DNA of 64,000 bases from Vibrio hippocampi (lineage in GTDB: Bacteria > Pseudomonadota > Gammaproteobacteria > Enterobacterales > Vibrionaceae), in assembly GCF_921292975.1 (NCBI RefSeq), contig NZ_CAKLCM010000002.1:2046001-2110000 (forward strand), given 5' to 3'. The position numbers were made by a program, and so were the translations under genes. The number at the start of each line of letters is the position of its first letter. Position 1 is the stretch's first letter. Below are positions 1 to 64,000 of the stretch, piece after piece. The notes under the pieces were generated by a model. The model ran no database searches, was not told the DNA's origin, and saw only the letters and a list, made by a program, of their open reading frames with translations.

Positions 1-1
1 C

Positions 2-448
2 TCACGCCTAAATCCAACCCATCCTCGTTCTGACTGGGTGTTGTATATGCGCGGTCTAACTCACATGGCGCAAGATCGTAACTTCCTGCACGATGTGCTT
101 AATGTTAATCGTGATGACAGAGATCCTGAACCCGTTCGCGCAGCATTTTCTGATTTTGATCGTTTGCTAGAGCGTTATCCAAACAGTGCTTACGCCAAAG
201 ATGCACAATTTCGTATGGTCGCGCTCAAGAATCGTTTAGCGAACTATGACCTAGCTACTGCGGATTTCTATCTACGCCGTGAAGCCTGGGTTGCCGCTAT
301 TAACCGCAGCCAAGAATTACAGAAAACCTACCCTAACACGGAAGCCGCGCGTAAATCGCTCGAGATCCAAAAAGAGGCATACCAACAGTTAGGAATGGAC
401 GAACAAGTTAAGCGCACAGAAGAACTTATGGCGCTCAACCCTCAATAA
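2..448 (+). CDS. bamD: Outer membrane protein assembly factor BamD, C-terminal part
   Basis: BamD is a periplasmic lipoprotein of TPR repeats that, with BamA, forms the essential core of the beta-barrel assembly machine. The window opens inside the gene: the frame is open from base 2, and the signal peptide and lipobox lie outside. The visible part resembles the last three TPR repeats of BamD, beginning with the family's DWVLYMRG-like helix and containing the RYPNSxYAxDA and TYPNTEAARKSLE repeat helices. The stop at 446-448 is followed at once by a rho-independent terminator. The neighbourhood (bamD, then raiA and pheA) is usual for vibrios. The identification is firm; only the 5' boundary is missing. 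Confidence 0.95.
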   Translation, partial: SRLNPTHPRSDWVLYMRGLTHMAQDRNFLHDVLNVNRDDRDPEPVRAAFSDFDRLLERYPNSAYAKDAQFRMVALKNRLANYDLATADFYLRREAWVAAINRSQELQKTYPNTEAARKSLEIQKEAYQQLGMDEQVKRTEELMALNPQ

Positions 449-457
449 TATCTCTGC

Positions 458-485
458 AAAGCGCTGAACATTCAGCGCTTTTTTA
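458..485 (+). terminator. Rho-independent terminator after bamD
   Basis: An 11-bp inverted repeat (AAAGCGCTGAA / TTCAGCGCTTT) with a CAT loop runs into a T tract, 10 bases after the bamD stop. Confidence 0.9.
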
Positions 486-559
486 TTGTCTATCAGTGGC
501 GAAAGTACGCATTCATTCATATAGTTAAACACATCACTTACGAAGTATAAGAGTTGTCT

Positions 560-2017
560 GTGAAAGCTATCCTCCTCAGCTTATGTGTTTTGCTGTCCTC
601 CCTTCCTGTTTCCGCACTTGAGCTTACCCCTCTGGGGAATACTCCCTATACTGGAGACCTTGATACTCTCGTAGAAAAACGGGTAGTACGAGTGTTAGTT
701 TCTGCAGATCTTGGTTTTTACTATATCGAAAAAGGACAACCGAAAGGGGTCGGAGCGGAGTTGCTATCCCATTTTGAGAGCAGTTTGCAAAAACAGCATC
801 CCAAAGTAAAAGTACAAGTGATCCCTGTACCCAGAGATGATCTACTGCCTTCCTTGGTGAATGGCTACGGCGATCTGGTGGTTGCCAATCTCACCATCAC
901 CCCGCAACGAAAAGAGTTTGTCGAGTTTAGCGATCCTGCGGTTCAAAACATCAGTGAGTTTATTGTGACTGGCTCCGACTACCCTAACCTTGAATCCGCC
1001 TACGACTTGAGTGGTAAAGAAGTGTGGGTACGAGGAAGTTCCAGCTACTTCGAGAGCCTGCAACAGATCAACCAGCAACTTCAACAACAAGGCAAAACGC
1101 CCATATTCATCAAATATCTAGAGGAAACAATACAAGACTATGAGTTGATAGAGATGCTGAAACTCGATTATATCAGTGCAACCGTATTAGATAGCCACAA
1201 AGCCTTTTTCTGGAAAAAAACCTTTGAAGATCTCAATATTCATCAAGATATTCCCATTCGAACTGACGGCCAAATCGCCTGGGCAATACGAAAAAACTCT
1301 CCTGACCTACTCAAAGTGATCAACGGTTTTATCAAAACAGCGAAAGAAGGCACCTTGCTCGGTAATGTCATCTATCAAAGATACATGGAAAGTACGTCTT
1401 GGTTCTCTAGAGTACTAGCGCCCAGTCATATAGCGCAATTAGAAAAACTAGCCTCACTGTTTAAAAAGTACGCGGATATGTATGACTTTGACTTTTTAAT
1501 GTTAGGAGCAATGGCATTTCAAGAGTCAAAACTCAATCAAAATACCGTATCGGCAAAAGGTGCTGTCGGTATCATGCAAATTCTGCCAAGCACAGCGAAA
1601 GATCCAAACGTCAATATCGGCAACATCAACAATGTTGAGAACAATATCCATGCTGGCACCAAATACCTGCGCTTTCTTGAAGACCGATATTTTAGCGACC
1701 CTGAAATAAGCGATGACGATCGTGTCTACCTATCACTCGCGGCCTATAATGCGGGTCCAGGTAATATCAGTCGTATGAGAACACTGGCAAAACAACAAGG
1801 CTATGACCCTAATCGATGGTTTAATCATGTAGAAGTGATAACACGACGCTATATTGGTTCAGAGCCCATTACCTATGTCGCCAATATCAATCGGTATTAC
1901 GTGATATACAAACAGTTAGCCTCGCTACAACAGATTCGTCGTGAACAGCAAGCCAATAACAGTGATGGTCATCCTTCGGCTTTGTTGGATCTCTATCGCA
2001 ACGCAACGATTGAATAA
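560..2017 (+). CDS. MltF-like lytic transglycosylase with solute-binding domain
   Basis: This two-domain periplasmic protein has the architecture of membrane-bound lytic transglycosylase F. A signal peptide (KAILLSLCVLLSSLPVSA) is followed by a type 3 family solute-binding domain at about residues 30-270, with the NLTITPQRKEFVEFS motif. A C-terminal SLT domain from about residue 295 carries the catalytic Glu near residue 322 in FQESKLNQ, then GAVGIMQILPSTAKD and AAYNAGPGNI. Such enzymes cleave peptidoglycan strands to 1,6-anhydromuropeptides, the substrates recycled by nagZ, anmK and murQ further along. I chose GTG at 560 because TAAGAG lies 6 bases upstream; TTG at 554 in the same frame is also possible. 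It may be a paralogue rather than the purL-linked mltF, so I give no symbol. It has no close downstream partner. Confidence 0.85.
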   Translation: MKAILLSLCVLLSSLPVSALELTPLGNTPYTGDLDTLVEKRVVRVLVSADLGFYYIEKGQPKGVGAELLSHFESSLQKQHPKVKVQVIPVPRDDLLPSLVNGYGDLVVANLTITPQRKEFVEFSDPAVQNISEFIVTGSDYPNLESAYDLSGKEVWVRGSSSYFESLQQINQQLQQQGKTPIFIKYLEETIQDYELIEMLKLDYISATVLDSHKAFFWKKTFEDLNIHQDIPIRTDGQIAWAIRKNSPDLLKVINGFIKTAKEGTLLGNVIYQRYMESTSWFSRVLAPSHIAQLEKLASLFKKYADMYDFDFLMLGAMAFQESKLNQNTVSAKGAVGIMQILPSTAKDPNVNIGNINNVENNIHAGTKYLRFLEDRYFSDPEISDDDRVYLSLAAYNAGPGNISRMRTLAKQQGYDPNRWFNHVEVITRRYIGSEPITYVANINRYYVIYKQLASLQQIRREQQANNSDGHPSALLDLYRNATIE

Positions 2018-2228
2018 TAAGTGAGGGAGTTCAAAGAAATGAGGTGGTGATTTACTGAGCAGCAATGAAATTGGATTCGTAAAAACTCCCCAAAAACGAG
2101 TCATTTTTAGCGTACTACTCCTTTCAAATTTATACACTTTTTCGAGAAATGATAGTCTTTTTTCTACAATATTAGAAAAAGATTTGCAGTCGATCACAAA
2201 TGAATCTCAGCTGCATTTTTCCCGCGAA

Positions 2229-2250
2229 TTTAGTGATCTGAATCACATTT
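2229..2250. promoter_or_regulatory. CRP-type site upstream of raiA
   Basis: AGTGA-TCTGAA-TCACA at 2232-2247 matches the CRP half-sites TGTGA-N6-TCACA at nine of ten positions and has AT-rich flanks. It ends about 65 bp before the raiA start. The rest of the 295-bp interval between the transglycosylase and raiA shows no gene except the short upstream frame at 2285. CRP control of the ribosome hibernation factor is an inference from the site. Confidence 0.6.
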
Positions 2251-2284
2251 ATTTTGCCTTATTTCAGTAATCTGGAGTTAACCC

Positions 2285-2335
2285 ATGAGGGATGCCACAG
2301 AGGAAAAGAAATATGAGAGTAAACATTACTGGTAA
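2285..2335 (+). CDS. Possible 16-aa upstream ORF overlapping the raiA start
   Basis: ATG at 2285 has a GGAG Shine-Dalgarno 7 bases upstream (2274-2277), apparently better placed than the one for raiA. It opens a frame for MRDATEEKKYESKHYW that ends at 2335, overlapping the first seven codons of raiA in another frame. Translation here would interfere with or couple to raiA initiation. There is no homology evidence, and it may be chance. Confidence 0.3.
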   Translation: MRDATEEKKYESKHYW

Positions 2336-2639
2336 AAACATTGAGATCACCTCTGCAATCCGTGAGCACATTGAGAGCAAATTTAAAAAGCTAGAAAAGT
2401 GGCAAGTAGACATCATCAGTTGCCAAACTGCTTTTAGTGAAGAGCCGAACAAACAGAAGAAATTCGAAGCGTCGATTACGGTACCCAAAGGCAAACTTGT
2501 CGCTTCCGCTGTTCATGAAGATTTATATGCTGCCGTTAATGAAGTAGAACAAAAACTTGAACGTCAGCTAAACAAGCTCAGACATAAGCCTGAGGCACGA
2601 AGAGCCGAGAAGCCTGAGCCTGAAGAAGAAATTGAATAA
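2313..2639 (+). CDS. raiA: Ribosome hibernation/translation-inhibiting factor RaiA (YfiA/HPF family)
   Basis: This short ribosome-associated inhibitor binds the 30S decoding region and stabilises inactive ribosomes under stress or in stationary phase. The 108-aa product has the single HPF/YfiA fold (MRVNITGKNIEIT..., then HEDLYAAVNEVEQKLERQLNK). Its acidic, Glu/Pro-rich tail (EKPEPEEEIE) is typical of YfiA rather than long HPF. I prefer ATG at 2313 over a frame extension to 2292 because known members begin at this point and AGAGGA lies upstream. An apparent CRP site upstream would fit nutrient-responsive expression. The gene is monocistronic, closed by a strong terminator, with the pheLA promoter next. 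Confidence 0.93.
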   Translation: MRVNITGKNIEITSAIREHIESKFKKLEKWQVDIISCQTAFSEEPNKQKKFEASITVPKGKLVASAVHEDLYAAVNEVEQKLERQLNKLRHKPEARRAEKPEPEEEIE

Positions 2640-2658
2640 TAATTCAATAAAACATTTG

Positions 2659-2685
2659 AATAGCGCCTTGAGGCGCTATTTTTTT
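2659..2685 (+). terminator. Rho-independent terminator after raiA
   Basis: The stem AATAGCGCC / GGCGCTATT with a TTGA loop is followed by a run of seven T. Confidence 0.92.
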
Positions 2686-2687
2686 GC

Positions 2688-2716
2688 TTGACGCTTAGAG
2701 AGTGCTTGCTTATTGT
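2688..2716 (+). promoter_or_regulatory. Sigma-70 promoter of pheLA
   Basis: TTGACG at 2688-2693 and TATTGT at 2711-2716 are separated by exactly 17 bp and lie about 30 bp before the pheL start. The predicted transcript would carry the leader peptide and attenuator. Confidence 0.75.
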
Positions 2717-2748
2717 TGATGCTAGTAAACGACTGGAATAACCGAACA

Positions 2749-2796
2749 ATGATTTGCAAACCGCTGTTCTTTTTTGACTTCTTTTTTCTCCACTAG
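2749..2796 (+). CDS. pheL: pheA operon leader peptide
   Basis: This is a 15-codon frame, MICKPLFFFDFFFLH, with six phenylalanines in two FFF runs. It sits between a good promoter and an overlapping antiterminator/terminator pair before pheA. It matches the logic of E. coli PheL (also two Phe runs): ribosome stalling on the Phe codons when Phe-tRNA is scarce would let the antiterminator form. It is too short for normal gene finders. Confidence 0.9.
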   Translation: MICKPLFFFDFFFLH

Positions 2797-2800
2797 GCTT

Positions 2801-2868
2801 GGAGGCTGCGTCGTTTTAAAAGAAAAGTCAAAAACGAACGGAAGGCCTCCCACAAGGGAGGTTTTTTT
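2801..2868 (+). terminator. pheA attenuator (antiterminator and terminator hairpins)
   Basis: The terminator stem CCTCCC/GGGAGG (2846-2851 with 2856-2861, ACAA loop) is extended by weak pairs and followed by seven T. GGAGGC at 2801-2806 is exactly complementary to GCCTCC at 2845-2850, so it can form the competing antiterminator. The sequence thus shows both mutually exclusive structures directly downstream of the Phe codons. Confidence 0.88.
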
Positions 2869-2882
2869 ATAAGGAAAATTTG

Positions 2883-4064
2883 ATGACAGAACCACAGTAT
2901 TCTCTAGATGAAATTCGTCTTCGTCTTAATGAACTTGATGACCAACTGCTAAGCCTGCTCTCTGAGCGCCGCGAGCTCAGCACGGAAGTCGCCAAAAGCA
3001 AAGTACAAACCTCTAAACCAGTTCGTGATGCTGCTCGTGAACAGCAACTTTTGGTCAAACTCATCAATAATGGCAAAGAGAAATATCAACTCGATGCGAA
3101 CTACATCACCAAAATTTTTCATACCATCATTGAAGACTCGGTACTACTCCAGCAGACTTATTTGCAAAACCTCGCTAATCCATCACAAAGCCGTCAACCA
3201 GTCGCTCGAGTGGCATTTTTAGGCTCGAAAGGTTCCTACTCTCATTTAGCAAGTCGCGAGTATTTTTCTCGAAAGAATATGTCCTTGGTGGATCTGAATT
3301 GCGAACATTTCAAAGAAGTGATCAAAACCGTTGAGTCAGGTCATGCTGACTATGGTGTTTTACCCATTGAAAACACCAGCTCAGGTTCGATCAATGAAGT
3401 CTATGATTTGCTGCAACATACGACATTACATATCGTAGGCGAATTAACTCAGCCTATTGAACATTGCCTAGTTGCCACAAAAGAGATGCCTCTGGAACAA
3501 ATTAAAGTCCTTTACTCTCATCCTCAACCGCACCAGCAATGCAGTGAATTTTTGAGTCGACTCGATGGCGTTACGTTAGAGTCATGTGCCAGCACGGCTG
3601 ATGCCATGAAAAAAGTGCAGCAGCTTTCTCGTGATGATGTCGCTGCAATCGGTCATGCGGCGAGTGGCAAGCTTTATGGCTTGCAGTCTATCAAAGGCAA
3701 TATCGCTAATCAGACCGAAAACCATACGCGCTTTATTGTGGTCGCTAGAAAGCCGGTGGAGGTCTCTACGCAAATTCCAGCCAAGACCACCTTCATCATG
3801 TCGACATCACAGCAAGCGGGCTCTTTGGTTGAAACCTTGTTGGTTTTACAGCGCTACAACATCAATATGACCAAGCTTGAATCGCGTCCAATTATGGGGA
3901 ATCCATGGGAAGAGATGTTCTATGTGGATGTCGAAGCTCACAAAGATTCAGACAATATGCAAAGTGCGCTACAAGAACTAATGAAGATAACCAAGTATCT
4001 TAAAGTTCTTGGTTGTTATCCAACGGATAACGTTAAGCCTGTGATTCCTGACGTCATGGCTTAA
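2883..4064 (+). CDS. pheA: Bifunctional chorismate mutase/prephenate dehydratase (P-protein)
   Basis: PheA converts chorismate to prephenate and then to phenylpyruvate, the committed steps to phenylalanine. Residues 1-90 are an AroQ chorismate mutase (LDEIRLRLNELDDQLLSLLSER...). Residues of about 105-285 are the prephenate dehydratase (VAFLGSKGSYSHLASREYF, PIENTSSGSINEVYDLL). A C-terminal ACT domain carries the Phe-binding ESRP motif (KLESRPIMGNPWEEMFYVD) for feedback inhibition. The 393-aa length is normal. ATG at 2883 is preceded by AAGGAAA; TTG at 2880 is rejected. Transcription is controlled by the pheL attenuator. tyrA, the sister enzyme, lies 6 kb away on the other strand. Confidence 0.97.
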   Translation: MTEPQYSLDEIRLRLNELDDQLLSLLSERRELSTEVAKSKVQTSKPVRDAAREQQLLVKLINNGKEKYQLDANYITKIFHTIIEDSVLLQQTYLQNLANPSQSRQPVARVAFLGSKGSYSHLASREYFSRKNMSLVDLNCEHFKEVIKTVESGHADYGVLPIENTSSGSINEVYDLLQHTTLHIVGELTQPIEHCLVATKEMPLEQIKVLYSHPQPHQQCSEFLSRLDGVTLESCASTADAMKKVQQLSRDDVAAIGHAASGKLYGLQSIKGNIANQTENHTRFIVVARKPVEVSTQIPAKTTFIMSTSQQAGSLVETLLVLQRYNINMTKLESRPIMGNPWEEMFYVDVEAHKDSDNMQSALQELMKITKYLKVLGCYPTDNVKPVIPDVMA

Positions 4065-4101
4065 CACGCCCTCTATTTCGTTGATAAAGATGGAAAAATT
4101 A

Positions 4102-4614
4102 ATGAAAAAAGTGCTGATCGCCTCTCTAAACCCAGCCAAAATCAACGCTGTAAAAAGCGCATTCTTGGCTGTGTTTGAACAGGATGAATTTGAATTTAGT
4201 GGCATCGACGTCCCTAGTGAAGTCGCAGACCAACCTATGAGCAACGAGGAGACGTTGCTCGGTGCTAGAAACCGTGTCAGTAACGCCAAAGCGGCACTGC
4301 AAGCCGATTTTTATGTGGGTATTGAGGCAGGACTTGAAGGAAGTTCAACATTTGCTTGGATGATTATTGAGTCTAACGGCATCATTGGACAATCAAGAAG
4401 CGCTAGCCTTATGCTACCGCCCGCGGTTGTCGAGCAGTTGTCAGCCACTAATGAGTTGGGCAATGTGATGGATGCGACCTTTGGCACCCAAAACATCAAG
4501 CAACAAGGTGGGGCGATCTCTTTGTTGACCAAGGGCGAGTTAACCAGAAGCTCGGTCTATCACCAAGCGTTGATTCTCGCTCTTATTCCCTTTATCAATT
4601 CAGAGCACTTTTAA
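4102..4614 (+). CDS. yjjX: Inosine/xanthosine triphosphatase (YjjX family)
   Basis: YjjX hydrolyses non-canonical purine triphosphates (ITP, XTP), cleaning the nucleotide pool. The 170-aa product has the family landmarks: the N-terminal IASLNPAKINAVKSAF substrate loop, VPSEVADQPMSNEET, YVGIEAGLE, and the C-terminal VYHQALILALIPFIN. Three in-frame starts exist (TTG 4081, ATG 4090, ATG 4102). I chose 4102 because the conserved fold begins there and GGA lies 7 bases upstream. It follows pheA by 37 bases, probably in the same transcript, and converges on trpR. Confidence 0.92.
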   Translation: MKKVLIASLNPAKINAVKSAFLAVFEQDEFEFSGIDVPSEVADQPMSNEETLLGARNRVSNAKAALQADFYVGIEAGLEGSSTFAWMIIESNGIIGQSRSASLMLPPAVVEQLSATNELGNVMDATFGTQNIKQQGGAISLLTKGELTRSSVYHQALILALIPFINSEHF

Positions 4615-4625
4615 GCGCTCTTTAC
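4602..4625 (+). terminator. Weak terminator between yjjX and trpR
   Basis: AGAGCACTT / AAGCGCTCT (one mismatch) followed by TTT overlaps the yjjX stop codon. The short T tract makes this uncertain. It could also slow transcription arriving from trpR. Confidence 0.35.
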
Positions 4626-4915
4626 TCAGATTGGTCAAGAATACGCAATAAAGCGGCTTTATCGTCATCAGAAAGCCGCTTCACTTCTGCAGAGCCACGC
4701 GTAATGGTTGCGACGCCTACGCCCAATAACTGACTGATCTGGCGCTGTGAAAGCTCACCTTTAAGCAACTCACTAACAATATTTACCCGAGCGGTCACGG
4801 CTTCTCTTTCATCTGGAGTTAGCAGCAGCGTTAATAATGTCGATTGTAAGTCGTCATCATGTGAACGCTCAATCAGTTGCAAAATTTGAGACCAATCTTG
4901 GTACTGAGGCTTCAT
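4622..4915 (-). CDS. trpR: Trp operon repressor
   Basis: TrpR binds tryptophan and represses the trp operon and aromatic-pathway genes. The 97-aa protein has the all-helical TrpR fold, with the helix-turn-helix SQRQISQLLGVGVATITRGS and the preceding LLTPDEREAVTARVNI helix. ATG at 4915 has AGGTGA just upstream. It lies 65 bases after slt on the same strand, the slt-trpR order of E. coli. I do not recognise a CTAG-type trp operator in that 65-base gap, so autoregulation is not visible here. Confidence 0.96.
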   Translation of the reverse strand: MKPQYQDWSQILQLIERSHDDDLQSTLLTLLLTPDEREAVTARVNIVSELLKGELSQRQISQLLGVGVATITRGSAEVKRLSDDDKAALLRILDQSE

Positions 4916-4980
4916 ACACTCACCTATAAAAACTTGCGGTTCAACATTTTAACCCTAAGCCTTTGAAGATTGGTAGTCTA

Positions 4981-6918
4981 TTAATATCGTAGTTTTGCCT
5001 CTTGTTGAGTCAATAGCGGCGAAGTATTTGCCATCAATTGATAATAATAGACCTGAAACATCAAAATATTTTGCACGTAACCGCGTGTCTCTCTGAAGGG
5101 TATCGCTTCAACGAACGCAATCGCATCGAGTTGCTGAGATGAGTTCTCTCGCCAGCGTTTGACACGAGATGGACCCGCGTTATACGCCGCTAGAGCAAAA
5201 ATACGGTTGCCCTCGTACTGCTGCAATAAATCGTTAAGGTAGTTTGAGCCGATCTCAATATTCTTACCGACGCTGTATAACTGACTGGCACCTTGATAGC
5301 TAATGTTATGTTTCTTCGCAGTATATCGCGCCGTTTTAGGCATAATCTGCATGATCCCTCTCGCTCCCACGGGAGATCGAGCTTCAACATCCATGGCACT
5401 CTCCTGCCTTGCCAGTGACATCAGCAGCGTAGGATCCAATTCCAAGCGTTTAGCATAGAAATCAAACCACCACTTATGAGCCACCGGAAAACGAAGTCCG
5501 AGGTTGTCCCACATTTTAGCCGAGATGGTTGCGACCACCGTTAAGTGATGCCAGTTCTGATTAGCGGCATAAGCTGCGAGTTGTTGCTTATTTGTTTTAT
5601 CGACACGAGATAGCAAATAACGCCATTCTGATTTAGCGGCAGTAATTTTATCCTGCTTGATCAACTCGTCGATTCGCAGCAGCGAGGTCTGATAGGGTGC
5701 GAGCCGCTCTTTTTGGTATGTGGTCGAGGTCACGGGATATTGAATCGGCACGCCAAAATAAGTCGCAGCAGCGGCACTGTAAAAGTTTCTCTGCCCCATA
5801 ATCGCGTTGAGGCGTTGTTCTCCCTGTTGTTGTTTACCGCTACCGATTTCTGAGCGTGCTAACCAATATTGCCAACGAATGCTGTCTCTTTCTTCCTCAG
5901 CCATTAAAGCGATCCATTGAGCAATGCCTTGCCAATCGGCATTAGTAATGGCTAGCCGAGTGCGACGCTCCAAAGAGGTTTGATTGGTCGTTTTACTCAG
6001 AACCTTATCTCGCCAGGCTGCATCTAAGGCAGAGTCGGTAGACATATATCTCGCGGCTAAATAGTTTTCCATTTGCGTATAGCTATGTTCTGACAGGTTG
6101 CCTTGCTGCTTAAGTTGTTCCAGTACTTGCCTCGCTTGTTGGCTATCCTGTCTTGCGTACTTTTCGAAGGCGAGTTTAGCAAGATTCTCACGACTCAGAT
6201 CTTGGTAATTTTTACTCGCAAAACTGGTCACCGTTTTTGGATCATTAAACAATGCAGCCAATGCCTTACCTTGTGCCTGTCCTGACTGTGTTTTTAGTTG
6301 CTTATTGAGATAGCGGATCAGCGAATCATTTCTCTGCTGAAAAGCGAGTTCCATTCGTTCGAGGACCTTATCGTCAGTCCTCAATCCAGCTTTATTCCAA
6401 TCGGCAAATAAAGCATCGCAGCGATCTGAAACGCTTTTTCCACTATTCCAAAGTTTATCAGCTCCAGAATAAGCTAACTTTTGCTCGCCAACTTTCAGTT
6501 GCGCATAGTAGTAAATACATTGATAGCGCTCGCCAGAAGGCTCACTAGGTTGAAAGTCAGCGATGGTTTGCCACTTATTTTGGCGATAAAGATGATCTAA
6601 ATAGGGCGCTCTGATGCGAGTTGAGAAAGGCAAAGATTGAAACTGCTCAATAAAAGCCTCGACCTGCTGAGGTGACTTGTCTTTTAGCTCCGCGCTAAAT
6701 AGGCGATAGTGTAAGTAAGGCGTTAAGGGATAGTCTGAAATTCTGCGAGTAATGCGCTTCGCCTCGGACAACTTTTTTTGATCAATTAAAGACTGGGCTT
6801 GATCGTAAAGCTCTCGCTGCTGGTTAACAACATCATCTTCGGCAGCCAAACTGCTAGGCGCTAATAAAATCCCTGCAAATAACGTAACGCAGTACCTAGC
6901 TTTGGAGAAAGAAAACAT
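4981..6918 (-). CDS. slt: Soluble lytic murein transglycosylase (Slt70 family)
   Basis: Slt is a periplasmic exo-lytic transglycosylase that cleaves MurNAc-GlcNAc bonds to form 1,6-anhydro ends. The 645-aa protein has a signal peptide (RYCVTLFAGILLAPSSLA) and a long alpha-superhelical U/L domain of about 440 residues. The C-terminal SLT domain has the catalytic Glu at residue 506 in ARQESAMD, then GARGIMQIMPKTAR and LAAYNAGPSRVKRW. Length, architecture and the Glu position agree with E. coli Slt70. ATG at 6918 has AAGGA about 10 bases upstream. It is transcribed away from ettA and probably together with trpR. Confidence 0.96.
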   Translation of the reverse strand: MFSFSKARYCVTLFAGILLAPSSLAAEDDVVNQQRELYDQAQSLIDQKKLSEAKRITRRISDYPLTPYLHYRLFSAELKDKSPQQVEAFIEQFQSLPFSTRIRAPYLDHLYRQNKWQTIADFQPSEPSGERYQCIYYYAQLKVGEQKLAYSGADKLWNSGKSVSDRCDALFADWNKAGLRTDDKVLERMELAFQQRNDSLIRYLNKQLKTQSGQAQGKALAALFNDPKTVTSFASKNYQDLSRENLAKLAFEKYARQDSQQARQVLEQLKQQGNLSEHSYTQMENYLAARYMSTDSALDAAWRDKVLSKTTNQTSLERRTRLAITNADWQGIAQWIALMAEEERDSIRWQYWLARSEIGSGKQQQGEQRLNAIMGQRNFYSAAAATYFGVPIQYPVTSTTYQKERLAPYQTSLLRIDELIKQDKITAAKSEWRYLLSRVDKTNKQQLAAYAANQNWHHLTVVATISAKMWDNLGLRFPVAHKWWFDFYAKRLELDPTLLMSLARQESAMDVEARSPVGARGIMQIMPKTARYTAKKHNISYQGASQLYSVGKNIEIGSNYLNDLLQQYEGNRIFALAAYNAGPSRVKRWRENSSQQLDAIAFVEAIPFRETRGYVQNILMFQVYYYQLMANTSPLLTQQEAKLRY

Positions 6919-7167
6919 AGATATCGATCCTTGAACTTATAATAGATGGGCTGTCACACAATACGACACCCTAACAGTCTCAATTTAAGACATTATGAAA
7001 CAGTCTGCCAAATCAAAATTTATTTCAATAATTGTCACGCCACGATCACACTAAATCCGTACTGTCCTACGCCTCACGCTCACTATTCCCGCCATTGCCT
7101 AGCATAATTGACTCACTTGAGTATAAAATAAAGGTCTTTGGTCAATAAAAATTAGGAACGATCGGCA

Positions 7168-8835
7168 ATGGCTGAATACGTCTATACCATGTCGCGAGTG
7201 AGCAAAATTGTGCCACCTAAGCGACAAATTCTTAAGGACATCTCGTTAAGCTTTTTCCCTGGTGCAAAAATTGGTGTACTAGGTCTTAACGGCGCGGGTA
7301 AATCGACTCTTCTTCGTATCATGGCAGGTATTGATACCGATATTGATGGCGAAGCTCGCCCTCAACCTGGTCTTAACGTGGGCTATCTTCCACAAGAACC
7401 GGTTCTTGATGAATCAAAAACCGTTCGTGAAATCGTTGAAGAAGCGGTATCGGATGTTGCCGATGCAATGAAGCGACTCGATGCGGTTTATGCGGCATAC
7501 GCTGAACCAGACGCTGACTTTGATGCTCTGGCTAAAGAGCAAGGCGAGCTTGAAGCGCTGATTCAAGCAAAAGATGGGCATAACCTAGATAATACGTTAG
7601 AGCGTGCTGCGGATGCCCTACGTCTACCAGAATGGGATGCAAAAATTCAGTATCTTTCCGGTGGTGAACGTCGTCGTGTTGCTATCTGTCGCCTATTGCT
7701 CGAAAAACCGGACATGCTATTGCTTGACGAACCGACCAACCACCTTGATGCAGAATCGGTGGCTTGGCTAGAGCGCTTCCTCGTTGACTACACAGGAACC
7801 GTGGTGGCGATTACCCACGACCGCTACTTCCTAGATAATGCTGCAGGCTGGATCTTAGAACTTGACCGTGGTGAAGGTATTCCATGGGAAGGTAACTATA
7901 CATCGTGGCTAGAGCAGAAAGATGCTCGTCTACAACAAGAGTCATCGCAAGAGAAAGCTCGCCAAAAAACCATTGAGAAAGAACTTGAATGGGTTCGTCA
8001 AAACCCTAAAGGTCGTCAGGCGAAATCGAAAGCGCGTATGGCTCGCTTTGAAGAACTACAAAACTCTGATCACCAGAAGCGTAACGAAACCAACGAGCTG
8101 TTTATTCCACCAGGCGAGCGCTTAGGTGACAAGGTTGTTGAAGTTAACAACCTAACTAAGTCATTCGATGGTCGCGTTCTGATTGATGATCTTTCATTCA
8201 GCATCCCTAAAGGGGCAATTGTGGGCATCATCGGTGCCAACGGTGCCGGTAAATCGACGCTGTTCAAGATGCTAAGCGGTACAGAGCAGCCAGATTCAGG
8301 TTCGATTGAGTTAGGTGATACGGTTAAGTTGGCGTCTGTTGAGCAGTTCCGTGACTCGATGAACGATACCAACACGGTATTCCAAGAGATCTCTGAAGGC
8401 GCTGACATCATCAAGATCAACAACTTTGAAATCCCAGCGCGTGCCTACTGCTCTCGCTTTAACTTCAAAGGTGTGGACCAACAAAAAGTGATTGGCGAGC
8501 TATCTGGTGGTGAGCGTAACCGTGTACACCTTGCGAAACTGCTCAAAGCGGGCGGTAACGTGTTGCTACTCGATGAGCCAACCAACGACCTTGATGTAGA
8601 AACTCTACGTGCATTGGAAGAAGCACTGCTTGAATTCCCAGGCTGTGCCATGGTTATTTCCCACGACCGTTGGTTCCTTGACCGTATTGCAACCCATATC
8701 ATTGACTACCGCGATGAAGGTCAAGTTAACTTCTACGAAGGTAACTACACCGAATATATGGAATGGTTGAAGAAAACACTGGGGCCTCAGGCTGCTGAGC
8801 CTCACAGAATCAAATATAAACGCATATCTAAATAA
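7168..8835 (+). CDS. ettA: Energy-dependent translational throttle protein EttA (ABC-F ATPase)
   Basis: EttA is a cytosolic ABC-F protein that binds the ribosomal E site and gates entry into elongation according to the ATP/ADP ratio. The 555-aa product equals the E. coli length. It has two complete ATPase domains: Walker A GLNGAGKST and GANGAGKST, signatures LSGGERRR and LSGGERNR, Walker B LLLLDEPTNHLD and LLLLDEPTNDLD. The P-site tRNA interaction linker lies between them (KELEWVRQNPKGRQAKSKARMARFEEL), and the arm insertion is in domain 1. The tail HRIKYKRISK is basic. It is monocistronic, divergent from slt, and closed by a strong terminator. Confidence 0.97.
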   Translation: MAEYVYTMSRVSKIVPPKRQILKDISLSFFPGAKIGVLGLNGAGKSTLLRIMAGIDTDIDGEARPQPGLNVGYLPQEPVLDESKTVREIVEEAVSDVADAMKRLDAVYAAYAEPDADFDALAKEQGELEALIQAKDGHNLDNTLERAADALRLPEWDAKIQYLSGGERRRVAICRLLLEKPDMLLLDEPTNHLDAESVAWLERFLVDYTGTVVAITHDRYFLDNAAGWILELDRGEGIPWEGNYTSWLEQKDARLQQESSQEKARQKTIEKELEWVRQNPKGRQAKSKARMARFEELQNSDHQKRNETNELFIPPGERLGDKVVEVNNLTKSFDGRVLIDDLSFSIPKGAIVGIIGANGAGKSTLFKMLSGTEQPDSGSIELGDTVKLASVEQFRDSMNDTNTVFQEISEGADIIKINNFEIPARAYCSRFNFKGVDQQKVIGELSGGERNRVHLAKLLKAGGNVLLLDEPTNDLDVETLRALEEALLEFPGCAMVISHDRWFLDRIATHIIDYRDEGQVNFYEGNYTEYMEWLKKTLGPQAAEPHRIKYKRISK

Positions 8836-8853
8836 TTGACTCTTGTGTTTTTA

Positions 8854-8889
8854 ACAGAGGTCGCTAGTATTGGCGACCTCTGTTTTTTT
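8854..8889 (+). terminator. Rho-independent terminator after ettA
   Basis: The perfect 11-bp stem ACAGAGGTCGC / GCGACCTCTGT with an 8-base loop is followed by six T. Confidence 0.94.
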
Positions 8890-8951
8890 AAATAATGTTA
8901 TTTATATTAACGTCTGTTCTCAGAGTTTATAAATAGCTTGTAAATTTTCTT

Positions 8952-9947
8952 ATGCCTAACAAAATTCATGTAGTTATACCCAAAAAACAAGGACAGAAAA
9001 AAACAATTCGCTTAGGGAAAAAGCGTTCAATTACCTTTCTAACGATCACGGTTCTATTACCTATCGCCCTTGGTTTGGTGGGGTATTCTTATACGCAGAG
9101 CCAAAGTCAGTTATCCATGACGACGCTTTCTTTATCCGACTTACAGCAAGAGAAGTCGGTGCTGGAAACAGAGTTGCAACAGCAGACAGATAACGCTCAC
9201 GATCTCACTCAAGAACTGCAAAAGAAACACGATCAACTGCAACTTCTTGGTAAGCGTATTGAAGATGTTGAAGCCGTATTAGGTTTAGGTGAGGAGGAAG
9301 TAAGCACTGACTCACTTGAGCAAAGAATTGATGCAGCAGCGATTGATTCTGCGGTAAGAGCGACTATGTTTCGGCTCATTCCGAATGATAGCCCAGTCAC
9401 TTACCAACGCATCTCCTCTTCTTGGGGGCGACGCACTAATCCTATTTCCGGCAAAACTCAATTTCATACTGGTATCGATCTCACCTGTAAACCCGGTGAA
9501 CATATTCTGGCACCCGCAGATGGTGTGATCGAAACCGTGCGACCAAGCAAGCAAGGCTATGGTAACTATCTCACCATTCGACACGCTTTTGGGTTTATGA
9601 GCTCTTACGCTCACCTGAAGCACTTCAAAACCAAACACGGTCAGTTTGTTAGTAAAGGCGATGTGGTTGCGACCTGCGGAAACAGCGGTAACTCTACCGG
9701 TCCTCACCTGCACTATGAAGTGCGTTTTTTAGGACGCTCATTGAATCCACAATATTTGATCGATTGGACGCCTGAAAACTTTGATTATGTATTTAAGAAA
9801 GAGAAAAAAGTCCAATGGGCACCCTTGGTCGAAATCATTACCAGTATGGTCAAACTGCAGGTTAATTTAACCAATGTGCCTTATACTGATGCGTCGATAA
9901 ATACCGCTGTGACTGAAGAAACAAAACAAGCCGAGGAGACACCTTAA
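8952..9947 (+). CDS. M23-family peptidoglycan endopeptidase with N-terminal membrane anchor
   Basis: This is a LytM-type zinc metallopeptidase expected to cut peptide cross-links in the periplasm. The 331-aa protein has a basic N-terminus, one membrane segment (FLTITVLLPIALGLVGYSY, about residues 29-47), a coiled coil (about residues 65-110, QEKSVLETELQQQ...) and the M23 domain from about 150. Zinc ligands are visible in FHTGIDL and HLHYEVRF. It ends in a Glu/Thr-rich tail. Members of this type include the vibrio Shy enzymes, but I cannot assign this one to a named member. There is no clear Shine-Dalgarno before ATG 8952. It converges on tyrA across a shared terminator. Confidence 0.85.
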   Translation: MPNKIHVVIPKKQGQKKTIRLGKKRSITFLTITVLLPIALGLVGYSYTQSQSQLSMTTLSLSDLQQEKSVLETELQQQTDNAHDLTQELQKKHDQLQLLGKRIEDVEAVLGLGEEEVSTDSLEQRIDAAAIDSAVRATMFRLIPNDSPVTYQRISSSWGRRTNPISGKTQFHTGIDLTCKPGEHILAPADGVIETVRPSKQGYGNYLTIRHAFGFMSSYAHLKHFKTKHGQFVSKGDVVATCGNSGNSTGPHLHYEVRFLGRSLNPQYLIDWTPENFDYVFKKEKKVQWAPLVEIITSMVKLQVNLTNVPYTDASINTAVTEETKQAEETP

Positions 9948-9983
9948 AGAGTTGGCTAGTATTTTACAGGAACATAAGAAGAT

Positions 9984-10017
9984 AAAAAAACAGCCTAGCA
10001 TTGCTAGGCTGTTTTTT
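9984..10017. terminator. Bidirectional terminator between M23 peptidase and tyrA
   Basis: AAAAAACAGCCTAGCA and TGCTAGGCTGTTTTTT form a near-perfect palindrome with an A run before and a T run after, so it can stop both the plus-strand peptidase and the minus-strand aroF-tyrA transcript. Confidence 0.93.
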
Positions 10018-10023
10018 CTTTAA

Positions 10024-11151
10024 TTAACCGCGATGAATCGCATCATTGGCTTGTTTAAGTAAGTTTTGACTCTCTAACATAAACTGCCTTGAGTAATCGC
10101 CAAACCAATCACTAACTTGATTAAACTCTTCGACAAAACGTGTTTTATCTTTTCCATCAAGTAAAGCCAAAGCATCGCCAAACTGTTGGTGGAAGCGTCT
10201 GATCATCTCAATATTTTCATCCGACGACAGAATAATATCTCCGTATAGATTCGGATCTTGTCCAAATAGACGCCCTACCATAGCAAGTTCTAAACGATAA
10301 ATCGGTGAGCTTAATTTCATCAAGGTATCAATATTTGGGTTTTGTTTACTTAAATGCAGACCATAAGCAAAAGAGGTAAAGTGGCGCAATGCCTGAATCA
10401 ATGTCATCCCTTTGTCATGCTCTTGCGCTGAGATCTGGCACAGCGATGCGCCCCAGATCTTAAACTGCTCAAGTAACCATTGGTACTCATTCTCGCCTCG
10501 TCCATCACAGTAAACGATGACTTGTTTAGCGAGACTCGAGACATCCGGACCAAACATCGGGTGTAAACCCACAACCGGTCCTTTATGTGTTTTCATCATC
10601 GCCTCAAGAGGCTTAGATTTAATCGAGGTTAAATCGCATAGGATACAATCCTCTGGCAATTGATTGAGCTTTTCGATCACGCCTTGAGTGCGATTGATCG
10701 GTACAGTCACCACAACCAGACCCGCATCGCTTAGCATCTCATCGGCGCGATCCCAATCTTGGCTGCCAAGGATTTTCACTTGGTAACCTGATAAGGTAAA
10801 CATGCGACCAAACAAGCCACCTAACTGACCTTTACCGCCAACGATCACCACCGAACGCAACTCTGGGTTTAAACGCTTGAAGCCTGAGTCTTTCTCACTT
10901 GCGTATGACTCGCGCATCGTTCTGCGAAGAATATCTTCAATCAACTGAGGTGGAACGCCTTTCTTCTCTGCTTCCGCACGACGAGAAGCCAGCATCGCGG
11001 CTTCCCTATCTGGGGCATAAATGGGTAAACCGTGTTTGCTTTTTACTTCACCCACTTGCTCAACAAGAGAAAGGCGTTGTGCCAACAAATCAAGCATTTG
11101 CTTGTCAACTTCATCAATTTTGTCGCGCAACGCAGTTAATTCAGCAGCCAT
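10024..11151 (-). CDS. tyrA: Bifunctional chorismate mutase/prephenate dehydrogenase (T-protein)
   Basis: TyrA makes prephenate from chorismate and oxidises it to 4-hydroxyphenylpyruvate, the route to tyrosine. The 375-aa protein has an N-terminal AroQ mutase (LTALRDKIDEVDKQMLDLLA, about residues 5-90). An NAD-binding dehydrogenase domain starts at VVIVGGKGQLGGLFGRMF (about 105), followed by LHPMFGPDVSSLAKQ and the helical dimerisation domain. It follows aroF by 8 bases, so the two are one operon as in E. coli aroF-tyrA, presumably under the TyrR-type sites upstream of aroF. Confidence 0.97.
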   Translation of the reverse strand: MAAELTALRDKIDEVDKQMLDLLAQRLSLVEQVGEVKSKHGLPIYAPDREAAMLASRRAEAEKKGVPPQLIEDILRRTMRESYASEKDSGFKRLNPELRSVVIVGGKGQLGGLFGRMFTLSGYQVKILGSQDWDRADEMLSDAGLVVVTVPINRTQGVIEKLNQLPEDCILCDLTSIKSKPLEAMMKTHKGPVVGLHPMFGPDVSSLAKQVIVYCDGRGENEYQWLLEQFKIWGASLCQISAQEHDKGMTLIQALRHFTSFAYGLHLSKQNPNIDTLMKLSSPIYRLELAMVGRLFGQDPNLYGDIILSSDENIEMIRRFHQQFGDALALLDGKDKTRFVEEFNQVSDWFGDYSRQFMLESQNLLKQANDAIHRG

Positions 11152-11159
11152 AGATGTGA

Positions 11160-12233
11160 TTATTCCTTAATACGATTTTCCAAGAATGGGACCAGCTCTT
11201 TATGAGCATGACGCAATAGTGTCTCAGTTGTATCCCAATTAATACAAGCATCGGTGATAGAAACTCCGTATTTCATCTCATTTAGAGGAATATCTGAGCT
11301 TTGGCTGCCTTCATTTAGGTGACTTTCAATCATCAGACCAATGATTGATTTGTTGCCTTCGCGGATCTGATGGAGCGCATCCTCCGCCACCAAAGGTTGA
11401 CGACGATAGTCTTTGCGAGAGTTGGCATGGCTGCAATCAATCATCAAAGAAGCATCTAAATTCGATTTCGCCAGCTCTTGTTCGCACTCGGCAACAGAGA
11501 CTGAATCGTAGTTGGTTTGCTTACCACCACGTAAGATCACATGACCGTTGGCATTGCCTTGCGTGGTCAGCAGTGCTACTTGTCCTTCATGGTTAATCCC
11601 CATGAAACGGTGACTTGAAGAGGCCGCTTGCATCGCATTGATCGCGGTAGATAGGCTTCCATCCGTGCCGTTTTTAAAACCAATTGGCATTGATAGACCA
11701 CTCGCCATTTCGCGGTGCGTTTGTGATTCGGTAGTACGAGCACCAATCGCTGCCCATGAGAAGGTATCCGCTAGGTATTGAGGGCTGATTGGATCCAGCG
11801 CTTCTGTCGCCAGTGGGATATCCATCTCTGCCAATTCAACCAGCAGTTGGCGTCCAACATGCAGACCATGCTCGATGTCAAAAGTACCGTCAAGTTGTGG
11901 GTCGTTGATCAAGCCTTTCCAACCTACCGTCGTACGAGGTTTCTCAAAGTACACTCGCATTACTATGTAGAGTTGATCGCTCAATTGCTCTGAAAGCTGC
12001 TTAAGGCGCTTAGCGTACTCTTTTGCTGCCTCAACATCATGAATCGAACAAGGACCGCATACCACCAATAGGCGATGATCTTTCTTATGAATAATGTCGG
12101 CAATGGTTTGACGAGACTCTTGGATAAACTTACGAGCTTTTTCACTTAGAGGTAGTTTCTGTTTTAACTGCTCTGGAGTAATCAGTACCTGTTCATCACT
12201 GATATTAATATTGCTCAATTCACTCTTTTTCAT
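11160..12233 (-). CDS. aroF: 3-deoxy-7-phosphoheptulonate synthase (DAHP synthase), Tyr-linked isozyme
   Basis: AroF condenses phosphoenolpyruvate and erythrose 4-phosphate in the first step of the shikimate pathway. The 357-aa class I enzyme shows GPCSIHD, RTTVGWKGLINDP, GARTTESQTHREMASGL, GFKNGTDG and the metal-site region DCSHANS. An upstream frame extension to 12278 exists, but ATG at 12233 (MKKSELSNI) has AGGTG 8 bases before it and fits the family. The extension would swallow a TyrR-type box. Position directly before tyrA supports the Tyr-sensitive isozyme; the feedback type is an inference. Confidence 0.95.
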   Translation of the reverse strand: MKKSELSNINISDEQVLITPEQLKQKLPLSEKARKFIQESRQTIADIIHKKDHRLLVVCGPCSIHDVEAAKEYAKRLKQLSEQLSDQLYIVMRVYFEKPRTTVGWKGLINDPQLDGTFDIEHGLHVGRQLLVELAEMDIPLATEALDPISPQYLADTFSWAAIGARTTESQTHREMASGLSMPIGFKNGTDGSLSTAINAMQAASSSHRFMGINHEGQVALLTTQGNANGHVILRGGKQTNYDSVSVAECEQELAKSNLDASLMIDCSHANSRKDYRRQPLVAEDALHQIREGNKSIIGLMIESHLNEGSQSSDIPLNEMKYGVSITDACINWDTTETLLRHAHKELVPFLENRIKE

Positions 12234-12245
12234 AACCATTACACC

Positions 12246-12263
12246 TGTAAACTTTTTATTACA
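12246..12263. promoter_or_regulatory. TyrR-type box near the aroF start
   Basis: Read on the minus strand this is TGTAAT-N6-TTTACA, one mismatch from the TyrR consensus TGTAAA-N6-TTTACA. It lies between the predicted aroF promoter and its ribosome-binding site, a position expected to repress. Confidence 0.6.
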
Positions 12264-12305
12264 GCAAGCTGTTACCAATCCAACCTTGCTTAAGAATTAA
12301 CAGCT

Positions 12306-12333
12306 AATATACAGATAAAATAAACACAATCAA
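12306..12333 (-). promoter_or_regulatory. Predicted aroF-tyrA promoter
   Basis: On the minus strand TTGATT (12333-12328) and TATATT (12311-12306) are separated by 16 bp. The promoter lies between the two TyrR-type boxes. Confidence 0.5.
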
Positions 12334-12346
12334 GTGTAAACAAGAA

Positions 12347-12386
12347 AAAGCATTAACTGTAAATTTAACCTTACAGTTAATGCTTT
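12347..12386. promoter_or_regulatory. Perfect 16-bp inverted repeat containing a TyrR-type box
   Basis: Arms AAAGCATTAACTGTAA (12347-12362) and TTACAGTTAATGCTTT (12371-12386) are exact inverted repeats around an 8-base spacer. The centre (12358-12375) reads TGTAAA-N6-CTTACA, one mismatch from a TyrR box. It lies just upstream of the predicted aroF promoter and about 80 bp before btsS on the other strand. The arms are far longer than a TyrR site needs. Read on the minus strand, a T tract follows, so an unusual terminator is an alternative. Confidence 0.65.
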
Positions 12387-12464
12387 ACGCGCCAAGAAAC
12401 ACGAAGGTGCTATCTCTATCGTCCTTGTATACACTAAGGGTAATCGCGACAATACGAGCCCCTT

Positions 12465-14159
12465 ATGGACTTAATTCTCTCTTTGCTACAACAGATGTGC
12501 GTTTATCTTATGTTAGCTTATATGCTAAGTAAGACGCCGCTGTTTATCCCTTTGTTTAGTGTATCTAAACGCTTAAGCCACAAATTCAGTATCTATGTGC
12601 TGTTTTCATCGTTCTGTATTTTAGGCACCTACCTTGGGTTGCAAATTGATGATGCGATAGCTAACACGCGCGCAATTGGTGCCGTTATGGGCGGGTTATT
12701 TGGAGGACCTATTGTTGGCTTTTTGGTGGGATTGACGGGAGGAATGCACCGCTACTCTCTCGGCGGGTTTACCGATTTGGCTTGTGCCATCTCGACCACT
12801 TCAGAAGGTATTGTCGGCGGACTCATTCATCTCTACTTTGTAAAAAAACAGCGCTCAGAACAGCTATTCAATCCCTTAGTGGTCTTCCAAGTCACCCTTG
12901 GGGCTGAGATGCTACAAATGCTGATTATTTTGCTGGTCGCTCAACCCTATGAGCAAGCCTCAACACTGGTTTCAAATATTGCCGCCCCAATGATCATCGC
13001 GAACTCTATCGGTGCCGCCCTGTTTATGAATATTTTGGTCGATAGAAAAACCATCTTTGAAGAGTATTCCGCCACTTTTTCTAGGAGAGCTTTAAATATT
13101 GCCGAGCGCTCCGTTGGTATCCTGGTGAACGGCTTTGACTCTCAAAATGCTAGCAAGATAGCCAATATTATTTATGAAGAAACCAACGTCGGGGCAGTCG
13201 CTATCACTGACCATGAAAAGATACTGGCATTTGTCGGCATTGGCGCTGACCACCACTTACGCAATCGACCGATCTCGTCAAAAAGTACGCTCAACGCGAT
13301 GACGAATAACGAAATCATCTACCTTGATGGTAAAGAAACCCCTTATCAATGCTCATTATCTGCGGATTGTAAACTTGGCTCTGCTTTAATCATTCCGCTG
13401 CGAACTGGGGATACAGTAATCGGCACCATTAAGCTGTATGAACCGAAACGCAAGCTTATTTCTACCATCAATATGTCCATGGCTGAAGGGATCGCTCAAT
13501 TGCTATCTAGCCAGATCTTACATAGCGAGTACCTCAACAAACAGGCTTTGTTAAACCAAGCCGAAATCAAACTATTGCATGCTCAAGTCAATCCCCATTT
13601 TCTGTTTAATGCCCTCAACACCATTAGCGCGATTACCCGTCGAGATCCTGATAAAGCGCGTGAACTTATTCAGCACCTGTCCCAATTCTTTAGAAGTAAC
13701 CTAAAACAGAATATCGAAACCGTGACGCTCAAAGAGGAACTGGCGCACGTTAATGCCTATCTCACCATCGAGAAGGCGCGCTTTAGTGATCGCCTAGAAG
13801 TAGAGTTCGACATTGCACCAGAACTGCTGCAATTGGAACTTCCTAGCTTTACCCTGCAACCGCTGGTAGAGAATGCGATTAAGCATGGTGTCTCTCAGTT
13901 GCTCAGTTCTGGTTGGGTTCGTATCTACAGTCAAAACAGCGAGCAAGGCTATCGGATTATTGTTGAAGATAACGCCGGTGAGTACGCTCCGCCCAAGAAG
14001 GAACATGCTGGTTTGGGCATACAAATCGTCGATCGCCGACTACAAAATAAATTTGGTCGTGATTCAGCGCTTAAAATTGAAGTTGAACAGCACCAATACA
14101 CGCGAATGAGCTTTATCATTCCGGATGCCGTTGTATCCCAAAACGAAAGGATTGCTTAG
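12465..14159 (+). CDS. btsS: Pyruvate-sensing histidine kinase BtsS (LytS/YehU family)
   Basis: BtsS is a membrane LytS-type kinase that in E. coli senses extracellular pyruvate with high affinity and phosphorylates BtsR. The 564-aa protein begins with LLQQMCVYLMLAYMLSKTPLF and the 5TM-5TMR domain (about residues 1-190, GAVMGGLFGGPIVGFLVG). A GAF-like region follows (about 205-345), then the kinase core with the phospho-acceptor His378 in NPHFLFNALN and an ATPase domain (LQPLVENAIKHG, GLGIQIVDRRL). Similarity to E. coli BtsS runs the whole length and is clearly closer than to YpdA. btsR follows after 5 bases. A transporter gene preceded by BtsR-type repeats lies 4 kb downstream. Confidence 0.9.
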   Translation: MDLILSLLQQMCVYLMLAYMLSKTPLFIPLFSVSKRLSHKFSIYVLFSSFCILGTYLGLQIDDAIANTRAIGAVMGGLFGGPIVGFLVGLTGGMHRYSLGGFTDLACAISTTSEGIVGGLIHLYFVKKQRSEQLFNPLVVFQVTLGAEMLQMLIILLVAQPYEQASTLVSNIAAPMIIANSIGAALFMNILVDRKTIFEEYSATFSRRALNIAERSVGILVNGFDSQNASKIANIIYEETNVGAVAITDHEKILAFVGIGADHHLRNRPISSKSTLNAMTNNEIIYLDGKETPYQCSLSADCKLGSALIIPLRTGDTVIGTIKLYEPKRKLISTINMSMAEGIAQLLSSQILHSEYLNKQALLNQAEIKLLHAQVNPHFLFNALNTISAITRRDPDKARELIQHLSQFFRSNLKQNIETVTLKEELAHVNAYLTIEKARFSDRLEVEFDIAPELLQLELPSFTLQPLVENAIKHGVSQLLSSGWVRIYSQNSEQGYRIIVEDNAGEYAPPKKEHAGLGIQIVDRRLQNKFGRDSALKIEVEQHQYTRMSFIIPDAVVSQNERIA

Positions 14160-14164
14160 TCGTG

Positions 14165-14887
14165 ATGAAACCACTACGCGCATTAATTATTGATGATGAA
14201 CTTTTTGCCCGCGAAGAGTTGGCGCAATTGCTAGAAGAAACGGGGCAAGTAACGGTGGTAGGCAAAGCCAGTCATGCTATCGAAGGTCTAAAGCTGCTCA
14301 ATCAACTCAAACCTGATGTGGCTTTCCTTGATATTCAAATGCCTCAGATTACGGGAATAGAACTCCTGACTATGCTCGATCCGGAGCACCGTCCGCATAT
14401 TGTATTTGTTACGGCTTATGATCAATATGCCATCCAAGCATTTGAAGATAATGCTTTCGATTATTTGCTGAAACCGGTTGATCCCTGCCGACTAAATAAA
14501 ACGATTCAACGGTTAGAAAAACACGGCACGGTGCAAACTGAGATCGATAAGATTGCCCCCGCGCAGTTAGAACAAATCCCTTGTTCTGGTCACAACAGGA
14601 TCGTGATTATCGCCTCTCATGATGTGGAATTTGCCTATAGCGATCTTTCTGGCGTGCATATTCAAACGGCAACACAAAAAGCTACCTCACAGCTCACCCT
14701 AAAAGTTATTGAGGACAAAACGCCCCTTATTCGCTGCCACCGACAATTCTTGGTGAACATCAAAGCGATCAAAGAGATCAAACTGCTTGATAATGGCTTG
14801 GCCGAAATCATCACGCTCAGTGGTCACCCTATTCCGGTTAGCCGCCGTTATCTCAAAGCATTAAAAGAAACGCTGGGGTTTCATTAA
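14165..14887 (+). CDS. btsR: LytTR response regulator BtsR
   Basis: BtsR is the partner of BtsS. It has an N-terminal receiver domain (ALIIDDELFAREELAQLL, phospho-acceptor Asp56 in VAFLDIQMP, conserved Lys in DYLLKPVDP). The C-terminal LytTR DNA-binding domain (about residues 135-240, with IRCHRQFLVNIKAIKEI and PIPVSRRYLKALKE) recognises direct repeats rather than palindromes. ATG at 14165 is preferred; GTG at 14162 is directly upstream in frame. The likely target is the CstA-family transporter at 18836, which has four ACCRCTYA-like repeats at 20-bp pitch. Confidence 0.92.
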   Translation: MKPLRALIIDDELFAREELAQLLEETGQVTVVGKASHAIEGLKLLNQLKPDVAFLDIQMPQITGIELLTMLDPEHRPHIVFVTAYDQYAIQAFEDNAFDYLLKPVDPCRLNKTIQRLEKHGTVQTEIDKIAPAQLEQIPCSGHNRIVIIASHDVEFAYSDLSGVHIQTATQKATSQLTLKVIEDKTPLIRCHRQFLVNIKAIKEIKLLDNGLAEIITLSGHPIPVSRRYLKALKETLGFH

Positions 14888-14895
14888 TTTGGGAT

Positions 14896-14925
14896 ACAAA
14901 AAAGTGAGCCTAGTCGAGCTCACTT
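14896..14925 (-). terminator. Terminator for nagZ, possibly also btsR
   Basis: AAGTGAGC / GCTCACTT is followed on the minus strand by TTTTTTG, about 50 bases after the nagZ stop. On the plus strand the T tract is poor, so termination of btsR is less certain. Confidence 0.7.
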
Positions 14926-14973
14926 ATCTAATGTCTATCAGCAAATAGGGAATGGGGAGAAACTTAATCAGCG

Positions 14974-15957
14974 TTACTGTTCTAGTGCTGATAATACTCG
15001 CTTATGAGCCTGCTTCCATTGCTCACTCGACTTAAGTTCTGCAACCGTATAACTGTCACGCTTTTGCATGCTGGTCGCCAAGGCGACTGAGCTAATGCTC
15101 AGACTATCCAACACTTCAATTGACGATTGTCTGTTATTGCACATCAATAGCATATCGCAGCCAGCATCGAGTGCTGCTTGTGCACGCGCTGCTGGTCCAC
15201 CCATAATCGCTGCACCTTCCATGGATAGATCATCAGAAAACACTAAACCCTTAAAGCCTAATTGCTGACGTAAAATCTGCTTTAACCAGTACGGAGAACC
15301 ACTTGCTGGGCGTTGATCATAGTGGGGAAATACTACATGAGCCGGCATCATGGCATCTAACACGCCCGCCTGAATTTGTGCGGTAAAAATACGCATATCA
15401 TGTTCAAAAATATCACTGCGTAAGTCGAAAGGCGTTTCATAGTGAGAGTCGCTAAGTACACCGCCATGACCCGGAAAGTGTTTACCCGTGGTCGCCATCC
15501 CGGCTTGCTTCATGCCTGACATAAAAGCTGTTGAGTAGCGGATCACCGAATCAAAATCTTCACCAAAAGCGCGATTTCCGATAGCTTTAGATTGGTGTCC
15601 TTGGTCAAGAACTGGAGCAAAACTGACATCGATATCGTGAGCAATGATCTCCGCTGCCATCAACCAACCCGCTTGTTGCGCCAACGATTCATCACCCAAC
15701 TCGGCGTAACGTTGAGCCGGCGGCAGTAGGGTAAATCCCTCTCTAAAACGCTGAACTCGCCCCCCTTCTTGGTCGACACCGATGAGGATCGGCTTCTTTG
15801 CTGCTTGGCGGATCTGTCTGGTCAATTCAGATAATTGCTCAGAATCGTGATAGTTACGACCAAATAGAATCAAACCGCCAACGGTCGGATGCTCAAGAAT
15901 CTCCCGGTCTTCTGCAGTAAGTTCAAAGCCATCAACATCAACCCAGAGTGGTCCCAT
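14974..15957 (-). CDS. nagZ: Beta-N-acetylhexosaminidase NagZ
   Basis: NagZ is the cytosolic GH3 enzyme that removes GlcNAc from anhydromuropeptides during cell-wall recycling, and in some species it generates the AmpR inducer of beta-lactamase. The 327-aa length is standard for the single-domain bacterial form. Visible motifs are [13 protein letters not shown], the catalytic-loop motif [17 protein letters not shown] and the nucleophile Asp in [14 protein letters not shown] at 15957 has AGGTG 6 bases upstream. It is divergent from anmK across 96 bases, so a shared control region for the recycling genes is likely. Confidence 0.96.
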
Positions 15958-16053
15958 AATTACACCTCAAAAAATTGGTTTAAATACTCATGTGCGAGGT
16001 TATTCCTATTGTTTTTGATTTACAATATATCGATGTAAAAACGGAGCAAGTTT

Positions 16054-18098
<2,045 letters not shown>

Positions 18099-18171
18099 GT
18101 CAAGTTATCGCCTTTGAGTTATTGAATTTGGTGCAGAGACTAAAACTGGGCATTAACTAAAACGAAGCATT

Positions 18172-18205
18172 AACTAAAACGGAGCATTTAAGCTCCGTTT
18201 TAGTT
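18172..18205. terminator. Bidirectional terminator between murQ and the DUF2799 gene
   Basis: AACTAAAACGGAGC and GCTCCGTTTTAGTT are perfect 14-bp arms around a 6-base loop, followed by TTTA on the plus side. Just before lies a tandem copy of the 17-bp unit GCATTAACTAAAACGRA (18150-18166 and 18167-18183). Confidence 0.8.
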
Positions 18206-18550
18206 TTATCGACTAGAGTAATCTTGCCAACCGCGCTGCCACTCCATTCTGAAACGCTGTGCATCGGGCAAGCCATCACAAGCTCCGGTGTAATACTGCC
18301 CAGATAAACCTATCTGATAAGCAAACCTCACATCACAGAACTCTGCGACGCCTTGCTCATAACCTTGTTGATAGTCAGACATCACCGTTGCACCATACTG
18401 ATTTAAGTCGCTGTAGCTTCTTGCTAGTTGCCCTCTTACACCGTCTTGATAGCCAATTTGTTGCCAGTCACCCTCTTTTGCTAACTCATCTAGGCTCGGC
18501 GCGCAACCAGTAAGCAGCAGGGACACGACAATCCACGGTAGTAATTTCAT
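18206..18550 (-). CDS. DUF2799 lipoprotein
   Basis: This is a small lipoprotein of unknown function. The signal peptide MKLLPWIVVSLLLTGC has a clear lipobox (LTGC). The mature part shows repeated Gly/Gln/Tyr turns (GYQDGVRGQ, YQQGYEQGV, FAYQIGLSGQYYTGAC) characteristic of DUF2799. Two cysteines remain after the lipid-anchor Cys, possibly a disulfide. I chose ATG at 18550 because AAAGG lies 6 bases before it; the in-frame ATG at 18556 would abut that Shine-Dalgarno. Its stop touches the bidirectional terminator shared with murQ. Confidence 0.8.
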   Translation of the reverse strand: MKLLPWIVVSLLLTGCAPSLDELAKEGDWQQIGYQDGVRGQLARSYSDLNQYGATVMSDYQQGYEQGVAEFCDVRFAYQIGLSGQYYTGACDGLPDAQRFRMEWQRGWQDYSSR

Positions 18551-18678
18551 ATTCATCCTTTCGTCTGGGTATTTTCAAGCTGGAAATGGAATCGGTATAC
18601 AATGCCAGTTAATGTCTTCGAATACTACTCTGAGCGCTGAACTTGATGGCTCTCACAGTTTGATTACCTTGCTGACGC

Positions 18679-18746
18679 ACCACTGAACCGCTCATAAAAC
18701 CACTTAGTTTCTATATCGACCACTTAACTCGCAAGATAACCACTCA
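18679..18746 (+). promoter_or_regulatory. Four BtsR-type direct repeats at exact 20-bp pitch
   Basis: ACCACTGA (18679), ACCACTTA (18699), ACCACTTA (18719) and ACCACTCA (18739) start exactly 20 bp apart, and an extra ACCGCTCA lies at 18687. The E. coli BtsR element is two copies of ACC(G/A)CT(C/T)A separated by 13 bp; here the gap is 12. The ladder ends about 90 bp before the transporter start, in the place of an activator-binding region. Confidence 0.85.
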
Positions 18747-18835
18747 ACCAATCCTCACCATCAAACCAACCGCAAGCCAGTAAAATTAACCACAGAAATT
18801 TTTACTTACATATCACTTAAAAAGGACAGAGAACT

Positions 18836-20326
18836 ATGTTGTGGTTTTTAACCTGCGTTGCAGCTCTTATTGGTGGTTACTTTATTTATGGCGCCTTTAT
18901 TGAAAAGGTGTTTGGAATTAATGCTAACCGTCAAACTCCGGCTTACACCAAAACCGATGGTGTGGACTATGTGCCAATGTCGACCAAAAAGGTTTACTTA
19001 GTACAACTCCTCAACATTGCTGGCGTTGGTCCGATATTTGGTCCCATTATGGGCGCGTTATATGGTCCTGCGGCAATGCTCTGGATCGTGATCGGTTGTA
19101 TTTTTGCAGGGGCGGTGCATGACTACTTCTCAGGCATGTTATCAGTAAGAAATGGTGGCGCTTCTGTCCCGTCGATTACCGGTCGCTACTTGGGCAATGG
19201 CGCAAAACACTTTATGAATATCTTTGCCATTGTTCTGCTGTTACTGGTTGGTGTGGTGTTCGTATCTGCACCTGCAGGGATGATTACTAATCTAGTCAAC
19301 GATCAGTTCGATATGTCCATCACGATGACGTCCATGGTTGTGATCATCTTTGCTTACTACATCATCGCGACGATCGTTCCAGTTGATAAGATCATTGGTC
19401 GCTTCTACCCACTATTTGGTGCGCTGCTTATCTTTATGTCTGTCGGTCTAATGACCGCCGTCGCCGTATCGAGTGAGCATACCGTCATGGGTGATTTCCA
19501 GTTCAGTGATATGTTTACCAATATGAACCCTAACGATCTTCCGCTTTGGCCGGCTCTATTTATTACTATCGCTTGCGGTGCTATCTCTGGCTTCCATGCC
19601 ACTCAATCTCCACTAATGGCGCGTTGTATGGAGAATGAGAAAAACGGTCGCTTTGTCTTCTATGGGGCGATGATTGGTGAAGGTGTGATTGCGCTAATCT
19701 GGTGCGCGCTTGCTCTGTCCTTCTTTGGCTCTATCGACTCTTTAGCTGAAGCGGTGAAAAATGGCGGACCGGGTAACGTGGTTTACAGTGCCTCTTTTGG
19801 TCTGCTGGGTGTGTTTGGCGGCATTCTGGCTTTCCTTGGTGTGGTGATTCTACCGATTACCTCGGGTGACACCGCGTTCCGCTCAAGCCGACTCATTCTT
19901 GCGGAGTACTTCAATATGGAGCAAAAGTCGCTGCGTAACCGCCTGCTCATGGCTCTGCCTCTGTTCGTTCTTGGTGGCATTTTAACTCAGGTCGACTTTG
20001 GTATTATCTGGCGTTACTTTGGTTTCGCTAACCAGTCAACCGCGGTGATGATGCTTTGGACTGCTTCAGCTTACTTGCTACGCCATAATAAACTGCACTG
20101 GATCACCACGATTCCGGCGATGTTTATGACCACGGTCTGTATTACTTTCATTCTTAACAACAGTTCGCTCGGCTTTGGCTTGCCAATGCAAATTTCGACT
20201 CTAGTCGGCATTGTGACAACACTGGCTATCACCGCTTACGTGATTCGAATCTCTAAAGGCAAAGGCGAGAGAGAACTTCCAGAAGAGCGTGAAACTGAAG
20301 CGAAATCGCAGGTAAAAAACGCCTAA
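18836..20326 (+). CDS. CstA/BtsT-family transporter, probably pyruvate or peptide uptake
   Basis: This is a polytopic inner-membrane protein of the carbon-starvation CstA family, which in E. coli includes CstA and the pyruvate:H+ symporter BtsT. It has about 12 or more hydrophobic segments. Conserved stretches are GVGPIFGPIMGALYGP, HDYFSGMLSVRNGGASVPS, ISGFHATQSPLMARCM and ILPITSGDTAFRSSRL. At 496 residues it is the short class, lacking the long C-terminal part of the roughly 700-aa enterobacterial proteins. AAAGGACAG precedes ATG 18836. The BtsR-type repeats upstream and btsSR nearby suggest induction by pyruvate; the substrate is an inference. Confidence 0.88.
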   Translation: MLWFLTCVAALIGGYFIYGAFIEKVFGINANRQTPAYTKTDGVDYVPMSTKKVYLVQLLNIAGVGPIFGPIMGALYGPAAMLWIVIGCIFAGAVHDYFSGMLSVRNGGASVPSITGRYLGNGAKHFMNIFAIVLLLLVGVVFVSAPAGMITNLVNDQFDMSITMTSMVVIIFAYYIIATIVPVDKIIGRFYPLFGALLIFMSVGLMTAVAVSSEHTVMGDFQFSDMFTNMNPNDLPLWPALFITIACGAISGFHATQSPLMARCMENEKNGRFVFYGAMIGEGVIALIWCALALSFFGSIDSLAEAVKNGGPGNVVYSASFGLLGVFGGILAFLGVVILPITSGDTAFRSSRLILAEYFNMEQKSLRNRLLMALPLFVLGGILTQVDFGIIWRYFGFANQSTAVMMLWTASAYLLRHNKLHWITTIPAMFMTTVCITFILNNSSLGFGLPMQISTLVGIVTTLAITAYVIRISKGKGERELPEERETEAKSQVKNA

Positions 20327-20367
20327 GATACTAATAGAAACTAGAAACTTATAAAAACAATAACGTG

Positions 20368-20408
20368 AAAAAAAGCCCCCAAACATCGACTGTTTGGGGG
20401 CTTTCTTC
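20368..20408. terminator. Bidirectional terminator between the CstA-family gene and thrC
   Basis: AAAGCCCCCAAACA / TGTTTGGGGGCTTT forms a 14-bp GC-rich stem with a TCGAC loop, with an A run before it and CTTCT after it. It lies between convergent genes. Confidence 0.92.
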
Positions 20409-20441
20409 TATTTAAGAATCAATGCTGTATTGATCAATCAA

Positions 20442-21725
20442 TTATGGCTGAACTCGACGCAACACTTGCTTCAATGCTTCAAAATCGTTATCCAACTCTT
20501 CTGATAACAGTTCCATTACTGCGTGTTTCGCGAGCGGACCTGGAAGCTCAATATCGGTTCCAAGCACATCATCAACCACATCTTTAAACTTAGCTGGGTG
20601 TGCAGTACACAAGAATAGACCTGTTTCACCTGGCTGCAGTTGTTGTTCGAGAACACGGTAAGCAATCGCTCCATGAGGCTCACACAAGTAACCGGCGTTA
20701 TACAGTTCACGCACCGACTCTGCGCTCTGTTCATCGGTCACTGCGCCTTTACCGAGTGTATCTAGACCCCACTCTTTAATTTGGCAAAGTTCTTCGATAC
20801 GAGGCCAGTTGTTTGGCTGACTGACATCCATCGCGTTTGATGTTGTCGCTACTGTAGGCTTAGGATCCCACTGGCCAGTCTCCAGATAACGAGGCACCGT
20901 ATCGTTGGCGTTGGTTGCGGCAATAAAGCGTTTAATTGGCAAGCCCAACGCTTTTGCTAATAGACCCGCCGTCAGGTTACCAAAGTTACCACTTGGTACG
21001 GATATAACTAAATTCTCACGCTGCTGTTTGGTCATTTGAGACGCAGCTTCGAAGTAATAGCAGATCTGCGCCATCAAGCGACTGATATTGATCGAGTTTG
21101 CGGAGTTAAGACCGATCTCTTTACGCAGCGCTTCGTCATCAAACGCTTGCTTAACTAAAGCTTGGCAAGCATCAAAATCACTATTGATGGCAACAGTATG
21201 AATATTTTTACCTAGCGTACAGAACAGTTTCTCTTGTAGAGGGCTGATCTTGCCTTTTGGATATAGAATCACAACATTGATGTTTTCCATACCATAAAAC
21301 GCATGAGCAACGGCTGCGCCAGTATCGCCAGAAGTTGCGGTTAAAATGGTGATCTTGCCATCATCAGACACTGCGGCTAGAGATTGAGCCATAAAACGGC
21401 CACCAAAATCTTTGAATGCCAAGGTTGGACCGTGGAACAGTTCCAGTGCGTAAACGCCAGCTTTCACCTCTTTGATAGGGGCAGCAAATTGAAAGGCATT
21501 ATCAACCATCTCTAGAACTTTCTCTTCAGGCAACTCGTCTCCAATCAATGCAGATAAGATCTTGGCGCTGCGAGGCACAAAATCTTCTGCCAACAGTTGA
21601 TCAATATCGTCAAATTTTGGCAGCGATGATGGGAAAAATAGACCTTGATTACGACCTAGCCCTTGGCGTACGGCTTGGCCAAATGATACTTGTTCATCAT
21701 TTTCTTTGATGTTGTAAAGCTTCAT
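20442..21725 (-). CDS. thrC: Threonine synthase
   Basis: ThrC is the PLP enzyme converting O-phosphohomoserine to threonine. The 427-aa protein starts [19 protein letters not shown]. It shows the PLP-lysine motif [28 protein letters not shown] and the phosphate-binding [13 protein letters not shown] loop. ATG overlaps the thrB stop as ATGA (21722-21725), indicating translational coupling. It is the last gene of thrLABC. Confidence 0.97.
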
Positions 21726-22684
21726 AGCTCACTTCCTGTTAATTTCGAGCCTTGCTTATCGAGGCGACAAACATGCACGAATCCTTCACTATTTTGTACG
21801 TAATTTTCTTCTAACCAACGAGCAATGCGCTCTGCTACATCTTTATCTTTACAGATGCTAAAAAGGGTTGGTCCACTGCCAGAGATCCCCGTTGCTAATG
21901 CACCAGCAGTCTCGGCATATTCTCTTGCCTGAGCAAAACCAGGGAGCAGCTTAGCACGATATGGTTCTGCGATAACATCTTTGATCATTTTAGCCGCCAG
22001 TTCAGGCTGACCTGAATGGCACGCGTGGATAAAACCACCCAGATGGCGACCGTGAGCAATAATATCTTGGCGGCGGTACTGGGAAGGTAAGATTTCTCGC
22101 GCTTCCGCAGTCGAAACCTTGATACCTGGATAAGCCATGACCCAATACCAATCATCAAAACATGGCACTTCTTGGCTAATGATGCCGAGTTGTTCCAGCA
22201 TCAACTGTAAACCACCCAGATAACAAGGTGCCACATTGTCGTAATGGATACCACCGGAAATTTGACCTTCCATCTCGCCCATCAAAGCCAGCAACTCCAT
22301 TTCAGACAGCGGGTTGTTATGGAATTGATTCAGTGCGTCCAGTGCCGCCACAATTGAGCAAGCACTCGATCCAAGACCTGAGCCGATGGGCATATTTTTT
22401 TCAAGAGTCATGGCAACTGGCTTTAATTCAAGGCCTTTTTTATCCAACTCACGAGCAAATACCACCCAGCATTGGTAAACAATGTTCTCTTTGGGCTCAG
22501 TCGGCAGCTTACTCACAAAGCTGCCTTTGGTGGCGAGTGTGAAAGGTTCTTGACCCAGCTTCACTTCAACGCAATCTCCTAGACGAGTACCGTCGATAGG
22601 TGACACGGCGGCCCCTAGAACGTCAAATCCAACGCTAACATTACCAATGGAAGCAGGCGCGTAAACAACAACACTTTGGCTCAT
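21722..22684 (-). CDS. thrB: Homoserine kinase
   Basis: ThrB is a GHMP-family kinase that phosphorylates homoserine. The 320-aa protein has an N-terminal [14 protein letters not shown], the ATP loop [17 protein letters not shown] (about residues 92-108) and the C-terminal [12 protein letters not shown] motif. The start lies one base after the thrA stop, and its Shine-Dalgarno (TTAGGAG) is inside the thrA coding end. Confidence 0.97.
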
Positions 22685-22685
22685 C

Positions 22686-25145
22686 TTAGACTCCTAATTT
22701 CCAACCCAAGGTACGCATCACGTCAGAGAATACCCCAGCAGCGGTGACCTCTGTGCCGGCACCATAACCTCGAAGCACCAGTGGAATCGGTTGATAGTAT
22801 CGGCTATAGAACGCAAGTGCATTTTCACCATCTTTGATCTTAAACATTGGGTCGTCTTCACCCACGGCTGCAATGTGCACACGACATTTACCATCGGTGA
22901 TTTCGCCAACATAGCGCAATACCTTGCCTTCTTTATCGGCGTCTTCAATTAATTGACTGAAGTAAGCATCCGCTTCTGGCAGTCGAGCCATAAATTCTTC
23001 GATACTGCCGCTGTCGTCAAAGCCCGGTGGCAATGCTTGATCGACTTCAACATCTTCAAGTTCTAACGCCATACCCGCTTCACGAGCCAATATAAGTAGC
23101 TTACGAGCCACATCCATACCGGAGAGATCGTCGCGAGGATCTGGCTCAGTAAAGCCCTTATCTTTCGCAATCTGTGTCGCTTGGCTTAATGTTAAACCTT
23201 CGTCTAGCTTGCCGAAGATAAACGACAGTGAACCAGAAAGAATGCCGTTGAATTTCTCTAATTCATCACCAGCAGAAATTAAGTTCTGTAGGTTTTCAAT
23301 GACTGGCAGACCTGCACCAACGGTTGTTTCATACATCAACTTACGACGCGAATGACGCGCCACATCGCGCAATTGGTGATAGTAAGCCATGCTAGCGGTA
23401 TTGGCTTTCTTGTTTGGTGTGACGACGTGGAAACCAGCAGACAGGAAGTCGGTATATTGGTTAGCAATCGCTTCACTCGACGTACAATCGACAAGCACTG
23501 GGTTAATGATGTGATTGCGCTGCACCACCGCCGATAGATTTGCCACCGAGAATTTTTCTGACACATTCGCCAGGCGGTCACGCCATTGCTCAAGCGGCAG
23601 ACCTTTACCGTCTAGCAATACGCCTTTGCTGTTTGCTAAACCACAGACTCGAATAATGATGCCTTTCTGGGCCAGTTTCGCTTGCTGTCTTTCAATTTGA
23701 TCAACCAACTCACCACCAACGCCACCGACACCGACAACAAATACGTCAAGGAAGTGCTTGGAGTTAAATAGGTTCTCATGACACGCCTTGATCGCTTCAG
23801 AGATTTTATCTTCTGGGATAACCGCAGAAATAGCACGCTCTGAGGAGCCTTGAGCAATGGCAACAATATTGACGTTAACCTGAGCCAGAGACATAAAGAA
23901 CTGAGAGGCAACACCGCGAGAGGTTCGCATACCATCACCAACAAGAGTGACAATGGCAACGTCATCCATAAATTCAACTGGCTCTAGCAAGCCGTTTTTC
24001 AACTCAAGCTCAAATTCTTCGGCGAGTACACGCTCGGCGTTAAGCTTGTCCTCTTCTTCGATACAGAAGCTGATACTGTACTCAGATGAGGATTGAGTAA
24101 TCAGCACAATCGATACGCCCGCAGAAGACATGGCACTAAATACGCGACTTGCCATGCCAACCATGCCTTTCATCCCCGGACCGGAGACGTTAACCATGAT
24201 AAGGTTGGAGAGTGTAGTAATCCCTTTAATCGGCAGGTTATCTTCACCGGTGTCTTGACCGATGAGCGTCCCGGCTCCCTGAGGGTTAAATGAGTTTTTA
24301 ATTAAACAAGGAATGTGGAATTGAGCAATCGGTGCGATGGTTTTTGGATGCAGAACTGAGGCACCAAAATAGGAAAGCTCCATCGCTTCTTGGTAGCTAA
24401 GTGATTTCAACAGGCGAGCATCATCCACTAAGCGCGGATCGCAGTTATAAACTCCGTCTACGTCGGTCCAGATTTCACAGCAGTCGGCACGCAAACAGGC
24501 GGCAAGTACAGCGGCTGAGTAGTCAGAACCATTACGACCAAGAGTGACCAATTCGCCTTTATCATTACCCGCAGTGAAGCCTGGCATAATATGCACAACA
24601 CCATCTTGAAGCGGATGCGCTTGGAAGTTAAGCGTTGATACCTCAACGTCAACCATGGCTTCTAAGTGACTGCCTTTGGCATACAGATACTGCACTGGGT
24701 CAATCAACTCAGCCGGCTGACCTTTTGCAATCAATACCGCTTTCATCAATTGAATCGAGACACGTTCGCCTTTAGAAATAATGCGAGCATTGACGTGGTC
24801 AGGACAGGTACCGAGCAAACGAATACCGTGGATAAATTGGTGCAATTGGAATAAAGAGGTTTTGACCTGATTGTCAAAATCCGTTCGTTCAATATTTGGC
24901 ACCAATTGTGCGATATCAGAAAACAATTGATTAAACGATGTTTCTAATTCTGAAATTTGCAGCTCTACCTCATTGTTGCTAAGAGCCGCTTCAATAATCG
25001 CAACCAACTTATTGGTTGTTTTGCCCGGTGCCGATAGAACGACAGCCAAATTTTCCTGCTGGGCGTTGTTAGCAATAATATCTGCCGCTCGTAAAAAACG
25101 ATCAGCATCCGCCAACGACGAACCTCCAAATTTTAATACTCGCAT
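22686..25145 (-). CDS. thrA: Bifunctional aspartokinase/homoserine dehydrogenase I
   Basis: ThrA carries out the first and third steps from aspartate to homoserine. The 819-aa protein has the kinase domain ([32 protein letters not shown]), paired ACT regulatory domains (about residues 315-460, [29 protein letters not shown]). The NAD(P)-linked dehydrogenase follows from about 465 ([53 protein letters not shown]). ATG at 25145 has GGAGG five bases upstream, so the in-frame TTG extension to 25157 is rejected. Expression is controlled by the thrL attenuator upstream. Confidence 0.97.
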
Positions 25146-25172
25146 CCTTTCCTCCAAATGCTCAAAACAGGT

Positions 25173-25207
25173 AAAAAAAAGGCCCGTATCTTGGGGATAC
25201 AGGCCTT
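25173..25207 (-). terminator. thr operon attenuator terminator
   Basis: On the minus strand GGCCTGTATC and GATACGGGCC pair with one G-T wobble around a 5-base loop and are followed by eight T, between the leader peptide stop and thrA. Confidence 0.9.
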
Positions 25208-25226
25208 GTTTTTGAATTTATTTCGT

Positions 25227-25304
25227 CTACCAGGCCGCCCCAACAATGGTCATGTCGGTAATAATAATCGTGGTGGTGATTACTGTGCGGAGGCAGTGGT
25301 CCAT
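25227..25304 (-). CDS. thrL: thr operon leader peptide
   Basis: This 25-codon frame runs M-DHCLRTVITTTIIITDM-TIVGAAW. It contains six Thr and five Ile clustered together, followed 20 bases later by the attenuator hairpin. This is the arrangement of E. coli thrL, where scarcity of charged Thr- or Ile-tRNA stalls the ribosome and relieves termination. The gene is too short for normal gene calling. Confidence 0.88.
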   Translation of the reverse strand: MDHCLRTVITTTIIITDMTIVGAAW

Positions 25305-25762
25305 GGTGCTTTCATTAATCCTTGATGTGCTTAACACTACGTTTACCTTATTTATGTTAAGCTAGTCAATCAAAAAATGTACTTTTCTTGGGTTTTATAC
25401 ATTTTTTTATTCAAAGTCGTCGTTTTAGCTACCGATGCTCGTATAAATAACTCAATCGCAGCGTGATAAATAATTAGTATCACTGACTGTAAAATAGTTC
25501 AAAAGTAACGTATCGGTAACTGTATAATTCAAAATGACTTTTTATATCGACAAGACTCTGGAGGCATTAATCATATTGTCGGCATCTCAACAAACTAAGC
25601 CGCTGAGGTTCCATCATTATACTGTGATTACTTGCCTTTAAGCACCTTAGCTATAAGTAAATAACAATTCGCTATATAAACAACAATAACTTTTTAATTT
25701 ATAGTGACTAGACTATGATTGTGTAGAAAATAAAAAAACAAATAAAACAAAGGAGTGGTGAT
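25305..25762. other. Intergenic region between thrL and the small outer-membrane-like gene
   Basis: This is 458 bases of AT-rich DNA without a credible reading frame. It must hold the divergent promoters. On the minus strand TTGACT at 25369-25364 is a possible thr -35 element, but the matching -10 (GTAAAC) is poor. I recognise no riboswitch or further hairpin. Confidence 0.5.
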
Positions 25763-26248
25763 ATGGAGGCAATACAAGCAGTTTGTAAAAAGATACTGTG
25801 GCTCATGCTGCTTTGTGTATGCTCGTCAACTTACGCCACAGAGTTACCTTCTCTCCACTCTAAAGATGAAGTGTCGCCGCATAAATTCTTTATGTATTCA
25901 GATACTCAAACCAACTCTGAGCAGTTTGAAGTATGGACGATAGACAGTGGCTACTCATACTCCATCCATGAATCCCTTGATATCTATATTGGTGCACGTC
26001 TTGATAACGCTGAAAGTTCGACAAATAATGGATTTTTGAGCGGCGTCAGCTACAAGGTATCAGAACGTGTTTCAGTCAAAAGCTCTCTGCGCGGCTACCA
26101 ATACGAAGATAAAGAAACAACTCACGATGGTATGGCGGCAGAAATTTCCAGTCGAGTTAAAATTTCTGACAACCTTGATGTCCACGCCACTTTTGACTTT
26201 CATAAAATCCAACAAGGGGTTGAGGTTGGCTTAGGTTTTCGCTTCTAA
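25763..26248 (+). CDS. Small outer-membrane beta-barrel-like protein
   Basis: I do not recognise a named family. The 161-aa product has a signal peptide (ILWLMLLCVCSSTYA, cleavage likely before TELP). The rest alternates polar and hydrophobic residues, as in beta strands (YSYSIHESLDIYIGARLD, GVSYKVSERVSVKSSLRGY, SSRVKISDNLDVHATFDF), ending in GLGFRF. A C-terminal Phe is the recognition signal for the BAM complex, so a small outer-membrane barrel is likely. AAGGAG at 25750-25755 precedes ATG by a few bases. It stands alone between thrLABC and the convergent RraA-family gene. Confidence 0.7.
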   Translation: MEAIQAVCKKILWLMLLCVCSSTYATELPSLHSKDEVSPHKFFMYSDTQTNSEQFEVWTIDSGYSYSIHESLDIYIGARLDNAESSTNNGFLSGVSYKVSERVSVKSSLRGYQYEDKETTHDGMAAEISSRVKISDNLDVHATFDFHKIQQGVEVGLGFRF

Positions 26249-26271
26249 GCCAATTTGAAACGATCACCCAA

Positions 26272-26754
26272 TTACACTTCTAGCAAGTGATCTGAGATAA
26301 GCACGCCATTCCAATCGGCATAGACATATTGCCCAGGCTGAATCAACTGTCGATTGATACACAAAGAAACCTGTTGCTCTCCCGCCCCTTTCTTTTCCGT
26401 TTTAAATGGGCATGTTCCTATGGCTTTCACGCCTATGTCGATCTGCGATAGCATGGCAACGTCTCGCACTGCTCCATTAATGATAATCCCTTCCCAGTGA
26501 TTTTCAGCCGCCATCATCGCAAGTTGGTCACCGAGTAATGCGTAAGCACAAGACCCATTACCATCCACGACTAACACCTTACCTTTGCCTTCTTGTTGCA
26601 GAGTTTCACGCACCTTTGAATTATCTTGATAGCAGCGCACCGTAACAACCTGTCCCCAAAAGGCATCTCTTTGACCAAAATTACTCAATGGCAAAGATAA
26701 TAGCGTTACTTTATCTTCATATTTATCACAAATATCTGGGGTTAAATCACTCAT
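26272..26754 (-). CDS. rraA: RraA-family protein (ribonuclease activity regulator-like)
   Basis: The 160-aa product matches the RraA fold over its length: [68 protein letters not shown] and a C-terminal [13 protein letters not shown]. coli RraA binds RNase E and inhibits it. Distant relatives are 4-hydroxy-4-methyl-2-oxoglutarate or oxaloacetate aldolases using the GDQLA and GAVRD motifs, which are present here, so an enzymatic role is not excluded. AGGAGA precedes the ATG. It lies next to arcA, transcribed divergently. Confidence 0.85.
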
Positions 26755-27251
26755 CTTCTCTCCTTGTGCAAGCTATAATCCATTGTTATTTAATCATTTA
26801 TCTTTAAAACGTTAATCCTAAATTATCGTTCCTACTCTAAAAACTAGGCTAAGTCAGCGAGCTTAAGACTAAACATTAACCAACATTGCGTCTATCATTT
26901 AGGTTAATGAAATAAAAATTAGCCTGTTAATATAGAGTCCCTACTTGATTATGGTTAAGCTTCTATGGCATAGCGCTTGATTTAAATCAAGAAAGTATTC
27001 TGAATTAACATTTGACCATTGTTAGCATGGTGTTAACATTGTAGAATCCGCGTCAAATAGATAGCAGAATAATCAGAGACTCAAAGGATTTCTCGCTTTT
27101 GGCAACATCATGGATAACGGCGTAACGAAGTAGAGTGTTTCTATGATCGTTGGTATAACATTTCATAAAACATTACCTATACGTTAACTTTTTGCCTAAC
27201 ATTTATTCTACTATAGACAGAATTATCACCCGTTAAATTTAGGTATCGCTA
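26755..27251. other. Long arcA upstream region
   Basis: This is 497 bases without a reading frame of note, rich in TTAAC/GTTAA words. E. coli arcA likewise has a long control region with several promoters. A consensus FNR box sits in the middle (26977-26990). I see no terminator inside, so a long arcA leader transcript is plausible. Confidence 0.55.
26977..26990. promoter_or_regulatory. Consensus FNR box upstream of arcA
   Basis: TTGAT-TTAA-ATCAA is a perfect match to the FNR consensus TTGAT-N4-ATCAA. It lies about 260 bp before the arcA start. FNR activates arcA anaerobically in E. coli; the same link here is an inference from the site. Confidence 0.75.
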
Positions 27252-27968
27252 ATGCAAAGCCCGCAGATTCTTATTGTTGAAGATGAGCAAGTAACACGTA
27301 ACACCCTGAAAAGTATTTTTGAAGCGGAAGGCTACGCTGTGTTTGAAGCAAGCGACGGCCAAGAAATGCATCAGGTTATGCAAGAAAACTCTGTTAATCT
27401 TGTAATCATGGATATTAACCTACCAGGTAAGAATGGTCTTCTGTTGGCTCGCGAACTACGTGAACAAGCTAACGTTGCGCTTATGTTCTTAACTGGTCGC
27501 GACAACGAAGTTGACAAGATCTTAGGTCTAGAAATTGGTGCTGACGACTATATTACTAAGCCGTTCAACCCACGTGAACTGACTATCCGTGCTCGCAACC
27601 TGCTAAGCCGTTCAATGAACGCAAGCAGTACTCAAGAAGAAAAGCGTAGTGTAGAAAAGTATGAGTTCAACGGTTGGGTATTGGATATCAATAGCCGCTC
27701 ACTAGTTAGCCCTGAAGGTGATAGCTATAAGCTACCACGTTCGGAATTCCGTGCTCTACTGCACTTCTGTGAAAACCCAGGCAAGATCCAAACACGTGCT
27801 GATCTACTGAAGAAGATGACAGGTCGTGAGCTTAAGCCACATGACCGTACTGTTGACGTCACAATTCGCCGTATCCGTAAGCACTTTGAATCAGTGTCTG
27901 GTACACCAGAAATCATTGCGACGATCCACGGTGAAGGCTACCGCTTCTGTGGTGACTTAGAGCAATAA
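27252..27968 (+). CDS. arcA: Aerobic respiration response regulator ArcA
   Basis: ArcA is the OmpR-family regulator that, phosphorylated by ArcB under low oxygen, represses respiratory genes. The 238-aa protein has a receiver domain with Asp54 in [11 protein letters not shown] and [21 protein letters not shown]. The winged-helix domain ([48 protein letters not shown]) is at about residues 135-235. Its kinase gene arcB lies 2.1 kb downstream on the opposite strand, unlike E. coli where the two are far apart. Codons look like those of a highly expressed gene. Confidence 0.98.
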
Positions 27969-28061
27969 TTGCTTGCTCAGCGACAGAAAATAGATGCATT
28001 ACTATTGGTATCCATCTAGTAAGCGCTAAGTAAGTAGCTTTGCCGTCCAAGAACAAATTCC

Positions 28062-28096
28062 AAATCCGAGTGTGAATAGCGCACTCGGATTTTTTT
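28062..28096 (+). terminator. Rho-independent terminator after arcA
   Basis: The 11-bp stem AAATCCGAGTG / CACTCGGATTT is followed by a T run, 94 bases after the arcA stop. Between it and the next gene (28097-28341) I see only hairpins belonging to the alginate lyase transcript, including an imperfect CTAACAG / CTGTTAG pair at 28271-28308. Confidence 0.88.
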
Positions 28097-28199
28097 GTAT
28101 CGTCGAAAACTGAACAGACTAATGCCAACGGCATATGTTCAAGAGACGGAATCCGTATCATCGATTCAAAGAAACCGAAAGCTTGCTTACCTACAGCCA

Positions 28200-28231
28200 T
28201 AAAAAAGACCTTGTCTGTTAAGACAAGGTCT
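28200..28231 (-). terminator. Rho-independent terminator of the alginate lyase gene
   Basis: On the minus strand AGACCTTGTCT, TAAC loop, AGACAAGGTCT is followed by TTTTT. It lies about 110 bases past the stop. Confidence 0.85.
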
Positions 28232-28341
28232 GGGTGGCAGCTAGTAAACAATATAGAGTAGTATTGAGCGCTAACAGGAGTAGCGAAGGGTGTAACTACT
28301 GCTGTTAGTCTCTATACCTATCTCTGCTATTAGTTGTCTTG

Positions 28342-29283
28342 CTACTTCTTATCGTGAGTGACTTTTAAGTCGTAAATAGTGGCAGCAGTATAGTCGTCAG
28401 CTTCACCCGTACGATTCTGAACATAGACTCCCGCTTTGAAGTAGTTCCAGCTATCTTTTAGGCTTACACCATAAATATCTAAATCCACTGAAACCTTGCG
28501 AGCATCTTGGCCTTCCTGATAAAGCTCAAACGTCAGAATGCTGTCTTGAACATCAATGGCATAAGAGAACTTTTCACCCAGTGCAATACCGTCATCAAAA
28601 GATTTAGGGGTATTTTTCTCACCATTTCGCCAGTAGTTTGGTTTTGTTGATCCAAGAACTGGGAAAGTAATGTCGCCATCTTTTAGACCTGAACGGCGGT
28701 CAGGTTCAATATTAAACCAAATAGAACCTGTTTCGTGGTGAGGAAGTTTGCGATAGTAAACTTTAATCGGTTCATCTTTTGGCGCGTGAATTTGACCGAT
28801 AATGACACGACCCTGCTGCCAATCAACGCCTGTTGTTGTCACTTCATCAACCGACATGGTGACTTCTAAACGTCCATTAACTCCACCGACTTTCTTTTGG
28901 TCCTCTTCAGGAGCAGAACCAAAGACCCAGTTATTCTGGTTGGTGCCACGAGTCTTAACCGAGGTATCGCCACAGCGCATCATTTGACGAAGTTCGGTAC
29001 GAATATACTTCGTGTTTTCTGAGGTTTTCACACCAGAAACCGGAGAGCGGAATACCACACCATCTCCAGCTTCATTAACATAGAAATACTCCGGATGCTG
29101 AGCTCCCCCAGCAATCTCTTTTTCTTCAAACTCAGTAGGTTTGTCTCCACCCGTTAGCGAAACAGGCAGTGTCACTTTCCAGCAACTAAGATCGAGTACA
29201 TCCTTTGGTGCAGGAGCTGCGATAACTGAAGATGCGGCGAAGGTAGAAAGAACGCCAATGGCGATTTTATTGAAAGTATTCAT
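28342..29283 (-). CDS. Secreted alginate lyase, polysaccharide lyase family 7
   Basis: The enzyme cuts alginate by beta-elimination. The 313-aa protein has a signal peptide (IGVLSTFAASSVIAAPAP) and no extra domain. All three PL7 signatures are visible: YIRTELRQM (R-T-E-L-R), IIGQIHAP (catalytic His in Q-I-H) and YFKAGVYVQ (catalytic Tyr). M-to-G preference cannot be read safely; QIH often goes with polyG or broad activity. The single ATG at 29283 has AGGA upstream. It sits alone between arcA and arcB, without alginate transporters, other lyases or DEH-pathway genes nearby. It may have been inserted into a conserved neighbourhood. Confidence 0.93.
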   Translation of the reverse strand: MNTFNKIAIGVLSTFAASSVIAAPAPKDVLDLSCWKVTLPVSLTGGDKPTEFEEKEIAGGAQHPEYFYVNEAGDGVVFRSPVSGVKTSENTKYIRTELRQMMRCGDTSVKTRGTNQNNWVFGSAPEEDQKKVGGVNGRLEVTMSVDEVTTTGVDWQQGRVIIGQIHAPKDEPIKVYYRKLPHHETGSIWFNIEPDRRSGLKDGDITFPVLGSTKPNYWRNGEKNTPKSFDDGIALGEKFSYAIDVQDSILTFELYQEGQDARKVSVDLDIYGVSLKDSWNYFKAGVYVQNRTGEADDYTAATIYDLKVTHDKK

Positions 29284-29576
29284 ATAAGTATCCTAAACAA
29301 CACAATTGTTATGTATGACAAATATGTTAATTGAACACGCTATATTTTGTATGTGATATGGATTATTACTAAGTGTGACATAAGGAAATGAGATGTGTAT
29401 TAAAGCAAGAATCAACGCTAACCAGTTGATATTTTGGTAATTTAAAGCAATCACTTTAAGGGCAATGCAATGTATTGAGCGACATAATTACAAACTGAAA
29501 TAATAACAACGGGTAGAAAACGCCCTTTACCGCGATTTTGTACGAGCAATGACAAAAAATTGATGGCTGAAAACGC
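29284..29576. other. Alginate lyase upstream region
   Basis: AT-rich, gene-free DNA that should hold the lyase promoter on the minus strand. I did not find a convincing -35/-10 pair or a clear operator. The distal end joins the terminator of the lipoprotein gene. Confidence 0.5.
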
Positions 29577-29606
29577 AAAAGGTCTTGTCACAATGCAACA
29601 AGACCT
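29577..29606 (-). terminator. Terminator after the arcB-linked lipoprotein gene
   Basis: On the minus strand AGGTCTTGT / ACAAGACCT is followed by TTTGCGTTTT, directly after the stop at 29618. The T tract is interrupted. Confidence 0.65.
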
Positions 29607-29617
29607 CTCAACAAAAC

Positions 29618-30082
29618 TTAGTATACCGTATCAATTGTCACTTGCTTGTTGGCAACCCACACCTTATCACTGCCACTCACCAATTGAACCGCAACATCAA
29701 CCGGCGCGGTACTATTCACATTGACTTGCCATTTAAATGCGATTTCCCAATGTGTTTCCGAATGGTTTCGTAAGTCAAAATCCTTACTATCCAACTCCCA
29801 GGTATTATCAGCTTGCTTAAGTACCACTTGTGAAACATCCATTTCTGCTGGTAACTGTTGCGGTGACGTCAGGTTTAATGCGCCATGTAGATTCTGCTCT
29901 TTGGTTAATGGCATGCTTTGACCAATTTGAGGCATCAAATCAATCCAAAGATTTGATTCTAATTTGACGGTTTGAGTCGCGATAGAAGCCGCATTATTAG
30001 CTTGCCAAGTTGAACTGTCATGAGATACCGAGCAACCCATCAAAACTGCTGAAAACAGTGCGGCAGAAATTATTTTTTTCAT
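29618..30082 (-). CDS. Lipoprotein translationally coupled to arcB
   Basis: I do not recognise a family. The 154-aa product has a lipoprotein signal (MKKIISAALFSAVLMGC, lipobox LMGC) and a mature part rich in beta-strand patterns (HWEIAFKWQVNVNSTAPVDVAVQLV, KVWVANKQVTIDTVY), compatible with an Ig-like or periplasmic beta domain. ATG overlaps the arcB stop as ATGA (30079-30082), and AAGGG lies within arcB. It must therefore be cotranscribed with arcB, which suggests, without proving, an envelope role tied to redox adaptation. Confidence 0.75.
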   Translation of the reverse strand: MKKIISAALFSAVLMGCSVSHDSSTWQANNAASIATQTVKLESNLWIDLMPQIGQSMPLTKEQNLHGALNLTSPQQLPAEMDVSQVVLKQADNTWELDSKDFDLRNHSETHWEIAFKWQVNVNSTAPVDVAVQLVSGSDKVWVANKQVTIDTVY

Positions 30083-32436
30083 TTATTTCCCTTACTTTCT
30101 AGCCATATTTTTAATACATCAACATCGTGTTGATATTCATTTTTTATCTCTTCGACCCAATCATCAATATTTTCCCACCAAGCGGGCATTTCTGGTGATT
30201 GGGCTTTTTGAGCAACGGACTGAATGTGTTTTAATCCAACAGAACCCGCCGCTCCTTTTATCTTATGGGCTTCAGAAGCGATGCCAGCCTGATCTCTTGC
30301 CACCATATTAGAGTCTAGGATATCTAAATAGCTTGGCATCAACTCTACAAACATTTTAATGTTGTCATACACGGGTGCGGTGCCAACAATATCCACGTAG
30401 GAATCTAGCATATCGAGATCGAGTAATCGGCTAAATAGCGCCGCATTGACATCATTAGACGGCAACCTCTCTGGTAGCTTAGCGACTGCTTGGGTTTTAT
30501 CGGCAACAAAAAACTGATTCAACACTTCAGATAATGCTTTGACGTTAAGAGGCTTACTTAATGCTTCGTCCATCCCTTTAACAAGATACTCATTCTTATC
30601 TTTTAGTACATTGGCGGTTAAAGCCACTAACGGTGGCAGGGTTGTGTACTGCTCTCTCAGACGATTCGCAACATCAAAACCTGTCATGTCTGGCAACTGA
30701 ATATCAAGCAAAGCCAGATCGAAGCGCTCTGGTTCAAACGTATCAAGCGCCTCTTGACCTGTCATGGCAACCGTGACGGTATGTCCTAAGCTCTCCAGCA
30801 ATGAACAAGCGACGGTGACATTGAGTTCTATGTCTTCCAAAAGGAAGATATTTAAACTCGATGTCGTCGCTGGCACACCCGACTGTTCCAACTCGTATTC
30901 CGGCACGTAAGGGACTTGAATGTTTACGGTAAACGTACTGCCAAAGCCCTCTTCGCTGTCGACGGCAATATCGCCATTCATCATTTGAATCAGCTGTTGG
31001 GAAACCGCTAAACCGATTCCGGTTCCAACCGCATGCAAATTGTCGCTGGAAGATTTCACTTGATAATACATCGCGAAGATCTTTTCCAACTCAGCTTGAG
31101 GAATACCCACACCGGTATCTTCGATTTCCATGGTAATGTGGGCTTGGTCGTCTTCGATATCACTGCTGACCGTCATCACCACGCCACCCTGCTTGGTAAA
31201 CTTAACGGCGTTGCTCACCAAGTTCCAAATCACTTGGCGCAAACGAGTCGCATCCACCATGATCCCTTTAGGTAAGTCAGTCAGACGTTCAAGATCAAAC
31301 CGCAACCCTTTCTGCTCGGCCATAAGCGCCGATAGGTTTTCAATTTCAACTACAAAGTCTTCAAAGTTAAGGGGTTCTGGAAACAGTTCAAGTTTTCGAC
31401 GATCAAACTTATCCATATCAATAATATCGTTAAAGATATTCCCTAAGGTCACAGCGCTCACATTGATGGTTTGCATTTGCTTGCGTTGCTCTGTGTTGAG
31501 CGGACTATCCAATAGCATGCGACTAAGACCCACAATGCCATTCAACGGCGTGCGTAGCTCATGGCTAATGGTTGAAATAAAGGTGGTTTTGTCTCGGCTG
31601 GCCTTTTCCAAGGATTCTTGGTTCTGTTTTCTTTCTGTAATATCTCGACCAAAACCCACCAAGCCAAGGTGACGACCATCCTTGCTATAAAAAGGCACCT
31701 TACGCAACTCAAAGTAGTACTTGCTGCCATCAGGATAATCTAACCATTGTTCATAAGTCATGGCGACGTTATTGGTCATCACCTCACGGTCAGTTTCAAC
31801 CACTTGCTTTGCCACTTCTTCCGAATACACTTCCCACGGGGTTAGGCCGACAAGTTGTTTCTCTTTCTTACCCGTCAATTCTTCCATTGCTTTATTACAC
31901 CCCGAGAACACACCCTCTGCGTTGCGGTAATAGATCAAATCTGGAGACGCATCAATAAAAGAGCGGAGTAGCGCGGTACGCTCTGCTAACTCAACCTGAG
32001 TGCGCTCTCTTTGATACACTTCGGTTTCGAGATCATTCATCGCCTCTTCTCTCGCTTCCTCTGCTTTTTGGCGTTCTTCTATCTCTTGATTGAGCTTAGT
32101 GATGTTTTGTTGCAACTGAATATTCAACTCATGGTCGCGGGCGCGCATATCTTTAAGCTTAGACACCATTTTAGCCAGACGTTGACGAGACTCTTCCAAC
32201 TGATCAACCACCACGGAAAGAAAGTAAACCGCCCAAGGTGTTATCAATAAACCAAAAAATACGGAACGGACAAGATCAAGATTATCGACACTGCCTTTTA
32301 ACACCAAGGTAATGGCGACTTGTACGACAACCGCCAGCGCGACTAAGGCAAGAGCGAGAAGAATAGAGAATCGAACAATGCCCAATTTGACCAGAAGGTC
32401 GACATAGTACTGGGCGAGATTTTTGATGGGCTTCAT
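30079..32436 (-). CDS. arcB: Aerobic respiration sensor kinase ArcB
   Basis: ArcB is the tripartite inner-membrane hybrid kinase that reads the quinone pool redox state and phosphorylates ArcA. The 785-aa protein has two membrane segments near the N-terminus, a coiled-coil linker and a PAS domain (LLRSFIDASPDLIYYRNAEG). The transmitter has His292 in ISHELRTPLNG, at the same number as in E. coli. The receiver has Asp578 in LLDIQLPDMTG, and the HPt domain has His724 in AHKIKGAAGSVG. ATG at 32436 (MKPIKNLAQYYVDLL) has GGAG 6 bases upstream; the 19-residue in-frame extension is rejected. It lies between yhcC and an overlapping lipoprotein gene. Confidence 0.97.
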   Translation of the reverse strand: MKPIKNLAQYYVDLLVKLGIVRFSILLALALVALAVVVQVAITLVLKGSVDNLDLVRSVFFGLLITPWAVYFLSVVVDQLEESRQRLAKMVSKLKDMRARDHELNIQLQQNITKLNQEIEERQKAEEAREEAMNDLETEVYQRERTQVELAERTALLRSFIDASPDLIYYRNAEGVFSGCNKAMEELTGKKEKQLVGLTPWEVYSEEVAKQVVETDREVMTNNVAMTYEQWLDYPDGSKYYFELRKVPFYSKDGRHLGLVGFGRDITERKQNQESLEKASRDKTTFISTISHELRTPLNGIVGLSRMLLDSPLNTEQRKQMQTINVSAVTLGNIFNDIIDMDKFDRRKLELFPEPLNFEDFVVEIENLSALMAEQKGLRFDLERLTDLPKGIMVDATRLRQVIWNLVSNAVKFTKQGGVVMTVSSDIEDDQAHITMEIEDTGVGIPQAELEKIFAMYYQVKSSSDNLHAVGTGIGLAVSQQLIQMMNGDIAVDSEEGFGSTFTVNIQVPYVPEYELEQSGVPATTSSLNIFLLEDIELNVTVACSLLESLGHTVTVAMTGQEALDTFEPERFDLALLDIQLPDMTGFDVANRLREQYTTLPPLVALTANVLKDKNEYLVKGMDEALSKPLNVKALSEVLNQFFVADKTQAVAKLPERLPSNDVNAALFSRLLDLDMLDSYVDIVGTAPVYDNIKMFVELMPSYLDILDSNMVARDQAGIASEAHKIKGAAGSVGLKHIQSVAQKAQSPEMPAWWENIDDWVEEIKNEYQHDVDVLKIWLESKGNK

Positions 32437-32503
32437 GTGCACTCCGTGTATCACAACTTCGCCCAGTTTAGCACCAAGGCAAAGGGGATACACGAATCGC
32501 GTA

Positions 32504-33442
32504 CTATTTGAGGATGGGTTTGTGATAAATAAATGGATTGTCGATGACTGAGCCCTGTGCGCCCTGCTCTGTTAGCAAGCGCCCCAATTCCGTCATGGCT
32601 AACCATCGGTTTTCACACCACAGAGGGGAAAGAAGTGTCGGTCGCCTTGCAGAAGAAGACACTCGGTGAAAGACAATCTCAGCGGGAGTTCGGCGAATCA
32701 TTTCACTCGCCACGTCTAAATAGAACTCTAGTGTTGGCGCCTCTAGACGACCCGCGCGCCACGCTTTCGCCATGGTGCTGCCCTCGACAATATGCAAGCC
32801 GTGAAGTTTGATACCGTCCGTACCTGTTTCCAGCACCTTTTCTAATGTCTGTAGGTTATCGTGTTTGGTTTCATTGGGAAGACCCACGATCAAATGAGTA
32901 CAAACCTTAATGCCCAACGCTCTCGCACGTCGAGTGATCTGGTCATAAACTTCAAAGTCGTGACCACGATTGATTCGTTTTAACGTATTATTGTTGGCGG
33001 TTTGTAGACCGAGTTCTAGCCAAATCTCATAGCCTTGCTGAACATAGCCAGACAATAATTCAAGGACAGAATCTGGCACACAGTCAGGACGCGTTCCCAC
33101 GCATAGCCCAACAATGTCAGCATATTTGAGGGCTTCTTCATACATATTTTTGAGAACTTGTACTTCAGCGTAAGTACTGGTGTAAGCCTGAAAGTAAGCC
33201 AAATACTTTTTCGCTCTCTTTACTTCACCCGCACGATCGGTGAGCTGATCATGAATGGATTGGATTTGAGTCTCTTCATTGGCAAAGGAGGCGACATTAC
33301 AAAAGGTGCAACCGCCACGACCAATCGTGCCGTCTCGGTTTGGACAACTAAAGCCACCATGCAAAGTCAACTTATGGACTTTCTCACCATAGCGACGCTG
33401 CAAATCTTGCCCGATGGTATTGACCAACTCATGTAATTGCAT
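32504..33442 (-). CDS. yhcC: Radical SAM protein YhcC (TIGR01212 family)
   Basis: YhcC is a radical SAM protein of unknown substrate, strongly conserved next to arcB and gltB. The 312-aa product has GGFSCPNRDG followed by the iron-sulfur motif GGCTFCNV, AYFQAYTSTYAEVQVL, GTRPDCVPD, LELGLQTAN and SSARRPTLLSPLWCENRW. ATG at 33442 (MQLHELVNT) matches the E. coli start; a TTG 15 bases upstream is rejected. It is divergent from gltB across a 544-bp control region. Confidence 0.92.
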   Translation of the reverse strand: MQLHELVNTIGQDLQRRYGEKVHKLTLHGGFSCPNRDGTIGRGGCTFCNVASFANEETQIQSIHDQLTDRAGEVKRAKKYLAYFQAYTSTYAEVQVLKNMYEEALKYADIVGLCVGTRPDCVPDSVLELLSGYVQQGYEIWLELGLQTANNNTLKRINRGHDFEVYDQITRRARALGIKVCTHLIVGLPNETKHDNLQTLEKVLETGTDGIKLHGLHIVEGSTMAKAWRAGRLEAPTLEFYLDVASEMIRRTPAEIVFHRVSSSARRPTLLSPLWCENRWLAMTELGRLLTEQGAQGSVIDNPFIYHKPILK

Positions 33443-33986
33443 ATCTTTATAACCCAATAAATAAGAATGAATCTCAATCTAGATTCTGAAACTTAATTAC
33501 ATCCCTGCAAAAAGCGGTCGGCAAGGCTATCAGTGCAAATTGACATTTGGATTATCCAAAATCAATAAATATGCAAAAAATAACCAGAAAAAGCGCAAGT
33601 GTTGCCGGTTTGTTATATTTGTCATGCAATACACTCAAAAAAAAATACTTAACAAAGGTAAGTTTCGTTGGAATTACACATCACAAAATTGTAGGATACT
33701 TACACAATTCTGCTGGATTTGACGTCAAAGTTCAGCATGAATTAGTCAGTTAATAGTTGATATTTCACTCCCACCAACATAATTCACTACATAGTGAATA
33801 AAAGTCATGAAATATCACTAAGGATTGTTTTTCTCGCACTACATTTCCCGCGAGATGCAGAAAGGACTCGAACACTGCCCCCTCTGGCAGTCAAGAATCA
33901 AAATTACAAAGGACAAGACACTAACAAGTCGGATTCATGTATGAATACCATGTTCAGTGTCTAGATTTAACTGGAAGGAAGTATCT
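33443..33986. promoter_or_regulatory. Control region and structured leader of the first gltBD operon
   Basis: This is 544 bases without a gene. It holds several exact dyads. TTTGGA-TTA-TCCAAA is at 33546-33560. The perfect palindrome ATTCACTA-CA-TAGTGAAT is at 33782-33799, flanked by TGATATTTCA (33758) and its exact inverse TGAAATATCA (33808). ACTGCC/GGCAGT is at 33874-33891. A nested stem pairs GACACTAACA at 33917 with TGTTcAGTGTC at 33951-33961, enclosing ATTCAT-GT-ATGAAT (33933-33946), just before the gltB Shine-Dalgarno. I cannot name the regulators. Confidence 0.6.
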
Positions 33987-36900
33987 ATGGTAGATAGAGA
34001 GCAGAGTACACAAGGTCTGTATACTCCAGAATTGGAGCATGATGCTTGTGGTATCGGTTTCGTTGCTCACCTAAAAAACCGTAAATCGCATGAAGTAGTG
34101 ACCCAAGCCCTCGATATGCTAGCTCGTATGGAACACCGTGGCGGACAAGGTTGCGATCCATGTAGCGGTGATGGTGCTGGTATCTTACTGCAAAAACCTC
34201 ATGAGTTTTTACTAGAAGAAGCGGTAAAGGCAGGAATTAAACTGCCATCTTTTGAAAAGTACGGCGTCGGTGTTGTTCTTTTCCCTAAAGATGAACACAA
34301 ACGCGCTCAATGCCGAGACATTTTAGAGCGTAACGCTCGCCGTCTTGATCTTGAAGTCATTGGTTACCGTGTTTTGCCAACCGATAACTCTATGATCGGC
34401 GCAGATCCACTCAGTACAGAGCCACAATTCGAGCATGTATTTATCAGTGGTCCTGCCGGTACAACTCCAGAAGAACTTGAGCGCAAACTGTATGTACTTC
34501 GTAACTATACGGTGCGTGTTTGCCTAGAGAGTGTGTCTAACATTGGTGATGATTTCTACATCAACTCAATGTCATACAAAACTCTGGTTTATAAAGGTCA
34601 GCTAACAACTGAGCAGGTTCCTCAATACTTCTTAGACCTGCAAAACCCAACTATGGTCACAGCCTTGGCCCTAGTTCACTCGCGTTTCTCTACCAATACT
34701 TTCCCTAAATGGCGTCTAGCGCAGCCTTTCCGTTATATTGCTCACAACGGTGAAATCAACACCGTTCGCGGTAACCTTAACTGGATGAAAGCGCGTGAAG
34801 CAATTCTAGAATCTAGCCTATTCACGAAAGCTGAAGTGGATATGCTGCTACCGATCTGCCAAGAAGGCAGTTCAGATTCCTCTAACTTTGACATGGTATT
34901 AGAACTTCTCGTTCTATCTGGCCGCACCCTGCCACATGCTCTTATGATGATGATTCCTGAAGCGTGGCAAGAAAATAAAAACATGGATCCAAAACGTCGT
35001 GCGTTCTATCAATATCACGCCAGTATCATGGAACCATGGGACGGTCCCGCGTCGGTATGTTTTACCGATGGTGTTCAAGTGGGTGCAACCCTTGACCGTA
35101 ATGGTCTACGTCCATCTCGTTATACTGTGACCAAAGATGACTTCCTAGTGATGGCTTCTGAATCTGGTGTGGTTGATATTGCACCAGAAAATGTCGAATA
35201 CCGTGGTCGTCTACAGCCAGGTCGTATCTTTGTTGCCGATCTAGAACAAGGTCGCATCATCTCTGATGAAGAAGTCAAAGACGATATCGCCAACGCGCAA
35301 CCTTATGAGAAATGGGTCGAAGAGAACCTACTTAGCCTTAAGTCTCTTCCAGAGGCGGATAACGTCCACAGCCAACCTTCTCCAGAGCGTCTACTGCACA
35401 GACAGCTTTCGTTTGGTGTGAGCAGCGAAGAAGTGAATGAGATCATTCTTCCGCTTGCCAAAACAGCCTATGAGCCGTTAGGTTCAATGGGTGCTGACTG
35501 GCCGGTTGCGGTACTGTCTCACCAGTCTCAACATCTATCAAACTACTTTAAGCAGCTGTTTGCTCAGGTCACTAACCCGCCTATCGACCCGATTCGTGAG
35601 CGTATGGTTATGTCTCTGAACACTTACATCGGTAAGGATCAGAACCTGCTTGCAGAGTCTCCTGCTCACTGTCGTAAAGTAGAACTTGAGTCGCCTGTTA
35701 TCTCTAACGCCGAGCTAGAAAAGCTGCGTGCGATTGATAACGAGCACTTACAAGCGAAAACACTAGATATCGTTTTCCAAGCAAGTGAAGACGAAGGTAA
35801 GCTGGAACGTGCACTGAAACGTATCTGCCAATATGCAGAAGACGCAGTGAATGACGGTTACTCTATCATTCTACTGACTGACCGTGCCGTAAACTCCAAC
35901 CACGCCTCTATCCCAGCGATGCTTGCTGTGGGTGCGGTTCACCACCACCTAATCCGTAAAGGTCTTCGTGCTAAATGCGGTATTGTGGTAGAAACCGGTG
36001 ACGCTCGTGAAACTCACCACTTTGCCACTTTAGTCGGCTATGGTGCTAACGCGGTTAACCCATACCTAGTCACGGAAACGATCGTTGAACTACAGCGCAT
36101 CAAGAAGCTGGACGCAGAAGTGTCGGTGGATACTTACTTCGATAACTATCGCAAAGGTGTCAACGGCGGTCTGTTGAAGATCTTCTCTAAGATGGGTATC
36201 TCTACGCTACAGTCTTATCACGGTGCGCAGATTTTTGAAGCGCTGGGTATTAGCAAATCTGTGGTTGAGAAATACTTCACTGGCACCGTCAGCCGTATCC
36301 AAGGTTTAACTCTGGATGACATCGCCAAAGAAGTTCTGGTCCGTCACCGCACGGGTTACCCGACTCGCGAAATCCCAGTTCAAGTCCTAGATGTGGGTGG
36401 GGTTTACCAGTGGAAACAGCGTGGCGAAAAACACCTGTTCAACCCAGAAACTATTTCTCTGCTGCAACAATCAACACGCAACAAAGACTTTGATCAGTTT
36501 AAGCAATACGCAAGCGAAGTTGACGCGCAAGGTAGCAAAGCCGTTACCCTTCGTAGCCAACTTGAGTTTGTGAAAAACCCAGCGGGTTCCATTCCACTAG
36601 AAGAAGTGGAGCCAATCGAGAACATCGTTAAGCGCTTTGCCACTGGTGCAATGTCATTCGGTTCTATTTCGTACGAAGCGCACTCAACACTGGCAGTTGC
36701 GATGAACCGCCTTGGTGCTAAGTCGAACTCTGGTGAAGGTGGTGAAGACCCAATTCGTTTCACACCAAAAGAAAACGGTGACTCTGAGCGTTCAGCGATC
36801 AAACAGGTCGCATCTGGTCGCTTCGGTGTGACGTCATACTACCTAACCAACTCTGATGAAATTCAGATCAAGATGGCACAAGGTGCGAAGCCAGGCGAAG

Positions 36901-38522
36901 GTGGTCAGCTACCCGGTGATAAAGTTGATGACTGGATCGGTGCCACTCGTCACTCCACTCCAGGAGTTGGCTTGATTTCTCCACCGCCACACCATGATAT
37001 TTACTCAATCGAAGATTTGGCTCAGCTGATCTACGATCTGAAAAACGCCAACCGCGAAGGTCGTGTAAACGTTAAATTGGTATCAGAAGCGGGCGTTGGT
37101 ACTATCGCTTCCGGTGTCGCTAAAGCAAAAGCTGACGTTGTTCTGATTGCAGGCTATGACGGTGGTACAGGTGCATCACCTATTTCATCGATTCGCCACA
37201 CAGGTCTTCCTTGGGAGCTTGGCTTGGCAGAAACGCACCAAACGCTACTGAAGAATGGTCTACGTAACCGTATCGTTGTTCAAGCAGATGGTCAGATGAA
37301 GACACCTCGTGACATCGCTATCGCGACACTTTTAGGTGCCGAAGAGTGGGGTGTAGCTACAGCCGCATTGGTTGTTGAAGGCTGTATCATGATGCGTAAG
37401 TGTCACAAGAACACTTGCCCAGTCGGTATTGCAACCCAGAACAAGACGCTACGTGAACGCTTTGACGGTCGTGTTGAAGACGTGGTGACTTTCTTCACCT
37501 ATATGGCTGAAGGTCTACGTGAAATCATGGCTGAGCTTGGCTTTAAAACCATCGATGAGATGATTGGTCAATCGCACAAACTGCGTGTACGTCAAGATGA
37601 GACTCACTGGAAGTATAAGAACCTTGATCTATCTCCGGTGCTATTCATTGAGAAGCCTCGTGCAGAAGATGGTATCTACAACCAGACTAAACAGAACCAT
37701 AACCTAGAGTCAGTGCTAGACCGCAAGCTCATTGCAGCCGCGCAACCGGCTCTTGAACGTGGTGAAGCGGTAAGCGCAGAATTCCCAATCGTCAACACTG
37801 ACCGCAGTGCGGGTACTATGTTGTCGAACGAAATTTCTAAGGTTTACCAAGACCAAGGTCTACCACAGCCAATGAACGTTAAGTTCTACGGTAGTGCGGG
37901 TCAATCGTTTGGTGCTTTCCTTGCTAAAGGCGTGAAGTTTGAAGTGGAAGGCGATGCCAACGACTACTGGGGTAAAGGTCTATCTGGCGGTACGCTAGTG
38001 CTTTATCCAGATGCGAAATCTTCGATTGTAGCGGAAGATAACATCGTGGTTGGTAACGTATGTTTCTACGGTGCAACCTCTGGTGAATCTTACATCCGCG
38101 GTCTCGCTGGCGAGCGCTTCTGTGTTCGTAACTCAGGCGCCAAAGTTGTTGTTGAAGGCGTTGGTGACCACGGTTGTGAGTACATGACTGGCGGTGTGGC
38201 TGTGATTCTTGGCTCTACAGGCAGAAACTTTGCTGCTGGTATGAGTGGCGGTGTGGCTTATGTATGGAACCGTGACGGTGACTTCGAAAGCAAACTGAAC
38301 GCTGAACTCGTGGACCTTGATCCGATTGAACAAGAAGACAAAGACTTGCTGCATGACATGCTCACTAAGCAGGTTGAATTCACAGGAAGTGAAGTTGCTA
38401 AGTCTTTCCTAGCTGACTTTGAAGCAAACCTTGGCGCAATGGTTAAAGTTATGCCTCGTGACTACAAAGCGGTACTAGAGAAACGCAAAGCTGAGCAACA
38501 AAAAGAAGTGGAGGCCGTATAA
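33987..38522 (+). CDS. gltB: Glutamate synthase (NADPH) large subunit, divergent copy 1
   Basis: GltB transfers the amide of glutamine to 2-oxoglutarate. The 1511-aa precursor begins with a 20-residue propeptide ending in LEHDA, then the catalytic Cys21 in ACGIGF, which becomes the N-terminus of the class II amidotransferase. The FMN-binding synthase domain shows GEGGQLPGDKV, SPPPHHDIYSIEDLAQL and the 3Fe-4S cysteines around CHKNTCPVG. The C-terminal GXGXG beta-helix has GSAGQSFGAF, GDANDYWGKGLSGG and GDHGCEYMTGG. ATG at 33987 has AAGGAA upstream; the 10-codon extension is rejected. It is clearly less like E. coli GltB than the copy at 40283, and its codon use (mostly cgt, ggt) suggests high expression. 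Confidence 0.95.
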   Translation: MVDREQSTQGLYTPELEHDACGIGFVAHLKNRKSHEVVTQALDMLARMEHRGGQGCDPCSGDGAGILLQKPHEFLLEEAVKAGIKLPSFEKYGVGVVLFPKDEHKRAQCRDILERNARRLDLEVIGYRVLPTDNSMIGADPLSTEPQFEHVFISGPAGTTPEELERKLYVLRNYTVRVCLESVSNIGDDFYINSMSYKTLVYKGQLTTEQVPQYFLDLQNPTMVTALALVHSRFSTNTFPKWRLAQPFRYIAHNGEINTVRGNLNWMKAREAILESSLFTKAEVDMLLPICQEGSSDSSNFDMVLELLVLSGRTLPHALMMMIPEAWQENKNMDPKRRAFYQYHASIMEPWDGPASVCFTDGVQVGATLDRNGLRPSRYTVTKDDFLVMASESGVVDIAPENVEYRGRLQPGRIFVADLEQGRIISDEEVKDDIANAQPYEKWVEENLLSLKSLPEADNVHSQPSPERLLHRQLSFGVSSEEVNEIILPLAKTAYEPLGSMGADWPVAVLSHQSQHLSNYFKQLFAQVTNPPIDPIRERMVMSLNTYIGKDQNLLAESPAHCRKVELESPVISNAELEKLRAIDNEHLQAKTLDIVFQASEDEGKLERALKRICQYAEDAVNDGYSIILLTDRAVNSNHASIPAMLAVGAVHHHLIRKGLRAKCGIVVETGDARETHHFATLVGYGANAVNPYLVTETIVELQRIKKLDAEVSVDTYFDNYRKGVNGGLLKIFSKMGISTLQSYHGAQIFEALGISKSVVEKYFTGTVSRIQGLTLDDIAKEVLVRHRTGYPTREIPVQVLDVGGVYQWKQRGEKHLFNPETISLLQQSTRNKDFDQFKQYASEVDAQGSKAVTLRSQLEFVKNPAGSIPLEEVEPIENIVKRFATGAMSFGSISYEAHSTLAVAMNRLGAKSNSGEGGEDPIRFTPKENGDSERSAIKQVASGRFGVTSYYLTNSDEIQIKMAQGAKPGEGGQLPGDKVDDWIGATRHSTPGVGLISPPPHHDIYSIEDLAQLIYDLKNANREGRVNVKLVSEAGVGTIASGVAKAKADVVLIAGYDGGTGASPISSIRHTGLPWELGLAETHQTLLKNGLRNRIVVQADGQMKTPRDIAIATLLGAEEWGVATAALVVEGCIMMRKCHKNTCPVGIATQNKTLRERFDGRVEDVVTFFTYMAEGLREIMAELGFKTIDEMIGQSHKLRVRQDETHWKYKNLDLSPVLFIEKPRAEDGIYNQTKQNHNLESVLDRKLIAAAQPALERGEAVSAEFPIVNTDRSAGTMLSNEISKVYQDQGLPQPMNVKFYGSAGQSFGAFLAKGVKFEVEGDANDYWGKGLSGGTLVLYPDAKSSIVAEDNIVVGNVCFYGATSGESYIRGLAGERFCVRNSGAKVVVEGVGDHGCEYMTGGVAVILGSTGRNFAAGMSGGVAYVWNRDGDFESKLNAELVDLDPIEQEDKDLLHDMLTKQVEFTGSEVAKSFLADFEANLGAMVKVMPRDYKAVLEKRKAEQQKEVEAV

Positions 38523-38523
38523 A

Positions 38524-39993
38524 ATGGGTAAGCCTACTGGATTTTTAGAGCATGGTCGTGAACTACCAGGTAAGATCGAACCATCTGAGCGTATTCAAAA
38601 CAACAAAGAATTTGTGCTAAACGAAGAGTTTGGCGACAAAATCAATACTCAAGCATCTCGTTGTATGGATTGTGGTGTGCCGTTTTGTCATAACGGTTGC
38701 CCAATCGGCAACATCATCCCAGAGTTTAACGACGCGGTATTCCGTGATAGTTGGGAAGAAGCTTGGAATATCCTAAGTACCACGAACAACTTCCCCGAGT
38801 TTACTGGACGTGTTTGTCCAGCTCCGTGTGAAAGTGCTTGTGTACTGGGTATCAACCAAGATCCAATCACTATCTGTAACATCGAGAAAACCATCGTTGA
38901 GACGGCATACCGCGAAGGCTACGCGAAACCAAAAACACCGCGTTCTCGCACCGGTAAATCGGTGGCGATTATCGGTAGTGGTCCAGCTGGTCTTGCGGCT
39001 GCAGAGCAACTGAACAGTGCTGGTCACCATGTGACCGTGTACGAGCGTGACGAAAAAGTCGGTGGTCTGCTGCGTTTTGGTATCCCTGACTTCAAACTAG
39101 GCATGGATGTTATTGACCGTAAGATCAACCTTATGGCGGAAGCGGGCGTTAACTTTGTGGTTAATGCTCACATCGGCGTTGACGTTAACGCACAGCAACT
39201 ACGTCAAGAACACGATGTAGTGCTTCTAACTGGCGGCTCTACCGTTCCTCGTGATCTTCCTGTTACAGGTCGTGAACTACAAGGCGTCCACTTTGCGATG
39301 GAATTTCTAGCGCAAAATAACCGCCGTGCCAACGACATGGAATTAAAAGGTGAAGAAATCCACGCTGCCGATAAACACGTTGTGGTTATCGGTGGTGGTG
39401 ATACCGGTTCTGACTGCGTGGGTACTTCTAACCGCCATGGCGCGAAAAGCGTCACTCAGGTTGAGATCATGCCGATTCCACCAGAGAAGCGTCCTGCAAA
39501 CATGCCTTGGCCGCAATATCCAATGATTATGAAGACCACAACGTCTCACGAAGAGGGTTGTGAACGTCACTGGAACATTCTGACCAAAGCGTTTATCGGC
39601 AACGATAAAGGTGAAGTCACCGGTCTTCGTATTGCAGATATCGTCTGGAAAGATGCCGCTCCTGGTGAGCGCCCATCGTTTGAAGAAGTTGCAGGCAGCG
39701 AACGTGTTATCCCATGTGATATGGCGTTCCTAGCAATGGGCTTCTTACACCCAGAACCAACCGGTGTCTTAGCACAACTTGATATTGCCCTTGATGAGCG
39801 TGGCAACGTGGCGACTCAAGAGTTCCAAACCAACCAAGAAGGTGTCTTCGCAGCCGGCGATATGCGCACAGGTCAGTCACTGGTGGTTCGTTGTATCAAC
39901 GAAGGTCGTGAATGTGCTCGTGCTATCGATAGCTACCTAATGGGCAACACCAACCTTGAAGCTAAAGCTAATTCTTTAATGCTATCAGCCTAA
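38524..39993 (+). CDS. gltD: Glutamate synthase small subunit, copy 1
   Basis: GltD passes electrons from NADPH through FAD and 4Fe-4S clusters to GltB. The 489-aa protein has N-terminal cluster ligands (RCMDCGVPFCHNGCP, CPAPCESACVLG). The FAD site is [17 protein letters not shown], the NADPH site is VVVIGGGDTGSDCVGTS, and the C-terminal GVFAAGDMRTGQSLVV is also conserved. It starts 1 base after the gltB stop, with GGAGG inside gltB. It belongs to a different GltD subgroup than the copy at 44765: note GDTGSDC rather than GDTAMDC. Confidence 0.94.
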   Translation: MGKPTGFLEHGRELPGKIEPSERIQNNKEFVLNEEFGDKINTQASRCMDCGVPFCHNGCPIGNIIPEFNDAVFRDSWEEAWNILSTTNNFPEFTGRVCPAPCESACVLGINQDPITICNIEKTIVETAYREGYAKPKTPRSRTGKSVAIIGSGPAGLAAAEQLNSAGHHVTVYERDEKVGGLLRFGIPDFKLGMDVIDRKINLMAEAGVNFVVNAHIGVDVNAQQLRQEHDVVLLTGGSTVPRDLPVTGRELQGVHFAMEFLAQNNRRANDMELKGEEIHAADKHVVVIGGGDTGSDCVGTSNRHGAKSVTQVEIMPIPPEKRPANMPWPQYPMIMKTTTSHEEGCERHWNILTKAFIGNDKGEVTGLRIADIVWKDAAPGERPSFEEVAGSERVIPCDMAFLAMGFLHPEPTGVLAQLDIALDERGNVATQEFQTNQEGVFAAGDMRTGQSLVVRCINEGRECARAIDSYLMGNTNLEAKANSLMLSA

Positions 39994-40043
39994 ATAACAA
40001 ATGATTACATCGATAAGTAATCAATAATTTTCCTTCCATATTT

Positions 40044-40070
40044 GGCCAGCTTTTTTAGCTGGCCTTTTTT
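40044..40070 (+). terminator. Rho-independent terminator after the first gltBD
   Basis: GGCCAGCT / AGCTGGCC with a T-rich loop and six T. It separates the two glutamate synthase operons. The following stretch to 40282 contains the exact hairpin CTGTCA-GGA-TGACAG (40246-40260), just before the next Shine-Dalgarno. Confidence 0.92.
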
Positions 40071-40282
40071 ATCCGCAATGAAAAGCCTCTTTTGATCCTT
40101 CAACTGCCCCTCCCTCAATGCTTGATCTTTGACCACACAAAGGATAATTTGTAACACCAAAGATATTTTAATAAAGATAAAATGTTAATAAACGGTGGTA
40201 ATTCATCTAACCAACCATTAAAACTATAAAAAAACCAGTCTATTACTGTCAGGATGACAGCAAGTTGAGAGGGAGAAAGGCA

Positions 40283-43200
40283 ATGGCTCTTTACGATCCG
40301 AGTCTTGAAAAAGACAACTGTGGCTTCGGTCTGATTGCACATACCGAAGGTCAACCTAGCCATAAATTAGTCAGAACGGCCATTTCGGCACTGGATCGCA
40401 TGACACACCGCGGAGGCATCGCTGCTGACGGAAAAACCGGTGATGGCTGCGGTTTGCTACTGCAAAAACCAGACTCTTATTTTCGATTACTCGCCGCTGA
40501 TAACCAATGGAATCTTGGCAAGCAATATGCCGTCGGCATGCTGTTTCTTTCACCCGATCCCGTCAAAGCACAGTCGGCTAAAGACATCATAGTGCAAGAG
40601 CTATCACAAGAAACGCTCTCGATTTCCGGTTGGCGAGATGTACCAACCAATAGCGATGTCCTCGGTCCGATCGCTAAACAATCGGTTCCTAATATTGTCC
40701 AGTTTTTTGTCTCCGCTCCCGCGGGTTGGCGTCAGCAAGATATCGAACGTCGCCTCTATATTGCACGACGACGAATTGAAAAACGTATTACCGATGACGA
40801 CAACTTCTATATCTGCAGCTTATCGACACAAGTGATCGTTTATAAAGGGCTATGTATGCCCGCGGATCTACCGCGCTTCTATCTCGATCTTGCCGATCTC
40901 CGTATGGAGTCAGCGATCTGCTTATTCCACCAGCGTTTCTCAACCAACACCCAACCTCGTTGGCCATTGGCTCAGCCTTTCCGATATCTCGCCCACAACG
41001 GAGAGATCAACACCATTGAGGGCAACCGACAATGGGCAAAAGCAAGGGGTTACAAATTTGCTTCGCCTCTCCTGCCAGATTTGCAATCAGCTGCGCCATT
41101 TGTCAATGAATCCGGCTCAGATTCATCCAACCTCGACAACATGTTAGAGCTGTTCCTCGCGGGCGGTATGGATATTTTCAGAGCCATGAGAATGTTAGTG
41201 CCGCCAGCATGGCAAAATCATCCCGATATGGATGAGGATCTGAAAGCCTTCTATGACTTTAACTCCAAACATATGGAACCATGGGATGGTCCGGCGGGGA
41301 TCGTGTTATCCGATGGACGACATGCGGCTTGTAACCTTGACCGCAACGGCTTACGCCCGGCTCGCTATGTGATTACCAAAGACAAACTGATTACCCTTGC
41401 TTCGGAAGTGGGGATCTGGGATTACGCTCCCGATGAGGTGGCAGAAAAAGGTCGAGTCGGTCCAGGCGAATTATTGGTTATCGATACTAAGCTGGGCAAG
41501 GTTTGGCACTCTTCAGAGATCGACAACGATCTAAAAAGTCGCCACCCCTATCGTCAGTGGATGGAACACAATGTTCATAAACTCACACCGCTTGATCTGC
41601 TACCGGACGCCCAAGTTGGTGAACGCAGTTTTGATGACTCGCAATTAAAAACCTATCAAAAACAGTTTGCGATGAGCAATGAGGAGATAGAGCAAGTCTT
41701 GCAAGTGTTGGCCGACCTTGGTCAAGAAGCGGTAGGCTCTATGGGGGACGACACCCCAATGGCGGTGCTGTCGTCAAAAGCGCGTTTAGTGACTGACTAT
41801 TTCCGTCAAAAGTTCGCGCAGGTGACCAACCCACCTATCGACCCATTAAGAGAGAAACACGTCATGTCCCTTGCCACCAGCATGGGGCAAGAGATGAATA
41901 TATTTAATGAAACCGATGGCCACGCCCATAGGGTAACGTTCGATAGTCCTATCCTGCTTTATTCCGATATGCAGCAACTCTTAGGGCTAACAGGGCAACA
42001 TTATCAGAATACCCTCTTAGACATTAACTACGATCCACACAAACAGGATCTAAAACAAGCCATTATCGACTTATGTGATCGCGCGGAAGAGGTGGTACAA
42101 AAAGGCACGGTTATTCTTATTTTATCTGATCGAGCATTAGTGAAAGATCGCCTTCCCATTCCCGCCGCGATGGCGGTTGGAGCGGTTCAGACTCGACTGG
42201 CTAAAGCCAATCTGCGCTGCGATGCCAACATTGTTATCGAAACCGCAGCAGCACGAGATCCGCACCAGTTTGCTGTGCTGCTCGGGTTTGGTGCTACCGC
42301 CATCTACCCTTACCTCGCCTATGAAGTGCTGGGCAAGTTAATCGATAGTGGCGCACTTAAACATAGCTATCGCAAAGCGATGCAAAATTACCAAATTGGC
42401 ATCAATAAAGGTCTGTATAAGATCATGTCTAAAATGGGGATCTCAACGGTCGCTTCCTATCGCTGTTCACAATTGTTTGAGGCAGTCGGTCTGCATAATG
42501 ATGTGGTCGACCTCTGCTTTGAGGGGGTGACAACGCGGATTCAAGGCGCAAATTTTGATGACTTCCAGCAAGATTTATTTAACTTATCTCGAACCGCATG
42601 GACGGCACGCAAGCCGCTTGAACATGGGGGTTTACTTAAATATGTTCACAATGGTGAGTATCACGCTTATAACCCCGATGTCGTGAGCACGCTCCAACAA
42701 GCCGTTAAATCGGGCGAAAGTAACGATTATCAAAGCTATGCTAAGCAAGTGAATGATCGTCCAGTTGCCATGCTACGTGATCTACTCCGTTTAAATAAAG
42801 CGGCTCAGCCACTGCCGTTAGAGCAAATTGAACCCAACAGCGAGCTCTTCAAACGGTTTGATTCCGCGGCAATGTCAATTGGTGCGTTAAGCCCTGAAGC
42901 CCATGAAGCCTTGGCCATGGCGATGAATCAACTTGGGGGTTACTCTAATTCAGGTGAAGGTGGGGAAGATCCGCGTCGCTTTGGTACCCATCGCAACTCT
43001 CGCATCAAGCAAATTGCTTCGGGTCGATTTGGGGTTACCCCTCACTACCTCGCTAACGCCGATGTATTGCAGATAAAGGTCGCTCAAGGTGCCAAGCCGG
43101 GAGAAGGCGGTCAATTACCGGGGCATAAAGTCACGGCGGAGATCGCTAAATTACGCTACTCGGTGCAAGGCGTCACTCTTATCTCTCCGCCTCCACACCA

Positions 43201-44746
43201 TGATATTTATTCCATTGAAGATTTAGCACAGCTTATTTTTGACCTCAAGCAGGTCAACCCAGAGGCTTTGGTTTCCGTCAAACTGGTCTCAGAGCCCGGC
43301 GTCGGTACGATTGCCACAGGCGTGGCTAAAGCCTATGCCGACCTAATCACTATCTCTGGATATGATGGCGGTACAGCAGCGAGCCCGCTGACCTCCGTTA
43401 AGTATGCTGGTTGCCCATGGGAGTTAGGTCTTGCCGAAACCCAACAAGCCTTAGTTGCCAATAATCTAAGACACAAGATCCGCTTACAAGTCGACGGTGG
43501 ACTAAAAACAGGCTTAGATGTGGTAAAAGCGGCAATATTGGGCGCGGAAAGTTTCGGTTTTGGTACTGCGCCGATGGTCGCAATGGGATGCAAATTCTTA
43601 CGTATTTGCCATCTCAACAACTGTGCAACGGGTGTTGCGACCCAAGATGAAACCTTGAGAAAAGAGTATTTCAAAGGGCTTCCTGAGATGGTCGTCAACT
43701 ATTTTACCGGTCTTGCCAATGAAGTAAGAGGGTTACTCGCCGAGTTAGGTGTGAAGCAATTAACCGACTTAATTGGACGCACTGACCTGTTAACCGCATT
43801 GGAAGGGTTCAGTGCCAAGCAGGCTAAACTGGATCTCTCGCCTATCCTTGAGCAACCCATCTCACCGATTAATGCGCCCGTTTATTGGACTGAACCCAAT
43901 CATCCGTTTGATAAAGGGGAATTGAACCAAAAAATTGTTGATGAAGCCCTAGATGCCGTGAATAGCCAAACCACATCGAGCTACTTCTACGATGTCAAAA
44001 ACACCGATCGTTCGATTGGCGCTAGGTTGTCTGGTGAAATTGCCAAACGCTACGGTAATCAAGGACTGGTGAGCTCGCCAATCAAACTGCATCTTAATGG
44101 CACGGCGGGTCAATCGCTCGGCGTATGGAATGCGGGGGGTGTAGAAATCACGCTGACGGGCGATGCCAATGACTATGTGGGTAAAGGCATGGCGGGGGGC
44201 GTGATTGCGATCAAGCCTCATGTTGGCACGGCTTATAGAAGCAATGAAGCCAGCATCATTGGTAATACCTGCTTATATGGCGCAACGGGGGGCAAACTGT
44301 TTGCAGCCGGTAGCGCTGGCGAACGTTTTGCGGTGCGCAACTCAGGAACTATCGCGGTTATTGAAGGAGCCGGCGACAATGCTTGTGAATATATGACCGG
44401 CGGTATCGTGGCTATTTTAGGCGCAACCGGCGTGAACTTTGGTGCCGGTATGACTGGCGGCTTTGCCTATATCATGGACAGTAATGATAATTTTTCTGGC
44501 AGAGTGAATAACGAGTCGGTAGAAGCGATTTCCTTATCCCAACTCTACATCCATCAAGAACATTTACGCGGCCTGATTGATGAACACCTAACGGCAACTC
44601 AATCTATTCACGCAGAAGAGATATTGGCGAACTTTGATCAATGGATTCCAAAGTTCTATTTGGTGAAACCGAAAGCTGCGGATCTCAACACCCTATTAGG
44701 GCATCAGAGCCGAAGCGCTGCAGAGCTGCGTGTTCAAGCGCAATAA
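40283..44746 (+). CDS. gltB: Glutamate synthase (NADPH) large subunit, E. coli-type copy 2
   Basis: This is the orthologue of E. coli GltB by close full-length similarity: MALYDPSLEKDNCGFGLIAH, GWRDVPTN, AICLFHQRFSTNT and the C-terminal GHQSRSAAELRVQAQ. The 1487-aa precursor has a very short propeptide, with catalytic Cys13 in DNCGFGL. The FMN domain has GEGGQLPGHKV and SPPPHHDIYS. The 3Fe-4S site lies around CHLNNCATG, and the last domain has GTAGQSLGVWNAGG. ATG at 40283 has GGGAG/AAAGG upstream. Synonymous codon choice is visibly less biased than in copy 1, suggesting lower or conditional expression. Confidence 0.96.
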   Translation: MALYDPSLEKDNCGFGLIAHTEGQPSHKLVRTAISALDRMTHRGGIAADGKTGDGCGLLLQKPDSYFRLLAADNQWNLGKQYAVGMLFLSPDPVKAQSAKDIIVQELSQETLSISGWRDVPTNSDVLGPIAKQSVPNIVQFFVSAPAGWRQQDIERRLYIARRRIEKRITDDDNFYICSLSTQVIVYKGLCMPADLPRFYLDLADLRMESAICLFHQRFSTNTQPRWPLAQPFRYLAHNGEINTIEGNRQWAKARGYKFASPLLPDLQSAAPFVNESGSDSSNLDNMLELFLAGGMDIFRAMRMLVPPAWQNHPDMDEDLKAFYDFNSKHMEPWDGPAGIVLSDGRHAACNLDRNGLRPARYVITKDKLITLASEVGIWDYAPDEVAEKGRVGPGELLVIDTKLGKVWHSSEIDNDLKSRHPYRQWMEHNVHKLTPLDLLPDAQVGERSFDDSQLKTYQKQFAMSNEEIEQVLQVLADLGQEAVGSMGDDTPMAVLSSKARLVTDYFRQKFAQVTNPPIDPLREKHVMSLATSMGQEMNIFNETDGHAHRVTFDSPILLYSDMQQLLGLTGQHYQNTLLDINYDPHKQDLKQAIIDLCDRAEEVVQKGTVILILSDRALVKDRLPIPAAMAVGAVQTRLAKANLRCDANIVIETAAARDPHQFAVLLGFGATAIYPYLAYEVLGKLIDSGALKHSYRKAMQNYQIGINKGLYKIMSKMGISTVASYRCSQLFEAVGLHNDVVDLCFEGVTTRIQGANFDDFQQDLFNLSRTAWTARKPLEHGGLLKYVHNGEYHAYNPDVVSTLQQAVKSGESNDYQSYAKQVNDRPVAMLRDLLRLNKAAQPLPLEQIEPNSELFKRFDSAAMSIGALSPEAHEALAMAMNQLGGYSNSGEGGEDPRRFGTHRNSRIKQIASGRFGVTPHYLANADVLQIKVAQGAKPGEGGQLPGHKVTAEIAKLRYSVQGVTLISPPPHHDIYSIEDLAQLIFDLKQVNPEALVSVKLVSEPGVGTIATGVAKAYADLITISGYDGGTAASPLTSVKYAGCPWELGLAETQQALVANNLRHKIRLQVDGGLKTGLDVVKAAILGAESFGFGTAPMVAMGCKFLRICHLNNCATGVATQDETLRKEYFKGLPEMVVNYFTGLANEVRGLLAELGVKQLTDLIGRTDLLTALEGFSAKQAKLDLSPILEQPISPINAPVYWTEPNHPFDKGELNQKIVDEALDAVNSQTTSSYFYDVKNTDRSIGARLSGEIAKRYGNQGLVSSPIKLHLNGTAGQSLGVWNAGGVEITLTGDANDYVGKGMAGGVIAIKPHVGTAYRSNEASIIGNTCLYGATGGKLFAAGSAGERFAVRNSGTIAVIEGAGDNACEYMTGGIVAILGATGVNFGAGMTGGFAYIMDSNDNFSGRVNNESVEAISLSQLYIHQEHLRGLIDEHLTATQSIHAEEILANFDQWIPKFYLVKPKAADLNTLLGHQSRSAAELRVQAQ

Positions 44747-46177
<1,431 letters not shown>

Positions 46178-46196
46178 CTCTATCGACTTAACATAT

Positions 46197-46216
46197 GCCC
46201 AGTTTCGCTGGGCTTT
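46197..46216 (+). terminator. Rho-independent terminator after the second gltBD
   Basis: GCCCAG-TTTCG-CTGGGC followed by TTTT, just after the gltD stop. The tract is short, so some read-through into the next gene is possible. Confidence 0.75.
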
Positions 46217-46226
46217 TAGGCTAACT

Positions 46227-46685
46227 ATGAACAAGCATCATACAACAATAAAAATCGCCTCTCTTATGGCAACAACACTACTTATCACAGCATGCAGTAA
46301 CAAGGTGGATACCATGCCTGACCGCAGTCACTCTCCCTGTGGAGACAAACCAAATTGTGTCTCGACTCAAGATAGCCGAGCAGACTTTAATCTCGCCCCT
46401 TATCCATTAAAAGGGGACGTCAGCATCGATCAGATTGAGTCCATCGCCCTTAGTTTTCCAAGAGCAACAGTCGCGACTAAAGAGAGCCACTATCTGCGCG
46501 TGGAATATCGTTCAAAAGTGTTCCGCTTTGTTGACGATATGGAGATGAGAATCGAAGATGGTCAGTTGCTTGTGCGCTCTGAGTCTCGCACCGGTTATTC
46601 AGATTTTAATGTCAATCGTAAGCGTGCAGATGCTTTGCGGGACAAGTTACTGCAAGCGGATCTTATCTTTGCTGACAACCATTAG
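46227..46685 (+). CDS. DUF1499-family lipoprotein
   Basis: This is a small protein of unknown function. A lipoprotein signal (IASLMATTLLITAC) is followed by the DUF1499 pattern: SPCGDKPNCVSTQD, FPRATVATKESHYLRVEYRSKVFRFVDDMEMRIED, then the ending VRSESRTGYSDFNVNRKRADALRDKL. Two mature cysteines (PCGDKPNC) are conserved in the family. It starts 10 bases after a weak terminator and could be partly cotranscribed with gltBD. Confidence 0.82.
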   Translation: MNKHHTTIKIASLMATTLLITACSNKVDTMPDRSHSPCGDKPNCVSTQDSRADFNLAPYPLKGDVSIDQIESIALSFPRATVATKESHYLRVEYRSKVFRFVDDMEMRIEDGQLLVRSESRTGYSDFNVNRKRADALRDKLLQADLIFADNH

Positions 46686-46715
46686 TTTGGCACTGCACCA
46701 ATGCCACAACTACTG

Positions 46716-46758
46716 ATATGCCCAAGTTACCTCGCATCTTGAGGTAACTTGGGTATAT
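46716..46758. repeat. Vibrio-type intergenic palindrome upstream of mtnN
   Basis: CCCAAGTTACCTC (46721-46733) and GAGGTAACTTGGG (46741-46753) are exact 13-bp arms around GCATCTT, extended five further pairs by ATATG/TATAT. No long T run follows, so it is not a plain terminator. From memory, the motif with AAGTTACCTC and GCATCTT is found repeatedly between genes in vibrio genomes; I cannot verify that here. Confidence 0.6.
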
Positions 46759-46798
46759 ACTAGCCGCCAACAAATTCCCATTATTCAAGAGAATCACT

Positions 46799-47503
46799 AT
46801 GAAAATCGGTATTATTGGTGCGATGGAACAGGAAGTCGCCATCCTTAAATCTCAGCTGACTGAGCAACAAGAGATCAAAAAAGGCGGTTGTACCTTCTTT
46901 ACTGGCTCACTCAATGGTGCTGAGGTTGTCTTGCTGCAATCAGGCATTGGTAAGGTTGCTGCAGCTATCGGAACCAGCCTATTACTGAGTGATTACCAAC
47001 CAGATGTGGTGATTAACACCGGTTCAGCGGGTGGCTTTGAGTCATCGCTCAACCTTGGCGACGTGGTTATCTCGACTGAAGTTCGTCACCACGATGCCGA
47101 TGTGACCGCTTTCGGTTACGAAATTGGTCAGATGGCGGGACAACCTGCCGCATTTATCGCTGACGACCGCCTAATGCAAGTTGCTGAACAAGCGTTAGCA
47201 CAAATGGAAGATACCCACGCGGTTCGTGGTTTGATCTGCACGGGTGATGAATTTGTTTGCCGTCCAGAGCGCCAAGCAGCGATCCGCAACCACTTCCCGG
47301 GCGTCATTGCTGTTGAGATGGAAGCATCGGCCATCGCGCAAACATGTCACCAATTCAACACCCCCTTTGTTGTGGTTCGCGCCATTTCTGATGTCGCCGA
47401 TAAAGAGTCACCAATGAGTTTTGAAGAATTCTTACCACTAGCAGCGAAAAGCTCTTCTGAGATGGTAGTTAAGATGGTTGAACTGCTTAAAACCGCAGCT
47501 TAA
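46799..47503 (+). CDS. mtnN: 5'-methylthioadenosine/S-adenosylhomocysteine nucleosidase
   Basis: MtnN (Pfs) hydrolyses MTA, SAH and 5'-deoxyadenosine. Its SAH product, S-ribosylhomocysteine, is the LuxS substrate for AI-2, so it feeds quorum sensing in vibrios. The 234-aa protein has [50 protein letters not shown] and [13 protein letters not shown] with the catalytic region [12 protein letters not shown]. It is first in an mtnN-cbiB-btuF cluster, with cbiB starting 27 bases later. Confidence 0.97.
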
Positions 47504-47530
47504 TCCTTCGCTGTATCACAAGGAACTTTG

Positions 47531-48484
47531 ATGAACTCTTTATTTGAGAGTTTTTATGGTGGCGGCGCACTGCTGATTTTATGGGGTGCGCTGATTACAA
47601 ACCTACTACTCCCTATTCCAACCACTCTGCATCCCATCCATTGGTGGCGACAAATCGCTGAGCTCGTCTCGAACAAAGTTAATCAAGCGAACGCCAGTGC
47701 TTCACAGCAAACTTTGGCTGGCACCTTGGCGCTAGCCTTGCTTATGTTGCCCGCCCTAGCGGTATTATTGGCTCTTGAGCCTTTAGTGTGGCAACAAAAC
47801 CTTTATCAATTAGCCTTGCTGATTCTCGCAATGGACTGGCGCAACACTGAGCTATTTTCACGTCAATTGATCCAATTTATGTCCAAAGAAGATAAGACCG
47901 AGACCCGACGACTCCTAGAGCAGAAGTGCAACCGCGAAACCACCAGCCTTTCATTGCTTGGCTTAGGCAAAGCGGGGGCTGAGACAATGATTCTGAGCTT
48001 TTCACGACAAGTGATTGGTGTCCTATTTTGGTATGCGTTAGCGGGAGGCATTGGTGCGCTATTTTATCGCTTGCTACTCGAACTCGCTCGCCTATGGAGT
48101 CCATACAAACCCCGCTATCAACACTTCTCGTCGGCGACACATCACCTGTTTATCCTTATGGACTATCTCCCTCAAAAATTGTTTTCAATGTTAGCGCTGC
48201 TGGGAAGCTCAGTGTCTGTGATCAAGCAATCGCTAATACAGAGCAAAGCATGGCATAACCACGCGACCGCTTGGCTACTGACCGGCTACGGCAATAAGTT
48301 TGAGCTTTCATTGGGCGGACCTGCTATGTATGGCGAAGAGAAACTGCAACGGGCAAGAATTGGCGGAAAAGTTGCCCCTGCGACTTACCACTTGGCTCAG
48401 GTACATAAGCACCTCTCAACCCGCCTTTATATTTGGCTTACCCTACAAAGCCTAATTTTGGTTGTCATTCATCAAGGATTTTAG
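47531..48484 (+). CDS. CobD/CbiB-family membrane protein
   Basis: The 317-aa protein has about four to five hydrophobic segments and resembles the CobD/CbiB family, which attaches the aminopropanol arm to adenosylcobyric acid. A weak AmpE-like alternative exists. Family-like stretches are LPIPTTLHPIHWWRQIAELV, MDWRNTELFSRQLIQF and AWLLTGYGNKFELSLGGPAMYGEEKLQRARIGG. No other corrin-ring genes are near, so a salvage or remodelling role alongside BtuF is an inference. ATG at 47531 follows AAGGAA. btuF starts 1 base after its stop. Confidence 0.75.
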   Translation: MNSLFESFYGGGALLILWGALITNLLLPIPTTLHPIHWWRQIAELVSNKVNQANASASQQTLAGTLALALLMLPALAVLLALEPLVWQQNLYQLALLILAMDWRNTELFSRQLIQFMSKEDKTETRRLLEQKCNRETTSLSLLGLGKAGAETMILSFSRQVIGVLFWYALAGGIGALFYRLLLELARLWSPYKPRYQHFSSATHHLFILMDYLPQKLFSMLALLGSSVSVIKQSLIQSKAWHNHATAWLLTGYGNKFELSLGGPAMYGEEKLQRARIGGKVAPATYHLAQVHKHLSTRLYIWLTLQSLILVVIHQGF

Positions 48485-48485
48485 A

Positions 48486-49319
48486 ATGAGAAGCATCATC
48501 TTATTAATAACGAGTCTACTGGCAAGTCAGGCTGCTTTTGCTGCGGCACAACGTGTTATCAGCCTTGCACCCCATACCACCGAGTTAGCTTACGCCGCTG
48601 GCTTAGGTGACAGCATGATTGCCGCCAGTGACTACAGTGACTATCCAGAAGCCGCATTAGAACTTGAAAGAGTCGCTAATTATCAGGGCATCAACTTAGA
48701 ACGAATTGTTACCCTAAACCCAGATCTTATATTGGCATGGCCGGTAGGCAACGCCCAAAGAGAGCTAGAAAAGCTGGAAAAATTAGGCTTTGAAATTTTC
48801 TACTCTTCAACAGGATCGTTAGAAAAGATCGCTGAGAATCTAGAGCGACTGAGTCACTACGCCGATGATCCTCAAATTGGTCTGAAGGCAGCTCGTGATT
48901 TCAGAACGCAGCTGGCAGAAATCGAATCCAACACTCACTCGAAAGAGCCGGTTTCCTATTTTTACCAACTGAGCGAAAAGCCGATGATTACCTTAGGCGG
49001 TAAAAGCTGGCCTAATGAAGTATTTGAGTTTTGTGGCGGTAAAAACATATTTGCGCAGAGCAAAGCTCCCTATCCTCAAGTCAATATGGAACAAATCATT
49101 GTTGCCAAACCTCAAGCTATCTTCACCTCTGAACATGCCATTGCGCATCATCAATGGTGGCTGAAATGGTCCAATGAACTACCAGCAGTATCGAAAAATC
49201 ATATCTGGTCACTTACGTCTGACTGGCTAAATCGCCCAACACCTCGTACTCTTTTGGCTATCAAAGAAGTCTGCCAACACTTTGACACCATCAGAGAATC
49301 TAACCTCGCTAAAGATTAA
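48486..49319 (+). CDS. btuF: Vitamin B12 ABC transporter substrate-binding protein BtuF
   Basis: BtuF is the periplasmic cobalamin-binding protein delivering B12 to BtuCD. The 277-aa protein has a signal peptide (MRSIILLITSLLASQAAFA) and the class III binding-protein fold: RVISLAPHTTELAYAAGLGD, LNPDLILAWPVGN, NMEQIIVAKPQAIFTSE, NHIWSLTSDWLNRPTPRTL. ATG at 48486 follows AAGGA; the eight-codon extension overlapping cbiB is rejected. btuC and btuD are not in the window. I see no B12 riboswitch before mtnN or cbiB. Confidence 0.92.
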   Translation: MRSIILLITSLLASQAAFAAAQRVISLAPHTTELAYAAGLGDSMIAASDYSDYPEAALELERVANYQGINLERIVTLNPDLILAWPVGNAQRELEKLEKLGFEIFYSSTGSLEKIAENLERLSHYADDPQIGLKAARDFRTQLAEIESNTHSKEPVSYFYQLSEKPMITLGGKSWPNEVFEFCGGKNIFAQSKAPYPQVNMEQIIVAKPQAIFTSEHAIAHHQWWLKWSNELPAVSKNHIWSLTSDWLNRPTPRTLLAIKEVCQHFDTIRESNLAKD

Positions 49320-49453
49320 CGGAGCTTCCCCTCAAGTAACCAGCCATCCCATAAAGAAATGCGCATAGAAAATTTGCAAACAAAGGCTGCGTAAATAAAA
49401 GAAGTTGCGTAAAATCCGCCTACTTCATTATTTCTTTTTATGAGTCTTAAACC

Positions 49454-50071
49454 GTGGATTCCATGCTCTATTTCGTCGATTTATTCGGAACGGCTATTTT
49501 TGCTATTTCAGGTGTGTTGCTTGCTGGACGTTTAAGGATGGACCCCTTTGGTGTCACTGTGCTGGGTGCCGTAACGGCGATTGGTGGCGGTACGATTAGA
49601 GATCTAACTCTCGGCGCGACGCCTGTTTTCTGGATCACCGATACCACTTATTTATGGGTCATTATCATCACTTGTATTATAACTATGCTGTTGGTGAGAC
49701 ATCCCAGACGACTTCCTTGGTGGGTGCTGCCTGTCTGCGACGCCATCGGTCTTGCGGTGTTCGTCGGCATTGGGGTAGAAAAAGCGTTAACATTCCAAGA
49801 CTCTTATCTTGTCGCTGTCATCATGGGCGTTATCACCGGTTGTGGTGGTGGTATTATTCGCGATATTTTAGCGCGTGAAGTGCCTATGGTTCTGCGCCGA
49901 GAAGTCTATGCGACGGCTTGTATCATCGGTGGCGTATTCCACACCTGTGCCCTGTCACTTGGCGCTTCTCAAGAGTCAGCATTTTTGAGCAGTATCATTG
50001 CCACCTTGGTGATTCGACTGGGCGCGATTCGCTGGCAGCTATCTCTGCCTACTTTTGCTTTGGAAAGATAA
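49454..50071 (+). CDS. TRIC-family (UPF0126, YadS-like) membrane protein
   Basis: The 205-aa polytopic protein has seven hydrophobic segments and the internal duplication of the prokaryotic TRIC cation channel family. The first repeat contains [16 protein letters not shown] and [14 protein letters not shown]; the second has [14 protein letters not shown] and [19 protein letters not shown]. GGGxxRD in each repeat is the family hallmark. The start is uncertain: GTG at 49454 or ATG at 49463. The last codons and stop lie in the first copy of a 20-bp tandem duplication. It may form potassium or other monovalent cation channels. Confidence 0.88.
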
Positions 50072-50095
50072 CTAATGCTTTGGAAAGATAACTAA
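50056..50095 (+). repeat. 20-bp perfect tandem duplication at the TRIC gene end
   Basis: TGCTTTGGAAAGATAACTAA occurs twice back to back. The stop codon used lies in the first copy, so the protein is unaffected. It looks like a replication-slippage event. Confidence 0.95.
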
Positions 50096-50405
50096 GCATC
50101 CGATGCGGATTAACCGCTAATCACAGCCCCAAACTGCGTGAATAAGCCTTCTGAGAAAGAAGGCTTATTCATATCTACTCAGGTAATTTGTCAGAGTTTG
50201 TCAGATCCCCGTGTTCAAGCGCTATTATTCTTGCTCTCCGTTTAGTATGTTGTTTTATACCTAACTTTTTTATAACTGATTTTTCATATCCAAGTCACCG
50301 AACGACACGAGGTTCAGCGAGATGTTGTTTGATCGCTATCAAACATAAGCTACCAAGCAAACTCGCCGCAGGGAACCCTTTTAATAGAGCAGGAAATCGA
50401 AATAA
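50096..50405. other. Intergenic region before modF
   Basis: This gene-free stretch contains the TRIC hairpin at 50140-50170 and a presumed modF promoter. GATCGCTAT with AAACATAAGC near 50330-50350 weakly recalls half of a ModE box, but I would not call it. AGCAGGAAAT just before ATG 50406 supplies the Shine-Dalgarno. Confidence 0.4.
50140..50170 (+). terminator. Probable terminator after the TRIC gene
   Basis: Perfect 13-bp arms GAATAAGCCTTCT / AGAAGGCTTATTC with a GAGAA loop. The following sequence ATATCTAC is only moderately T-rich. Confidence 0.6.
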
Positions 50406-51875
50406 ATGGACATTACTTTTTCCAACATAAAACTCAGTGACCCAAGAGAATTAAGTATTCCTTATTGGCAACTCAAGCAAGGTCAACACTGGGCAATTTT
50501 TGAAACACAAAACAAAGTAGGCGCTTCAATCGCAGACTTACTTTGTGGTGAATTGATGCCTCAACAGGGCAATATTGATGCAGGTAAGCGTCATATTGAG
50601 CAAGTGTCTCTACAATCTTTACAACGTTTACTCGATCATGAAGATGCCAATGATGACACTGACTTTCTCGACCGCATTGATTATGGGCGAACGGTTCATA
50701 CACTTGTCTACGAGCATGCGCAGAATGAGCGAGTCGCTGAGCAGTTACTACAAGATCTCAACCTGATCCCTTTGCGTGAGCGTGGCATCAAGCAACTTTC
50801 CACTGGTGAATCTCGCCGCCTGATGATCGCTATCGCCATATCGAAAGCACCAGACTTGCTGGTTTTACACGATCCTTTTTCCGGATTAGATATCCACCAT
50901 CGAAAACTATTATCTGAATACCTCTACTCTCTCTCGATCCACATTCAGATGATCGTCATAACCTCACGACAAGATGAAATTCCTCGTTGGATTGATCAGG
51001 TCGCTTTATTCAATGGTGGAACATTAGATCAGGTTCTGAGCTTTGTTGAATGGCAAAACCATCCCGTCATTGCTCACTTAAAAGCGCAATCTGCCGAACA
51101 GAGTCAACACTGGTTAACACTTATTCGTAAGCATAAGCAACAACATCAGTTCAATGATCCCTTAGTCTCGATCACGGATGGTAAGGTTGAATACGTCGAT
51201 CAGACAATCTTTACCAATGTGAATTGGCAGATCAAACGTGGCGAACACTGGCAAATCCGTGGACCTAATGGTTGTGGCAAAAGTACTCTGTTGGGACTGA
51301 TCTTTGGTGATCACCCACAATGCTACAGCAATGATATCCAGATCTATGGGATGCAGCGGGGCAGTGGCGAAACCGTTTGGGATATCAAAAAACACACCGG
51401 CATGGTATCCAGCGCTCTACACGCTCAATATAAAGTGAACTGTAGCGCACTCGAAGTGCTGTTGTCGGGTTTCTATGACTCGATTGGTCTGTATGACAAC
51501 CCCAGCAAGCGCCAGATTCAAACCGCGAATGAATGGCTGACGATATTGCATCTACAACATCTCGCTCAACAAGGTTTCAAATCATTCGAGTACAGCCAAC
51601 AACGTCTGCTGCTTATCGCACGAGCCATTATTAAGCAGCCTTGTTTATTGATTGTTGATGAGCCTTACCAAGGTCTAGACTTCCTAGGTCGACAGTTGGT
51701 GATGAATACCTTGGATATGATTGCGCAAGAAAACCTCAGCCAATTACTCTACGTCTCACATCACAAGGAAGATACCCTTCCCAGCATCGAGTATTTTGCT
51801 GACTTTGAATATCGTCCACAGCAAGCATGCTACTCCCTTGTGATCCATCAGGCACAAAAAAGCCCACTTATTTAA
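50406..51875 (+). CDS. modF: ModF-like protein with tandem ABC ATPase domains
   Basis: The 489-aa cytosolic protein has the length and layout of E. coli ModF, a soluble double ATPase linked to molybdenum metabolism. The two halves are complementary. Domain 1 lacks a Walker A P-loop (FETQNKVGASIADLL) and has LHDP instead of the catalytic DE pair, but keeps the signature LSTGESRR. Domain 2 has an intact Walker A (GPNGCGKST) and Walker B (LLIVDEPYQGLD) but a decayed signature (FEYSQQRLL). A single working composite ATP site is thus predicted. No modABC or modE lies nearby. The 3' end contains the carB terminator. Confidence 0.87.
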   Translation: MDITFSNIKLSDPRELSIPYWQLKQGQHWAIFETQNKVGASIADLLCGELMPQQGNIDAGKRHIEQVSLQSLQRLLDHEDANDDTDFLDRIDYGRTVHTLVYEHAQNERVAEQLLQDLNLIPLRERGIKQLSTGESRRLMIAIAISKAPDLLVLHDPFSGLDIHHRKLLSEYLYSLSIHIQMIVITSRQDEIPRWIDQVALFNGGTLDQVLSFVEWQNHPVIAHLKAQSAEQSQHWLTLIRKHKQQHQFNDPLVSITDGKVEYVDQTIFTNVNWQIKRGEHWQIRGPNGCGKSTLLGLIFGDHPQCYSNDIQIYGMQRGSGETVWDIKKHTGMVSSALHAQYKVNCSALEVLLSGFYDSIGLYDNPSKRQIQTANEWLTILHLQHLAQQGFKSFEYSQQRLLLIARAIIKQPCLLIVDEPYQGLDFLGRQLVMNTLDMIAQENLSQLLYVSHHKEDTLPSIEYFADFEYRPQQACYSLVIHQAQKSPLI

Positions 51876-51881
51876 GTGGGC
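51850..51881 (-). terminator. carB terminator inside the 3' end of modF
   Basis: On the minus strand GCCCACTT-AAAT-AAGTGGGC is followed by six T, 64 bases after the carB stop. The hairpin spans the modF stop codon, so modF coding sequence doubles as a convergent terminator. Confidence 0.8.
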
Positions 51882-51895
51882 AAAGAGGTTGTCTT

Positions 51896-51923
51896 AGGGG
51901 CAGTCACCTGCCCCTTAGTTTTT
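51896..51923 (+). terminator. Rho-independent terminator after modF
   Basis: AGGGGCAG-TCAC-CTGCCCCT followed by TAGTTTTTA on the plus strand. Confidence 0.8.
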
Positions 51924-51944
51924 ATCTCTATTCAGCTTTATTGA

Positions 51945-54900
51945 TTAAGCCTTGTTCACCTGAGCGTGAAGCTCTTGAACGGATGTCACTGACGCTTTTG
52001 CATCCGCAGTATGAGACATGCATGTAGCAAATGCCGCATTTAGCGTTGTGGTATAGTTCACTTTCTCAGCCAACGCACCGCGACGTAGAACTTTTGAGTC
52101 TTCAATCGCTTGACGACCCGCTGCGGTGTTGACGATATAGGTGTACTCATTGTTCTTGATACGGTCAAGAATGTGTGGACGACCTTCGTGCACCTTGTTA
52201 ACGAGACGAGGGTTAATGCCCGCTTCACCAAGAATAACCGCAGTACCGTGTGTCGCATCCAATTGGTAACCAAGCTTAGTTAGCTTAGACGCTAGGTCTA
52301 CAACGCGCTGTTTGTCGCCTTCGCGAACAGACAGTAGCGCACGGCCACCTTCAGGGTAAATATTGCCACAACCGAGTTCTGCTTTCGCATAAGCTTCAGC
52401 AAAAGTGGCACCGACACCCATCACTTCACCAGTAGAGCGCATTTCTGGACCTAATAGTGGATCAACACCCGGGAACTTGTTGAATGGCAGAACCACTTCT
52501 TTCACCGAGTAATAAGGAGGAATAATCTCTTTGGTGAAGCCTTGCGACTCAAGAGATTGACCAGCCATCACACGCGCGGCAATCTTAGCCAGTGGTGCAC
52601 CAGTTGCTTTAGACACAAACGGTACCGTACGAGCGGCACGAGGGTTGACCTCGATTAAGTAAACATCGTTGCCTTTCACTGCAAACTGAGTATTCATAAG
52701 ACCACGAACACCGAGTTCAAATGCCAGTTTCTCAACCTGTTCACGCATCACATCTTGAATCTCTTGGCTTAGCGTGTAAGCCGGTAGAGAACATGCCGAG
52801 TCACCTGAGTGAACACCCGCTTGTTCGATGTGTTCCATGATACCGCCGATCACCACACGCTCACCGTCACAGATAGCGTCGATGTCTACTTCAGTTGCAT
52901 CATCAAGGAAACGGTCTAGTAGTACTGGAGACTCATTCGATACGCTTACCGCTTCGTTAAAGTAACGACGCAGATCTTGCTCGTCATACACGATTTCCAT
53001 CGCACGACCACCAAGAACATAAGATGGGCGAACAACCAATGGGAAGCCAATTTCTTTAGACTTCTCAACCGCTTGCTCCATAGTTGTGACTGTTGCGTTT
53101 TCTGGCTGTAGTAGCCCTAAACGCTCAACCGCAGCTTGGAAACGCTCACGGTCTTCTGCACGGTCAATAGCATCTGGACTTGTACCGATAATTGGCACGC
53201 CCGCCGCTTCAAGTGCACGAGCCAGTTTCAATGGCGTTTGACCACCGTACTGAACAATCACACCTTTTGGCTTTTCGACACGGACGATAGCAAGAACATC
53301 TTCTAACGTGACGGGTTCAAAGTACAGACGATCCGATGTGTCGTAGTCCGTTGATACGGTCTCTGGGTTACAGTTAACCATAATGGTCTCGTAACCATCT
53401 TCACGCAGTGCTAGTGACGCATGTACACAACAGTAATCGAATTCGATACCTTGACCGATACGGTTTGGACCACCGCCCAGAACCATGATTTTGTCTTTAT
53501 CGGTAGGCTGTGCTTCACACTCTTCATCGTAAGATGAGTACATGTAAGCGGTGTCTGATGAGAACTCAGCAGCACAAGTATCCACACGCTTGTAAACAGG
53601 GTGAATATCGTACTGGTCACGCAGACGACGGATTTCGCTTTCAGCGACACCTAATAGTGTTGATAGACGAGCGTCAGAGAAACCTTTGCGCTTCATAGTA
53701 CGCAGAACGCTTTCAGTTAGACCCGCAAAGCCACCGGCTTTCACTTGGTCTTCCAGCTTCACGAGTTCTTCAATTTGAACGAGGAACCAGCGGTCAACTT
53801 GCGTTAGGTTGAAAACACCGTCAACTGATAGACCAGCACGGAATGCATCGGCGATATACCAGATACGCTCTGCACCCGCTTCTTTAAGCTCGTGACGAAT
53901 CTTAGACAGTGCATCTGGAGAATCTAGGTCTACCATCTCGTCAAAGCCATTCACACCGACTTCTAGACCGCGGAGTGCTTTTTGTAGTGACTCTTGCTGG
54001 TTACGACCAATCGCCATTACCTCACCCACTGACTTCATCTGCGTGGTTAGACGGTCGTTAGCACCGGCAAACTTCTCGAAGTTAAAGCGAGGGATCTTAG
54101 TCACAACGTAGTCGATAGTTGGCTCAAACGATGCTGGCGTCGCGCCACCAGTGATGTCATTCATCAACTCATCTAGAGTGAAACCTACCGCCAGTTTGGC
54201 CGCGATTTTCGCAATTGGGAAACCCGTTGCTTTAGAGGCTAGAGCTGAAGAGCGAGATACACGTGGGTTCATCTCGATGATAACCATACGGCCATCTTTC
54301 GGGTTAATACCAAACTGTACGTTAGAACCACCAGTCTCAACACCAATCTCACGCAGTACCGCTAAAGAAGCGTTACGCATTAGTTGGTACTCTTTATCTG
54401 TTAGAGTCTGAGCCGGTGCAACTGTGATTGAGTCACCAGTGTGGATACCCATAGGGTCGAAGTTTTCAATCGCACATACGATGATACAGTTGTCCGCTTT
54501 GTCACGAACCACTTCCATTTCGTACTCTTTCCAACCGATTAGCGACTCATCAATCAGCAGCTCGTTAGTTGGGGAAAGGTCTAAACCACGACGGCAGATC
54601 TCTTCGAATTCTTCTTTGTTATAAGCGATACCACCACCGGTACCACCCATCGTAAATGATGGACGGATGATACATGGGAAACCAACCATATCGAGGACTT
54701 TATAAGCCTCTTCCATGGTTTTCGCGGTATCGGCACGAGGACAATCAAGGCCGATTGATTTCATCGCTTTATCAAAACGTGAACGGTCTTCTGCTTTATC
54801 AATCGCATCCGCCGTTGCACCAATCATCTCAACGCCAAACTCTTCAAGAACGCCTTGACGCTCTAGTTCAAGCGCACAGTTAAGCGCAGTCTGACCACCC

Positions 54901-55169
54901 ATAGTCGGTAGTACCGCATCTGGACGCTCTTTTTCGATGATCTTGCGCACGACTTCCCATTGAATTGGCTCGATATAAGTCGCATCTGCCATATCAGGGT
55001 CAGTCATGATCGTTGCTGGGTTAGAGTTAACTAGAATAACTCGGTAACCCTCTTCGCGTAGCGCTTTACACGCTTGGGCGCCAGAGTAGTCAAACTCACA
55101 AGCCTGACCGATAACAATTGGGCCAGCACCAAGAATTAGAATACTTTTTAAGTCAGTACGTTTTGGCAT
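51945..55169 (-). CDS. carB: Carbamoyl-phosphate synthase large subunit
   Basis: CarB makes carbamoyl phosphate from bicarbonate, ammonia and two ATP for both arginine and pyrimidine synthesis. The 1074-aa protein shows the two homologous ATP-grasp halves, each opening with a nucleotide-fold motif ([22 protein letters not shown] and [21 protein letters not shown]) and carrying [16 protein letters not shown] and [17 protein letters not shown]. The C-terminal MGS-like allosteric domain (about residues 935-1070, [25 protein letters not shown]) senses UMP and ornithine. ATG at 55169 (MPKRTDLKS) is the conserved start. carA lies 16 bases upstream. Confidence 0.98.
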
Positions 55170-55185
55170 TCTCAACTACTCCGAA

Positions 55186-56325
55186 TTACGCTTTATGTTC
55201 TTTAATGAGTTCAATGAAGTGGTCAAACAATGGCGCTGCATCGTGTGGACCTGGGCTCGCTTCAGGGTGACCTTGGAAGCTGAACGCTGGCTTATCTGTG
55301 CGGTGGATACCTTGCAGAGTACCGTCAAACAGTGACTTATGCGTTGCACGAAGGGTTGCAGGTAGCGTCTCTTCGTCAGCAGCGAAACCGTGGTTCTGAG
55401 AAGTAATCATGACCACATCGCGGTCAAGATCTTTAACCGGGTGGTTAGCACCGTGGTGACCAAACTTCATTTTCACTGTCTGCGCGCCAGAAGCAAGCGC
55501 AAGGATCTGGTGACCTAAACAAATACCGAAGATAGGCAGACCTTTTTCTAGGAATACTTTTGTCGCTTCAATCGCGTAAGTACAAGGCGCTGGGTCACCA
55601 GGACCGTTAGAAAGGAAGACACCGTCTGGATTAAGTGCAAGCACTTCTTCTGCAGGCGTTTGTGCCGGTACCACCGTTAGGCGACAACCACGGTCAACAA
55701 GCATGCGTAGGATGTTACGCTTAGCACCAAAATCGTAGGCAACGACATGGAAAGGCAAGTCACTATCGGCTTTTGCTTCAGGTAGACCACCGGTTAACGT
55801 CCAAGAACCTTGCTTCCATTGATAACTCTCTTGAGTCGTCACTTCTTTCGCAAGATCCATGCCTTTCAGACCAGGAAACTCTTTCGCCTTCGCTAACGCC
55901 AGTGCTTCATCTAAGTTGTTACCTGCAACGATACAGCCGTTTTGGGCACCTTTTTCACGCAACAAACGAGTCAATTTGCGCGTATCGATATCAGCGATAC
56001 CCACAATATTTTGTGACTTCAGATAATCTGAAAGAGACTGTTCATTACGGAAATTTGAAGCGATAAGGGGAAGATCGCGAATCACAAGGCCTTGTGCGTG
56101 GATAGCTGAAGATTCTTCATCTTCTGAGTTAGTACCAGTATTGCCAATGTGTGGATAAGTAAGGGTGACGATCTGTTGAGAATAGGAAGGATCAGTGAGG
56201 ATTTCTTGGTACCCCGTCATCGAGGTATTAAAAACAACTTCACCAACGGATAAACCATCTGCTCCAATGGAAACACCGCGGAACACTGTCCCATCTTCTA
56301 GGACTAACAGTGCTGATTTACTCAA
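55186..56325 (-). CDS. carA: Carbamoyl-phosphate synthase small subunit
   Basis: CarA is the glutamine amidotransferase supplying ammonia to CarB. The 379-aa protein has the N-terminal CPSase domain ([33 protein letters not shown]). The class I amidotransferase has the nucleophile Cys in [12 protein letters not shown] and the [11 protein letters not shown]is/Glu pair. The start is TTG at 56325 with GGAGG five bases upstream; no better start is in frame. E. coli carA also starts with UUG, so the rare start looks conserved. Confidence 0.97.
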
Positions 56326-56429
56326 GACAACCTCCAGAATAAAAATGCATAAATTTAAAATTAAATTGCAAATTTGCCTTCCTTGACGCGTTAACTATGC
56401 GTTTTAGATAGTGCAGACAAATTGGCGGT

Positions 56430-56458
56430 ATTCTAATGACGCAGATCACAACTGTCAA
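56430..56458 (-). promoter_or_regulatory. carA promoter
   Basis: TTGACA and TAGAAT on the minus strand are separated by exactly 17 bp, giving a leader of about 100 bases to carA. Confidence 0.8.
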
Positions 56459-56622
56459 TAATTGCAGAAAAATAAAATTAATTTTTTCTATGATTCAGCA
56501 AAAATTGGCATTAAACCTCTAAAAAACTACATTTAAGGTGCATTTTTTCACCAGTTAAGGCTTAGCATACCTAATTACTACGTTTAGCAATCCTCAAATC
56601 AACGTTAAGAATTTCAACTTTT

Positions 56623-56638
56623 GCGCAAACGCTTACCA
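56623..56638. promoter_or_regulatory. PurR-like operator upstream of carA
   Basis: GCGCAAACGCTTACCA matches 11 of 16 positions of the PurR consensus and keeps the CGCAAACG core. It lies about 165 bp upstream of the carA -35 element; E. coli carAB also has a PurR site upstream of its distal promoter. Confidence 0.5.
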
Positions 56639-56848
56639 AAGTCACTTTTTTGCTATAAATGGAGCAAAATGAACAAATCAGCCATTAAGACTCCATTTAC
56701 CACAACAAAAAGCAACGATAGTGATGTTTTTTTACTCAAACAGCGCAACTCACACTAAAACAGAGATATTACGTACACCACCCTATAACTAAATGGGAAA
56801 CGAATAGTTATGTCATCAGCGCTAATGGGAATAAAAAGGCTAACGGCA

Positions 56849-56874
56849 TAAAAAAAGCGCCGATAGGCGCTTTT
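56849..56874 (-). terminator. Rho-independent terminator after dapB
   Basis: On the minus strand AAAAGCGCC-TATC-GGCGCTTTT continues into a T run, directly after the dapB stop. Confidence 0.92.
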
Positions 56875-56876
56875 CA

Positions 56877-58158
<1,282 letters not shown>

Positions 58159-58230
58159 AATGTGTTCTCAAAGATAAATCTTGTCGTCCACACTAGCGCC
58201 AGTTAAGACTAAAATGCAAGACAACAAGTA

Positions 58231-58260
58231 AAAAAAGAGCCGCTATATAGCGACTCTTCT
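58231..58260 (-). terminator. Rho-independent terminator after secA
   Basis: On the minus strand AAGAGTCGCTA / TATAGCGGCTCTT (one G-T pair) is followed by a T run, just past the secA stop at 58280. Confidence 0.88.
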
Positions 58261-58279
58261 TTTCATCGGTCTAGCAAGA

Positions 58280-61006
58280 TTATGCAATCTTACCGTGACA
58301 CTGTTTGTACTTCTTACCGGATCCGCACGGGCATGGCTCATTACGACCGACTTTGCGATCTTCACGAACCATTGGTTGGTGTGAATCATCCGTCGCGTCG
58401 CCATCGGCAAGCTGATTTTCCGCTTCAGCATGTTGAGCTTTTGCTAAACGTGCTGCGGCTTCAGCCTGAGCTTGACGCTGAGCTTCCATACGCTCAACCT
58501 CTTCTTGCTGTTGCACTCGAACTTTAGACAAGATAGTAATCACGTCCATCTTCAGTGAGTCTAACAATTGCTCAAATAGCTCAAACGATTCACGCTTGTA
58601 CTCTTGTTTCGGGTTCTTCTGTGCATAACCACGCAAGTGGATACCTTGACGAAGATGATCCATTGCAGCCAAGTGCTCTTTCCACAAAGTGTCCAAGGTT
58701 TGCAGCATGACTGACTTTTCAAAGTTACGCAGCACTTCCGCACCAACGACTTGTTCTTTCTCCTTGTATACAGTCACTGCATTTTCAAGGATCTTCTCAC
58801 GTAGTGCTTCTTCATAGAGTTTATCGTCTTCTTCCAACCAAGATTGAATTGGAAGCTCAAGATCGAAATCATTCTTCAAACGCTCTTGCAGACCTGCAAT
58901 GTCCCACATGTCTTCTAAAGATTGTGGCGGGATATACTCATCCATGACCAAGGTGAACACATCTTGACGGTTGTGAGCCAGCATATCGCTGATATCATCC
59001 GCACTCATTAGCTCATCACGCAGTTCATAAACCACTTTACGCTGGTCGTTGGCAACGTCATCAAACTCTAGTAGCTGTTTACGGATATCGAAGTTACGAC
59101 CTTCGACTTTACGCTGTGCTTTTTCAATGGAACGAGAAAGCATCTTACTCTCGATCGCTTCACCTTCTTCCATACCGCTTTGAATCAGGCTTGCCATACG
59201 GTCAGAAGTAAAGATACGCAATAGCGTGTCTTCCATTGATAAGTAGAAACGTGAAGAACCCGCATCACCCTGACGACCAGAACGACCACGTAGCTGGTTA
59301 TCGATACGACGCGATTCATGGCGCTCAGTACCAATGATGTGTAGACCACCAGCTTCAAGTACCTTGTCATGGACTTCTTTCCATTCAGCTTTAATCGCTG
59401 CGATCTGCTCTGGAGTCGGGTTTTCGATTTGGTCGACTTTTGCCTGCCAACTACCACCCAACACAATATCAGTACCACGACCAGCCATGTTAGTTGCGAT
59501 AGTGACCGCGCCTGGCGTACCCGCTTGCTCAACGATTTCCGCTTCTTTCTCGTGGAATTTTGCGTTTAGAACACTGTGCTTGATCTTAGCTTGCTTCAAA
59601 GCGTTAGAAAGGAGTTCCGATTTTTCAATCGATACCGTGCCCACCAAGATAGGCTGACCTTTTACTGAGCGCTCTTTAATATCTTCAATAATCGCGTTGA
59701 ATTTTTCCGTTTCAGTACGATAAACCATGTCAGGCATATCATCACGAACCATCGGCTTGTTGGTTGGGATAACCACGGTATCTAAGCCGTAGATTGACTG
59801 GAATTCAAACGCTTCGGTATCAGCGGTACCCGTCATACCTGATAATTTTTCGTACAGACGGAAGTAGTTCTGGAAAGTAATCGAAGCAAGAGTTTGGTTT
59901 TCATTCTGAATTTGAACCCCTTCTTTTGCTTCTACCGCTTGGTGTAAACCTTCAGACCAACGACGACCTGGCATAGTACGACCAGTGTGTTCGTCAACGA
60001 TAACCACTTCGCCTTCTTCACTGACGATATAATCAACATCTTTTTCAAACAGCACATGAGCACGAAGAGCGGCATTTACGTGGTGAAGTAGGCTGATGTT
60101 AGTTGGAGAGTAAAGGGTGTCTCCCTCTTCCATCAGGTCGTTATCCATCAGTAACTGTTCAACAAATTCTTGACCCGTTTCAGTCAGGTGAACCTGTTTC
60201 GATTTCTCGTCAACGGTATAGTGACCATCGCCGCGATACTCTTCTGAATCTTCTTTATCTTGACGCTCAAGTTTAGGGATCAGCAGGTTAATTTGGCTGT
60301 AGAGTTCGGAGCTATCTTCTGCTGGACCGGAAATGATCAACGGCGTACGCGCTTCATCGATTAAGATCGAGTCAACTTCATCGATTACCGCAAAGAAACG
60401 CTCGCGCTGTACGCGGTCTTCTGCACGGAAGGCCATATTGTCACGCAGGTAATCGAAACCAAATTCGTTGTTTGTTCCGTAAAGAATATCCGCTTGATAT
60501 GCCGCTTTTTTATCGTGTGGCGCCATGTTGGGTACGTTAACGCCAACCGTCATGCCTAGGAATTCAAATAAAGGTCGGTTCGTTTCAGCATCTCGCTTCG
60601 CTAGATAATCGTTAACGGTAACGACATGTACGCCTTTGCTTGGAAGAGCATTTAAATAAGCTGGTAGTGTTGCTGTCAGCGTTTTACCTTCACCAGTACG
60701 CATCTCTGCAATTTGACCACTTTCGAGAACCATACCACCGATTAACTGCACATCGAAGTGACGCATGCCAAACACACGCTTAGATGCTTCGCGAACGGTA
60801 GCAAATGCTTCTGGTAGAATATGATCGAGTGTTTCGCCTTTATCTAAACGCTCACGAAATTCAATTGTTTTCGCTTTTAATTCTTCGTCAGACAACGCTT
60901 CGAACTGTGGCTCGTAGTTATTAATCTGTTTTACGATTTTTCTTAGTCGACGCAATGTTCTGTCGTTGCGACTACCAATGACCTTGGTCAGTAGCTTAGT
61001 AATCAT
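58280..61006 (-). CDS. secA: Preprotein translocase ATPase SecA
   Basis: SecA is the motor that drives unfolded preproteins through SecYEG. The 908-aa protein has NBD1 with Walker [10 protein letters not shown] and the [11 protein letters not shown] helicase motif. The preprotein cross-linking domain is followed by NBD2 ([31 protein letters not shown]), the helical scaffold and the C-terminal zinc SEC-C motif [14 protein letters not shown] that binds SecB. The Shine-Dalgarno before ATG 61006 is weak (GAGAG about 13 bases away). No secM is present; a 34-codon frame lies just upstream on the same strand. Confidence 0.98.
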
Positions 61007-61043
61007 TGTATTTTATTTCTCTCTACCATTAGATCGTAATGAT

Positions 61044-61148
61044 CTATTTTAAATGCCTTCCGTCTCGATTTAGGTCACTGAACCATACTGAGATCATATC
61101 CACTTCTGCTGATATTGAGTCCGAAGGTTGAAATTTCAAGGTGCTCAT
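61044..61148 (-). CDS. Possible 34-aa leader ORF upstream of secA
   Basis: ATG at 61148 opens a frame beginning MSTLKFQPSD and ending NRDGRHLK, 37 bases before secA. It begins about 10 bases after the start point predicted from the promoter at 61194-61166, so it would sit at the 5' end of the secA mRNA. It has no signal sequence and no resemblance to the SecM arrest motif. No Shine-Dalgarno is visible. It could be a regulatory leader or chance. Confidence 0.35.
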   Translation of the reverse strand: MSTLKFQPSDSISAEVDMISVWFSDLNRDGRHLK

Positions 61149-61165
61149 ATCAATTAATGGCACAT

Positions 61166-61194
61166 AGTGTAAGGAATTTTTAAGCGAACAACAA
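61166..61194 (-). promoter_or_regulatory. Predicted secA promoter
   Basis: TTGTTG and TACACT on the minus strand are separated by 17 bp, about 160 bp before secA. Confidence 0.55.
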
Positions 61195-61243
61195 AGCATC
61201 AAGACATACTATCCGCCATTAGTTTGATGTATTTAGAACTTTT

Positions 61244-61402
61244 ATGGCGAGATCGAAGAAGAATTGCACAATTATTAATGCAGATTATCAAATCAAAGCT
61301 TGCCGCTTATTGTTAGAAAGACAAATAGAGAGGCAAAAAATTGCCGCTTTACGCGGAGTTAACACTAATTTAGGTATAAAAAAATCAGGCTCAAGAGCCT
61401 GA
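61244..61402 (+). CDS. Possible 52-aa basic protein antisense to the lpxC 3' end
   Basis: ATG at 61244 opens MARSKKNCTI... with a basic, helix-prone middle (LLLERQIERQKIAALRG), ending inside the lpxC terminator. There is no Shine-Dalgarno and no family resemblance. In a region otherwise empty of genes (61007-61447) it is the longest plus-strand frame. Low confidence. Confidence 0.25.
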   Translation: MARSKKNCTIINADYQIKACRLLLERQIERQKIAALRGVNTNLGIKKSGSRA

Positions 61403-61406
61403 TTTT
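61376..61406 (-). terminator. Rho-independent terminator after lpxC
   Basis: On the minus strand AAAATCAGGCTC / GAGCCTGATTTT with a very short loop continues into TTT, about 40 bases past the lpxC stop. Confidence 0.88.
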
Positions 61407-61447
61407 CTGTTAATTCATATGCTGAATTTCAATTACGCAAGAACCAT

Positions 61448-62365
61448 TTATGCAAGAACCATCGTTGGGTCGGCAAAAGCGACAGGGGACTCGACTTCTT
61501 GTTCGAAGGTTGCCCATTCCCAAGCTTCTTGGTCAGCCAATACCGCACGCAATAATTGGTTGTTTAGACCGTGACCAGATTTATACGCCGAGAAATCACC
61601 AAGAATGGCATGACCAGCCATATAAAGGTCACCAATCGCATCAAGAACCTTGTGAGTCACGAATTCATTCTCGAAACGTAGACCTTCTTCGTTCAGGATT
61701 CGGTACTCGTCCAGTACGATTGCATTATCGAAACTGCCACCTAACACCAAGTTTTGTGATTGAAGATACTCGATATCACGCATAAAACCAAAGGTACGAG
61801 CGCGAGAGATCTCTTTAATAAAGCCTTGGCTAGAGAAGTCAAAAACAAGTCTCTGTTCATCAGCATCAATGGCTGGGTGATTGAATTCGATTTCGAAATC
61901 CATTCTAAAACCGTTATAAGGTTTTAGCTCAGCCCACTTATCACCATCTTCAAAGCGCACAGGCTTCTTAATACGAATGAATCGCTTCGGTGCATTCTGC
62001 ATCTCAATACCTGCTTGTTGCAGCAGATAAACGAACGGGCTTGCACTGCCATCCATAATTGGAATTTCTGGAGCATCAACTTCAATAACTAAGTTATCGA
62101 TACCCATACCAGCAAGCGCTGCGTTTAAGTGTTCTACTGTTGAAATACGAACACCTTCATCGTTGACCAATGCAGTACAAAGCATAGTATCTCGTACAGA
62201 GAGAGGATCAGCTGGGAAATCTACCGGTGGGTTTACGTCAGTACGACGGTAAACGATACCTGTATTAGCAGCAGCTGGACGCAAAGTTAGTGTTACTTTA
62301 CGGCCAGAATGGAGACCCACCCCTACTGTAGTCACTATTTCTTTAAGCGTACGTTGTCTGATCAT
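61448..62365 (-). CDS. lpxC: UDP-3-O-acyl-N-acetylglucosamine deacetylase
   Basis: LpxC is the zinc deacetylase committing UDP-acyl-GlcNAc to lipid A. The 305-aa length is typical. Motifs are [38 protein letters not shown] (zinc His), [16 protein letters not shown], the active-site F-K-x-H-K-x-x-D region as [15 protein letters not shown], and [11 protein letters not shown] with the catalytic His. ATG at 62365 has GAGAGG upstream; the five-codon extension is rejected. In other species LpxC levels are set by FtsH through the C-terminus, here ending [11 protein letters not shown]. Confidence 0.97.
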
Positions 62366-62466
62366 CTGAAAACCTCTCAATCTACGCTACAAATATCACT
62401 GATGATAATGTAAGCAAGCGCGAATCCTACCCAGTTTTTTGAGCTATGTCAAATTTGACCAAGTGT

Positions 62467-63699
62467 TCAGTCAGCTTGACGACGCAAAAATGCAGGGATA
62501 TCCAAGTAGCCACTTTCTTTCTCTGGCTTGTTAGCAACCGCTGCGCTACCTGCTGACGGCGAGCCTTGAGATGGCGTCTGTGCCGCAGTTTGAGGTTTCG
62601 CCTCTGTGCTACCTTTGGCATTAACATGCAATGTTTGTGCCTTGTTGTCTTCCATACTTGCTGCTGGCGTTGCCGGTGCTGTCGTTTGAGCAGGTGCTGT
62701 TTGCGCTTTACCGCCAGTCACTAAAGTGATATCTGGTTTGCGCTCGTTTCCAATACCTGTCGCGACCACAGTCACACGAATTTCATCGCTCATATCTGGG
62801 TCTAGAGAAGTACCGATAACCACTGTTGCATTGTCAGAAGCAAAAGCTTTAACTGTGTTACCCACCGTCTCGAACTCGTCTAGGCGCATATCGAGACCCG
62901 CTGTGATGTTAACCAGCACACCGCGAGCTCCCGCTAAGTCGATATCTTCTAAAAGAGGGCTAGAAATTGCCATCTCTGAAGCTTCTTCAGCACGGTCTTC
63001 GCCTTTAGCAATACCGCTACCCATCATCGCATGACCCATTTCCGACATCACTGTTCTTACATCAGCAAAGTCGACGTTAATCATGCCAGGGCGAGTAATC
63101 AACTCTGCAATACCTTGTACTGCATTTTTGAGTACATCATTGGCACTTGCAAAAGCTTCTAATAAAGTAACACCACGACCTAGAACCTTAAGTAGCTTTT
63201 CATTTGGAATCGTGATTAGAGAATCAACGTGCTTTGACAGCTCTTCGATACCCTGTTCCGCAAATGCAAGACGCTTTTTACCTTCGAAGCTAAATGGCTT
63301 AGTCACCACCGCTACCGTTAAGATTCCAAGCTCTTTAGCTACTTCAGCAATAACAGGCGCTGCACCAGTACCCGTACCGCCGCCCATGCCAGCTGCTATA
63401 AACACCATATCGGCGCCAGCAATGCTTTCTTTAATTCTTTCTTTGTCTTCTAGAGCAGAATCACGTCCAACTTGAGGGTTTGCACCCGCACCAAGACCTT
63501 TAGTGATATCACCACCAATTTGGATCACACTGTTAATGCTCGTCTTTTTCAACGCCTGAGCATCAGTGTTAACACTGATAAACTCAACGCCTTCAATAGA
63601 TTCGCGAACCATGTGTTCTACAGCGTTACCACCGCCACCACCGACGCCAACAACTTTAATTACCGCTTCGTCAGACATTTCCATCATCGGTTCAAACAT
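62467..63699 (-). CDS. ftsZ: Cell division protein FtsZ
   Basis: FtsZ is the tubulin homologue that polymerises into the division ring. The 410-aa protein has the GTP-binding domain ([17 protein letters not shown], the tubulin signature [11 protein letters not shown], and [11 protein letters not shown] with the T7-loop region). A long Ala/Thr/Gln-rich disordered linker (about residues 320-395) follows, then the C-terminal ZipA/FtsA-binding peptide [16 protein letters not shown] at 63699 has GGAGA upstream. It follows ftsA by 29 bases. Confidence 0.98.
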
Positions 63700-63728
63700 T
63701 TGTTATCTCCGTTTTCCTGCAACTCAGG

Positions 63729-64000
63729 TTAAAACTCTTTTTGTATCCAGTTACGCAATTTTCCAAATAATGATGTTACCGATTGGCGCTTTGGTTCGCT
63801 GTAATCGTTGTCATCATTAATCTGGCTATCTCTTGCATAATGAAGTAATCCTACTGCCGTAGAATGATACGGCTCTTTAACGTAGTCCGTAAGGCCACTC
63901 ACCTCTAAAGGTTTGCCAATACGAACCTGGTTGCGAAACACGCGTTCAGCGCACTCCTCAACCCCTTTTAGTTGTGCGGCACCGCCTGTTAAGACTATGC
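63729..64000 (-). CDS. ftsA: Cell division protein FtsA, C-terminal part
   Basis: FtsA is the actin-like protein tethering FtsZ to the membrane. Only the last 90 or so codons are inside the window. They show the nucleotide-fold ending VLTGGAAQLKGVEECAERVF, QVRIGKPLEVSGLTDYV and the C-terminal amphipathic membrane helix LFGKLRNWIQKEF. The gene continues beyond the right edge. Confidence 0.96.
   Translation of the reverse strand, partial: IVLTGGAAQLKGVEECAERVFRNQVRIGKPLEVSGLTDYVKEPYHSTAVGLLHYARDSQINDDNDYSEPKRQSVTSLFGKLRNWIQKEF

Follow-up and report, generated by a model that had tools for sequence, protein, structure and literature searches.

Ladders of ACCRCTYA-type octamers at a 20-bp pitch upstream of btsU, a CstA-family transporter gene of Vibrionaceae

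The operator of the E. coli response regulator BtsR (YehT) at btsT (yjiY) is described as one pair of repeats separated by a 13-bp gap. In many bacteria virulence, competence and nutrient uptake are under the control of LytTR regulators. As stated in PMC4847170, almost all LytTR sites consist of two repeats, and the two direct repeats recognized by E. coli YpdB are bound by monomers, sequentially and cooperatively, the first helping the second; the sequential loading is proposed there to give a pulse. The YpdB 'AB-BA' site at yhjX and LytTR operators are described as direct repeats with 11–13 bp gaps, an arrangement shared by the ladder reported below. The BtsSR-BtsU circuit is already known from V. 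campbellii, for which one pyruvate sensor and one transporter are described (PMC9504724), the latter being named BtsU (PMC10653868). The V. harveyi target gene is listed as close to the two-component system in Table 1 of PMC5552118, and the deduced motifs are displayed in Fig 3B of the same source. In the literature surveyed, no promoter of this kind was found described with three or more sites for BtsR or another LytTR regulator; Kraxenberger 2012 (E. coli) and Going 2021 (V. campbellii) lay outside the survey, so priority is not judged here. With this proviso, a long ladder of fixed pitch and naturally variable length appears to be new.

The window analysed is a stretch of 64 kb from Vibrio hippocampi, and all positions given refer to it. 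The genes considered here are the following.

12465..14159, plus strand: btsS, LytS-type sensor kinase, 57% identical to E. coli BtsS (Pfam, alignment)
14162..14887, plus strand: btsR, LytTR response regulator, 50.6% identical to E. coli BtsR (Pfam, NCBIfam)
18206..18556, minus strand: DUF2799 lipoprotein gene, divergent, across the ladder from btsU (Pfam)
18836..20326, plus strand: btsU, CstA-family transporter of 496 aa (Pfam PF02554, 198.3 bits)

As in V. campbellii, one pyruvate sensor pair and one transporter are found, and BtsU has itself as sole match in the genome of the window at E 0.001. BtsR features the Pfam domains Response_reg and LytTR, and scores 364.8 bits (cutoff 246) with the NCBIfam BtsR equivalog NF008677. 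Its residue D57 aligns with D54 of E. coli BtsR, which we take to be the phospho-acceptor Asp. Solved structures matching BtsR by sequence (E 1e-8) span the N-terminal receiver part, not the LytTR domain. BtsS features the Pfam domains 5TM-5TMR_LYT and His_kinase. Arg72, Arg99, Cys110 and Ser113, named in PMC10653868 for pyruvate binding by BtsS, and His382, named there for phosphorylation, are all conserved in the alignment to the E. coli protein. BtsU measures 496 aa and E. coli BtsT 716, with 26% identity over the main segment; the BLASTP segments pair BtsU 2–288 with BtsT 37–379, and BtsU 391–440 with BtsT 565–615. BtsU had been described in the initial annotation as lacking the long C-terminal part of BtsT. 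The protein is shorter, but by the BLASTP segments, which reach BtsT residue 615 of 716, residues are missing at both ends and in the middle, and the shortness seems not to be only C-terminal.

Upstream of btsU, octamers of the ACCRCTYA type mark the plus strand as follows.

18679..18686, plus strand: rung 4 (distal), ACCACTGA, one mismatch to ACCRCTYA (read from the sequence)
18687..18694, plus strand: off-phase exact octamer, ACCGCTCA, at an offset which is not conserved in relatives
18699..18706, plus strand: rung 3, ACCACTTA, exact to ACCRCTYA (sequence)
18719..18726, plus strand: rung 2, ACCACTTA, exact to ACCRCTYA (sequence)
18739..18746, plus strand: rung 1 (promoter-proximal), ACCACTCA, exact to ACCRCTYA (sequence and anchored base counts)

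The rungs start at 18679, 18699, 18719 and 18739, at a pitch of exactly 20 bp, and are separated by 12-bp gaps. Of the two marks of the BtsR operator, direct repeats of ACC(G/A)CT(C/T)A upstream of the target are found in the window; in place of the second, two copies with a 13-bp gap, there are four copies with a 12-bp gap. The description made from the letters alone, four such octamers 20 bp apart, more numerous than in E. coli and more closely set (12 bp), upstream of a CstA-family gene with btsSR less than 4 kb away, is thus correct.

Single exact octamers number 11 in the 64 kb versus 6.45 expected, and 4 of 100 shuffles reach 11: a lone octamer is common, and the signal is therefore the spacing. 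Over the whole 4.59-Mb genome of the window, the two-rung pattern (12-bp gap, up to 2 mismatches) has 27 matches. The matches with up to 1 mismatch are 3, all inside the btsU ladder, the backward control with 1 mismatch in the same genome being also 3; the remaining 24 have 2 mismatches and are noise, since the backward-pattern control yields 60. The two-rung pattern is too noisy alone across Vibrionaceae, and a three-rung pattern was therefore used instead.

Conservation was analyzed in the best 80 of at least 586 related loci, 67 from Vibrionaceae and 13 from other bacteria, a sample which leans to close relatives. Pairs of octamers (up to 1 mismatch each) in these best 80 of at least 586 loci occur 188 times at a 20-bp lag and 28 times at 21 bp, and at most 4 times at any other lag between 8 and 39 bp. 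The lags of 8 and 12 bp, at which the octamer at 18687 stands from its neighbours, have 3 pairs each, which is background. The fifth copy signalled in the initial annotation exists, but its offset is not conserved, and on the lag counts it was rejected as a conserved part of the ladder.

At least three in-phase rungs were identified in 60 of the 67 Vibrionaceae btsU promoters (among the best 80 of at least 586 loci), in chains which may skip one rung. Rung number varies from promoter to promoter in these 67: 0 in one, 1 in two, 2 in four, 3 in 21, 4 in 14, 5 in 14, 7 in five, 8 in two, 9 in two and 10, the maximum, in two. The longest ladders, of 10 rungs, reside in V. harveyi and V. owensii and span 188 bp. 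Order-1 Markov controls reached at most 2 rungs, in 6 of 1340 trials. Strict chains of three or more rungs, with no skipping, are found upstream of btsU in 57 of the 67 Vibrionaceae loci (best 80 of at least 586), and nowhere else on either strand of the 1.145 Mb which these 67 loci make up. When the octamer was permuted (200 permutations, 67 loci), 181 permutations gave no locus with a chain of three, 17 gave 1 to 9 loci, and two gave 49 and 57; the latter two may be equal or nearly equal to the motif. A chance origin of the ladder is rejected on the genome-wide pattern counts, the Markov controls and the strict-chain scan. The comparison of copy number and spacing in Vibrionaceae upstream regions, proposed when the row was first noticed, thus reveals three or more copies in most promoters of the sample and a dominant 20-bp lag. 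The ladder is not a local oddity of the window.

Fewer than three rungs are present in 7 of the 67 Vibrionaceae promoters (best 80 of at least 586 loci). Two of these reside in organisms without a BtsR ortholog; four (L048, L051, L059, L071) have 2 rungs each, with BtsR present. In V. aestuarianus (L010), in which BtsR is also present, the ladder is decayed yet in phase, with an exact octamer at -127 and octamers with 2 mismatches at -107 and -87. Shewanella loci among the best 80 of at least 586 feature 21-bp steps and 1–3 rungs, so a step of 20 bp is no general requirement of BtsR. The BtsU proteins of Marinomonas (L065, L069) group in the tree with that of a Vibrio (L054), and their genes are preceded by 3 and 2 rungs, respectively, at 20 bp; transporter and operator may have moved together. 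The btsU match in one locus (L042:8001-9879) measures 1879 bases, versus the usual 1476 or so.

Rows of repeats at a constant pitch may also be formed neutrally, by replication slippage, and a whole 20-bp unit has seemingly been lost in one promoter: that of L006 (L105 has the same letters) is apparently one unit shorter, with the register kept. In a simple tandem repeat whole units are alike, spacers included, which is not what was found. Adjacent 12-bp spacers within a promoter are 31% identical (n=114) versus 32% for random spacer pairs, and the rungs were therefore not freshly copied from each other. Across 244 in-phase rungs (up to 1 mismatch) information resides mostly in the octamer, the gap featuring weak A/T preferences. 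In five distinct harveyi-clade promoters octamers are 90.6% identical and spacers 80.2%; for the six distal rungs the values are 86.5% and 69.9%, and 97.3% for the five core bases. The full harveyi-clade alignment has nine rows which are not independent, as L085 repeats L004 and L095 repeats L005. Ladders are moreover missing where BtsR was lost, and the 1.145 Mb scanned on either strand contain no other such chain, both at odds with slippage. A slipped tandem repeat is rejected on spacer identity, and a neutral origin of this kind is extremely improbable.

The tie of the ladder to BtsR was analyzed in 329 Vibrionaceae genomes, 309 of which carry btsU (E 1e-30) and 294 BtsR (E 1e-50). The three-rung pattern, allowing up to 3 mismatches and matched genome-wide, was found in 268 of the 329, but is loose, its backward control being found in 44 of 329. 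Matches are present in 267 of 292 genomes with both BtsU and BtsR, and in 0 of 17 with BtsU and no BtsR (one of the 17, G085, is 74% complete, the others at least 98%); they are present in 0 of 2 genomes with BtsR only, and in 1 of 18 with neither gene. The strict 20/20 pattern is missed by 25 of the 292 genomes with both genes. Seven of these 25 (G047, G161, G162, G231, G234, G254, G302) were read upstream of the gene, and feature three rungs at steps of 20 and 21 bp. Where the upstream sequence was inspected directly (26 of 30 loci were readable), a 20/21-bp pair was found in 0 of 15 genomes lacking BtsR versus 11 of 11 BtsR-positive sisters. One genome without BtsR, G171, has a chance-like pair of octamers 42 bp apart.

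In the ladderless Photobacterium loci L060 and L064 the best BtsR match in the genome is 35–36% identical. These two loci belong to one Photobacterium group (with L142-L148 and L150-L152) in which btsU is kept, BtsR was not found and the ladder is absent. The rows lacking BtsR need about three changes in the BtsU tree, only one of them forced by well-supported branches. The changes being few, the co-loss of BtsR and ladder corresponds to a handful of events.

The position of btsSR varies by clade. The two genes are found upstream of btsU beyond nagZ-anmK-murQ, downstream of it, or upstream without those genes, and the ladder is at btsU in all three gene orders; rung number and gene order are both common to near relatives. 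In a set of loci (L004-L006, L011-L015, L020-L025, L027, L029, L032, L044, L046-L048, L050, L071) btsS and btsR lie behind btsU on the same strand, and here expression of the sensor itself may depend on the ladder as well, in a positive feedback. The initial annotation had btsU as the probable BtsR target. This view gains from the presence of the ladder at btsU in three gene orders, from its absence from 15 of 15 promoters of genomes lacking BtsR, and from the identity of the octamer with that of the E. coli BtsR site. Most probably, the octamers are the BtsR operator that activates btsU, and btsU in the window would accordingly be controlled by pyruvate.

Promoter elements were searched in 61 promoters, the window and 60 from the best 80 of at least 586 relatives, anchored on the proximal rung. 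Base frequencies (per cent) are T74 A84 N N A67 T74 at +43 to +48, a -10-like block, and A72 T77 G92 at +20 to +22, a -35-like block located 17 bp from the former. The putative -35 starts one ladder step past the start of the last rung. In the window, the corresponding elements are the following.

18758..18763, plus strand: putative weak -35, CCATCA, 19 bp past the start of rung 1 (placed by hand)
18781..18786, plus strand: putative -10, TAAAAT, 17 bp after the putative -35 (at +42, versus +43 in relatives)

The window itself retains little of the -35 block. In another LytTR group, repeat pairs with a 12-bp gap are described as ending, as a rule, about 10 bp before the -35 (PMC6193735), and the distance from ladder to putative -35 resembles that of other LytTR promoters. 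A AGCGAATG-like block, placed between the last rung and the putative -35, is conserved near +15 to +22 in the 61 promoters, and is poorly kept in the window (18754-18761).

No factor is assigned to the block at +15 to +22, and the ladder sits between two divergent genes; the ladder could be the operator of a regulator other than BtsR, or serve the DUF2799 gene. The former is opposed by the octamer, which is shared with the BtsR site upstream of E. coli btsT, and by the lack of ladders where BtsR was lost. As to the latter, DUF2799 was not detected (tblastn, at least 35% identity) in 16 of the 60 Vibrionaceae loci with three or more rungs (best 80 of at least 586), and an operator of this gene is disfavoured on synteny. 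Either assignment is very unlikely.

If the octamers are the BtsR operator, BtsS would bind outside pyruvate and phosphorylate BtsR. Phosphorylated BtsR would in turn bind the octamers head-to-tail through its LytTR domain, one protein per 20-bp step, each bound monomer helping its neighbour. The last one would contact sigma-70 RNA polymerase, the -35 lying about one step further on, and btsU would be induced sharply, allowing renewed uptake of pyruvate. A row of BtsR, one per 20 bp and ending at the polymerase, would be the simplest extension of the loading described for YpdB, and BtsR probably assembles along the btsU ladder in this way. It had been suggested at the outset, from the pitch of about two helical turns, that the proteins load cooperatively on one DNA face. 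Two turns of 10.5 bp make 21 bp, and the 20-bp step falls about 1 bp below this; by arithmetic each rung is rotated by about -34 degrees relative to the last, which adds up to almost a full turn in a ladder of ten. A single DNA face is therefore only roughly true of the rungs and fails over 10 of them, and a flat row is unlikely in long ladders, unless DNA is overtwisted or bent.

Almost all LytTR operators are described with two repeats; in contrast, most of the 67 Vibrionaceae btsU promoters have three to ten. That all rungs are used is favoured, with considerable reserve. It is possible, with a lower probability, that function resides solely in the two rungs nearest to the promoter, on the model of the E. 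coli pair, and that the others are spare sites or decoys which buffer BtsR. In nine harveyi-clade rows, some of them from the same genomes and two of them shifted out of register in their upstream part, identity is 0.90–1.00 for the proximal four octamers versus 0.71–0.84 for the distal five; some species have 2–3 rungs only, and a LytTR site is in general said to consist of two repeats (PMC4847170). All this would fit a role of the proximal pair alone. Yet distal rungs hold the 20-bp phase over 188 bp while spacers diverge, the five distinct harveyi-clade promoters have 97% identity at five core bases in their six distal rungs, and the L006/L105 promoter, apparently one whole 20-bp unit shorter, keeps the register, features which speak against a role of the proximal pair alone.

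A bolder and rather doubtful proposal is that Vibrionaceae BtsR forms a phosphorylation-driven head-to-tail filament on a 20-bp ruler of up to 10 sites, with RNA polymerase next on the ruler. As a 20-bp step does not complete two turns, such a filament would be superhelical and wrap DNA. Evolution would adjust the length of the ladder to set the sharpness or the duration of the switch to pyruvate uptake, and the familiar two-site LytTR operator would be the minimal case of a polymerising mode of general occurrence. Streptomyces BldC is described as binding cooperatively to a variable number of direct repeats, and a response regulator called AcrA as able to bind multiple tandem repeats (PMC5859096); direct-repeat number varies also for OmpR-family regulators (PMC7380067). 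BldC filaments and OmpR-family operators provide a works-like analogy for many repeats bound by one factor, but BldC and OmpR-family folds differ from LytTR, and the BldC step is about one helical turn, the ladder step about two. Rung number may tune the response, and naturally varying, countable rungs make a ready series on how copy number acts on a two-component switch, in its threshold, its steepness and the length of its pulse.

The E. coli btsT operator features the same octamer as the Vibrio ladders, in the same orientation, upstream of the gene of a CstA-family pyruvate transporter. It differs in being described as a pair with a 13-bp gap, whereas the window has four rungs with a 12-bp gap, and relatives up to 10. 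In K-12 the pair upstream of btsT is made by ACCGCTTA and ACCACTCA, separated by 13 bp. A third rung, GCCGCTCA, is located 20 bp upstream of the pair, with a 12-bp gap, and a doubtful fourth, GTCACTTA (2 mismatches), another 20 bp upstream. Ten related btsT promoters, all of one family (BtsT 87–97% identical), were compared: 8 have three rungs at 20/21-bp steps, with up to 1 mismatch each, and the other two have three rungs only if a 19-bp step or a rung with 2 mismatches is accepted. The account of btsT in the initial annotation, two repeats with a 13-bp gap, stands for the pair, but misses the third rung seen in K-12 and in 8 of 10 relatives. The SPR probe published for the E. coli BtsR site includes the third rung (PMC4847170). 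These data suggest that BtsR of E. coli has an operator of more than two sites.

An E. coli yjiY (btsT) reporter is described as mimicking the E. coli pattern in V. harveyi, and as failing in S. marcescens and A. hydrophila (PMC5552118); the V. harveyi behaviour fits a Vibrio BtsR reading the E. coli sites. Loci L191-L204, from family f27, whose genomes measure 2.2–2.9 Mb, encode BtsT proteins 85–88% identical to the E. coli one, an identity which may denote gene transfer. A pair of octamers (up to 1 mismatch) at 21 bp is found in 11 of these 14 loci.
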